A DNA stretch of 45,010 nucleotides from Minisyncoccota bacterium (GTDB taxonomy: Bacteria; Patescibacteriota; Minisyncoccia; Phycocordibacterales; JACZSL01): NCBI GenBank assembly GCA_028280145.1, contig JANQMM010000048.1, forward strand, positions 1 to 45,010, in the 5' to 3' direction. The notes below the pieces were generated by a model that was given only the letters and a program-made list of their open reading frames with translations, did no database searches and was not told the DNA's origin. Position numbers and translations under genes: made by a program. This document shows, one piece after another, positions 1-45,010 of the stretch (positions within the stretch are counted from its first letter, which is position 1; each line of letters begins with the position of its first letter).

Positions 1-3000
1 CTGCCCTCCCTGGAATGAAAGGATGTTTCCATAGGTTGCACCGGTGGTGTCCACATCAGAAAGATCAGAGATGGCGGAGACCGATGAGCCGCCAAGACAA
101 GTGCCGTTTACAGCAACACAACCGCCGGTCAGGTTAATACCATTTGCAAATGTAGACGTCGCCGTCGTTGAGCTAACTGTTAGGTAGTTACTTATAACAA
201 CTTCGCCGGTACTGTTTAATCGAAGATACGCATTCGCGACATATTCCGGTTGGTTAGCATGTCTTCCAATGGTGAAAAAGTCCGATGCACTTCCACCATT
301 ATATGGAACACCCGCCCACCATTCAGCATTTCCAGATTGTGTTCCTTGTATACGAATACCTCCCCCACGAGCGGTATCTGTCCGATCGATTCTCAGTTCT
401 GCTCGCGTCGAACCAGAGCCACCGCCGCCGTAGAGTCGCGCTGTCACATTGCCGCTATCGTTTACCACATCTAGTGTTTGGGTTGGTGTTCCTGTACCAA
501 CACCAAGTCTCCCGGAGGAATCAATGGTGAATATATTTCCTTCACTGCCACCATCTGCGGTTATGTTTAGATAATCAGCGGCTTGTGAGGCAACACCCTG
601 AAGATTAAGTAGATCGACATTACCTGTTGCATCATCTGGCTGAACATGCAACAGAGCCGTTGGTACGGACAGACTACTATAATGTTCATTTGAAATAATT
701 GTACCTGTTGCAGTGATACCAAAACGATCCAAAACGACACCATTATTTCCCGTAAAGAAACCTGATCCGGCGCTCAACTGGAAAAATCCACTTCTTTGGT
801 TATCGATCCAGGAATTATTGTAGTTAAGAAGTCGCAAAATACGGTCAGTATCGTTTTCAAATATAAGCGCACTTTCATCGCTACCGTGTACCCGCAAACC
901 ACTATTACCACTGTTGAAGGCAATAAAACCATCATTTATTTCAATGGCATCAGTGTCACTTGGTGTATTGATCTCCAAGGGACCAGCAAATGTGCTTGTT
1001 GCTGTTCCTTCAACCACAAGGTTTCCGCTCGTTGTCGCAATTCCATCTACTGTTAATCCCCCGTCAATTGTAGATGAGGCTTGAGACACAAAACCTGATT
1101 CAAATGTAGAAACACCCGTTGCCGTTAAAGCCGCAAGATTCACATCGTCGAAAAGAGAAGAGCCTTGCACTTCGAACACATCTCCAACCGACGTTGTTGA
1201 AAATCCTCCGATCAAAACAACGCGACTTGTTGAAATCGGGTACTGTAATAAATCATCTGTGGATGTTGCCCACACTCCCGCTCCACCGGCACCGGTTACG
1301 TCAGGGCCACAAACCCACCCACCAGCTCCGTCAGAGCGTGCAAGCTGATCGAGCGGACACGAAATATTAACAATAGTAGAGCTCGCATTAATGACGCTTT
1401 CAACCCGCGCATCTGTATAAAAAAGATTTGATCCTTCCACAAGATCACCTGTATTGATCGCAAGAGAACTTGTTGCTGTATCTACCCAATTTGCCCCATC
1501 CCAAGTAAGCACATTTCCGTACGCAGCTCCAGTCGTATCAACATCTGCCAGATCAGTGATCGAAGACGCACTTATTCCACCAATACATGCACCACCAATT
1601 GAAAAACATCCATTAGCTAGATTGATCCCGTTTGCAAAGGTGCTTGTCGCAATTGTTGAAGTAACGGCAAGGTTCCCTGCAATGGTTGTTGTCCCTTGGT
1701 TTGAAACAGAAAAGAGTGTTGTTCCATCAGAGTCAGCAAGTTGAAGCAGATCAATTCCTGAATCAGTTGAACTTGCTTGAACCACAAACTTACCGCCGGG
1801 AGTTGTTGTGCTCACACCAATCCTACCACCACTTGTTATACGAAAACGTTCAAACGCATTGTCGTACCCGTTAGTGGTTCCCGTTTCAAATGTAATACCT
1901 CCCTGGCTTCCAATACTGTTTCGAAGTCGAAGTGTATTATGACCGTGTTCAATGGCACTTTGTCGGATGCCACCGTCTTGTTCAAAAATAATAACTGGAT
2001 TATCGTCTTCGTTATCGTTATCACGGTCAGCAACGAGAATGAGTTCTGCATCCCCATCTAATCCAGCGTCAATGTGTAGTTGTCCAAGTGGTGTAGTAGT
2101 ACCAATACCAAGCCGACCATTTACCTCGTCAAAAACAAAATTTGCATTCTGCGAAATTACAGTACCACCACTATTTGCATATTGAATGGCATTTGCAGTT
2201 AGACTTCCCGGTGTGTCGGTAAGTGCGGTATACACACTCACTGCATCCGGATTAATACAGGTACCATTTATGGAAACACATCCTCCAGTGAGGTCAATGC
2301 CGTTTGCAAAGGTGCTTGTCGCATTTATTGCCGTAATGTTCAAAAGATTTGCCTCTACGCCTCCGGCAAATGTAGAGGTTGCAGTTGTTGTCGCAACATA
2401 ACTTGCCGCAACAACATCTCCTACCACTGACAGCGTTGCATACGGAGTTGATGTGCCGATACCAACATTGCCGTCCTCAGTGATCGTGAAGAGACTAACG
2501 GCCGCTTCTGTAATAACATCAAAAACGTTTGCCACTTGGCCTGCAATCCGGCGCACCACAAGCCCGACTGCAGAAGTGCTTGTTGCCTCTACTGTAAGCG
2601 ACGCATTAGCAGCAGATGTAGTACCGATCGCCGACTGCCCCGCTCCCCAGACACTTCCGGAGTTAATGGCATAACCGGACGAAAGTATTCTTTGTCTTGG
2701 GCTTAGATTCTCATAACTCTCATCACCACCGCCACACGAACCACCTACCTGAGTTGCAACCTCAATATTCAAATACACCGTGTCATCAGTAAAATTAAAA
2801 TCAAGAGCATCACCACCGGCGGCAACATCACCGATGCCGATAGTAAAGACCCCGTTTAACACCTGTGCGGTCATGTCCTGTGGTGTGCTGGCCGGCCATA
2901 GTTGCGTATCAGGAGCACCTACGGTCTCATCGCTATAAAAACTCAACCTGAAACAATAATCGGTTCCGGTTCCGCCAAGAAGATTTCCATTCACATCAAG

Positions 3001-3141
3001 AAGCCTGCCTTGATAATGCAGAATTGCCGGAACTCCGGGTGCGGCATATACCACCGGTGAAGCGCTCATCAATAAAAAAAGGATGAGCGCCCCGAGGAGA
3101 GCTCTCTTCGTTTTTAGGAAATGTAGGTATGAGTAACTCAT
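1..3141 (-). CDS. Large secreted/surface fibre (tail-fibre/adhesin-like) protein, partial (C-terminus beyond left edge)
   Basis: Minus frame open from ATG at 3141 to the window edge, so it is absent from the ORF track (no stop in window). Starts MSYSYLHFLKTKRALLGALILFLLMSASPVVYAAPGVPAILHYQGRLLDVNGNLLGG (signal peptide). Repeated STFANGI(N/D)L..GC and GIGT(S/T)TP motifs. Confidence 0.85.
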   Translation of the reverse strand, partial: MSYSYLHFLKTKRALLGALILFLLMSASPVVYAAPGVPAILHYQGRLLDVNGNLLGGTGTDYCFRLSFYSDETVGAPDTQLWPASTPQDMTAQVLNGVFTIGIGDVAAGGDALDFNFTDDTVYLNIEVATQVGGSCGGGDESYENLSPRQRILSSGYAINSGSVWGAGQSAIGTTSAANASLTVEATSTSAVGLVVRRIAGQVANVFDVITEAAVSLFTITEDGNVGIGTSTPYATLSVVGDVVAASYVATTTATSTFAGGVEANLLNITAINATSTFANGIDLTGGCVSINGTCINPDAVSVYTALTDTPGSLTANAIQYANSGGTVISQNANFVFDEVNGRLGIGTTTPLGQLHIDAGLDGDAELILVADRDNDNEDDNPVIIFEQDGGIRQSAIEHGHNTLRLRNSIGSQGGITFETGTTNGYDNAFERFRITSGGRIGVSTTTPGGKFVVQASSTDSGIDLLQLADSDGTTLFSVSNQGTTTIAGNLAVTSTIATSTFANGINLANGCFSIGGACIGGISASSITDLADVDTTGAAYGNVLTWDGANWVDTATSSLAINTGDLVEGSNLFYTDARVESVINASSTIVNISCPLDQLARSDGAGGWVCGPDVTGAGGAGVWATSTDDLLQYPISTSRVVLIGGFSTTSVGDVFEVQGSSLFDDVNLAALTATGVSTFESGFVSQASSTIDGGLTVDGIATTSGNLVVEGTATSTFAGPLEINTPSDTDAIEINDGFIAFNSGNSGLRVHGSDESALIFENDTDRILRLLNYNNSWIDNQRSGFFQLSAGSGFFTGNNGVVLDRFGITATGTIISNEHYSSLSVPTALLHVQPDDATGNVDLLNLQGVASQAADYLNITADGGSEGNIFTIDSSGRLGVGTGTPTQTLDVVNDSGNVTARLYGGGGSGSTRAELRIDRTDTARGGGIRIQGTQSGNAEWWAGVPYNGGSASDFFTIGRHANQPEYVANAYLRLNSTGEVVISNYLTVSSTTATSTFANGINLTGGCVAVNGTCLGGSSVSAISDLSDVDTTGATYGNILSFQGGQ
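121..165 (-). repeat. Fibre-protein internal repeat copy C (TSTFANGINLTGGC)
   Basis: Encodes TATSTFANGINLTGGC; followed in protein by VAVNGTCLGGSSVSAISDLSDVDTTGATYGN, parallel to copy B. Confidence 0.7.
1606..1652 (-). repeat. Fibre-protein internal repeat copy B (TSTFANGINLANGC)
   Basis: Encodes ATSTFANGINLANGC, followed by FSIGGACIGGISASSITDLADVDTTGAAYGNVL. Confidence 0.7.
2278..2325 (-). repeat. Fibre-protein internal repeat copy A (TSTFANGIDLTGGC)
   Basis: Encodes ATSTFANGIDLTGGC followed by VSINGTCINPDAV. Confidence 0.7.
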
Positions 3142-3145
3142 CTAA

Positions 3146-3586
3146 CTATAGTGGTACTTGCGGCACATCTGGAGTTTGCTGTGGCGAGATTGTAGACGCC
3201 CGTTCCACAGCTTTTTCCGTAGCTCGTTTTTCAAGATAATCCTCCAGGTTGATAGAGAGGATATAAAAGAGAAAAAGAGCAAACAGTACTCCAATTACAA
3301 TAAGCACACGAAGTAGTGCTTTATATAAACGCCGGAACCCTTCACTTTTCCCGATACCCTTAAACAAAAAAGAAGCAGACTTGTCCGCTTTAGTCTTGCT
3401 TCCTTTTTTTGACCGATGCATGTACCCACGGATAGCTTCCTCTGTTGTCACCCACGCGACATTAGAGAATACCTGTTTGCCTTCAAGCTTACCCGAACGG
3501 ATGAGCTGTCCGACATAATCAGGTGCATACCCAGAGATTTCTGCGGCCTCCTTAAGAGTGATGTACTTGTCCTTTGATTTGCTCAT
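3146..3586 (-). CDS. Helix-turn-helix (excisionase/MerR-like) protein with C-terminal transmembrane helix
   Basis: N-term YITLKEAAEISGYAPDYVGQLIRSGKLEGKQVFSNVAWVTTEEAIRGYM resembles a wHTH; TM LLRVLIVIGVLFALFLFYIL. Stop lies 4 bp from the start of the fibre gene. Confidence 0.75.
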   Translation of the reverse strand: MSKSKDKYITLKEAAEISGYAPDYVGQLIRSGKLEGKQVFSNVAWVTTEEAIRGYMHRSKKGSKTKADKSASFLFKGIGKSEGFRRLYKALLRVLIVIGVLFALFLFYILSINLEDYLEKRATEKAVERASTISPQQTPDVPQVPL

Positions 3587-3605
3587 ATCGCCAAAAATAT
3601 GAGGG

Positions 3606-3620
3606 TCTCGAGGGTCAAGA
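3606..3620. repeat. 15-bp iteron TCTCGAGGGTCAAGA, copy 1
   Basis: Exact match to copies at 3648-3662 and 3774-3788. Confidence 0.9.
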
Positions 3621-3647
3621 TTTGGGAAACTGGGAAATTTCGAGTAA

Positions 3648-3662
3648 TCTCGAGGGTCAAGA
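3648..3662. repeat. 15-bp iteron TCTCGAGGGTCAAGA, copy 2
   Basis: Exact match; 42 bp from copy 1. Confidence 0.9.
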
Positions 3663-3773
3663 CCGGCGTCTACACTATTTATTGTAGATATATATCCCTT
3701 GAAAACAAAGTACCAAGTAAGTCAACCTGTTGATAACTCTTACCTGCTCCAAAAAACGGCTTATTCTAAGGCA

Positions 3774-3788
3774 TCTCGAGGGTCAAGA
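3774..3788. repeat. 15-bp iteron TCTCGAGGGTCAAGA, copy 3
   Basis: Exact match; 126 bp (3 x 42) from copy 2. Confidence 0.9.
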
Positions 3789-3835
3789 TATACCAATATT
3801 TGTCATTTTTACTGTTTTAAGAGCATCTTATCAGC

Positions 3836-3860
3836 AAAAAAGAGCCAAGTCGGCTCTTTT
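3836..3860 (-). terminator. Rho-independent terminator after the pilin gene
   Basis: AAAAGAGCC/GGCTCTTTT stem with T-run on the minus strand. Confidence 0.75.
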
Positions 3861-3885
3861 CACTTATTTCTAATATGCAAGAGGA

Positions 3886-4356
3886 CTACCGTATAACTTC
3901 GATCGGAGTGGTAACCTCAGCACCATCTGCAGTCACCTGTACGCGCCCATTTGTATTAAATTCGATGAGATACCCTGTACCGTTAGTGTCACAACTGCCG
4001 TCATCGCCTACACAAGACGGATCAATGGGTATGGAAATAAGATATAATCCACTGTTGGTCAACACAGAGAGATCAGCCAAACCCGACGAGCTACAGGTCG
4101 ATGCACTAACACCTGTTCGACAAATTTCAGTTGCGCTACCAGTAATACCTGAAGGTAACGTGCCGTTGTTATCCACCGAATATTGGTGCACCGCATTTAA
4201 GATCGTGTTGACATCAGCCCAACGATTCGCATCCCTTGCCTGTTGATATTGACGAGCCGGATTGATGGCCACGATCACAATCGAAGCTAGTATAGCGATG
4301 AGCCCGATAACAAGCAATATCTCGATTAATGTGAATCCTTTTTTCATACTTCTCAT
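3886..4356 (-). CDS. Type IV pilin-like protein (prepilin N-methylation motif)
   Basis: MKKGFTLIEILLVIGLIAILASIVIVAINPARQYQQARD. Confidence 0.85.
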   Translation of the reverse strand: MRSMKKGFTLIEILLVIGLIAILASIVIVAINPARQYQQARDANRWADVNTILNAVHQYSVDNNGTLPSGITGSATEICRTGVSASTCSSSGLADLSVLTNSGLYLISIPIDPSCVGDDGSCDTNGTGYLIEFNTNGRVQVTADGAEVTTPIEVIR

Positions 4357-4452
4357 AATAATTAATTATATATCATAATAAGATAAATGTGGTGTACTCA
4401 TTTGGTATAAGAGGGTTTGTGCGTATTGTTTTCCACTACTCATGTATAACTG

Positions 4453-5676
4453 TCATAAGAAATGCGCCAACACCAAAACAAGGGCAATTATTGCGATTAC
4501 GGCAAATGTGATGCTTCCATATTCTCTCCAATTCTCTCTCTTGAACTCAAACCTTTGTCTTTCGAGCTGCTTTTTGCGTTGTTGTTGCGAGGCTTCAGCT
4601 CGACAACGCTGACATGCCTCAAGCAGATTAATCGCCGGCACATCATCAACCCTTCCACGAAGTGCAAGTCCGATCACATTTGCAAAGAAAACGGGTGGCG
4701 CAGTTTCGTCGAATACATGATCGTCCTTAAGTCGCACAAATGGATTCGCAACACTTGTGGAAATCCCGCTCAATTCTTCTATGCGAACTAGCATGTAGGG
4801 AAGTAAAGCCGTGCCACCAGTCAAGATGATATTCTTTACATCAATTTTTGTGCGTCTTTTAAAGTGTACGGCAACTCTATCAACTTCAGTCATAAGTTCC
4901 TCCGTTACATCCTTTACAACCGCTAATACGTCTTCCGCATATTCTTTTGATAATTCTCTGTTTGTTTTCAGTCGTTCTGCCTCCAAAACATTGACACCGA
5001 GCTTCTCTGCAAGTGTTTCGGTAATATACTCGCCTCCAAACGAAAGAGTAACAGATAGGCGCACAACGCCATCCTTATCGAAAACACCGATATCTGTTGT
5101 GCGTGCACCCATGTCAACAATAATGGTTCCGCTTTTTCTATGCTCTTCAGTAAGTAGAGCGCGTCCAAGTGAAAACAATTCTCCTCCCAGAAAAATTGGT
5201 TCAATGTGAATTCGTTCAAGAGACTCAACATATTTGTCAACGACATCTCTTTCCGCGCCGACAAAAATGGCATCTCGAATATCGCCTCCATCAATGAAAA
5301 GATAGTCCCAGTACATTCTCTCAAGCTCGAAAGGAATGAGCTGAGATGCTTCCCGCTCTACATACTTACGAATATGTTCGTTGCTGACCGACGCGGGAAT
5401 GTTGAAATAGTATGTAATGAGACGTGATTCAGGAAGACTGATGATGGCTTTTAAAGGTTCACTTTCCTTTCTTAGTTTTGTGGGTTTCGTATGATGCAAA
5501 ACCTTACTAAGCTTCTCTGAAAATCTTTCATTGTCCAAAATGAAACCATTTTGGACAACTCCTTTTTGTAATTTCCCGCGACCGTATGCTTTTACGCGTA
5601 AATCATCGCTAAGAAGCAATACCTTCACGGATCGATCACTGATATCTATGCTAATTGTATGTTCTTTATTTTTCAT
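4453..5676 (-). CDS. pilM: Type IV pilus assembly protein PilM with C-terminal TM extension
   Basis: ISIDISDRSVKVLLL, VDMGARTTDIGVF, LTGGTALLPYM actin-fold motifs; C-term REYGSITFAVIAIIALVLVLAHFL. Confidence 0.85.
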   Translation of the reverse strand: MKNKEHTISIDISDRSVKVLLLSDDLRVKAYGRGKLQKGVVQNGFILDNERFSEKLSKVLHHTKPTKLRKESEPLKAIISLPESRLITYYFNIPASVSNEHIRKYVEREASQLIPFELERMYWDYLFIDGGDIRDAIFVGAERDVVDKYVESLERIHIEPIFLGGELFSLGRALLTEEHRKSGTIIVDMGARTTDIGVFDKDGVVRLSVTLSFGGEYITETLAEKLGVNVLEAERLKTNRELSKEYAEDVLAVVKDVTEELMTEVDRVAVHFKRRTKIDVKNIILTGGTALLPYMLVRIEELSGISTSVANPFVRLKDDHVFDETAPPVFFANVIGLALRGRVDDVPAINLLEACQRCRAEASQQQRKKQLERQRFEFKRENWREYGSITFAVIAIIALVLVLAHFL

Positions 5677-5678
5677 GG

Positions 5679-6071
5679 TTAGAATGTTGAAACATATTCT
5701 CGTGACTCTATGGTCACAGTGGGGCTAATTTGCGAAAGCGTAACCTCTGTCCGATACACATATTCGGAACTCGTACTATGAATTCTTACTATGCGATTAT
5801 CGTTACCACTTCCCTCGATTGGTAGTACACTACATGCTCCTTGACCAAAAACGATTTCTTCATTGCCTGCATAATCAAGTACACGCTGTAATTTCAACAG
5901 TGTGTGTTCGAGACATGCTTGGCTAAGCACGCGAGCGTTATGCGAAGAATGCATCCCGGCACTGATCGTCGTCTCTCCTATGGATCGAGATGAAAGGCTC
6001 AGGGTTACTGAAAGTAATATCGCGCTAATGATCAGTACTGATGTTATGGCAATGAAACCTCTTTTCTTCAT
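5679..6071 (-). CDS. PilX-like/minor pilus-associated protein
   Basis: MKKRGFIAITSVLIISAILLSVTLSLSSRS; position inside the pilus cluster. Confidence 0.55.
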   Translation of the reverse strand: MKKRGFIAITSVLIISAILLSVTLSLSSRSIGETTISAGMHSSHNARVLSQACLEHTLLKLQRVLDYAGNEEIVFGQGACSVLPIEGSGNDNRIVRIHSTSSEYVYRTEVTLSQISPTVTIESREYVSTF

Positions 6072-6072
6072 A

Positions 6073-6585
6073 TTATTTTAATGTTTGCGTTATAAAGATC
6101 GTTTCCTCTGCGCCACGTTCACCAATTTGCTCTGCGTCATCTGATCTGATTGACATTTCTATGCGAACTACTCCCGAAGCATTAGGAGGTGAGATGTTTG
6201 AAACAACAAAATCCGAAATGATGGCACCTCCCATGGAAATGGGAATTGCCGCCTCAGTCCCTTCTTTCATATACAATGTTCCTGTTGCAACATAAATGAG
6301 TGTTGGGTCTTTTGTTATGTCTGCACTTGCCAAAGAAAGTATGCTTGAGGTTGCTCCCGCCGTATTGTTTACGCTTTCGGCTTCCTGTATTAGATTGATC
6401 ACTTTGGTGCTTGCAAAATACGAGGAAAAGGCAACCTCCTCTAAGGCCTGTCCTTTAGCTTTTGCAAACAACACATTGAGACCAATATTTCCAAGCAACA
6501 CAACCATAACGGAGACAAGAGTCATATATAACAATATCTCTACGAGCGTAAATCCTTTCTTTTGTCTTGTCTTAAAGTGGTTCAT
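6073..6585 (-). CDS. Prepilin-like (pseudopilin) protein
   Basis: KKGFTLVEILLYMTLVSVMVVLLG. Confidence 0.75.
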   Translation of the reverse strand: MNHFKTRQKKGFTLVEILLYMTLVSVMVVLLGNIGLNVLFAKAKGQALEEVAFSSYFASTKVINLIQEAESVNNTAGATSSILSLASADITKDPTLIYVATGTLYMKEGTEAAIPISMGGAIISDFVVSNISPPNASGVVRIEMSIRSDDAEQIGERGAEETIFITQTLK

Positions 6586-6586
6586 G

Positions 6587-7411
6587 TTAAATCTCTATTA
6601 ACACATGTTTTCTGCTACCGTCATTTAGCACAAACGTAACAATGAAATCAGTTCCGGAGACAGGAGCAGAGAAGGTGATGTTGTCTATTGTTTTTTCTCC
6701 CGCACCGAACGCAAGCGTATAGTCTGAAATATTAAAATCTTCTCCTGACACAACAGATGTAGAGGTAGAAACAGTGAAAACGAGAGTGCCATCAATGGTT
6801 ACGCTCTCCAGGGTCGCAAGACCATTCCACTGTACCTGCATATCTGTGATCGTAATATCCTGAGGGCCAACATTCTCAAACTGGATAGAAGAAAGTGCCG
6901 TGCTTGAGGAGGCTAGGGTGGCTTCGTCGATAGTAATCGCCATATACATGCTCTCTCCATCACTTTGTTTCCAGTCGGTAATATATCCGCTCATCGTTGT
7001 ACTCGCCGTACGTGATCCACGAACAGTCCACGAAACAGTGCTTGTCACTTCTTTGGTTTTGTCATCAACATCCACGATCGACACTGCACGCGAAAACTTT
7101 CCGACCATATCGCTTGATGATGCAAGAGCCACTACCCCGCCTTCAAAGACAATCCCATGCACTCCTGCCACGAGATTATCAAAATTACCATCACGAAGTC
7201 CGTAGAGAGCCTCAATGCCCTCTTGAGCAAGCAATGACGCTTTGGCCATTTCAATGCTAAAACGCAGTGATGTTTGTGAATCAATGAGTAAAAAGCCAAC
7301 GGTGAAGACGCCGATGATAAATATTGCGATCGCAAATAACACTTCAACAAGAGACTGTCCTCTCGAAATATTCCGCCTATGATATATTTCTTTTTTATTC
7401 AATATTTCCAT
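6587..7411 (-). CDS. Prepilin-like (minor pseudopilin) protein
   Basis: RGQSLVEVLFAIAIFIIGVFTVGFLL; the ORF track starts at 7450, an internal Met (MEILNKKE) at 7411 is likelier. Confidence 0.65.
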   Translation of the reverse strand: MEILNKKEIYHRRNISRGQSLVEVLFAIAIFIIGVFTVGFLLIDSQTSLRFSIEMAKASLLAQEGIEALYGLRDGNFDNLVAGVHGIVFEGGVVALASSSDMVGKFSRAVSIVDVDDKTKEVTSTVSWTVRGSRTASTTMSGYITDWKQSDGESMYMAITIDEATLASSSTALSSIQFENVGPQDITITDMQVQWNGLATLESVTIDGTLVFTVSTSTSVVSGEDFNISDYTLAFGAGEKTIDNITFSAPVSGTDFIVTFVLNDGSRKHVLIEI

Positions 7412-7823
7412 TTTCATAAATAGTGATTGTTTCCGAGGCATCCGTAGCACTCAACAAAATTGTCCCTGTTGCGTTTGGAGTACCGCTTTGTTGCAAAAAT
7501 ACGATCTCATTTGGCCCGCCGCTAACAGTGACATGCCCGGCAAATGCAAAGACCTGATCAATATCTTGTTTGCGAGTCGCATAGCTATCACCTTCAAATA
7601 AGACATAATTATTAGAGAATATTTTCACTCCGTATGAATCATCATTCTTTTGAAAAAACGCGTAGGCTTGTGCAAGTCGAAGTGTATGTTTCAGATCACC
7701 TGCAACATCGTTCAACGTTTGCGTTTGCAAAAATGAAATCCCCGTAGGAACCGTAAGCACAGCGATCAAAGCGATAATTCCAAGGACGATAAGTAATTCC
7801 GGTAATGTAAATCCTCGCGTCAT
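7395..7823 (-). CDS. GspH/FimT-like pseudopilin
   Basis: MTRGFTLPELLIVLGIIALIAVLTVPTGISFLQTQTLNDVAGDLKHTLRLAQ; the ORF extends to 7895 but MTRGFT is the likely start. Confidence 0.75.
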   Translation of the reverse strand: MTRGFTLPELLIVLGIIALIAVLTVPTGISFLQTQTLNDVAGDLKHTLRLAQAYAFFQKNDDSYGVKIFSNNYVLFEGDSYATRKQDIDQVFAFAGHVTVSGGPNEIVFLQQSGTPNATGTILLSATDASETITIYENGNIE

Positions 7824-7833
7824 ACGTTTTCTA

Positions 7834-8886
7834 TCAAGCGATGCTCCCGGTAAGTTCATAAATTGGCATAATGATGGCAAGCGCAATGAAACCAACGGTC
7901 ACTGCGATAAACCCAAGAAGTAAGGGTTCGATGATTGTGGGAAGTTTTTTTGCCTGGGCGTTGACTTCTTTCGTATAAAACTCTGCCAGATAACTAAAAG
8001 AGTCGCTCAAGGTGCCGCTTTTCTCCCCAACCAACACGATGTTAGTGACCATTTTTGGAAACAGAAATGTATTCTTTTCCATGGAAGTCGAAAGTTTCAC
8101 GCCTTCCTCGATGTCTCTTTGCATCTGTTCCATCGCTTTTTCGTACAATGCGTTGGTCACAGAATTCCTGACAATTTCTACCGAACGATTGATGGTAAGA
8201 CCGCTTCTAAGAAGCGTCGTGTATAGTTCTGTGATAAGTGCCAGTTGATAATTTTTCAGCATATTACCAAGTAGTGGTGTTCGCAGATACACAGTATGTA
8301 CGGTATATCTAATACGAGGAATACGAATCATGTACATGTATCCTAAGAAAAGGGCGACAATTAACAAAAGAAACAAAAACCAATAAGCCTGAACAAACGT
8401 AGACACCGATAGTAGTAACCTTGTCATAAGTGGTAATTCCACCTGAAGCTGACCGAAGACCGGCACCAGTTTTGGCAAAATGAATATGACCAACGCACCA
8501 CCAAGAAACAGCGTGGCAGTAAAGATGAGCTTTGGATACATGGTCGCAGCGCTTACTTCACGTTTTAGGTCGGCACTTCGCTCAAACCATTGCGCAAGAA
8601 AGTGTAAATTCTTCTGAAGTGTCCCGCTTGTCTCACCTGCCTGAATGAGACTTATAAATACTGATCCGAAATAATTCTTTCTTTTTTTGAACGCCGAGGA
8701 GAGTAGTGTGCCGCTCTCGATATCATCACGAAGAGTATAAATAACCGATTGAAATTTACGCGAGCGTGCTTGATCGCCAAGTGCACTTAGGGCAACGTTG
8801 ATCGCAATACCACTTTTTAACATTACCGAGAGATTTTTTGCAAAATCAACTTTATCTTGTTCAGTAATAGGTGATAAAAGTGACAT
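7834..8886 (-). CDS. pilC: Type II secretion/type IV pilus inner-membrane protein (PilC/GspF)
   Basis: LSVMLKSGIAINVALSAL, GETSGTLQKNLHFLAQWFERS, VGEKSGTLSDSFSYLAEFY repeats. Confidence 0.9.
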   Translation of the reverse strand: MSLLSPITEQDKVDFAKNLSVMLKSGIAINVALSALGDQARSRKFQSVIYTLRDDIESGTLLSSAFKKRKNYFGSVFISLIQAGETSGTLQKNLHFLAQWFERSADLKREVSAATMYPKLIFTATLFLGGALVIFILPKLVPVFGQLQVELPLMTRLLLSVSTFVQAYWFLFLLLIVALFLGYMYMIRIPRIRYTVHTVYLRTPLLGNMLKNYQLALITELYTTLLRSGLTINRSVEIVRNSVTNALYEKAMEQMQRDIEEGVKLSTSMEKNTFLFPKMVTNIVLVGEKSGTLSDSFSYLAEFYTKEVNAQAKKLPTIIEPLLLGFIAVTVGFIALAIIMPIYELTGSIA

Positions 8887-8889
8887 ACG

Positions 8890-10569
8890 TTATATCTTTG
8901 ATGCTTTTATTACCTCCTCCAGCGTTGTGATGCCGTTTACAACTTTTTTAAGCCCGTCATTAAGAAGTGGTGTCATGCCAAGTTCACACGCTTTCTTGTA
9001 GATAGCAGAAGCAGAAGCTTTTTCCACAACAAGTGAACGTATCTCCTCATTCACTTGAAGCACTTCAAAAATACCGACTCTGCCACTAAAACCTGTTAAG
9101 CCACATACTTTGCATCCCGCCCCCGCGTATAAACGCATTTTTGAAAGATTTTGTACACCACTTATTTCTTTTAGCCGTTCTTTAATGAGCGGATCCATTC
9201 TAAGTGCTGACCGTTCGTTCTTGTTCAACAAATGACTCTTCTTGCAATGAGTACAGATCTTTCTAACAAGACGTTGCGATATCACCACGTTTACGGAGGA
9301 GGCAACAAGAAAAGATTCCATGCCCATTTCAAGTAATCTGGGAAATGTGGTTGGGGCATCGTTGGTATGAAGTGTAGAGAGTAAAAGATGGCCGGTCATT
9401 GCTGCATTCACTGCAATATCGGCGGTTTCTTCATCCCTGATTTCACCCACCATAATAATGTCCGGATCTTGTCGAACAATAGAACGCAGTCCTGTTGCAA
9501 ATGTAAGACCCTTTTTCTGGTTGACCTGTGTTTGTTGCACACGACTCATATCGTACTCAACCGGATCCTCTATGGTCATGATATTTACCTCCGGCCTGTT
9601 AAGAAAGCGTAAAATAGTGTACAGCGTTGTTGTCTTCCCCGAACCAGTTGGACCAACTGCTAATACCATGCCGTGCGGCTTATGTGACGCCTCCACTATC
9701 TTTTCGTAATCATTTTCATCGAGACCAATGTTTTGAAGTGAAAAGCGCTTATTGTGAGAAGCAAGCAATCGCATCACCACGTTTTCGCCCCGCGTGATCG
9801 GAATGATCGACACACGAACATCAAACGCTGTATCGTCAACCTCATACTCAAACCGGCCGTCTTGGGCAGCGGCATGCTCATCTGTTTGCAGGCGAGACAT
9901 AATCTTGATTCGAAACACCACTTTTTCATGCAAATTCATTGGATACGTAGCCGCTTCATGCAAGATTCCGTCAATACGAAATCTAATGAGTATTTTGTCT
10001 GTAAGTGGTTCAATATGAATATCTGAAGCACGGCTGTCGTGAGCATACTCCAGAAGAAGGTTCACTAACTCAACAATATCTCCTTCATCTCCTTCCCTGA
10101 CACAACATTGTATAAACTCCTCAACTTTCTCGCGAAGATCCCCTTTGTAGTATTTAAGTGCCTCTTGAATGCTGGCGTTTGTAGCATAATATATTTCTAT
10201 TTTCTTTCCTGTCTTTTTCTCTAAGAGTTTAATGAATTCATAATTATCTGTATTTGATGTGGCAAGCTTGAGGCAGTTGTTTTCTTCTCCAAAAAAGATT
10301 GCTTGTTGGGCATATGCGACAACTTCAGGAATAATATCCAAAAATGTTTTTGCGATCTGATACTGGCTGAGATCAACGAAATGGTAATTCAAATAGTCGG
10401 CAACGGTTTTACCAAAATTTTCATCAGATATCAATCCTTCGGAAACAAAGAATTCTTCAGGTGGAATGTTGTGCTTTTTCGCTGATTCTAAGGCAGATTT
10501 AAATTGCTTTGCTGCTACATGTCCCGGTGTTACAAGCAGTTTCTTTAATGTTTTTTCATCAATCTTCAT
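8890..10569 (-). CDS. pilB: Type IV pilus assembly ATPase (PilB/GspE)
   Basis: GPTGSGKTTTLY Walker A, RASDIHIEP, VGEIRDEETADIAVNAAMTGHLLLSTLHTNDA; Zn motif CTHCKK..CKVCG. ORF extends to 10677; MKIDEKTLKKLL at 10569 is a likely start. Confidence 0.92.
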   Translation of the reverse strand: MKIDEKTLKKLLVTPGHVAAKQFKSALESAKKHNIPPEEFFVSEGLISDENFGKTVADYLNYHFVDLSQYQIAKTFLDIIPEVVAYAQQAIFFGEENNCLKLATSNTDNYEFIKLLEKKTGKKIEIYYATNASIQEALKYYKGDLREKVEEFIQCCVREGDEGDIVELVNLLLEYAHDSRASDIHIEPLTDKILIRFRIDGILHEAATYPMNLHEKVVFRIKIMSRLQTDEHAAAQDGRFEYEVDDTAFDVRVSIIPITRGENVVMRLLASHNKRFSLQNIGLDENDYEKIVEASHKPHGMVLAVGPTGSGKTTTLYTILRFLNRPEVNIMTIEDPVEYDMSRVQQTQVNQKKGLTFATGLRSIVRQDPDIIMVGEIRDEETADIAVNAAMTGHLLLSTLHTNDAPTTFPRLLEMGMESFLVASSVNVVISQRLVRKICTHCKKSHLLNKNERSALRMDPLIKERLKEISGVQNLSKMRLYAGAGCKVCGLTGFSGRVGIFEVLQVNEEIRSLVVEKASASAIYKKACELGMTPLLNDGLKKVVNGITTLEEVIKASKI

Positions 10570-11037
10570 AATTGAAATCCCAACGTTACTCTCTTGATGA
10601 ATTCCCTTAACACGACCGTCTTTCTGTCTTAACAACAGAAGTGAGCACGATGACGAAAATATCTCTCGTGCAATCATCCTCCTTGAACGAGGAATACTGT
10701 TCCGTTATCCGATAAGAGGTGTGTACAGACCCAAAGAAAATGGGTTCCGGTTCTATCTTCCTTGCCTTTTCAACGACTTTTTCGCCGCTATGCGCTTTTC
10801 TGCAAATATTCCATGCGCCATTGATGGAGTTAGAAATTTTTATTCATATTTCCAACCATCATAATAATCCCAGAAATAAGATGAAATTTTTATGAAATTT
10901 ATCTCATAAAAAAATAAAAAGGCTAGAATAAGGGTGGTTGGGTGCCCAAAAAATGTCTTGTATACTTAGACAAAGGAGAGATAAAGAAAAAGTGAAGAAA
11001 TGTTAATTTTTTTCAAAAATGTTCACAAAATAGAAAG

Positions 11038-11703
11038 ATGAAGATTTTAGTAGTCGATGACGATAAGGCAATACGTGATTTTCTCAAAAAATCATTAGAG
11101 GCGGAATATTTCGCCGTTGATACAGCAGAGGATGGAGAAGAAGCCTTGGCTCTCGCCCGTATCAGTAATTATGATCTCATTAGTCTTGACTGGAATCTGC
11201 CCAAAATGAGTGGTCGAGAAGTGTGCGAGACACTCCGACGAGATGGCTCTACTGTGCCAATAATTGTACTTTCGGTCAGGACAGATACGAGTTCGAAAGC
11301 TGAAATATTGAACATAGGAGCGGACGACTATCTAAGTAAGCCCTTTTCGTTTGAAGAATTCATCGCACGAGTCCGTGCACTACTTCGAAGACCCGGCCAC
11401 ATAGAAGGAGAGATACTTGAGGTGAAGAACGTACAACTTGATACGAAGAAGATGACAGTGACATGCAACAAGAAGGAAATATATTTAACCAGAAAAGAGT
11501 TCATGCTTCTTGAATATTTATTGCGAAACAAAGGCTCGGTAATGTCTCGAGGAATGATTATGGAACATGTTTGGGATATGAATGCAGACCCTTTCTCAAA
11601 CACGATTGAATCACACATCATGAGCTTGCGTAGAAAAATTGATCAGTCGGGGAAAAATAAAATCATTCAAACAATTCCGGGAAGAGGATATAAGATCGAA
11701 TAA
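11038..11703 (+). CDS. OmpR-family DNA-binding response regulator
   Basis: MKILVVDDDKAIRDFL receiver, SLDWNLPKMSG, C-terminal winged helix SHIMSLRRKIDQ...IQTIPGRGYKIE. Confidence 0.92.
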   Translation: MKILVVDDDKAIRDFLKKSLEAEYFAVDTAEDGEEALALARISNYDLISLDWNLPKMSGREVCETLRRDGSTVPIIVLSVRTDTSSKAEILNIGADDYLSKPFSFEEFIARVRALLRRPGHIEGEILEVKNVQLDTKKMTVTCNKKEIYLTRKEFMLLEYLLRNKGSVMSRGMIMEHVWDMNADPFSNTIESHIMSLRRKIDQSGKNKIIQTIPGRGYKIE

Positions 11704-11731
11704 AGAATCTGTTGTAAAAAAATATGTATGT

Positions 11732-11764
11732 AAAGGTCATGAATATTTTTTTGTGATCTTTTTT
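11732..11764 (+). terminator. Probable terminator after the response regulator
   Basis: AAAGGTCA/TGATCTTT stem (one G.U), T-run. Confidence 0.5.
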
Positions 11765-11863
11765 GCATTTTTATTTAAACTTTAATTTATCAAAAATACA
11801 TGCTCAAAAAGGTATTTTTAGAAATGGACATACGTACTTTAAAATACACAGGAGGAATGAAAA

Positions 11864-12853
11864 ATGTCCGAACTACTTCATACAGTAACGCGTAGTACCC
11901 TACCCGATAACGCCGACCTCAATACGGTGTATCGACTTACCCCCATAGATCCGGACGAAGCCTACTACCAGGAAAGAACTGATAGAAATATCGGCTGGAT
12001 CACCAAAGAAGAACAGCAGATGCTCAAAGGTGCAGTTGTCGGTATCGCTGGTTGTGGCGGAATGGGCGGTACATTGGCTCAGATATTTGTCCGACTCGGT
12101 GTCGGCGAAGTTCGTATTGCGGATTGCGAGGAATTCGATCCGTCGAATATAAACCGACAATTTGCCGCAAGAAGAAATACCGTCGGCGTTTCCAAGGCCA
12201 TCGCAACTGCAAGAGCGGTGCGGGATATCAGTGACGATACCACCCTCGTCGTATATCCTCAGGGAATTGTGGAAGAAACGGTTGAAAGCTTTGTCACCGG
12301 TTGCGATGTCATTTGTGACGAGATCGAATTTTGGGCAATTGGATCTCGCATTCTTCTACATCAGTACGCAAGAATGATCGGCGTTTCCTCGTTTGTCTGT
12401 AGCACAGTCGGTTTTGGCACAAGGTTGATGAAATTCAATCCAAGCGGCCATACCATGGAGTCGTGCGTTTCACTTTCACTTGAAGATGCATTGATTATCC
12501 AAAACAAAATACAGACGAGGACCGCCAACAGTGAGGATGTTAGAAGCATTATGACAAAACTCACCACAGGTCTTGTCCCCAATGTGCACGGCTATACACT
12601 ACCCCATCACTCCTTCGATGACCATGCGCTGGTGCTTGAACGGCTGGAAAAAGAAAATAGTGCTTCTATTCTATCCACCAACCCAAGTATGGCATCAGGC
12701 TTTCTCGCCGATCATGTATTACTTCACCTCTTGAATGGCTCACGTTCAAGAGATGTGGTGGAGCCGCCGGAGCCGCCGGGTTACCTATATTTCGATGCCG
12801 CACGAATGGATGCGCGAGTTGTCACACCAGGCGAGGTGAGAGATGAAAACTAG
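11864..12853 (+). CDS. ThiF/E1-like adenylating enzyme
   Basis: VGIAGCGGMGGTLAQIFVRLGVGEVRIADCEEFDPSNINRQFAARRNTVGVSKA (Rossmann plus DxxxxxxSNxNRQ); later GLVPNVHGYTLP, STNPSMASGFLADHVLLHLL, PPEPPGYLYFD. AGGAGG SD upstream. Confidence 0.85.
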   Translation: MSELLHTVTRSTLPDNADLNTVYRLTPIDPDEAYYQERTDRNIGWITKEEQQMLKGAVVGIAGCGGMGGTLAQIFVRLGVGEVRIADCEEFDPSNINRQFAARRNTVGVSKAIATARAVRDISDDTTLVVYPQGIVEETVESFVTGCDVICDEIEFWAIGSRILLHQYARMIGVSSFVCSTVGFGTRLMKFNPSGHTMESCVSLSLEDALIIQNKIQTRTANSEDVRSIMTKLTTGLVPNVHGYTLPHHSFDDHALVLERLEKENSASILSTNPSMASGFLADHVLLHLLNGSRSRDVVEPPEPPGYLYFDAARMDARVVTPGEVRDEN

Positions 12854-13448
12854 ATCTCAACTGAGTGTTAGCATTGTCACCGAACAGAGAGAAAAAGAAG
12901 GTGTTCTAAAACATGTAGAGCACGTGTATATGGAACACTTTGACGTTAAACCTCCTCCCATAGAGGTTATTTTTGTCGCCAGAGAAAACTCAAAGATCGT
13001 GGGAACGTTGGGGTTTGACTATTGTAACGGTGACGGTGAGATGCCGCTTGAAGAAATCTTTGCATTCGATAAAAACAAAACTCCGTTGACATATGATCCG
13101 CGCAGATCAATCCAATTCAGTCGATGGACCGCCGAGAACCCGAAAATTTCCATAGTGCTTATCTACGCTTCAACGCTGTATGCCTTAAACAGAGGGATGT
13201 GTTACGGGTGGAGCGAACAAAAGGAGAAAGCCGCAAAGTCGGCTATACGAGCCGGAGTGCAGCTACATGAAGTATGCGACGCCGTGATCAGAACAAATTC
13301 AATTCCCCGAGAGATAAGACGATTCTACACGACTAAGCCCGCGCCCAAGCTCTACATGGTTGAGCTTGGACAAATGTTACGCGCAGCCTCAAAACGAACA
13401 TCTTTATTGATAAGTAGTGGGGTGTTGCATTTGGAGAAAAGTGCCTAG
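12843..13448 (+). CDS. GNAT-fold acyltransferase, possibly N-acyl/autoinducer-synthase-like
   Basis: IEVIFVARENSKIVGTLGFDY...RRSIQFSRWTAE...IYASTLYALNRGMCYGWSEQKEKAAKSAIRAGVQLHEV follows a LuxI/FeeM-like layout; overlaps the ThiF gene by 11 bp. Confidence 0.45.
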   Translation: MKTRSQLSVSIVTEQREKEGVLKHVEHVYMEHFDVKPPPIEVIFVARENSKIVGTLGFDYCNGDGEMPLEEIFAFDKNKTPLTYDPRRSIQFSRWTAENPKISIVLIYASTLYALNRGMCYGWSEQKEKAAKSAIRAGVQLHEVCDAVIRTNSIPREIRRFYTTKPAPKLYMVELGQMLRAASKRTSLLISSGVLHLEKSA

Positions 13449-13481
13449 GAAAAAAGGTGTCTACTCGAGCCTTGATTTGAG

Positions 13482-13520
13482 CCTCAAGTCTCTCAGAAAT
13501 GTTTGACTTGAGGTTTTTTT
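13482..13520 (+). terminator. Rho-independent terminator of the thiF-like/GNAT pair
   Basis: Perfect 9-bp stem CCTCAAGTC/GACTTGAGG followed by T7. Confidence 0.85.
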
Positions 13521-13549
13521 ATATAATGAGTTTGAGGGCATGTAATTCT

Positions 13550-15517
13550 ATGACGCCACCACTGTTTCTATTTAGTGTTATATCAATTCTTGTTTTTTTG
13601 GTTGGTTTTTATGTTTTCTTATAAAATCAAAAAGGGGTTGTTCATCGTGTTTTTTTCTTATTCTCTTTGGGTGTAACTACGTGGGTCGCGAGTTTTGTGT
13701 TTCTTGCTTTAACAGAACTGCCAGTATTCGCAAAACTCATACTTCTTGGCGGAACTCTCGTTGTCGGAACACTTTATGTACTTTCATATATATTCCCACA
13801 AAAAGACAAGGTTCCCGCAAGAGTTTTGTTAGCACTGTTGCCACTATACACTACGGCCATAATTATTTCATTTTCACCACTAATTATACAAGGAGCAATC
13901 GTACACCAAGACGGCCACCTTGAACCAATAAACGGACCTCTGTTTCCTTTGTTTGCGGTAATTTTCATCGTATATATCGTTGCCACGATAGTGCAATTTT
14001 TAAAAAGTTACCGTTCCTCTGCAGGACGTGCGCGTTTGCAAATAAGATACTTTTTCATGGGGCTGGGTATTTTTATAGTAGCAGCGGTTATTTTTGATGT
14101 GATACTCCCCTGGATTGGAATAACGGAACTCAATGTGCTTGGCCCCATGGCCTCACTAATATTTGTAGGATCTACTGGTTACGCTATTGTTCGACATCAA
14201 CTACTTGACATCAGGATCGTCATCCAACGAGGTATTATTTACACGACATTGTTTGTCCTGATTATCGGATTGTACCTCTCACTTATAGCTTCTCTTGGTT
14301 ACCTGGCACACATCACCGCAGATTTAGCAGCGATTATTGCTGCAGGTATTACCACAATCATAGGTATTTTCACTACCCCGACGATTGATCGCTATCTGCG
14401 AAAAATTACCGATGCGTTTTTATTTAAAGATAGATATGATTATTCTGAAGCATTGTATGAGCTGAGTAAAATACTAAACCATAACGTTGACGTTGACACC
14501 ATAACGAATGAATCTGAAGAAGCGTTGCGGAACATACTTCGCGTATCAAGAATAGAGATTTTTTCAAATAGTAAATTTAAAAATTCCAAACATATAAAAA
14601 AGGAAGAAGGCGAATTGCTAGTACCAATCAGTTATAAAAATCAGGTACGAGGATGCATTATTGTAGGATTGAAACGTTCCGGCGACCCTTTTACCAAAAA
14701 AGACCAATCGCTTTTGAACACCTTTGCCGAGCAAGCGGGCATTGCACTTGAAAAGGCAAGTCTTTTTAGAGAAGTGGAAAGTTATTCGCATAAACTTGAA
14801 GAAAAAGTTCGAAATAGAACCGCAAAAATAGAAAAGCTACAAAAAGACCAGGAACAAATGATAATTGATATATCTCACCAACTCCAAGATCCGCTGACTA
14901 TCGCAAAACTTGAAATTGAGACGATCAAAGAAGAACCTTCGCAAGGCAAAATCGTCACCACACTTGAAAAATCACTTGATGACATTTCAGACTTCACTTA
15001 TCGTTTAATACGACTTGCAAGACTAACCCACTCACCCGCAAAAATTGAAAAAGAGATGCTTAGTATGAGTGACATGCTTAAAGAGACAGTTGAATATTTC
15101 GAGATAATAGCGCAGGAAAAAAGAATAACCGTCATGTACTACATAGAACCGGATCTATACATGTATGGGAATAGAAAGAGTCTACAGGAAGTAGTAACCA
15201 ACCTGCTTTCCAACGCCATAAAATACAACGTACGAGATATAAAGGATAAGAGAATATATGTTGGTTTATTTGAGAAAGACGACAACATTGTATTAACCGT
15301 GCAGGATACCGGTATCGGCATCGCTACAGAAGAGCTTCCTTTGATATTTAATAGATTTCACAAAGTAAAAAAGGACCCTGCCTTAAACATCAAAAGTGTT
15401 GGTTTGGGACTTTCCATTGTAAAGCGCATTGTCGACCTTCACGGTGGAAATATAGATGTTTTAAGCGCTATAAGTAAAGGTGCGACATTTACCCTCTCGT
15501 TTCCCAAAAAGAGCTGA
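13550..15517 (+). CDS. Membrane sensor histidine kinase (multi-TM N-terminus, GAF-like, HisKA, HATPase); in-frame TAA at 13622-13624
   Basis: The ORF track starts at TTG 13667. An upstream in-frame ATG at 13550 encodes MTPPLFLFSVISILVFLVGFYVFL-TAA-NQKGVVHRVFFLFSLGVTTWVASF. H-box DISHQLQDPLTIAKLEI; N-box NLLSNAIKYN; VGLGLSIVKRIVDLHGG. Confidence 0.8.
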
Positions 15518-15522
15518 ATATA

Positions 15523-15551
15523 TTGCTGAAAAGGCGTTCCTGTGGTATATT
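15523..15551 (+). promoter_or_regulatory. Sigma70-like promoter for infC
   Basis: TTGCTG-N17-TATATT. Confidence 0.65.
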
Positions 15552-15589
15552 TTACGTCACTTGCGTGCTAATACGCGAGTATTTAAGCC

Positions 15590-16204
15590 ATTTTGAAAGA
15601 ACGAGTACTTATAAACGAAAGCATCACAGCTCCGGAATTGCGAGTGGTGGGTGTTGATGGAGAAAATATTGGTGTTGTCTCAAACGCAGAGGCCCAAAAG
15701 CTTGCAAAAGAAGCGGCATTGGATCTCATCATTATCTCTCCTAAAGCCAAACCGCCAGTTGCAAAAATTGTGGACTATGGTAAATTTCAGTACGATCAAA
15801 AGAAAAAGCAGCGTGAGATAAAGCAAAAAGCTCACGTTACTGAGACAAAAATCATCCAAATCAAGATAGGAACGGGAGAACACGACCTCAACCTGAAAAA
15901 GAAACGAATCGAGGAATGGCTCGAAGAGGGGCATCGCATAAAGGTTGATCTCTTCCTTAAAGGACGGTACAAGTACATGGAGTTCGATTTCCTTAAGGGA
16001 AAGTTGGAAGATTTCCTTGAGATCATAATGATACCCTTTAAAATAGCCGATCCGATCAAGAAAAGTCCAAAAGGACTCTCTTGTACCATAGAGCGAGGGG
16101 CAAAAGTGAAAGTTCAGTCGGCACGTGACAACAGAAAACAAACACCAAAAGCACAAGAAACAAAATCTGAAGATTCGAAAGAGTCTTCGAAAGCTAAAGA
16201 CTAA
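15590..16204 (+). CDS. infC: Translation initiation factor IF-3 (probable ATT start)
   Basis: RVLINESITAPELRVVGVDGENIGV...; in-frame TAA at 15584-15586 leaves only ATT (15590) or TTG (15593) as start. Confidence 0.92.
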   Translation: MLKERVLINESITAPELRVVGVDGENIGVVSNAEAQKLAKEAALDLIIISPKAKPPVAKIVDYGKFQYDQKKKQREIKQKAHVTETKIIQIKIGTGEHDLNLKKKRIEEWLEEGHRIKVDLFLKGRYKYMEFDFLKGKLEDFLEIIMIPFKIADPIKKSPKGLSCTIERGAKVKVQSARDNRKQTPKAQETKSEDSKESSKAKD

Positions 16205-16221
16205 GTGCTATACGTTGCACT

Positions 16222-16407
16222 ATGAAAACAAATAAATCATACAAAAAAAGACTAAAGGTGACAAAAAACGGAAAAGTTCTGGCTCGAAAGACAGGACAGA
16301 ATCATTTTAATGCGAAAGCAAGTGGCACTGATCGTCTTGCAAAGAAAAATAGTGCTCCTGTTGCAATGACCTCGAAAGCGAAGGCTCGCTTCATAACGAC
16401 AAAATAA
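16222..16407 (+). CDS. rpmI: 50S ribosomal protein L35
   Basis: MKTNKSYKKRLKVTKNGKVLARKTGQNHFNAKASG. Confidence 0.92.
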   Translation: MKTNKSYKKRLKVTKNGKVLARKTGQNHFNAKASGTDRLAKKNSAPVAMTSKAKARFITTK

Positions 16408-16426
16408 TCTTCTAAGAAAACATATT

Positions 16427-16774
16427 ATGGCACGAGTTAAAAGAGGAACAACAAAAGCAAGACATAGACGAAGTGTTCTTAAGCTTGCGAAAGGATATCG
16501 ATTTGGACGTCGAAGCAAAGAAAAGCAAGCAAAAGAGGCTATTCGACACGCAGGAGTGCACGCATTCAATCATCGCAGGCGGAAAAAGGCTGATTTTCGA
16601 AGGCTTTTTACTGTCCGACTTAATGCAGCAGTACGAAATTTTGACATAAACTACAGCACATTCATCAATGCCCTCAAGAAAAAGGAAATTGCACTTGATC
16701 GAAAGGTGCTCTCTCAGATCGCAGATGAACACCCGGAAACATTTGAACGAATCGTAAATCAAATAAAAGCTTAA
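16427..16774 (+). CDS. rplT: 50S ribosomal protein L20
   Basis: MARVKRGTTKARHRRSVLKLAKGYRFGRRS. Confidence 0.95.
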   Translation: MARVKRGTTKARHRRSVLKLAKGYRFGRRSKEKQAKEAIRHAGVHAFNHRRRKKADFRRLFTVRLNAAVRNFDINYSTFINALKKKEIALDRKVLSQIADEHPETFERIVNQIKA

Positions 16775-16779
16775 AAATC

Positions 16780-16805
16780 AAAAAACCGCTTCTAAGCGGT
16801 TTTTT
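16780..16805 (+). terminator. Rho-independent terminator of infC-rpmI-rplT
   Basis: Perfect AAAAAACCGCTT-CT-AAGCGGTTTTTT. Confidence 0.9.
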
Positions 16806-16952
16806 GGTCGGCAACAACAACCACCATATACTTTCCCCTTTGTAGTGATCATAGACTACATGTGTTTTTAGGTCGTCTGGTTTCATGAAATTATTATACA
16901 CATATTTCAAAATACCAATTATGTTATCATGAAATGTCACTAGTACGCCCAC

Positions 16953-18218
16953 ATGAAGAAAGAAAAGATCGAACGTGAAAATAAGAACATCTGCCTCGAC
17001 TGCAAAAGCAGAATTGAGGAGCTTTCATCGTCTTTTGAGCTTAGCAAAAGTGAGATAGCATTACTCAACCAGCCAAAACGAGTTTTTACATTCAGTGTCC
17101 CACTAAGACGCGATGATGGCTCAACAAAGATCTATAACGCATATCGCGTACAATATAATGATGCACTCGGCCCGACAAAGGGGGGTATTCGGTATCATCC
17201 CGATGTCGATATAGAAGAAGTAAAGACACTTGCTTTTCTTATGGCACTTAAATGCTCTCTTGTGAAACTTCCGCTTGGAGGTGCGAAGGGAGGGATTGAT
17301 GTAGATCCCGGAGATCTTTCAAAAGATGAACTCAAGCGACTGACCAAAGGGTTTGTGCGTGAGATCCATAAATTCATTGGACCAGACGTTGATATTCCGG
17401 CACCTGATGTAAATACCAATGCAGAGATCATGCGATGGATTGTTGAAGAATATTCGACACTCAAAGGCGTATTCACCCCCGCAGTCATAACCGGAAAACC
17501 GTTAGACATCGGTGGGTCACTCGGAAGAGACAGTGCAACCGGGCTTGGAGGTGCGTTTGTGCTTCATCATTACTTTGAAAAAACGCTACGTAAAAAAGCA
17601 GTAACTGTTGCCATTCAAGGGTTTGGGAATGTTGGCGGTCATATCGCACACTTCCTTCACAAATGGGGATATACAGTCGTGGCCGTAAGTGATGCAAAAG
17701 GCGGTTTGTATAAGAAAGAAGGGCTTCCCATTCCCGCTATGTTGAAAGCGCGAGGCACAACACCGGGTATTCGAGGATGTGTCCAATGTGATTCGATCAC
17801 AAACAAAGAGTTATTGGAGCTCGACGTCGATATACTTATCCCGGCGGCTCTCTCACACCAGATCACAAAAGAAAACGCCTCAGACATAAAAGCATCTGTC
17901 ATTTTAGAGATGGCAAACGCGCCTGTGACACAAGAAGCTGATGTTCTTCTAGAGGAAAGAAATGTCACAATTATTCGGGACATCCTTGCAAACGCCGGAG
18001 GAGTGATCGTAAGTTATTACGAATGGGTGCAAAATAATGAAGGAGTCTGTTGGGATGAGGATAAGGTACATAAAAAACTTAAAAAGAAGATATTACACGC
18101 ATTCGACGCTCTCCTAAGTGCGTCTCAAAATTCGAGCCAAAGCATGCGAGACGTTGCATATAAAATGGCAATTGACCGTATCCTCAAAGCAGAGAAGAAG
18201 CGAGGAACACTCGCCTAA
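16953..18218 (+). CDS. gdhA: Glu/Leu/Phe/Val dehydrogenase (glutamate dehydrogenase)
   Basis: YRVQYNDALGPTKGGIRYHPDVDIEEVKTLAFLMALKCSLVKLPLGGAKGGIDVDP; VAIQGFGNVGGHIA. Confidence 0.93.
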   Translation: MKKEKIERENKNICLDCKSRIEELSSSFELSKSEIALLNQPKRVFTFSVPLRRDDGSTKIYNAYRVQYNDALGPTKGGIRYHPDVDIEEVKTLAFLMALKCSLVKLPLGGAKGGIDVDPGDLSKDELKRLTKGFVREIHKFIGPDVDIPAPDVNTNAEIMRWIVEEYSTLKGVFTPAVITGKPLDIGGSLGRDSATGLGGAFVLHHYFEKTLRKKAVTVAIQGFGNVGGHIAHFLHKWGYTVVAVSDAKGGLYKKEGLPIPAMLKARGTTPGIRGCVQCDSITNKELLELDVDILIPAALSHQITKENASDIKASVILEMANAPVTQEADVLLEERNVTIIRDILANAGGVIVSYYEWVQNNEGVCWDEDKVHKKLKKKILHAFDALLSASQNSSQSMRDVAYKMAIDRILKAEKKRGTLA

Positions 18219-18232
18219 AGAATACACCAGAC

Positions 18233-18580
18233 ATGCTTCCCGTTTTAAATACGACACTCGAGCAACTGTTTGATTTGCTGGGATATACCGTGCAAACAAA
18301 AAAAGATATCGTGCGTTCTATAGCGAAAGAAATCGAGCAAGAGGCTCTAAAAGAGGCTAAAAATGGTGTGGGGGAAAATATCGCTATTGAATCACTCAAT
18401 AAAGTACAAAAAATATTGGGCAAAAGAGAGACGTTCCATATCCTTGAGGCAGTCGCGGCGCGAGTGCTTGTGAATTTTTTTGCAGAGCACAAAAGAAATT
18501 ATAGTGAACAGCAGAAAGAGGTTTTCTTGACGTTTTTGCTTACCAACAAACTGAAGCGCGAACTGGAAAAATCGCTTTGA
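18233..18580 (+). CDS. Hypothetical protein
   Basis: 115-aa ORF following gdhA; no family recognised. Confidence 0.5.
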   Translation: MLPVLNTTLEQLFDLLGYTVQTKKDIVRSIAKEIEQEALKEAKNGVGENIAIESLNKVQKILGKRETFHILEAVAARVLVNFFAEHKRNYSEQQKEVFLTFLLTNKLKRELEKSL

Positions 18581-18583
18581 AAC

Positions 18584-19225
18584 TTACGATGCAACTGGAT
18601 GACAAGTCGGTTCAGTATCCATGTCGATCTCACACGGATCACATGAGATATATACCCCCTCAAATCCGGTGAAATATTTATTTCGCTCATAATACTCCAG
18701 GCAACTCTTGCAGAGGATCATTTCATCGAGCTCACGTAAGGGTGAAAGAAAGTTACTGTCCCGATGACATTTCTGGCAGACATTGAGATCGCCGGTAAGA
18801 TGCTCTCTAAAGGCTGTTAGTCTCGCTTTTCGTTTTGCAAAAAGTGCATGTACGTACTGTTCTTCATCTTCTCTGCTGGCAGGCACCAGGTCACATTTGA
18901 TCTTTTCAAAGTCGTCTTTATCCAAAGAGCCACAGACATATTTTTTCCCGAGCACGACACCGGTCGTATTGCCCATTGTCATAAGATCATCCGTGATCTC
19001 TTCCATGCGAGCCGCAAGTTGGAGAAAAGTGTCAGAATCAATAAGTCCGCGTCGGTATTGACTGACCAAAGCTCGTTTTATTTTCATTTTATTGCGCCGC
19101 ACCGCCCGAGCCTCATTCATAGTATCCATACGAGCAAGTCGTACTTTTTCTTCCATCGACAAACGCACCCCCTTAATGCGTGGTTCAACAGATGTATAAC
19201 GATTAGTAGAAGTAAGCCATCCCAT
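18584..19225 (-). CDS. Hypothetical protein with C-terminal zinc-ribbon-like motif
   Basis: CQKCH-x(23)-CKSC plus later CDPC; no family recognised. Confidence 0.6.
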   Translation of the reverse strand: MGWLTSTNRYTSVEPRIKGVRLSMEEKVRLARMDTMNEARAVRRNKMKIKRALVSQYRRGLIDSDTFLQLAARMEEITDDLMTMGNTTGVVLGKKYVCGSLDKDDFEKIKCDLVPASREDEEQYVHALFAKRKARLTAFREHLTGDLNVCQKCHRDSNFLSPLRELDEMILCKSCLEYYERNKYFTGFEGVYISCDPCEIDMDTEPTCHPVAS

Positions 19226-19344
19226 AAGCCGTATCTTTTAATTCCAGCCAATAGGACCCCTGGACCAGTGCCAAAGCCAACCAGTCGCCTATGGATTAAC
19301 TATACCACACTTTCTGAAAAAACAAACTTCTTTATCGCAAAAAG

Positions 19345-20721
19345 TTAAAAATCTATCTCAAAACTTTGGTCTTGCGTCGGCACTATTGCGTCAATTTCAT
19401 GATAATCGCGAAGTCGTTGCGCAAGAAACAAAGAGGCCTTGGGCTCTCCCATTGCAAGAAATACTTTTTCCACTGTTTCAGAAATAGGTTCAATGAACCG
19501 AATAAGGTTATCCGAATCCTTGTGAGCTGAAAACCCTGTGATCGTTTCAACGTGGGCACGTACTTTTACACTTTTGCCAAAAATATCTACCGTTTTGTTT
19601 CCATCTTGGATTTGTCTTCCTAAGGTCCCCGGCACCTGATAGCCTACGAAGCAAATGGTATTCTTTGGATCCCCTAAATATATCTTTTGATGGAACATGA
19701 TACGCCCACCATGACTCATGCCGCTTCCTGCAAGAATTATCTTGGGACCCTTTTTATAGATAATATCCTTTGACTCTTCCCGGGTAATGGTCAACTTTAG
19801 TTTTGGGAAATCAAAGATGTCATCACCGGTTTGTATCTCCTCTTGCACGTGCTTCTTAAAGTTGTGTATGTAATTGCGATAGATATCAGTTACTTTTATT
19901 GCAAGTGGGGAATCCAGATATACCGGCACTGATTCGACCTGACCTCCTTCGATCATGTGGTTGAGCTCATGAAGTATGATCTGTGTACGTTCGATAGAAA
20001 AAACAGGAATCATCAGTGTGCCGCCCCGAGCAATCGATTCTGCAACAACGCGCTTGAAAGCGTCTGATCGTTCTTTCATGGTTGTTTCGTGATTCCGATC
20101 ACCATATACCGATTCCATAACGACATAGTGTACGTCCTGAGAAAGCGGTTCCGTATCTTTAAGCAGAGGTGTCGGACTATTTCCCAAATCGCCCGTAAAC
20201 GCGATTTTACGGCTTCCCGAAGGTCTTCTGTGACGTATTTCAAAGATACTGGAACCCAAAATATGCCCGGCATCTTTAGCGTAGACAGTATATCCAGGTG
20301 CTAATTCAAATTCCGTTCGGTAGGGTATATCCTTCCACAAACGCATTGTCCTCTCCACATCTTTTTCAGTATAAAGCGCCTCCTTTCCTTCAAATGTAGC
20401 TTCTCTTCTCATAAGGGAAAGTCCGCTATGGAACATGGTCTGAGCAATTTCTCTTGTAGATGGCGTTGAGTAAATGACGCCACTAAAACCATCGTGTACA
20501 AGTTTTGGAACACGTCCGATATGATCAAGATGAGCGTGCGTTACCAAAAGAACATCAATGGTCTTCGGGTCATATTTGAAATCATCATAGTTACACCCAT
20601 GACACACACGCCGATCTTGAACCAAACCGCAATCAACCAGGATGCGCATATCGGTCGTTTCAAGCAAAAAATTTGCTCCGGTAACAGTTCCCGCGCCGCC
20701 AAAAAACGTTAACTTACTCAT
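19345..20721 (-). CDS. MBL-fold beta-CASP RNA-processing exonuclease (CPSF/Ysh1-like)
   Basis: MSKLTFFGGAGTVTGANFLLETTDMRILVDCG; THAHLDHIGR; SGMSHGGRIMFH; HVETITGFSAHKDSDNL. Confidence 0.9.
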   Translation of the reverse strand: MSKLTFFGGAGTVTGANFLLETTDMRILVDCGLVQDRRVCHGCNYDDFKYDPKTIDVLLVTHAHLDHIGRVPKLVHDGFSGVIYSTPSTREIAQTMFHSGLSLMRREATFEGKEALYTEKDVERTMRLWKDIPYRTEFELAPGYTVYAKDAGHILGSSIFEIRHRRPSGSRKIAFTGDLGNSPTPLLKDTEPLSQDVHYVVMESVYGDRNHETTMKERSDAFKRVVAESIARGGTLMIPVFSIERTQIILHELNHMIEGGQVESVPVYLDSPLAIKVTDIYRNYIHNFKKHVQEEIQTGDDIFDFPKLKLTITREESKDIIYKKGPKIILAGSGMSHGGRIMFHQKIYLGDPKNTICFVGYQVPGTLGRQIQDGNKTVDIFGKSVKVRAHVETITGFSAHKDSDNLIRFIEPISETVEKVFLAMGEPKASLFLAQRLRDYHEIDAIVPTQDQSFEIDF

Positions 20722-21130
20722 GTGAAGAAGATTTTTTAAATAAACCGGATATATAGATAAGATAAAATCCGAAGACAGCGCCCATTATGCCCATTAAAAA
20801 ATCAATAATAGTATCAATGATGTATTCAACCGGATCATGTAGTACCAACTTAAACATAAATTCAAAAGATTCCCATAACAAACTTATAATAAACACAAAG
20901 AGGATCACATCAAATAAAAGAATGGCTTTTGGTCGTGCATTAGTGATCAAATTGCATCTTTCGGCAAACCACAATCCAAAAAGGGAAGCAAGTAATCCAC
21001 CGAGAAAGTGCATAACAATATCCAGCCACGGAAAGTGCCAATACAAAAAATTGTTGAGCGCGTACCCATGCAACACTGCTACAACAATACCCAGTACAAC
21101 AATTGAAAGCGGAAGCGCAAGTTTTGTCAT
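20714..21130 (-). CDS. Integral membrane protein (multiple TM, function unknown)
   Basis: HFPWLDIVMHFLGGLLASLFGLWF...IIDTIIDFLMGIMGAVFGFYLIY. Confidence 0.65.
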   Translation of the reverse strand: MTKLALPLSIVVLGIVVAVLHGYALNNFLYWHFPWLDIVMHFLGGLLASLFGLWFAERCNLITNARPKAILLFDVILFVFIISLLWESFEFMFKLVLHDPVEYIIDTIIDFLMGIMGAVFGFYLIYISGLFKKSSSHE

Positions 21131-21467
21131 GTGTTTCTATTATACAAGCAGGTGTTAAAAACACCTCATTCATACGCACCAAGCGCCCGAGGCGAGAGCA
21201 CCCGGGCACTTGGTAAGGCAAGGTTGATAACTAATATAACCTGGTACACCCAGGTGGGATTCCTCAACACATCCTTCTCTGAAATCCTCGTCAGATTCTC
21301 ATTGAAGAAGTGCAATTCGGACTCCCCATAATTTTCATTAAGTGGTTATTAGTTATAACCTTAGGTACATTGTACACATATTTCGATCAATTTGTGTAGC
21401 ATTTCGTGTGAAGAAAAAATGTGGTGCAAAACGAGGTTTTTTGGTGACACATCGCCAAGAGAATATT

Positions 21468-22073
21468 CTATTCAAGAATGCCGTCCAAATTTACATCGTA
21501 TAGTATTTCCTCCTGGAAAAGCCTGTAGTCAATGAGTTCGTCTTTGTCAAACCAAAGCTCAATCTCCCGCTCTGCCTCTTCAGCGGAATCACTGCAGTGA
21601 ATAAGATTACGTACCGCCCGATCGTCAAGTGAACAGATCGCATACGAATCAAGAGTGAAGTCTCCACGAATTGTTCCAACATCCGATGTTGATGGCTCTG
21701 TTTCTCCCACCAACTTCTTCACTACAGCAGCAGCCTGATTGCCTTCCAACACCATCATGAGCACCGGCCCTGCGGTCATGAACGTCACCAGCGCCTGCAC
21801 GATATCGCGTCCGTATTCTATAGCCTCTTTTTCAACAGGCAGTCCGGATTTCTTTCTATCCTCAACGATACGTTTTCCTTTTTCCAGAAACCATGCTTCG
21901 TCCTTGTTATAGTGTTTCCATAATTTCTTTGTATCAGCTATACCAAAACGAAGAGCAACAATCTTTAGACCGACACGTTCAAAGCGCTTTATGATCTCTC
22001 CAATAAGTGAACGTTGTACGCCATCGGGCTTAATGATGACAAATGATCGTGCGCGTTTATGATGTTTTTCCAT
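21468..22073 (-). CDS. ndk: Nucleoside diphosphate kinase with insertion and C-terminal extension
   Basis: RSFVIIKPDGVQRSLIGEIIKRFERVGLKIVALR; GPVLMMVLEG; NLIHCSDSAEEAEREIELWF. Likely start MEKHHKRARSF at 22073. Confidence 0.85.
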   Translation of the reverse strand: MEKHHKRARSFVIIKPDGVQRSLIGEIIKRFERVGLKIVALRFGIADTKKLWKHYNKDEAWFLEKGKRIVEDRKKSGLPVEKEAIEYGRDIVQALVTFMTAGPVLMMVLEGNQAAAVVKKLVGETEPSTSDVGTIRGDFTLDSYAICSLDDRAVRNLIHCSDSAEEAEREIELWFDKDELIDYRLFQEEILYDVNLDGILE

Positions 22074-22135
22074 GATGTTCTTATGACAAAAATAAATCAG
22101 TCCGATTATACAAAGACTTACCCTATTAAACAATA

Positions 22136-22909
22136 TTAAGAAGATTGTGTCAGAATTTCGGGGTCTCCCTCCGTAACAAGAACAGTGTGTTCAAAATGGG
22201 CACTTTGTTTTCCATCCTTTGTCTTGAACGTATACCCGTCATCGGCAAGAATAATATCTTTACTACCCAGATTCAACATCGGCTCAATGGCAATGACCAT
22301 ACCGGAAAGAAGTTCTGTTCCTGTTCCCCGTGTTCCAAAATTTGGGATCGTTGGCTCTTCATGTACATGCCAACCCACACCGTGCCCGCCCAACTCTTCG
22401 ACAATGCCGAAGCGACCGGCAACAAATTCTTCGATTGCCGCGCCAATATCCCCCGTTTTGTTACCTGCGCGCACCTCTCTTATACCAACGGCAAGGGCTT
22501 TTTTTGTCACTGCAAGCAGTTCCTGTATCTCCTCCGAGATTTTGCCGACCGGTACCGTTACCGCGCTATCTGTAATAAGTCCCTTGTGTGTCACTCCAAG
22601 ATCAATACCCACGATATCTCCTTCTGCGAGTATTTTCGGGTCTTCATTTGGAATACCGTGCACGATTTCATCATTTACCGATACACACACGGCCGCAGGA
22701 AAAGGTCTGTTTGCTCCCTGGGGGGTGTAATTTTTAAACGACGCCGTATCTCCCTTTTCTGCAATCAGCTTATTTGCAAGGTCTTCAATATCTTGTGTTG
22801 AAACGCCGGGTTTGATGCTTGCAGCAAGAGCATTGCGAACAGAAGCAAGACGCTTGCCACACTCTTTTAAAATCTCTATATCTTCTGAACTTTTTACCAA
22901 ATGTTTCAT
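22136..22909 (-). CDS. map: Type I methionine aminopeptidase
   Basis: GDIVGIDLGVTHKGLITDSAVTVPVG; GGHGVGWHVHEEPTIPNFG; MVIAIEPM. Confidence 0.94.
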   Translation of the reverse strand: MKHLVKSSEDIEILKECGKRLASVRNALAASIKPGVSTQDIEDLANKLIAEKGDTASFKNYTPQGANRPFPAAVCVSVNDEIVHGIPNEDPKILAEGDIVGIDLGVTHKGLITDSAVTVPVGKISEEIQELLAVTKKALAVGIREVRAGNKTGDIGAAIEEFVAGRFGIVEELGGHGVGWHVHEEPTIPNFGTRGTGTELLSGMVIAIEPMLNLGSKDIILADDGYTFKTKDGKQSAHFEHTVLVTEGDPEILTQSS

Positions 22910-23485
22910 TTACAGTTTCTTTAGTTCTGTCATGATATCCTCATGAACCTGCTCCGGCGTCTGCATACCATTGATCTCGATCAATTTCCCCTTATCTTTG
23001 AAGTGCTTAACTGAAGCCGCGGTGTGTGTGTTGTATTCTTCAAATCTTTTTTTGATAGCCTCGGGGTCGTCATCCGAACGCCCTTCTTTTTTCGCACGAA
23101 TCTGAAGGCGTTCAATTATCTTGTCTTCGTCAACATCTAAATAAATAGCTCTATAAGGGCGATCCAGCCATTCCATCACTTCACAAAAAAGCTCAGCCTC
23201 AGGTAACTTCCTTCCGGGACCTTCAAACACAATACCTGTATCGTGCGGGGTGTGAAACGCTTTATGTTCGAACCAATATGACGCAAACCAATGTGGCATA
23301 AGTAAGCCCTGATCATACTCTCCCTTTACTTTTTTCCCCAAAAAAGTGTCTTCTTCTCGCAGAGCACGAAATGCGCCACCGCTTGAGAAAAAATCGTAGT
23401 TGAGAGTTTCGGCAAGAAGCTTAGCCTGAGTACCTTTGCCGGAACCCGGCTTTCCCATCATTGCAATTGTAGTAATACTTGTCAT
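22910..23485 (-). CDS. adk: Adenylate kinase
   Basis: MMGKPGSGKGTQAKLLAETL; position between secY and map. Confidence 0.88.
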   Translation of the reverse strand: MTSITTIAMMGKPGSGKGTQAKLLAETLNYDFFSSGGAFRALREEDTFLGKKVKGEYDQGLLMPHWFASYWFEHKAFHTPHDTGIVFEGPGRKLPEAELFCEVMEWLDRPYRAIYLDVDEDKIIERLQIRAKKEGRSDDDPEAIKKRFEEYNTHTAASVKHFKDKGKLIEINGMQTPEQVHEDIMTELKKL

Positions 23486-23592
23486 TTAGATCCAAATAGT
23501 TAACTAAAAAAGCGCCTATTGGCGGCTTGAGTATACCATTCTTACACATTCCAGACTATAGCAGAGCGCCTTCAAAGATGGTTTGTTATCAC

Positions 23593-24867
23593 CTAATACT
23601 CCCTGATCGAAAGTTGACTATCAATACGTCGTACAAGGTCGAGGATCACGGAAACAGCGATCAAAAGTGCCGTACCACCAATTGCAAACGCAGTGACGTT
23701 TGTCGCGGCTTGCATCCCAAGAGGAAGCACCGCAATAAGACCAAGGAAGATAGCGCCCACAAGTGTGAGTCTGGTGAGGATGTTCCCTATATACTCTGAG
23801 GTATTCTGCCCGGGACGCACTCCGGGGATGAATGCTCCTGATTTCTGCAGATTCTTAGAGATCTGATTTGGGTCAAACGTGACCGCAGTATAGAAATAAG
23901 TGAAGAGAAATACCAAAACAAAGTAAAATGCCGAGTATACCCACCCATTATTAAGAACGGCAAGCACTGCATTTGAAAGCGTTTGCACGATACCACTATC
24001 AGTTCCTGCAAAGAATGAGAGTATCATTTGCGGGAAAAGAAGAATGGAAAGTGCAAAAATGATCGGCATCACACCAGCCTGGTTAACTCGAAGCGGAAGG
24101 TATGTGGAAATACCACCATACGTTTTCATGCCACGCACTCGACGTGCATACGTGATCGGGATCGGCCGTTCCGCCTCCGTTACAATAACAACACCGGCGG
24201 TTATCAATATGGCAGCAACCGTAAAGCCAAGATAGAGCGGGATCTGTGAGGGTTCAAACGTGAAAATAAGCTGTTGTATGGTGGTTGGCAGTCCCGCAAC
24301 GATTCCGGCAAAAATAATAAGCGAAACACCATTTCCGATACCAAATTCGGTTATCAACTCGCCGATCCACATGAGAAGGATCGAGCCGGCGGTTACGATA
24401 AGAATATTCAAAATCAGCTCAAAAAGCCCGAGATCAATCAAGATACCCTGTCGTTGTAAGATCATAAGAAATCCGAATGATTGCATGAGCGCAAGCGGAA
24501 CAGTAAGCAGGCGCGAATATTGCGTGAACTTTTTCTTACCGAGTTCTCCTTCCTCCGAATAGAGCGCCTTCAGTTTTGGCACCATCACGGTAAGTAGCTG
24601 CATGATGATCGCCGCGGTAATATATGGCGCAACACCAAGCATCACTATGGAAAGGTTTGCGAGTCCGCCTCCCGAGAAAATATTGAGAAGGCCGAGAAAT
24701 TGATTATTCGAGAAAAACTCTTCAAGACGAAAAGCGTCTACTCCGGGAATCGGAATAGCGGCAAGTGCACGAAATAGAATAAGTGCAAAAAAGATAAAAA
24801 GTATGCGTTTTCGCAAAGTCTCGTCTTTTGCAATTTGCGATATTTTTGTGGTGATCTCCGCAAGCAT
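23593..24867 (-). CDS. secY: Preprotein translocase subunit SecY
   Basis: RILFIFFALILFRALAAIPIPGVD; GEGELGKKKFTQYSR-like; ERPIPITYARRV. Confidence 0.95.
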   Translation of the reverse strand: MLAEITTKISQIAKDETLRKRILFIFFALILFRALAAIPIPGVDAFRLEEFFSNNQFLGLLNIFSGGGLANLSIVMLGVAPYITAAIIMQLLTVMVPKLKALYSEEGELGKKKFTQYSRLLTVPLALMQSFGFLMILQRQGILIDLGLFELILNILIVTAGSILLMWIGELITEFGIGNGVSLIIFAGIVAGLPTTIQQLIFTFEPSQIPLYLGFTVAAILITAGVVIVTEAERPIPITYARRVRGMKTYGGISTYLPLRVNQAGVMPIIFALSILLFPQMILSFFAGTDSGIVQTLSNAVLAVLNNGWVYSAFYFVLVFLFTYFYTAVTFDPNQISKNLQKSGAFIPGVRPGQNTSEYIGNILTRLTLVGAIFLGLIAVLPLGMQAATNVTAFAIGGTALLIAVSVILDLVRRIDSQLSIREY

Positions 24868-24869
24868 AT

Positions 24870-25319
24870 TTATGTTACATTTCCTCCGGCTTTCTCGATC
24901 TTCTCAAGAGCGGACTTAGAAACGGTGCAGTCGGAGACAATAAGCTTTTTTGAAAGATCTCCCAATCCAAGAATTTTGACCGGTTGCACAGTGCCTTTTT
25001 TAAGACGAATGACCTTCTTCTCTTTAAGCGTTTGTGGTGAGACTATGTCCCCGGCATCAAAAGCACGCTCCAATGCGGAAAGGTTTACCGGAATTGCAAA
25101 TTGTCGAGCATCGTTGACTGTTCGCGCCCGATTCTTTCCGTGTCCACGACGTTTCGGGAGCTTTTTGATAACATCCCGCATAGCCGGCCGGATACCATGT
25201 CCGCCGTGTTGCTTCTGTCCTTTATGTCCGCGACCTGAGGTCTTACCCCGGGTTCCGCCACGCCCAATCCGTACTTTTGCTTTATTTTTTGTATCTCTTT
25301 GTAATTCGTGTAATTGCAT
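24870..25319 (-). CDS. rplO: 50S ribosomal protein L15
   Basis: GRGGTRGKTSGRGHKGQKQHGGHGIRPAMRDVIKKLPKRRG. Confidence 0.93.
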   Translation of the reverse strand: MQLHELQRDTKNKAKVRIGRGGTRGKTSGRGHKGQKQHGGHGIRPAMRDVIKKLPKRRGHGKNRARTVNDARQFAIPVNLSALERAFDAGDIVSPQTLKEKKVIRLKKGTVQPVKILGLGDLSKKLIVSDCTVSKSALEKIEKAGGNVT

Positions 25320-25328
25320 GATCTCTTT

Positions 25329-25949
25329 TTATGTAAGTTTTGACAGTGCGTTGACGGCAGCTCGGGCGTTGTTGATCTGGTTTTTGCTTCGTGAGAAGAT
25401 CTTTGCGGTCACATCAGTTACTCCTCCAAGTTCAAGCACATTACGGACGGATGAGCCTGCAACGATACCGCGCCCTTTTGCAGGAAGAATTTGTACACGT
25501 GCAGCACAATATTTTGATGAAACATCATGTCGAATGCTGTTATTCTTGGTACGTTTGACCGTGATCATGTTCTTCTTTGCATCTCTAATCGATTTTTCGA
25601 TCGCAAGTGCCGTGTCACCGGCTTTTCCAATCCCGACACCAACGCGCCCCTTTCGATCCCCGATCACCATTGACACTGAAAAGGCAAAACGTCGTCCTCC
25701 TGCCATCACACGAGTTACTCGTCGAATTGAAATGATCTTTTGATCAAATTCTCTTCGCTCACGCGGTTTTCTTCCTCGACGTGGTCTGCGTGGTCGCTCA
25801 TTTTTCTTAAAGACCCGTTTTTCCTTTTTTTCTCCACTTTGAGGCGCAGTATTTGCCTTCGCCGTTTCTTTCGGCGCTTCTGTCTTTGCCTCCTTTTTAG
25901 AGGAATCAGTCACTGTATCTGTTTTTTTTGTTTCTTTTTCTTCTGACAT
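25329..25949 (-). CDS. rpsE: 30S ribosomal protein S5 with charged N-terminal extension
   Basis: DQKIISIRRVTRVMAGGRRFAFSVSMVIGDRKGRVGVGIGKAGD. Confidence 0.94.
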   Translation of the reverse strand: MSEEKETKKTDTVTDSSKKEAKTEAPKETAKANTAPQSGEKKEKRVFKKNERPRRPRRGRKPRERREFDQKIISIRRVTRVMAGGRRFAFSVSMVIGDRKGRVGVGIGKAGDTALAIEKSIRDAKKNMITVKRTKNNSIRHDVSSKYCAARVQILPAKGRGIVAGSSVRNVLELGGVTDVTAKIFSRSKNQINNARAAVNALSKLT

Positions 25950-25950
25950 A

Positions 25951-26301
25951 TTAAAATTTCAATCCGCCCTCTCGAGCCGCCTCCGCAATTGCTTGAATCT
26001 TTCCCTTGTACTCGTACCCACCGCGATCAAACACCACTTCTGTGATCTTTTTCTCTTGTGCCAGTTTTGCAATTTGAGCACCCGTCTCCTTTGCTCTTTC
26101 AAGCGGTGTTTTTGCGCTACTCTTTCGCGTATCAGTCGCGCAAAGTGTCACTCTTTTCTCATCATCAATGACTTGCGCATAGACACCCTTTGTTGACTTA
26201 TAAATAGAAAGTCGGGGGCGCGTGCCGGTACCGGAAACCTTTGAGCGAATCCGCGCATGTCGTCGTACTTTTCGTGCTTTTGTTGCCTTGGTCTGATCCA
26301 T
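25951..26301 (-). CDS. rplR: 50S ribosomal protein L18
   Basis: RRHARIRSKVSGTGTRPRLSIYKSTKGVYAQVIDDE. Confidence 0.93.
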   Translation of the reverse strand: MDQTKATKARKVRRHARIRSKVSGTGTRPRLSIYKSTKGVYAQVIDDEKRVTLCATDTRKSSAKTPLERAKETGAQIAKLAQEKKITEVVFDRGGYEYKGKIQAIAEAAREGGLKF

Positions 26302-26305
26302 AGTA

Positions 26306-26839
26306 CTATACTGCTTTCTTACCTTGCTTTCGGCGTATCACTTCATCTTCGTAGCGAATGCCCTTTCCTTTGTACGGTTCGGGCTTGCGTACTGCGCGAA
26401 TATTTGCCGCAAATTCTCCCACGTGATCCTTATTAATGCCCTTCACCCCGATGACATTCTTTTCAACCGAAACTTCAACCCCTTCAGGTGCTACAAGTTC
26501 TACCGGATGTGAATAGCCCACATTGAGTACGATCTTATTTCCCTGTGCTTCTGCCCGATATCCAACACCTTCAACTATCAATTTCTTTTCAAATGGTGTA
26601 TTTACCCCTTTCACCATATTGCTTACATGTGCTGCGTATGTTCCCCAAAGAGACCTTGCAAACTTCGACTTTCGTGTGGGAGTAATTACCACTTCGCCAT
26701 CCTTCACCTCAATCTTCACCTCTGAGCGAAGAGGTCTTTCAAGTGCACCAAGCGGCCCTTTAACGGATAGGGTATCAGCCGTAACAGTTACTTCTGTTTT
26801 CTCCGGAATAGTGATGGGTTGTTTTCCTAGACGACTCAT
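26306..26839 (-). CDS. rplF: 50S ribosomal protein L6
   Basis: MSRLGKQPITIPEKTEVTV...RKPEPYKGKGIRYEDEVIRRKQGK. Confidence 0.94.
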   Translation of the reverse strand: MSRLGKQPITIPEKTEVTVTADTLSVKGPLGALERPLRSEVKIEVKDGEVVITPTRKSKFARSLWGTYAAHVSNMVKGVNTPFEKKLIVEGVGYRAEAQGNKIVLNVGYSHPVELVAPEGVEVSVEKNVIGVKGINKDHVGEFAANIRAVRKPEPYKGKGIRYEDEVIRRKQGKKAV

Positions 26840-26863
26840 GTTGGTTAATTGGTGCTCAATTTG

Positions 26864-27259
26864 TTACCAGATCTTGAATAATGCTTCTCCGCCGACATTC
26901 TCTTTCCGCGCCTCTTTATCTGTGAGTACTCCTTTTGGAGTGGAGAGAATAAGCGCTCCCTTCCCATATTTAACACTTTGAACTGTATCTGCTCGCTCAT
27001 ACACCCGCCGTGAAGGCTTTGACACGCGTTTAACGCCATGAATTCGTGGGGTACCGCCCTCTGTATACAAAATCTTTACTTCAACACATTTTCGAGTTTT
27101 CTTTCCGCGCTTGGTGACATCTTGTACATACCCTGCATCCTTAAGTTTATGTGCTACCGCGTACTTAAATTTCGAAAACGGCACGGATACAACCTCGCGC
27201 TTTGCCGCTCCGGCATTCTTCAGTTGATTTATGAAATCTGCAATTGGGTCTACTACCAT
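26864..27259 (-). CDS. rpsH: 30S ribosomal protein S8
   Basis: MVVDPIADFINQLKNAGAAKREVVSVPFSKFK; the ORF extends to 27277. Confidence 0.92.
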   Translation of the reverse strand: MVVDPIADFINQLKNAGAAKREVVSVPFSKFKYAVAHKLKDAGYVQDVTKRGKKTRKCVEVKILYTEGGTPRIHGVKRVSKPSRRVYERADTVQSVKYGKGALILSTPKGVLTDKEARKENVGGEALFKIW

Positions 27260-27283
27260 GATATACAAAACTAACACCTGTCC

Positions 27284-27469
27284 CTACCAAGAACTCTTTT
27301 TAATTCCGGGGATCAAACCTTCGTTGGCAAGCTCACGAAAACAAATGCGACACATATCAAAATCTCGCATGTATCCCTGCTTCCGTCCACAACGAAAACA
27401 TCGTCGTACGACTCGTGATTTAAATTTTGGTGCACGCTGTGATCGCGCAATGATTGATTTTTTTGCCAT
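27284..27469 (-). CDS. rpsN: 30S ribosomal protein S14 type Z (zinc)
   Basis: [48 protein letters not shown]. Confidence 0.93.
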
Positions 27470-27470
27470 A

Positions 27471-27536
27471 CTATTTCAAGATCAGTTTTCCAACCATTTT
27501 CATAACAGCGGGAACTTGATCCTCTTTTTTGTTCAT
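27471..27536 (-). CDS. Possible 21-aa small ORF just upstream of rpsN
   Basis: [35 protein letters not shown]-like sequence before ATG; TAG ends 1 nt before the rpsN ATG. Confidence 0.4.
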
Positions 27537-27725
27537 AAGACCCTCCACTCGATAACCGATCTGCTCGGTTTTCTATCTATATCCAATCGGATATAAAAAA
27601 GAGCCTCAAAAAGCTTGTGCCCCATATTAGCAATAGAGCCATATGTTGTCAATGTTTTTGGTACTCTGGATACTTTGTTGTATCTCCTACAAGATAGTAT
27701 CGGGAATATAGATATCCAAATACGC

Positions 27726-27753
27726 AAAAGCCTCCGACCAAACAGCCGGAGGC
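27726..27753 (-). terminator. Terminator-like hairpin downstream of the small membrane protein
   Basis: GCCTCCG/CGGAGGC followed by TTTT on the minus strand. Confidence 0.65.
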
Positions 27754-27794
27754 CCATATTTTGTGCAACGAAGCCGAAGATCAGCTGGCGAAGA

Positions 27795-27914
27795 TCATCG
27801 GAGGATCATCGGTAGCGCAAACACCAGAAGGAGAAGCGCCAGTGTAAACGCCCCGCCAAAAGTGACCGCTCTATGGACAATTCGTTCCAGAGAGCCCATT
27901 TTTCTTAGCATCAT
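27795..27914 (-). CDS. Small single-TM protein (about 39 aa)
   Basis: MMLRKMGSLERIVHRAVTFGGAFTLALLLLVFALPMILR; AAAGGAAAGGG SD. Inserted between rplE and rpsN. Confidence 0.5.
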   Translation of the reverse strand: MMLRKMGSLERIVHRAVTFGGAFTLALLLLVFALPMILR

Positions 27915-28081
27915 ATCCCTTTCCTTTATGGTGTATTCGATAAACAGCCGCGCATGCGACCAACATGAGTGCGGATACAAGTATCAGCCCGCACGTAACC
28001 CCGCCCCAAGACCCTTGTCCCTAGGCACTGTTCTGCTTCTTCACTCTACCCTGCACCAGTATACAGATAAAAGAAGAATAA

Positions 28082-28113
28082 TCAAAAAAACGTCCTTTAC
28101 CGACGTTTTTTGA
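28082..28113 (-). terminator. Terminator directly after rplE
   Basis: AAAACGTC/GACGTTTTTT hairpin abutting the rplE stop. Confidence 0.8.
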
Positions 28114-28662
28114 TCACTTCTTCTCTTCCTCTTTTTTGAGAGGAAATCCGAGATGCTCCAGAAAGGCAAGGGTTTCTTTTTGGTCTTGTGAAGTGGTCAC
28201 GATTGTTACCGCAAGTCCAAAGACATCTTTGAGCTCCTCATCGGATGTTTCGGGAAAAATAGTATGCTCCTTAATGCCTATTGTTGCATTCCCCATCTCA
28301 TCAACAACAGTCCTTTTGATACCACGAAAGTCACGCGTTCGTGGAAGCACAACATGAACCAATTTATCGAGAAACATATCCATTCTTTTACCTCGAAGCG
28401 TTACCTGATACCCAATCACGTCACCTTCTCGAAGTTTAAATGAGGCAATACTTTTTCGGGCCTGTCGTGCCGCTGGCTTTTGACCAGTTATCTTTCCAAG
28501 CCGATCTTCGATCAGTTTAATCTTATTTTTATCTTTTATCGAACCGATACCTGTTGAAACGATCACCTTCAAAATACGTGGTGCCTCCATCGGATTGGTA
28601 TATCCAAAGTCACCTCTTAGTGCTTCAAGCGCTTTATTTTGTTTTTCTTTTACGATTGCCAT
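28114..28662 (-). CDS. rplE: 50S ribosomal protein L5
   Basis: NPMEAPRILKVIVSTGIGSIKDKNK; GRKSIASFKLREGDVIGYQVTLRGKRM-like region. Confidence 0.93.
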   Translation of the reverse strand: MAIVKEKQNKALEALRGDFGYTNPMEAPRILKVIVSTGIGSIKDKNKIKLIEDRLGKITGQKPAARQARKSIASFKLREGDVIGYQVTLRGKRMDMFLDKLVHVVLPRTRDFRGIKRTVVDEMGNATIGIKEHTIFPETSDEELKDVFGLAVTIVTTSQDQKETLAFLEHLGFPLKKEEEKK

Positions 28663-28713
28663 GATACTTTTGGTCTTTTAGTCATTCGCTCTTGCTAAAG
28701 CTACGTGCCGGCT

Positions 28714-29025
28714 TTAACTAGCCAATTCAGTTTTACTTTTAACCGCAACACGCACTTTCTTTCCTTTCTTATATTCATAGCGTACACGTGTCGGTTTGTT
28801 TTCCTTCGGATCAACCAATTGCACATTTGAAATGTGGATCGGGTTTGCTTTATCAATAATCTGTCCGTGCTGACCGCTCTTGGTTGGTCGTCTGTGTCGC
28901 TTTTTCATATTGACACCCTCTACGATCAAGGATTCAATCTTTGGGTATGCATGCAACACCTTGCCGACAAGACCTTTGTCTTTCCCTGCAATAACTATTA
29001 CTTTGTCTCCTTTTCGAATTTTCAT
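28714..29025 (-). CDS. rplX: 50S ribosomal protein L24
   Basis: MKIRKGDKVIVIAGKDKGLVGKVLHAYPKIESLIVEGVNMKKRHRRP. Confidence 0.93.
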   Translation of the reverse strand: MKIRKGDKVIVIAGKDKGLVGKVLHAYPKIESLIVEGVNMKKRHRRPTKSGQHGQIIDKANPIHISNVQLVDPKENKPTRVRYEYKKGKKVRVAVKSKTELAS

Positions 29026-29034
29026 ATTACGTAA

Positions 29035-29406
29035 CTACACAACTTCAGGTGCAAGTGATGCGATCTTCTGATACCCCGCCTCAGCAATTTCTCGAGGAAT
29101 CGGACCGAAAATACGTCCCGCTTTAGGCTCCTGTTTCCCCTTCTCAAGAATAACCACTGAATTCTCGTCAAACCGAATGTATGAGCCGTCTCTTCGTCGA
29201 TATGGTTGCCGTTGCCGAACCACAACAGCATGCACAACGTCCTTTTTTTTCACCAGCTTTCTTGGTTCTGCGGTTTGAATAGAAGCCACCACAACATCTC
29301 CAAGGCGCGCATACCGCTTCTTTGAACCACCAAGCACCTTGAATACACGTGCTATCTTTGCGCCGGAGTTATCAGTTACTTTCACTAATGTTTGTGGCTG
29401 GATCAT
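29035..29406 (-). CDS. rplN: 50S ribosomal protein L14
   Basis: MIQPQTLVKVTDNSGAKIARVFKVLGGSKKRYARLGDVVVASIQ. Confidence 0.95.
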   Translation of the reverse strand: MIQPQTLVKVTDNSGAKIARVFKVLGGSKKRYARLGDVVVASIQTAEPRKLVKKKDVVHAVVVRQRQPYRRRDGSYIRFDENSVVILEKGKQEPKAGRIFGPIPREIAEAGYQKIASLAPEVV

Positions 29407-29410
29407 GGTC

Positions 29411-29701
29411 TTACTGTTTTCCTATTACTTCAAAACGCTTCATCTTCGAGTACGGTTTCGCTTCGCGAATTTCTACCTTATCACCAATTTCAAAATTGTT
29501 CCCTTTATCGTGAGCATGATACTTCTTTACGTGCTTCAGATACTTTTTATATTTCGGATGCTTCACGTATCGTGAAACCGCAACAACAACCGTGTCTTGC
29601 ATCTTGTCAGAAACCACCACCCCGCGAAGCACACGCTTTGCGCTTTGTTTTGCTTTAGCGGATTCAATTGTCTTTTCTGTTTTCTTTGCTTTTTCACTCA
29701 T
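29411..29701 (-). CDS. rpsQ: 30S ribosomal protein S17
   Basis: MSEKAKKTEKTIESAKAKQSAKRVLRGVVVSDKMQDTVVVAVSRYVKHPKYKKYL; the ORF extends to 29749. Confidence 0.92.
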   Translation of the reverse strand: MSEKAKKTEKTIESAKAKQSAKRVLRGVVVSDKMQDTVVVAVSRYVKHPKYKKYLKHVKKYHAHDKGNNFEIGDKVEIREAKPYSKMKRFEVIGKQ

Positions 29702-29705
29702 GTTT

Positions 29706-29918
29706 TTATGTATTCTTTTGTTCCTGCTTCGACTTGATAAGGCGTGCATTTTTCTCCGTTAAGATTCGCGCAATATCCTTTCGTAGATTCTTTCCCGTTT
29801 TCACATCACGTACCTTTGAACCGGCAATACCAAATCGAAATCCTCGAAGCTCTTCTTTTCGCTCCACAAGCAGTTTGTCCAAATCTTTATCGTTCTTTTT
29901 ACTGTATTGTTCTGCCAT
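29706..29918 (-). CDS. rpmC: 50S ribosomal protein L29
   Basis: Position and KDLDKLLVERKEELRGFRFGIAGSKVRDVKTGKNLRKDIARILTEKNAR. Confidence 0.88.
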   Translation of the reverse strand: MAEQYSKKNDKDLDKLLVERKEELRGFRFGIAGSKVRDVKTGKNLRKDIARILTEKNARLIKSKQEQKNT

Positions 29919-29922
29919 GATC

Positions 29923-30348
29923 TTATATTAATTCTCGTGAGACGATTACCGACTTTAGAGGAAGTTTCGTTCCCGCTTTACGCAACGCTTCACGCGCAAC
30001 AGCTTCCGAAACCCCATCCACTTCAAACATGATCCGTCCGGGAAGTACTTCGCACTCGAATCCACTGGGTTCCCCTTTACCTTTACCCATACCTACTTCC
30101 GCAGCCTTCCGGGTAAACGGTCGATCGGGAAAAATACGAATCCAGATCTTACCCGTTTTTCCGCTTGTTCGCGAGATGCATCGACGTGCCGCCTCGATCT
30201 GATTACTCTTTACCCGTGCATACGTCGTCGCCTTAAGACCGTACGAGCCAAAACTTACCTTGTTCCCACGGCTAGCCACGCCAATTTTATTTGGATTCTT
30301 TCGCTTCGTATGCCACTTTCTAAACTTTACTTTCTTGGGAAATTGCAT
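29923..30348 (-). CDS. rplP: 50S ribosomal protein L16
   Basis: FPKKVKFRKWHTKRKNPNKIGVASRGNKVSFGSYGLKAT; GKGKGEPSGFECEVLPGRIMFEVDG. Confidence 0.94.
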   Translation of the reverse strand: MQFPKKVKFRKWHTKRKNPNKIGVASRGNKVSFGSYGLKATTYARVKSNQIEAARRCISRTSGKTGKIWIRIFPDRPFTRKAAEVGMGKGKGEPSGFECEVLPGRIMFEVDGVSEAVAREALRKAGTKLPLKSVIVSRELI

Positions 30349-30355
30349 GTTCTAC

Positions 30356-31027
30356 TTATTTACTTTTCTTGTCATCAAATATATCGCCTTTGTAGATCCA
30401 AACCTTAATACCAATGACTCCGTATGGAAGATAAGCCTTTTCACGAGCATAATCAATATCCGCTCTGAATGTCTGAAGTGGGATGCGCCCTTTCTTTATC
30501 TGTTCTGTTCGTGCCATTTCCGCCCCCCCAAGACGTCCCGCAACTGAAACACGAACTCCCAATACATCACGATTCGCCATAACCTTTTCAACCGTTTGCT
30601 TAAGCACGCGTCGAAACGGCATTCGCTTCTCAAGACCTTCTGCAACCATATAACCGACAATTGCAGCATTGCTCTCCGGTGAACGCACCTCTTCGATGTC
30701 AACTTTTAGCTCCGGATTCTCTGAAAGACCAAGTTTATTAATCTGCTTTTGAATGTCAGCCTTGAGTTGTTTTGCTCCTTCACCGCTTCGGCCAATGATA
30801 AGACCGGGGCGAGATGTCTGCACCACGACGCGAAGCACTCCCGCATTTCGCTCAACGATCACATCAGCAACATAAAAACCGCGAAGTCGCTTAGTGAGAT
30901 ACTCACGAATGGCCGTATCACACTTCATGAACTCTCGATATTGTTTTGGATCATTCGTAAACCAACGTGACTTCCAGTCACGAAGAATGCCGAGTCTGTG
31001 TGAATATGGATGTGCTTGATGTGTCAT
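30356..31027 (-). CDS. rpsC: 30S ribosomal protein S3
   Basis: HPYSHRLGILRDWKSRWF; GLIIGRSGEGAKQLKADIQKQ; GRLGGAEMARTEQIKKGRIPLQTFRADIDY. Start MTHQAHPYSH. Confidence 0.93.
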   Translation of the reverse strand: MTHQAHPYSHRLGILRDWKSRWFTNDPKQYREFMKCDTAIREYLTKRLRGFYVADVIVERNAGVLRVVVQTSRPGLIIGRSGEGAKQLKADIQKQINKLGLSENPELKVDIEEVRSPESNAAIVGYMVAEGLEKRMPFRRVLKQTVEKVMANRDVLGVRVSVAGRLGGAEMARTEQIKKGRIPLQTFRADIDYAREKAYLPYGVIGIKVWIYKGDIFDDKKSK

Positions 31028-31031
31028 AAAA

Positions 31032-31355
31032 TTATTTTCCCTCCAACTCAACCTTTATATGGCTGGTGTGTTTGTTAATTCGAGCAGCGCGCCCCCGAGC
31101 TCGTGCCCGGTATCGCTTGAAGGTAAACCCTTTGTCCACCTGCACTTTGCCCACTTTTAATGATCCCTCGCTAACACCTTCCTCTTTTGCATTTGCAACA
31201 GCACTTTTAATGAGCTTTGCAAACGGTTCTGCCGCTCGTTTTGGTGTATGTTTTAATATCTCAAGTGCATCAGATACACGTTTGCCACGCACGAGATTTG
31301 CAATAAGTCGTACTTTCCTTGGTGCTTGTCGATAATTTGATACTGATGCTTTCAT
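31032..31355 (-). CDS. rplV: 50S ribosomal protein L22
   Basis: YRQAPRKVRLIANLVRGKRVSDALEILKHTPKRAAEPFAKLIKSAVANA. Confidence 0.94.
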   Translation of the reverse strand: MKASVSNYRQAPRKVRLIANLVRGKRVSDALEILKHTPKRAAEPFAKLIKSAVANAKEEGVSEGSLKVGKVQVDKGFTFKRYRARARGRAARINKHTSHIKVELEGK

Positions 31356-31394
31356 GTTCTTGCTCTGTGTATGAAAAGAGATCGGCTCCCGATA

Positions 31395-31724
31395 TTATCC
31401 GGCCGCTCGTGCCGCTTTTGCTGCTGCGATCTCAGCCTCCTTTTTCTTCTGTTCGAGTTCTTTTTGCATCTTACCTCCGTGCCTTCGGAATGTTTTTGTT
31501 GGTGAGAATTCGCCGAGTCGATGCCCTACCATATCTTCTGAAACGACAACTTCGATATGCTCGCGGCCGTTGTGCACACCAAACGTAAACCCGACCATGT
31601 CCGGTGATATCATGCTTGCCCGCGCCCACGTCTTAATAACCCCTGTATCCTGAGGCTTCTTTCCTGCTATTTTCTTAAGTAGTTTTTCATCTACGTAAGG
31701 TCCTTTTTTCAGTGATCGAGTCAT
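31395..31724 (-). CDS. rpsS: 30S ribosomal protein S19 with A/K-rich C-terminal tail
   Basis: [19 protein letters not shown]...[19 protein letters not shown]. Confidence 0.94.
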
Positions 31725-31872
31725 TAAAAATGCTGGTTTTTAATCCCGGACTCCCTAGCGTATAGGGGTGCCTCGAGAAACGATATAATCAAGGCCTACC
31801 AATGCACTTCTTGAATAAAAAAGCGCCCTGATGAGCTTTCGCACATACTATCAGAAAGGAAATATATGTCAA

Positions 31873-31900
31873 CAAAAAGCCGCCCCGGTGTGGGGCGGCG
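31873..31900 (-). terminator. Terminator after the lipoprotein gene
   Basis: GCCGCCCC/GGGGCGGC stem followed by TTTTTG on the minus strand. Confidence 0.8.
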
Positions 31901-31934
31901 ACAGTTCCAGGCGCTTGAAGCGCTCTGGCACTGT

Positions 31935-32348
31935 TCAGTCTGAGCTCAGTGCAAGACTCCAGCGGCGTTCGTGATTGTCCTTGCTTGTGACGACCATGTC
32001 GCTTGCCTCGATGGCTTGCATGAGATCGACCATCGCGCACATATTGGTGTCTTCGCGGCACAGCGTCCAGGAGCGGCGACGCTCGATCTCATGCAAGCCA
32101 TCGGAGCGGACGGTGATGAAGCGCTCCCGCTCATCCACGTCGACGATCTCGTTGGCACGAGCCTTCAGGTTATCGATCAGGCTTTCTTTTGAGCCGAAAT
32201 CTTTGTCGAGGTCGATGGTCTCCGTTACTCCGGTTGTGATGTCGCTGACATTCCAGATACGACCATCTTCTTCCGAGGATGGCAGGGTCGTGTCGGTTGC
32301 GGCACACCCCAACAAAAGGACGGCCAAAAAAGGAACAAGTGTTTTCAT
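31935..32348 (-). CDS. Small predicted lipoprotein
   Basis: MKTLVPFLAVLLLGCAATDTTLPSSEEDG: signal peptide plus lipobox LLGC. Confidence 0.7.
   Translation of the reverse strand: MKTLVPFLAVLLLGCAATDTTLPSSEEDGRIWNVSDITTGVTETIDLDKDFGSKESLIDNLKARANEIVDVDERERFITVRSDGLHEIERRRSWTLCREDTNMCAMVDLMQAIEASDMVVTSKDNHERRWSLALSSD
32009..32103. repeat. Perfect 21-bp inverted repeat inside the lipoprotein CDS
   Basis: 32009-32029 CGATGGCTTGCATGAGATCGA is the exact reverse complement of 32083-32103; 53-nt spacer. Confidence 0.95.
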
Positions 32349-32480
32349 TGCGGACTCTCCCGAGTAGATAGAAACACGAAATGAAATGCGGTGAAAAAGA
32401 TACCATTTGTAACAGGTTTTGTCAAATTCCACCATCTACGAGGGCTAAAAACCCCTCTTTCCCGCCATTTAAGAAGCTAA

Positions 32481-32503
32481 AGAAAAAAGCCGTCTTCTGA
32501 CGA
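32481..32503 (-). terminator. Terminator-like hairpin
   Basis: GTCGTC-AGAA-GACGGC followed by TTTTTT on the minus strand. Confidence 0.6.
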
Positions 32504-32545
32504 CTCTCTCAAGTAGGGGAACTTCACCGCCTATTATACGGGCTT

Positions 32546-32740
32546 TTATTCTTGTGTTCTGGTCTCTGCCACCTCAGTTTCATCGATCGCCTCCTCTGCC
32601 TGAGATGACGAAATGTATGCATACCCTGTTGGTATAGCCACCATCACTACAACGGCCAGGAAAAAAACCCATGAGTGATACTCAGAGGCACCATCCTCGG
32701 GCTCGTCTCCCAAAGTTGCAAACTTAATGCTCTTGGGCAT
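32546..32740 (-). CDS. Small single-TM protein
   Basis: MPKSIKFATLGDEPEDGASEYHSWVFFLAVVVMVAIPTGYAYISSSQAEEAIDETEVAETRTQE. Confidence 0.6.
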   Translation of the reverse strand: MPKSIKFATLGDEPEDGASEYHSWVFFLAVVVMVAIPTGYAYISSSQAEEAIDETEVAETRTQE

Positions 32741-32766
32741 TACTCTAACCCCTTTGTTGCGGATCA

Positions 32767-32788
32767 CCTGTTTATGTTATAGCACAAG
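32767..32788 (-). promoter_or_regulatory. Shared extended -10 promoter element
   Basis: Minus CTTGTGCTATAACATAAACAGG; 19/22 identical to 33073-33094. Confidence 0.65.
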
Positions 32789-32801
32789 CCCCAACGTCAA
32801 T

Positions 32802-33047
32802 TCAAATCAAAGCTGTGTCTAATTGAATCGAAAACCTCCTTGATATACAATCTTCGAACGCCAAATCCTCCTTGCGTATTTCGATGCCTTTGGCATATGT
32901 CGGTGTCTTATCAGAGTCATATCGCAATAACTCAGGATTCCGCAAGTGATTCACCATAAAAAATACCGCCACGGTAATAATTGCCATCACAACAAGCAGA
33001 AGAAGATTTTCAAAAGACTTTGAACCCTTCCTACCTTCGACAGTCAC
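32802..33047 (-). CDS. Small single-TM protein (GTG start)
   Basis: (V)TVEGRKGSKSFENLLLLVVMAIITVAVFFMVNHLRNPELLRYDSDKTPTYAKGIEIRKEDLAF; GAAGGAG SD before GTG at 33047. The ORF-track start (33122) lies upstream of the promoter. Confidence 0.6.
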   Translation of the reverse strand: MTVEGRKGSKSFENLLLLVVMAIITVAVFFMVNHLRNPELLRYDSDKTPTYAKGIEIRKEDLAFEDCISRRFSIQLDTALI

Positions 33048-33072
33048 GGTCTTCTCTCCTTCATCTACACAC

Positions 33073-33094
33073 CCTGTTTTCGTTATAGCACAAA
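33073..33094 (-). promoter_or_regulatory. Shared extended -10 promoter element
   Basis: Minus TTTGTGCTATAACGAAAACAGG. Confidence 0.65.
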
Positions 33095-33167
33095 CAGGCC
33101 CAACCAAAAAAGACCTATGCACGACTTATTCGATCTTAAAGGTTAAAACGTTTTTCCAACAAGCAAG

Positions 33168-33192
33168 AAGACCGCGTAGTGCGCGGCCTTCG
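33168..33192 (-). terminator. Terminator-like hairpin
   Basis: GACCGCG/CGCGGCC stem. Confidence 0.45.
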
Positions 33193-33210
33193 TCGAAGGA
33201 GATAAAGACT

Positions 33211-33456
33211 TCATGAAGACTTTACCACAAAGAAGAGGGTTGTCGCCAGAACGATCACGATTCCCCACAAAATTGCGTTTGTCGTGTTGCGAGGAGGCGT
33301 TTCGTAATATCCACGACGTCTCTGCCAATAAGGATCTGACAAGTCGATGTGATGTCGTGGGCCACCGCCAATTCTTGCATCAAATTCATTGATGGATTGC
33401 GGACTGCCGTCGTAGCTCCCTCCACGATAATCATCGTCGCGAAATGAAATACGCAT
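33211..33456 (-). CDS. Small C-terminal single-TM protein
   Basis: MRISFRDDDYRGGSYDG...NTTNAILWGIVIVLATTLFFVVKSS; AGGAG SD. Confidence 0.6.
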   Translation of the reverse strand: MRISFRDDDYRGGSYDGSPQSINEFDARIGGGPRHHIDLSDPYWQRRRGYYETPPRNTTNAILWGIVIVLATTLFFVVKSS

Positions 33457-33487
33457 GTCAAACTCCTATGCCATTTATCTGTGAGCT

Positions 33488-33516
33488 ATTATATGCTGTT
33501 GGATGTTTAACAACAA
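33488..33516 (-). promoter_or_regulatory. Promoter for the 33211-33456 gene
   Basis: Minus TTGTTG-N17-TATAAT. Confidence 0.7.
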
Positions 33517-33560
33517 GGAAAAAGGCTTGCATCATACATCCACAAGGCCGAAGAATTTGA

Positions 33561-33585
33561 AAACCGGCCATATGGCCGGTTCTTC
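33561..33585 (-). terminator. Hairpin directly after rplB
   Basis: AACCGGCC-ATAT-GGCCGGTT followed by TT on the minus strand. Confidence 0.6.
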
Positions 33586-34428
33586 CTATCGTCTTTTGCC
33601 GACTTTTCGTCTTCGAACAATGAGATTGTTGGAGTACTTCTTTGGCTTGCGTGTTTTTTGTCCTTTTCCTGCAGGCTTGCCCCATTTGGTTCGCTGTCGC
33701 CTGTGCCCTCGCCCGGCTCGTCCTTCACCACCACCGTGCGGGTGGTCAACAGGGTTCATTGCCGCCCCACGCACCACCGGTCGTCGCCCCATCCAACGCT
33801 TTCGGCCTGCTTTACCAATATTTACCAGTTTATGCTCATCATTTGACGCTTCCCCGACACTTGCCCACGCTAATGTTGATACTTTTCGCACTTCCGTTGA
33901 TGGCATCTTGAGCGTTGCAAATCCTCCGTCGTGTGCAATCACTTCTGCGGCATTTCCCGCACTTCGTGCGATTTTTGCTCCACCCCCCTCTTTGATCTCA
34001 ACATTATAGACAAAAGTACCAACCGGAATATCCTTAAGCTGTAATCTATTTCCAAGTGCTACCTTTGCTTTCGTCGAGACAACGAACGTATCACCTACTT
34101 TCATGCTTTTTGGTGCAACAATATACCGACGCTCTCCATCTCTGTAACAGACAAGCGCAATAAAGGCTGTTCGATTGGGATCATATTCAATACTTTCAAC
34201 CTTCGCCTCAATATCGAACTTGTTGTATGCAAAATCAATTTCGCGATACTTTCTCTTATGTCCGCCTCCTCGATGTCGAGTAGTCAAACGACCCTGCGAG
34301 TTTCGTCCCACGTCCCGCTTACCGCCTTTTGTAAGAGGTTTGTGTGGCTTGCTCCGAGTCAAATATTTCTTGAACGACACAACCGACATGCCGCGACGTC
34401 CTGGTGTTGTTGGTTTAAAGATTTTCAT
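33586..34428 (-). CDS. rplB: 50S ribosomal protein L2
   Basis: MKIFKPTTPGRRGMSVVSF; GRLTTRHRGGGHKRKYREIDF; GVAMNPVDHPHGGGEGR-like. Confidence 0.95.
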   Translation of the reverse strand: MKIFKPTTPGRRGMSVVSFKKYLTRSKPHKPLTKGGKRDVGRNSQGRLTTRHRGGGHKRKYREIDFAYNKFDIEAKVESIEYDPNRTAFIALVCYRDGERRYIVAPKSMKVGDTFVVSTKAKVALGNRLQLKDIPVGTFVYNVEIKEGGGAKIARSAGNAAEVIAHDGGFATLKMPSTEVRKVSTLAWASVGEASNDEHKLVNIGKAGRKRWMGRRPVVRGAAMNPVDHPHGGGEGRAGRGHRRQRTKWGKPAGKGQKTRKPKKYSNNLIVRRRKVGKRR

Positions 34429-34437
34429 GATCGATTT

Positions 34438-34899
34438 CTATACAAATTCTATTGTGTCACCATCTTTCAGATACACATACGCTTTTTTCCCGAGGCTCGA
34501 CATACCAGCTTTTCGCGTTCTTCTGTTCATTCGCTTTTTTCGTGGAATCTTTACAAGATTAACCTTTCGAGGGGTCACTTTGTAATATTCCTTTACAGCA
34601 TTTTCGACATCTTTTTTTGTTGCATGTACCGCTACTTCAAACACATACGTTCGACTTGCCGTTACGTCAGTGGCTTTTTCTGTGATACGCGGTCGGATAA
34701 GGACTTTGTCCAGGTTATCTGTGTACCGCGTGGTCGTGGTTTGTCGACGTCCTTTTCTTTTTGAAACGGTAAATGGCTGTTTTTCTTTCTTTGCAGACAC
34801 AGTTTCAGTCTGTGCAGTTTTTTCTGCTTTCTTCTCCACCACCTTTTCCTCCGGTGTTGTGGTCTTCTCTTCTTTTTTGTCTTTTCCAAACAGAGCCAT
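34438..34899 (-). CDS. rplW: 50S ribosomal protein L23 with charged N-terminal extension
   Basis: VLIRPRITEKATDVTASRTYVFEVAVHATKKDVENAVKEYYKVTPRKVN. Confidence 0.92.
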   Translation of the reverse strand: MALFGKDKKEEKTTTPEEKVVEKKAEKTAQTETVSAKKEKQPFTVSKRKGRRQTTTTRYTDNLDKVLIRPRITEKATDVTASRTYVFEVAVHATKKDVENAVKEYYKVTPRKVNLVKIPRKKRMNRRTRKAGMSSLGKKAYVYLKDGDTIEFV

Positions 34900-34900
34900 A

Positions 34901-35734
34901 TTACTTATTTATTTTTGCTTCAAGAAAACTTATTGCTTTTTTAGGGTCTTCAATTACCACATATTTATATGAAAGAAGGTTCAACGGATTCATATTTCGC
35001 ACTTCTTCAACATACAGATTTTCAATATTTCGAAAACTTTTTGCAGTATTCAACTTTCTATCCGAAAGAAGAATGAGTGCGGCGTTTTTCGGCTTTGTGA
35101 CAAGTTTTTCAAGACCTTTATTCTTAGCAAGTGCTGAGATAATACCGATTGCATCTTTCGTCTTCGGATCCGCAATCTCAAGAGAGTCAACAAACACCAG
35201 TTCTCCGTCGCGAAGTTTTCGTGAAAGAACCGTGTAAAGCGCTTTGGTTCTCATTTTCTTGTTAACCTTCTTAGTGTAATTCTTTTCTTTTCGCGGACCA
35301 AAAGTAATACCTCCTCCACGCCATATTGGAGAACGGTTCGAGCCGTGCCGTGCTCGCCCGGTCCCTTTTTGTCGCCACGGCTTTCGTCCGCCGCCACGAA
35401 CCTCACTTCGATCCTTGGTGTGCGCATATGGAACACGTGCGTTTGATTGCATTGATACCACCACTTGGTGTACCAGATCACCATTCCATTTTAGGCCAAA
35501 AATAGTCTCCGGAAGTAGAATTGAATCCTTTTTCTTTCCTTTCGCATCAAAAACTTGTGCGTCCATAGAAACAATCTTTCTGACCGCCTTCTTTGTTGCC
35601 GTCTTTTTGGCTGGAACTTTTTTCGTTGCGGCTTTTCTTGCAGGCGTTTTCTTCGTTGCTTGCTTCGGCTCGGCCTGTTTTGCTACACCGGAACGAATAT
35701 TCTTTTTTGTCGCTGTCTTTACTTCCATGATCAT
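34901..35734 (-). CDS. rplD: 50S ribosomal protein L4 with K/A-rich N-terminal extension
   Basis: RVPYAHTKDRSEVRGGGRKPWRQKGTGRARHGSNRSPIWRGGGITFGP. Confidence 0.93.
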   Translation of the reverse strand: MIMEVKTATKKNIRSGVAKQAEPKQATKKTPARKAATKKVPAKKTATKKAVRKIVSMDAQVFDAKGKKKDSILLPETIFGLKWNGDLVHQVVVSMQSNARVPYAHTKDRSEVRGGGRKPWRQKGTGRARHGSNRSPIWRGGGITFGPRKEKNYTKKVNKKMRTKALYTVLSRKLRDGELVFVDSLEIADPKTKDAIGIISALAKNKGLEKLVTKPKNAALILLSDRKLNTAKSFRNIENLYVEEVRNMNPLNLLSYKYVVIEDPKKAISFLEAKINK

Positions 35735-36333
35735 GCGTTCTTACTCCGGATCTCAACAAGTGTCCCTCGATGTCCCGGAATTGCACCTGAGATCACCAAA
35801 AGATTCTCGTCCTTGTTTACCTGCAACACCTTGAGATTCTTAACCGTAACCCGATCAGCCCCCATGCGCCCGGCCATTTTCTTTCCTTTAAACACTCTCT
35901 GCGGACCTGTCGCTCCGATCGAGCCGGGTGCTCGTTCGTGATGTTTATTTCCGTGACTTCTCCTGCCTCCTTTAAAACCGTGCCGCTTCACACCGCCCTG
36001 AAATCCTTTTCCTTTTGAAATAGCCGATACCTCAATGATGTCACCTACTTCAAAAGAAGAAACATCGATCTTGTCACCAAGTTTCCAATCCAAATCTCCA
36101 CGTACTTCACGTATGAATTCAAAGAGCCCTTTTGGTCGTTGCGCTCTGTGTACATTCTTTTCTCTGCGTGTGCCGTAACCCACCTGGGTTGCGTTATATC
36201 CATCCTTCTCAGCATCTTTTATCTGCGTTACTTCAATGGGACCTGCCGAGACAACGGTTGCAGGAAACACCCGTCCGTCATCATTCCAGATCTGAGTCAT
36301 TTTCTGCTTTTTTCCGAGTATGAATTTTGTCAT
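35731..36333 (-). CDS. rplC: 50S ribosomal protein L3
   Basis: MTKFILGKKQKMTQIWNDDGRVFPATVVSAGP...HGFKGGRRSHGNKHHERAPGSIG; the ORF extends to 36408. Confidence 0.94.
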   Translation of the reverse strand: MTKFILGKKQKMTQIWNDDGRVFPATVVSAGPIEVTQIKDAEKDGYNATQVGYGTRREKNVHRAQRPKGLFEFIREVRGDLDWKLGDKIDVSSFEVGDIIEVSAISKGKGFQGGVKRHGFKGGRRSHGNKHHERAPGSIGATGPQRVFKGKKMAGRMGADRVTVKNLKVLQVNKDENLLVISGAIPGHRGTLVEIRSKNA

Positions 36334-36418
36334 AGCTACGTAATGAAAATCACTACCAAGAAAGGTAGTGTTCCTCTCCCAGTGGTCCCTGTGGGGACGT
36401 AGATTCAATGAGTAGTAC

Positions 36419-36450
36419 TATACAGGAATGTGTATATTTTGCAAGAAATC
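36419..36450 (-). promoter_or_regulatory. Candidate promoter for rplC
   Basis: Minus TTGCAA...TATAGT (16-17 nt spacing). Confidence 0.55.
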
Positions 36451-36460
36451 AAGTTAAAAG

Positions 36461-36482
36461 ACCGCCCCAAAAGGGGCGGTTG
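36461..36482 (-). terminator. Terminator of a short transcript between rpsJ and rplC
   Basis: ACCGCCCC-TTTT-GGGGCGGT followed by CTTTT on the minus strand. Confidence 0.75.
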
Positions 36483-36607
36483 AAGCAGGCGAGTGATCAG
36501 AAATGTATTGGGAGAGAGTATAAGACCACTCGCTCTCCGTGCGTACCGAGTTGGTACATCTCCATCTTAGCATAAAAACGCCGGCCACATGTGTGGTCGA
36601 AAAAACA

Positions 36608-36638
36608 AAAACCGCTCCCCAGAGAACGGTTTTTGTCG
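36608..36638 (-). terminator. Terminator after rpsJ
   Basis: AAAAACCGTTC-TCTG-GGGAGCGGTTTTTG then TTTTTT on the minus strand. Confidence 0.8.
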
Positions 36639-36660
36639 AATCTTCATATCTTATTCTAAC

Positions 36661-37113
36661 CTAGACCATCTTCACGTCAATGTTTACTCCTGAAGGAAGG
36701 TTTAGGTTTGTAAGTGCTTCAATCACCTTCGGCGATGGATTCTGTATATCAATGAGTCGCTTATGCACTCGCATTTCGAACTGTTCTCGCGCATCTTTAA
36801 ACACGAATGAAGAACGGTTCACGGTATACTTCTTCATCTCCGTCGGAAGCGGAATGGGACCAAGAATATCAGCATCAAAACGAAGTGCTGTATCTATGAT
36901 CTGTTTTACCGAACTATCAAGCACCTTATGCTCGTATGCACGAACTTTGATGCGAAGCTTCGGCACTGCATCACCCTTTTTCTTCTTGCCTGCTTTGCGT
37001 TTTGGTGATGAAGTGGTAGATGTTTTTTTGCTTGCCACCTTCTTCCCGCTTGCTTTAGTGGAGCGAGCGGGTGCAGGTGCTTTCGCTTTTGTTGTTTCGT
37101 CTTTGGTTGCCAT
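36661..37113 (-). CDS. rpsJ: 30S ribosomal protein S10 with K/T/S/P-rich N-terminal extension
   Basis: PKLRIKVRAYEHKVLDSSVKQIIDTALRFDADILGPIPLPT; start MATKDETTKAK at 37113. Confidence 0.93.
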   Translation of the reverse strand: MATKDETTKAKAPAPARSTKASGKKVASKKTSTTSSPKRKAGKKKKGDAVPKLRIKVRAYEHKVLDSSVKQIIDTALRFDADILGPIPLPTEMKKYTVNRSSFVFKDAREQFEMRVHKRLIDIQNPSPKVIEALTNLNLPSGVNIDVKMV

Positions 37114-37215
37114 AGTAAGTTTGGTACTTGTGTGTGCTCTTGAGAGCAAATGCGGCCTTTTTATCAATTACTGCTATGTTCTTGATAACAAGGCGGCTAT
37201 ATCACCGAAGACTGT

Positions 37216-38409
37216 CTACGCAACAATCTTGGTAACAACACCAGCACCAACTGTCTTACCTCCCTCTCGAACGGCAAATCGTTGCTGTTCTTCAAGAGCA
37301 ATTGGTGATACAAGTTTTACTTTAAAGGTAATAGTATCTCCAGGCATAACCATTTCAGTTCCGTCTGGAAGTGTTACGTCTCCGGTTACATCAGTCGTTC
37401 GAATGTAGAACTGAGGCTTGTAACCTGAGAAGAATGGTGTGTGTCGTCCGCCTTCATCCTTTGAAAGCACATATACTTCTGCTTCAAATTCCGTGTGCGG
37501 CGTTACTGTTCCCGGTGCAGCAAGCACTTGTCCTCGATGGATTTCTTCTTTCTTAACACCTCGAAGAAGGATGCCGGCGTTGTCACCAGCTTGACCTGAC
37601 TCGAGTTGTTTGTTGAACATTTCAACACCGGTAACAGTTGTTTTCTCCGTATCCTTGATACCGACAATCTCAACCTCTTCACCAACTTTCACGACACCTC
37701 GATCGATCTTTCCGGTCACCACAGTACCGCGACCTTCAATAGAGAAGATGTCCTCAATTGGCATAAGGAACGGTTTATCGGTATCTCGATCAGGTACCGG
37801 AATGTACTCATCAAGAGCTTTGGTAAGCTCAAGCACCTTCTGTACCCACTCATCATCCTTGCTTGTTCCTTCAAGAGCCTTAAGGCCCGAGCCTCGGATA
37901 ATTGGAGCTTTTTCTCCATCAAATTCGTACTTCGTAAGAAGTTCGCGAATTTCCTCTTCCACCAAGTCCACAAGGTCCGGATCATCAACCATATCAACCT
38001 TGTTAATGAACACGATGATCCTTGGAACACCAACCTGCCTTGCAAGAAGGATGTGTTCACGCGTCTGTGGCATAACACCGTCTGTAGCGGCAACCACAAG
38101 AACCGCGCCATCCATCTGTGCCGCACCGGTGATCATGTTCTTGATGTAGTCGGCGTGGCCTGGCGCATCAATGTGCGCATAGTGTCGAGTCTCCGTTTCG
38201 TACTCATTGTGTGAAAGCGCAATAGTAATACCGCGTGCCTTTTCTTCAGGCGCGCCGTCGATATCATCGACTTTCTTCATCTTCACTTTTTGACCTGCAA
38301 GATCAAGCGAGTGAAGGATCGCCGCCGTCAAAGTAGTCTTTCCGTGGTCAACGTGACCGATGGTTCCCACGTTTACGTGCGGCTTTGAGCGATCATATGT
38401 ATCTGCCAT
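37216..38409 (-). CDS. tuf: Elongation factor Tu
   Basis: [24 protein letters not shown]; full-length EF-Tu. Confidence 0.97.
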
Positions 38410-38476
38410 ATTAATCTAGTTCTTAGTACTTAGCGCTTGGCGCCTATGTACATATTAATAAATCGTCCCTGTTGCA

Positions 38477-38514
38477 CTGAGAGAATAGAGCGCGAGAATG
38501 GCCTATTCTCTCAG
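38477..38514. repeat. Perfect 12-bp hairpin in the tuf upstream region
   Basis: CTGAGAGAATAG/CTATTCTCTCAG, 14-nt loop. Confidence 0.9.
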
Positions 38515-38530
38515 AACAATCCATTGTTTG

Positions 38531-38556
38531 CATTTTTTATGCAAGCATAAAAAATG
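38531..38556. repeat. Perfect 12-bp hairpin in the tuf upstream region
   Basis: CATTTTTTATGC-AA-GCATAAAAAATG. Confidence 0.9.
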
Positions 38557-38699
38557 GCCTTTCTTATCCAAAAGGCTCTTTCAATAACAAAAATTTGTTG
38601 CAACTCTGTTGCGCATTGAAAAGAACCTGTATGAATGTGTGCATATAGTACAGAAATGAGTTTTGAGAGTCAAGTAGACACCAGACCACTTTTATCTGT

Positions 38700-38728
38700 T
38701 TGCTCACCTGTTGCGATTCGTGTATGGT
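38700..38728 (+). promoter_or_regulatory. Candidate promoter for 38758-39096
   Basis: TTGCTC-N17-TATGGT. Confidence 0.5.
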
Positions 38729-38757
38729 ATGTGGAGTTAAATTGTAAGGAGGATGTC

Positions 38758-39096
38758 ATGACAACATCTTTCGAGAAAAACATCAGACTCCTTCAGATAA
38801 AAATCGATGAGTTTGCGCTTGACCGCGAGGATATGAGCACTGAGAAAATGTTCCACGACCTGCTGCACATATGCATCAGTATTTACCGTTGCGCAGGTGA
38901 CGCCAGGTCCCCACACGATTTTGAGTGCCTGCATCCTCTGATCGAAAGTGTCAGTCAGTTTCAAGAAGAGTTGCACAAAGTCGAGTTGTTCAATCTGTGG
39001 CAATTGCTGTCACTAAGCGTGATCAATAAATACAATCATCGATACACCAATACTGTTCTTATTCATGCAAGGAGACAAGCAAAGAAGCTAAACTGA
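38758..39096 (+). CDS. Hypothetical 112-aa protein
   Basis: MTTSFEKNIRLLQIKIDEFALDRED...; strong SD AAGGAGGATGTC. The ORF-track start (38635) is too far upstream. Confidence 0.65.
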   Translation: MTTSFEKNIRLLQIKIDEFALDREDMSTEKMFHDLLHICISIYRCAGDARSPHDFECLHPLIESVSQFQEELHKVELFNLWQLLSLSVINKYNHRYTNTVLIHARRQAKKLN

Positions 39097-39138
39097 CAAA
39101 CGACTTTAGAAGTTTGATTCCGGAGAAATGAATAACCG

Positions 39139-39168
39139 AAAAGCCGGCGCGCAGGGCACCGGCTTTTT
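39139..39168 (+). terminator. Terminator between 38758-39096 and fusA
   Basis: AAAAGCCGG...CCGGCTTTTT. Confidence 0.75.
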
Positions 39169-39204
39169 CAAATTTTTCTTATTTTCAAGATCTCTCTCTT
39201 CTTT

Positions 39205-41361
39205 CTATTCAGCTGATGCCGGTACACCCCGCATCTTCTTGATCTCATCTGCTACGTTCTGTGGCACAACTGCATAGTGATCAAATTCCATAACCGCATT
39301 AGCCCGCCCCTCGGTCATCGAACGAAGCGTTGTGGTATAGCCAAACATCTCTGAAAGTGGCACTTTCGCTGAAATCTTCTTTCCGCCCATGCCGTCATCA
39401 TCCATACTTTCAACTTGTCCACGTTTTGAGGAGATATTGCCGTTAATGTCTCCCATGAATTGTTCCGGTGTATTGACCTCAACTTTCATGATCGGCTCAA
39501 GAATGACCGGCTTCGCACGCTTTGCGGCATCCTGAAACGCCTGACTTCCTGCAATTTTGAATGCCACTTCCGATGAGTCAACATCGTGATAACTTCCATC
39601 ATAGAGCTCTGCCGAAATATCCACCATTTTATAACCCGCAACAATACCGCGCTCCATCGCTTCTTTGATACCTTTTCGCACAGCAGGGATATACTCCTGT
39701 GGCACAACTCCCCCCTTGATCGAGTCAATGAACTCGTATCCTTCTTCTCGCGTTACATTCTTTGGAGTATCCTCATCGGCATCCGGTTTTGGAAACGGCT
39801 TCAATCGAATTTTTACGTGACCATACTGACCGCGTCCACCTGACTGCTTTACATACTTACACTCAGCTTCTGACTCGTTCTTGATCGTTTCTTTATATGC
39901 CACCTGCGGTTTTCCGATATCCGCCTCAACGCTAAACTCTCTCTTCATTCGATCAACAATGATGTCGAGGTGAAGTTCTCCCATACCCGAGATGATCGTC
40001 TCAAGTGTCTCATCATCAGTTGAAACCTTAAAGGTCGGGTCTTCGTCTGAGAGCTTGGCAAGAGCAATGCCCATCTTTTCCTGATCGCCCTTGGTCTTTG
40101 GTTCGATACGAACCGAGACCACCGGTTCAGGAAACGTCATTTCTTCAAGAATGATCGGGTTGTCCTGGTCACACAGTGTGTGTCCGATCTTTGCCTCCTT
40201 CATTCCGACCATTGCGGCAATTTCTCCTGTTGAGACCTCTTCTACCTCCTCTCGTTTATCAGCCTGCAATCGGACAATTCGTCCCACACGCTCTTTCTTT
40301 CCCGTGATCACGTTATAAACATAGCTTCCGGCAGTTACTTTCCCCGAATACACACGGAAAAATGACAGTTGTCCGACAAATGGATCAGTTTGCAGTTTGA
40401 AGACAAGAGCTGAGAATGGTTCAGTTTCATCTGCTTTTCGTTCAAGTTCGTCTCCCGTATCAGGATGTGTCCCTTTTGCCGGCGGAAGGTCAAGTGGTGA
40501 CGGCAAATAATCCACCACCGCATCAAGTACTTTTTGTACACCCTTGTTTTTCAACGCTGATCCACAAAGAACCGGAAAGATATCGTTTCCAATAACTGCT
40601 TTTCGAAGTGTTTTTTTCAAATCTTCAAGCGACGGCTCGTTTCCTTCAAGAAAGGCCTCCATCATCGTCTCGTCATGTTCGACGATACGTTCAACAAGTT
40701 CATCGTGGTACTTGTCAACATCAGCTTTAAGATTCTCCGGGACATCGATTTCTTTTACATCAATTCCCATTTCTCCTTCAAAAGCAAAAGCTTTCTTCTC
40801 AAGCACATCAACCACGCCGTCATGCCCGTCCTCCTCTCCAATCGGAATCTGAAGACGACAAGCTTTCTTTGAAAGACGATTTAGAATTGATTGATATGAA
40901 CGCTCAAAACTTGCCCCTGTCCGGTCAAGTTTGTTGATGAAACAAAGACGCGGCACTGAGGCCTCTTCCGCGTAACGCCAGTTTGTTTCACTTTGTGGCT
41001 CTACGCCTGCAACACCATCAAAGACCACAACAGCACCGTCAAGCACGCGCATAGAGCGTTTCACTTCGGAAGTAAAGTCAATGTGTCCCGGCGTATCAAT
41101 AATATTAAATCGAGTTGAGTTTTCGGGTGTTTTCTCCGCCCCTGTTTTGTACCACTGGCACGTGATAGCTGCGGCGGTGATCGTAATACCACGCTCACGC
41201 TCCTGATCCATCCAGTCAGTTACTGTCGCACCATCGTGCACTTCACCAATCTTGTGACTCATGCCGGTATAGAAAAGAATACGCTCCGATGTGGTCGTCT
41301 TCCCGGCATCAACGTGTGCAACGATACCAAAGTTTCGAGTTTTCTGTAGGTCTATACTCAT
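39205..41361 (-). CDS. fusA: Elongation factor G
   Basis: TRNFGIVAHVDAGKTTTSERILFYTG...; start MSIDLQKTRN at 41361 (the ORF extends to 41478). Confidence 0.96.
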   Translation of the reverse strand: MSIDLQKTRNFGIVAHVDAGKTTTSERILFYTGMSHKIGEVHDGATVTDWMDQERERGITITAAAITCQWYKTGAEKTPENSTRFNIIDTPGHIDFTSEVKRSMRVLDGAVVVFDGVAGVEPQSETNWRYAEEASVPRLCFINKLDRTGASFERSYQSILNRLSKKACRLQIPIGEEDGHDGVVDVLEKKAFAFEGEMGIDVKEIDVPENLKADVDKYHDELVERIVEHDETMMEAFLEGNEPSLEDLKKTLRKAVIGNDIFPVLCGSALKNKGVQKVLDAVVDYLPSPLDLPPAKGTHPDTGDELERKADETEPFSALVFKLQTDPFVGQLSFFRVYSGKVTAGSYVYNVITGKKERVGRIVRLQADKREEVEEVSTGEIAAMVGMKEAKIGHTLCDQDNPIILEEMTFPEPVVSVRIEPKTKGDQEKMGIALAKLSDEDPTFKVSTDDETLETIISGMGELHLDIIVDRMKREFSVEADIGKPQVAYKETIKNESEAECKYVKQSGGRGQYGHVKIRLKPFPKPDADEDTPKNVTREEGYEFIDSIKGGVVPQEYIPAVRKGIKEAMERGIVAGYKMVDISAELYDGSYHDVDSSEVAFKIAGSQAFQDAAKRAKPVILEPIMKVEVNTPEQFMGDINGNISSKRGQVESMDDDGMGGKKISAKVPLSEMFGYTTTLRSMTEGRANAVMEFDHYAVVPQNVADEIKKMRGVPASAE

Positions 41362-41403
41362 AATAGTTTGATTCTTAGTACTTGGTTCCTGGTGCTTGAA
41401 AAT

Positions 41404-41450
41404 ATATAAACGCCGTAGCCAAGTCACTAAGCACCGGGTCACTGAGCTAC
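41404..41450. repeat. Degenerate array with about 8-bp period in the fusA leader
   Basis: CCAAGTCA CTAAGCAC CGGGTCAC TGAGCTAC TAAT. Confidence 0.45.
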
Positions 41451-41614
41451 TAATTAAAAAAGTTGGCTGGGCCAACAAGTGCCACTACTATATATGAAAT
41501 AGATATGATATGCAATCACCCGCACAAACAACATATACGAATTTGAGGCACCATTCGTCTCTAATCTTTCTTCGAACATTCCACCTCTTCCGTGCCTGAA
41601 TGTTTGTGATCAAA

Positions 41615-41643
41615 TTGACACTACTCTACTTGCAGTATATAAC
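41615..41643 (+). promoter_or_regulatory. Strong sigma70-like promoter for the P-loop kinase gene
   Basis: TTGACA-N17-TATAAC. Confidence 0.8.
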
Positions 41644-41685
41644 CCTGTTAGAGAAGTTTACATATTGCAAGGGAGTACTCTGCTT

Positions 41686-42294
41686 ATGAGTGCACAAACT
41701 CACAGAACGACCGATACCATGCCTCTTCTTGTTATGCTGGCAGGGCCGACAGGAAGCGGGAAAACCACCGCAAGAAGATTCCTGGAAGAAAAATACCAGG
41801 CATTTGGTGCTCGTTTCTCGGATACCCTTCGAGCAAAACTGAGGGCAGAAGGTGTCGAAGAAACAAAAGCGAACCTTCAGGAACGCTCTACAAAAGAACG
41901 GGAGCGTCACGGAGACACCTATCTCGCTCGATTGATGTACGACCATCTGCACGAGCACGATATGGCTGAGGAGTTCATGGTAGTCGAAGGAATACGCATG
42001 CCGCACGACGTCGAAATGTTGCGCACGTTTGCAAGAGAAACGTCTCGCGTGTTCATACCGATCTACATCGACGCTCCATCGAACGTCCGCTTTACAAGAA
42101 GAGACCTGCAACTGCACATGACAGGCCAGAACAGACCGAGTTGGGAAGAATTCGAAGAAAGTGAGCGAAACGAATGCGAAGCCCGGCTTGATGCGGTAAG
42201 AAGCATGTGTGATGTTGTTATCGAAAACAAGTGGATATTGCCAGAAGAAGGTTTTCTGAAAAGAATCGATGACGAGATTCGACCTTCCCTCTAA
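41686..42294 (+). CDS. P-loop nucleotide/nucleoside kinase-like protein
   Basis: LLVMLAGPTGSGKTTARRFLEEKYQAFGARFSDTLR...FMVVEGIRMPHDVEML. Confidence 0.7.
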   Translation: MSAQTHRTTDTMPLLVMLAGPTGSGKTTARRFLEEKYQAFGARFSDTLRAKLRAEGVEETKANLQERSTKERERHGDTYLARLMYDHLHEHDMAEEFMVVEGIRMPHDVEMLRTFARETSRVFIPIYIDAPSNVRFTRRDLQLHMTGQNRPSWEEFEESERNECEARLDAVRSMCDVVIENKWILPEEGFLKRIDDEIRPSL

Positions 42295-42303
42295 GCAAGA
42301 CCA

Positions 42304-42335
42304 CAAAACCCGGCGTCAAGGACGCCGGGTTTTCG
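42304..42335 (+). terminator. Terminator after the kinase gene
   Basis: AAAACCCGGCGTC-AAG-GACGCCGGGTTTT. Confidence 0.9.
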
Positions 42336-42371
42336 TATGCAGTTGTTTATGAAAAAGTGATTAGGCTCTTT

Positions 42372-42839
42372 CTACCAAGCGAAGTGTGCGAATGCTCTGT
42401 TTGCCTCTGCCATTTTGTGTACGTTTTCTCTCTTCTTGGCTGCCTCCCCTTCATTTTTTGATGCAAGAATGATCTCATCTGCAAGTCGTTTTTCCATCGC
42501 ACTTCCTTTGCCTGAACGCGCTGCCTGGATGATCCAGTTCATGGCAAGAAACTGCTTTCGTTCTTGTCGTACTTCTCGCGGCACCTGATAGTTTGCGCCA
42601 CCAACTCGTCGTGATCGTACCTCCATATTGGGTCCAACGTTCTTGAGTGCTGTTTCAAAGAGTACCATCGGGTCGGTCTTTTCTTTTTCTTTGATGATAT
42701 CAAAGGCATCGTAAACGACACGTCGAGCAGCCCACTTCTTGCCGTCAAGCATGACATAGTTAATGAACTTTGCCACGAGTAGTGAATCGTATCGTGTATC
42801 CGGTTCTGTATTAAAATTTCGCTTTACTTTTCGGCGCAT
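42372..42839 (-). CDS. rpsG: 30S ribosomal protein S7
   Basis: DSLLVAKFINYVMLDGKKWAARRVVYDAF...ALKNVGPNMEVRSRRVGGANYQVPREV. Confidence 0.95.
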   Translation of the reverse strand: MRRKVKRNFNTEPDTRYDSLLVAKFINYVMLDGKKWAARRVVYDAFDIIKEKEKTDPMVLFETALKNVGPNMEVRSRRVGGANYQVPREVRQERKQFLAMNWIIQAARSGKGSAMEKRLADEIILASKNEGEAAKKRENVHKMAEANRAFAHFAW

Positions 42840-42850
42840 GTCCTTGTTGC

Positions 42851-43270
42851 TTAGCTACCACCGCCTTTAGGCTTCTTTGTACCATATCGACTACGTCCTT
42901 TCTTTCGTCCTTCCACCCCTTCGGCATCAAGACGACCTCGTACAATAGTGTAACGAACCCCGATATCTTTCACACGACCTCCTCGTACAAGCACTACCGA
43001 GTGTTCCTGGAGGTTATGTTGCATGCCCGGAATGTATGCAGTGATCTCCATTTGATTGGTGAGACGAACGCGGGCAATTTTTCGAATTGCTGAGTTTGGT
43101 TTTCGCGGTGTTTTAGTTGTCACCTTCGTACACACACCTCGTTTAAACGGTGACGCGTAGAACATTGGTCTGTTTTTAAGCGTATTAAAGCCACGTTGAA
43201 GAGCCACGGTTTTTACTTTCCGCACTCGATTCTTTCTTTTTTTTCGTACCAATTGATTGATCGTTGGCAT
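42851..43270 (-). CDS. rpsL: 30S ribosomal protein S12
   Basis: [24 protein letters not shown]...[28 protein letters not shown]. Confidence 0.96.
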
Positions 43271-43354
43271 ATCAACTAAAAAACCGCAACAATACGGTAG
43301 GCATAATGTACTATGAGTCCGTCAAAAAAGCAACAGTTTTGGGAGAATTTTAGC

Positions 43355-44017
43355 CTACCCGCACAGCATGGGAGAGATCTCGCAAATACCCGAGCCGGTG
43401 ATAAGTGAAAATACAGAGACAAGTACGGCACTAAATGGTGCCCATAAAATACTAATGAACAAAAAGATGAATATAAAGGTAACGATGAAGCCATACTGCA
43501 TAATACCCTGCATTAATCCCTCGTATTTGTACGCCATATTATAAGGTAAAAATGCTTTGAGCACCTTTGAACCGTCAAGCGGTGGAATTGGTATGAGATT
43601 GAAAATAGCAAGTAGTATGTTGATGAAAACAACATAGCCGGCAAGTTCAACAAAATCTGCCGGGAGACCGGAGCCGAAACGAATAAGCAACCCGAAAAAA
43701 AGAGCAATGAAGAGATTTGTCGCAGGGCCTGCTCCGGCAACAATGGCCTCGCCCCATTTCGCATTTCGCAAATTGAACGGATTATACGGCACGGGTTTAG
43801 CCCACCCGATCAGAAAATTTGCATTCGTAAGCACCAGTATCGCCGGGATGATCACCGAGCCGAGCGGATCAATGTGCTTTACGGGATTTAACGTAAGTCT
43901 TCCTGCAATGCGCGCAGTCGGGTCACCAAGCATCTGAGCGGCATAACCGTGTGATACTTCATGAATCACGACCGATAAAATCAGGACGAGAATAACGAAT
44001 ATAAGAAATGGATCCAT
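43355..44017 (-). CDS. Site-2 protease-like M50 zinc metallopeptidase
   Basis: VIHEVSHGYAAQMLGDPTARIAGRLTLNPVKHIDPLGS; NLIPIPPLDGSKVL. Confidence 0.9.
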   Translation of the reverse strand: MDPFLIFVILVLILSVVIHEVSHGYAAQMLGDPTARIAGRLTLNPVKHIDPLGSVIIPAILVLTNANFLIGWAKPVPYNPFNLRNAKWGEAIVAGAGPATNLFIALFFGLLIRFGSGLPADFVELAGYVVFINILLAIFNLIPIPPLDGSKVLKAFLPYNMAYKYEGLMQGIMQYGFIVTFIFIFLFISILWAPFSAVLVSVFSLITGSGICEISPMLCG

Positions 44018-44120
44018 AGATACTAATCTGTCAGATCAGAGATGCATCAGCTTATCATCAACTTGTGCTATTCCAAAAACCGTTGCATTCTGTCTGCATT
44101 ATGATAGCATAGTGTCCAAC

Positions 44121-44363
44121 ATGTCAAAACAATGTGCAGTTACAGGTAAAAATTCCAAGGTTGCAGGACGATACAGCAACCGGACTCGTGCTACCGAATT
44201 CAATCCGTGCGGAAAGGTACGACGAAAGGCAAACCTCCAGAAAAAGAGGATCTTTGTTCCTGAACTCAACAAGACACTTACCCTGACGCTTTCAACAAAG
44301 GCAATTCGTACCATTAACAAAAATGGTGCTTATAAGACACTCAAAAAAGCAGGTATCATCTAA
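44121..44363 (+). CDS. rpmB: 50S ribosomal protein L28
   Basis: MSKQCAVTGKNSKVAGRYSNRTRATEFNPCGKVRRKANLQKKRIFVPE. Confidence 0.9.
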   Translation: MSKQCAVTGKNSKVAGRYSNRTRATEFNPCGKVRRKANLQKKRIFVPELNKTLTLTLSTKAIRTINKNGAYKTLKKAGII

Positions 44364-45010
44364 TCTTGGCGCTTTGTAAGAGATGCACCGTCGGAGAGGA
44401 ACAGTATGGTTCCTTTTTTTGTTTCTGAAATATTGATATGAAACGAGTCTAATGTATCGATCACCTCAGCGTGGGGATGTCCATACCAATTGCTGTCTCC
44501 GGCAGAGATCACTGCATACGTCGGAGCAACGGTTTGCACGAACAGCGCGTCACTTGATGTCTTTGACCCGTGATGTCCCACCTTGAGAACATCACTTTGA
44601 AGTTTTGTGCCATATTTTGCCACCAAGTATCGTTCAATGCTTTTGGGTATATCTCCGGTAAGAAGAAAAGAATGATGACCATACGTTACTTGCATTACGA
44701 GTGAAGCCGTATTCTTCTCAATTTCCGTAGCTACTCTGTCAGGAAAAAGAATGTCGAAGCGCACTCCATCAACAACAAATGACAAGGGACTGTTTACAAC
44801 AATATGGCGCGACCCTTCATATTTCACCGATTCTTGAAGAGAATGGTATATACCACCGTCGTCTTCAACACTTGATTCAATGTATGTACCTACTTCAAAA
44901 CGTTTGAATACATCCGGCAACCCGCCGATATGATCCTTGTCGGGATGTGTCGCTATCACGATGTCGATCGAACGATCATAAAATGGCATCACGCGATGCA
45001 GTTGTCGCAA
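44360..45010 (-). CDS. ComEC-like MBL-fold domain protein, partial (runs off right edge)
   Basis: IDIVIATHPDKDHIGGLPDVF; LLTGDIPKSIERYL; SDVLKVGHHGSKTSS. Confidence 0.85.
   Translation of the reverse strand: MRQLHRVMPFYDRSIDIVIATHPDKDHIGGLPDVFKRFEVGTYIESSVEDDGGIYHSLQESVKYEGSRHIVVNSPLSFVVDGVRFDILFPDRVATEIEKNTASLVMQVTYGHHSFLLTGDIPKSIERYLVAKYGTKLQSDVLKVGHHGSKTSSDALFVQTVAPTYAVISAGDSNWYGHPHAEVIDTLDSFHINISETKKGTILFLSDGASLTKRQD

Follow-up and report, generated by a model that had tools for sequence, protein, structure and literature searches.

A conserved 15-bp palindrome as the candidate operator of a membrane-anchored HTH protein encoded beside surface-fibre genes in Patescibacteria

Introduction

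Three identical 15-bp repeats lie upstream of a gene pair in a 45,010-nt stretch of DNA from a Minisyncoccota bacterium (contig JANQMM010000048.1 of assembly GCA_028280145.1), hereafter called the window. The first gene of the pair encodes a small protein with a helix-turn-helix (HTH) domain and a transmembrane (TM) helix, named here HTH-TM, and the second encodes a fibre-like surface protein. The initial annotation of this DNA read the repeats as iterons lying on one face of the helix, and as operator sites for a cooperatively binding regulator. Which protein could recognize these repeats, and what would its binding do to the genes downstream?

Results

Three near-palindromic 15-mers confined to one intergenic region

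The 15-mer TCTCGAGGGTCAAGA is present on the + strand at positions 3606-3620, 3648-3662 and 3774-3788. A search of the window confirmed the three exact copies at spacings of 42 and 126 bp, as had been claimed, and no further match was found there even at 3 mismatches. No other exact copy was found in the 824-kb assembly, where TCTYGANNNTCRAGA matches at these same three places only and matches with 2-3 mismatches elsewhere are at chance level (13/11 per strand versus 10/9 for the control). The genome-wide search proposed by the initial annotation thus found a motif unique to the HTH-TM locus and not scattered; a genome-wide regulon in the organism's own genome was ruled out, the sites being confined to this locus. 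All three 15-mers fall inside the 299 bp separating a pilin gene from the HTH-TM gene. The longest word present three times in this region is 15 nt, versus 9 nt in 2000 dinucleotide shuffles of it. A terminator-like hairpin (3838..3860), called on the + strand and T-rich on both sides, separates the pilin/pilM genes from the HTH-TM unit.

The downstream gene is read from the minus strand, so the copy at 3774-3788 is the most upstream one. On the coding strand each copy reads TCTTGACCCTCGAGA, a near-palindrome (TCTtGA-CCC-TCgAGA). The repeats do precede the HTH-TM/fibre pair as first described, but they are not plain iterons. We refer to these minus-strand sites as O2 (3606..3620), which starts 34 bp 5' of the HTH-TM start codon, O1 (3648..3662) and O3 (3774..3788), the last lying 126 bp from O1. 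The initial annotation mentioned neither the palindrome nor three features described below: the promoter layout, the regulator-fibre fusions and the additional targets.

The palindrome precedes HTH-TM genes across Patescibacteria

Besides the window protein, a protein search of 397 genomes of the order returned five full-length HTH-TM proteins; 66 loci came from a scan of 85,462 species genomes. Among the latter, 28 encode a protein built like that of the window (126-165 aa, with an HTH, a single TM helix and a short tail), giving with the window protein an ortholog set of 29. Three loci from a later class profile search (L193, L194 and L196) duplicate L082, L081 and L103 in both protein and upstream region, and did not enter the count a second time. 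The names attached to the 28 loci cover many Patescibacteria groups (Lloyd-, Sung-, Campbell-, Azam-, Jorgensen-, Falkow-, Kaiser- and Yanofskybacteria).

At least one TCTCGANNNTCGAGA was found within 300 bp upstream of 28/29 genes at ≤2 mismatches and of 26/29 at ≤1 mismatch. The remaining locus, L097, carries a degenerate site detected by weight matrix, which brings the palindrome to 29/29. The same palindrome was found upstream of none of 33 paralogues sharing only the HTH domain, and each of 179 control palindromes of the same half-site composition matches at most one locus. This comparison of upstream regions was the decisive test named at the outset, and it supports, together with the uniqueness of the motif in its genome, the reading of the repeats as operator sites for a regulator. 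The family consensus drawn from 49 sites is ATCTCGANNNTCGAGAT, with the general form TCTYGA-NNN-TCRAGA; the half-site contains CG, and conservation extends little past one base on either side. Two or more sites are present at 22 of the 29 loci, weaker weight-matrix sites counted, and a single one at the other seven. Across 60 relatives, the exact window 15-mer occurs in its own genome only, because the window sites have T for C at position 4.

A scan of 382 genomes drawn from across the phylum yielded no operator pair. A class profile search later matched two of these genomes (G661 and G734), which carry fused forms with a single site, and the pair scan is therefore no positive reciprocal test. 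Copies are identical, centre included, in 30% of comparisons within a locus versus 5% between loci, suggesting concerted evolution or tuning to the local regulator. The best explanation of the 15-mers is that they are operators, as judged from their pattern of conservation, kept before the same gene across these tiny, poorly studied Patescibacteria; HTH-TM is their proposed binder.

HTH-TM combines a MerR-like winged HTH with a membrane helix

The proposed operator binder (3146..3586, - strand) has 146 aa, with a MerR/BldC/Xis-like winged HTH at about residues 8-64, one TM helix and a short tail. A winged HTH and one hydrophobic helix are present in all 29 members, and the HTH is followed by a basic linker and then the TM helix. 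Past this helix, the tail of unfused forms measures only 18-54 aa, whereas fused forms carry a giant ectodomain. By sequence, 22/29 members match HTH_17 (PF12728) and 8/29 match TIGR01764 at E<0.01. The AlphaFold model (mean pLDDT 84) shows a winged HTH, with pLDDT of about 90 or higher, and a long membrane-spanning helix. With Foldseek, the nearest PDB folds were BldC, phage Xis and RacA, and MerR-type folds were also found (probability ~1 over 50 residues, but weak E-values, ≥0.04). A PDB sequence search with the protein gave membrane-helix noise only, and no phage match was found. The positively charged flank of a membrane helix is the cytoplasmic one (positive-inside rule). On average, the residues flanking the helix carry a net positive charge on the side of the HTH, which fits an HTH located in the cytoplasm.

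Operators keep preferred distances to each other and to the promoter

Adjacent sites are spaced by 20-26, 31-35 or 42-44 bp, which is near 2-2.5, 3-3.3 and 4-4.2 helical turns, and the 10.5-bp periodicity of the spacings has p ~0.004 versus uniform spacing once close relatives are removed. The helical phasing initially put forward holds in the window (4.0 and 12.0 turns); across orthologues it is looser, a tendency and not a rule of exact integral turns, as at L079, L080 and L083, where spacings of 24-25 bp correspond to 2.3-2.4 turns. A distant upstream site such as O3 is unusual, and a comparable one was found only in L082. That 22/29 loci carry at least two sites, with clustered spacings, may point, if only indirectly, to cooperativity across sites.

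In 16 of 24 non-redundant loci, the distance from the end of a -10 box to an operator is 5 or 16-20 nt (null mean 4, maximum 9), these preferred windows having been picked after the histogram was seen. The commonest distance is 18 nt (seven loci), and 8/24 loci have no -10 box at the preferred distances. In the window, this 18-nt distance, counted from O1, was used to assign the putative -10 hexamer TACAAT of the HTH-TM promoter (3681..3686, - strand), which a 16-nt spacer separates from a weak putative -35 hexamer TTGTTT (3703..3708, - strand); a stricter consensus promoter scan of the window found no promoter. O1 would then occupy about +12 to +26 of the transcript, with O2 further down and O3 upstream of the promoter. 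The usual layout among relatives has two sites at or just past the transcription start. From established promoter knowledge, we infer that sites placed there point to repression.

Large exported proteins are neighbours, fusion partners and candidate further targets

The gene lying 4 bp after HTH-TM (1..3141, - strand) runs off the window and encodes an exported fibre-like surface protein of at least 1,047 aa. A large exported protein adjoins HTH-TM in nearly all loci. Ten unfused partners are of the fibre type seen in the window, and ten others are homologous to the ectodomains of fused forms (E 1e-17 to 1e-72). These fused forms came from a class protein-profile search made without the motif, which returned three single polypeptides of 1,892, 3,936 and 4,910 aa (L201, L202 and L203). 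Each begins with two tandem HTH domains, followed by a TM helix and then a giant ectodomain; that of the largest contains FG-GAP and beta-helix repeats. AlphaFold of the fused N-terminus from a single sequence was uninformative (pLDDT 42). The exact operator precedes all three fused genes, beginning about 20-34 bp 5' of the start codon (for L198/L203 measured to the second ATG, the first overlapping the -10 box). That adjacent genes have been fused into a single one classically counts as evidence that their products act together. Fused forms combine two HTHs with one palindrome and unfused forms combine one HTH with usually two or more, a pattern that is suggestive over these three cases.

The exact TCTCGRNNNYCGAGA is present in 24 copies in 23 HTH-TM-bearing genomes, nearly all at the HTH-TM locus. 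The two exceptions both stand before other secreted-protein genes, one of them giant. In a Falkowbacteria genome, the second copy is identical at the centre too; it follows a TATAAT by 18-20 nt and precedes, by 28 nt, a second giant secreted protein of at least 2,518 aa encoded 9 kb away. In genome G762, the second copy stands some 140 bp upstream of a gene for a secreted protein. With so few exact copies away from HTH-TM, the surface genes marked by the operator are very few.

Other observations around these loci

A DnaA-box-like element, TTATCAACA, lies at 3728..3736 (- strand), one mismatch from TTATCCACA, an element enriched upstream of the HTH-TM gene family. Within 260 bp upstream of HTH-TM genes (L079-L144 loci surveyed), TTATCCACA was found exactly at 11/29 and at ≤1 mismatch at 21/29, shuffled 9-mers giving averages of 0.06 and 1.7 of 29. 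Upstream of HTH-only paralogues it was found exactly at 10/33 and at ≤1 mismatch at 30/33, mostly at -50 to -75 on the coding strand. The organism's own genome has only nine exact copies, several of which stand before secreted/surface-protein genes or an HTH paralogue (L162, L165, L170). This element may be a DnaA box, or it may serve the HTH-only paralogues as their operator. A large paralogous family (L107-L144) joins a ...GRSWFV-type HTH to long proteins, which in some members measure about 1,000 aa or more, and lacks the palindromic operator. Finally, the HTH-TM protein on a contig labelled Bacteroidia (BPGX01000014.1, L092) is very similar to that of a Paceibacter locus (L094); this is probably a Patescibacteria contig binned into a Bacteroidia genome.

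Discussion

We estimate a probability of about 0.8 that the 15-mers are operators of HTH-TM, which would be a membrane-anchored one-component autorepressor, of MerR/BldC/Xis fold, of the surface-fibre operon. In this reading, HTH-TM would probably repress the operon that encodes it and, with it, production of the giant surface protein. The winged HTH would stand in the cytoplasm, with the TM helix holding the protein in the membrane beside the fibre protein of the same transcript, and a transmembrane signal could conceivably be relayed. Two protomers would bind each palindrome, and bound pairs would cooperate across neighbouring, roughly in-phase sites. Occupation of the promoter-proximal operators would block initiation or escape, and this negative autoregulation would cap the amount of surface fibre. 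O3, 12 helical turns (126 bp) away, could add cooperativity or close a small repression loop. More tentatively, and at less than even odds, the fibre system may read its own gene: the membrane-held fibre (fused forms) or its operon-mate (unfused forms) would bind the operators of the fibre promoter, so that fibre amount or location sets transcription and the locus is anchored under the assembly site.

Transmembrane transcription regulators of the ToxR, CadC and TcpP type are a well-known class (PMC10269533). HTH-TM resembles them in being a one-component protein with a cytoplasmic HTH and usually a single TM helix, predicted to act from the membrane; as in that class, a single polypeptide contains both the DNA-binding domain and the membrane helix. 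It differs in its DNA-binding domain, theirs being an OmpR/PhoB-type winged HTH and that of HTH-TM being HTH_17 by Pfam and BldC/Xis/RacA by fold. The extracytoplasmic part also differs, with about 18-54 aa or a giant fibre when fused, as do the operators at the start site, which suggest repression. BldC of Streptomyces is the nearest PDB fold to the HTH, with a MerR-like domain lacking the MerR coiled coil. BldC binds 9-bp AT-rich direct repeats head-to-tail, whereas RacA and classical MerR proteins bind DNA as symmetric dimers, on palindromes in the case of MerR (PMC5859096). The sites before HTH-TM are not head-to-tail AT-rich repeats but 15-bp palindromes with a CG-containing half-site, and HTH-TM, unlike BldC, has a TM helix. 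Classical MerR proteins and RacA of Bacillus subtilis share the MerR-like winged HTH. RacA is soluble, binds many chromosomal sites and anchors DNA to the cell pole. In MerR proteins the HTH is followed by a C-terminal coiled coil for dimerisation and ligand domains; HTH-TM has no such coiled coil but a basic linker and a TM helix. A MerR operator is a palindrome between -35 and -10 with a long spacer, whereas the candidate HTH-TM operators start 5 or 16-20 nt after the -10 box in 16/24 loci. By sequence family, HTH-TM is close to excisionases (TIGR01764) and HTH_17 proteins, from which it differs in its linkage to surface-protein genes; no recombinase gene was noticed alongside in the loci read. 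The literature searched, with most subscription journals outside it, yielded no description of the motif or of the HTH-TM protein, nor of the combination of a MerR-like fold with a dedicated palindrome, a fibre partner and fusion to it.

The main alternative, which we regard as unlikely, is that HTH-TM binds these sites but activates the operon, or mainly tethers the locus to the membrane, so that transcription and translation of the fibre gene and export of its product would be joined in a single location (transertion). Transertion by transmembrane regulators has been argued for VtrA/VtrB in Vibrio, where it has support (PMC9977878). The near-constant proximity of a membrane-anchored regulator to a large exported protein would suit such a role, as would the DNA-binding domains carried by the fibre itself in fused forms and the presence of RacA, an architectural protein, among the nearest folds. 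Activators, however, rarely bind at or downstream of the start site, where these operators lie, and tethering alone would not need a tight -10/operator distance.

It is improbable that a different, global DNA-binding protein uses the sites, HTH-TM being merely its target. The assignment of the binder is indirect and a few extra sites stand away from HTH-TM, but the site tracks the HTH-TM gene, fused forms included. HTH-only paralogues lack it, hardly any copy lies elsewhere in the genomes, and the 382 genomes sampled across the phylum contained no operator pair.

We find it very improbable that the motif is an RNA element, with tandem hairpins in the 5' leader controlling translation or stability of the HTH-TM/fibre mRNA. 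A hairpin could form at each palindrome, and the leader folds better than shuffles (z = -3.6), but good folding is expected of any tandem palindromes. Among the sites, GGG centres (13) and CCC centres (12) are balanced, six distinct words form three pairs, each being one exact 15-mer seen in both orientations, and per locus the G-U mismatches (8) nearly equal the A-C mismatches (7), as expected for double-stranded DNA but not for RNA. This strand symmetry argues for recognition of double-stranded DNA, not RNA, and the RNA element was rejected on it. Moreover, O3 is 5' of the putative promoter, and the leader has no Rfam match. Neutral local duplications or mobile-element remnants, which the identity of copies within loci might recall, can be dismissed, since the orthologue comparison contradicts them: many families keep the sites at preferred distances from the promoter, the flanks are unconserved, and control palindromes are absent.

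Transcriptional control is little known in the largely uncultured Patescibacteria, as is the control of their large surface proteins, which may attach cells to hosts. In this case, a regulator can be predicted from sequence in many lineages, along with its operator and targets. The fused forms carry two cytoplasmic DNA-binding domains and have an operator upstream of the gene that encodes them, which would make an unusually direct feedback from product to promoter. The 15-bp palindrome can also be used as a marker of surface-fibre loci.
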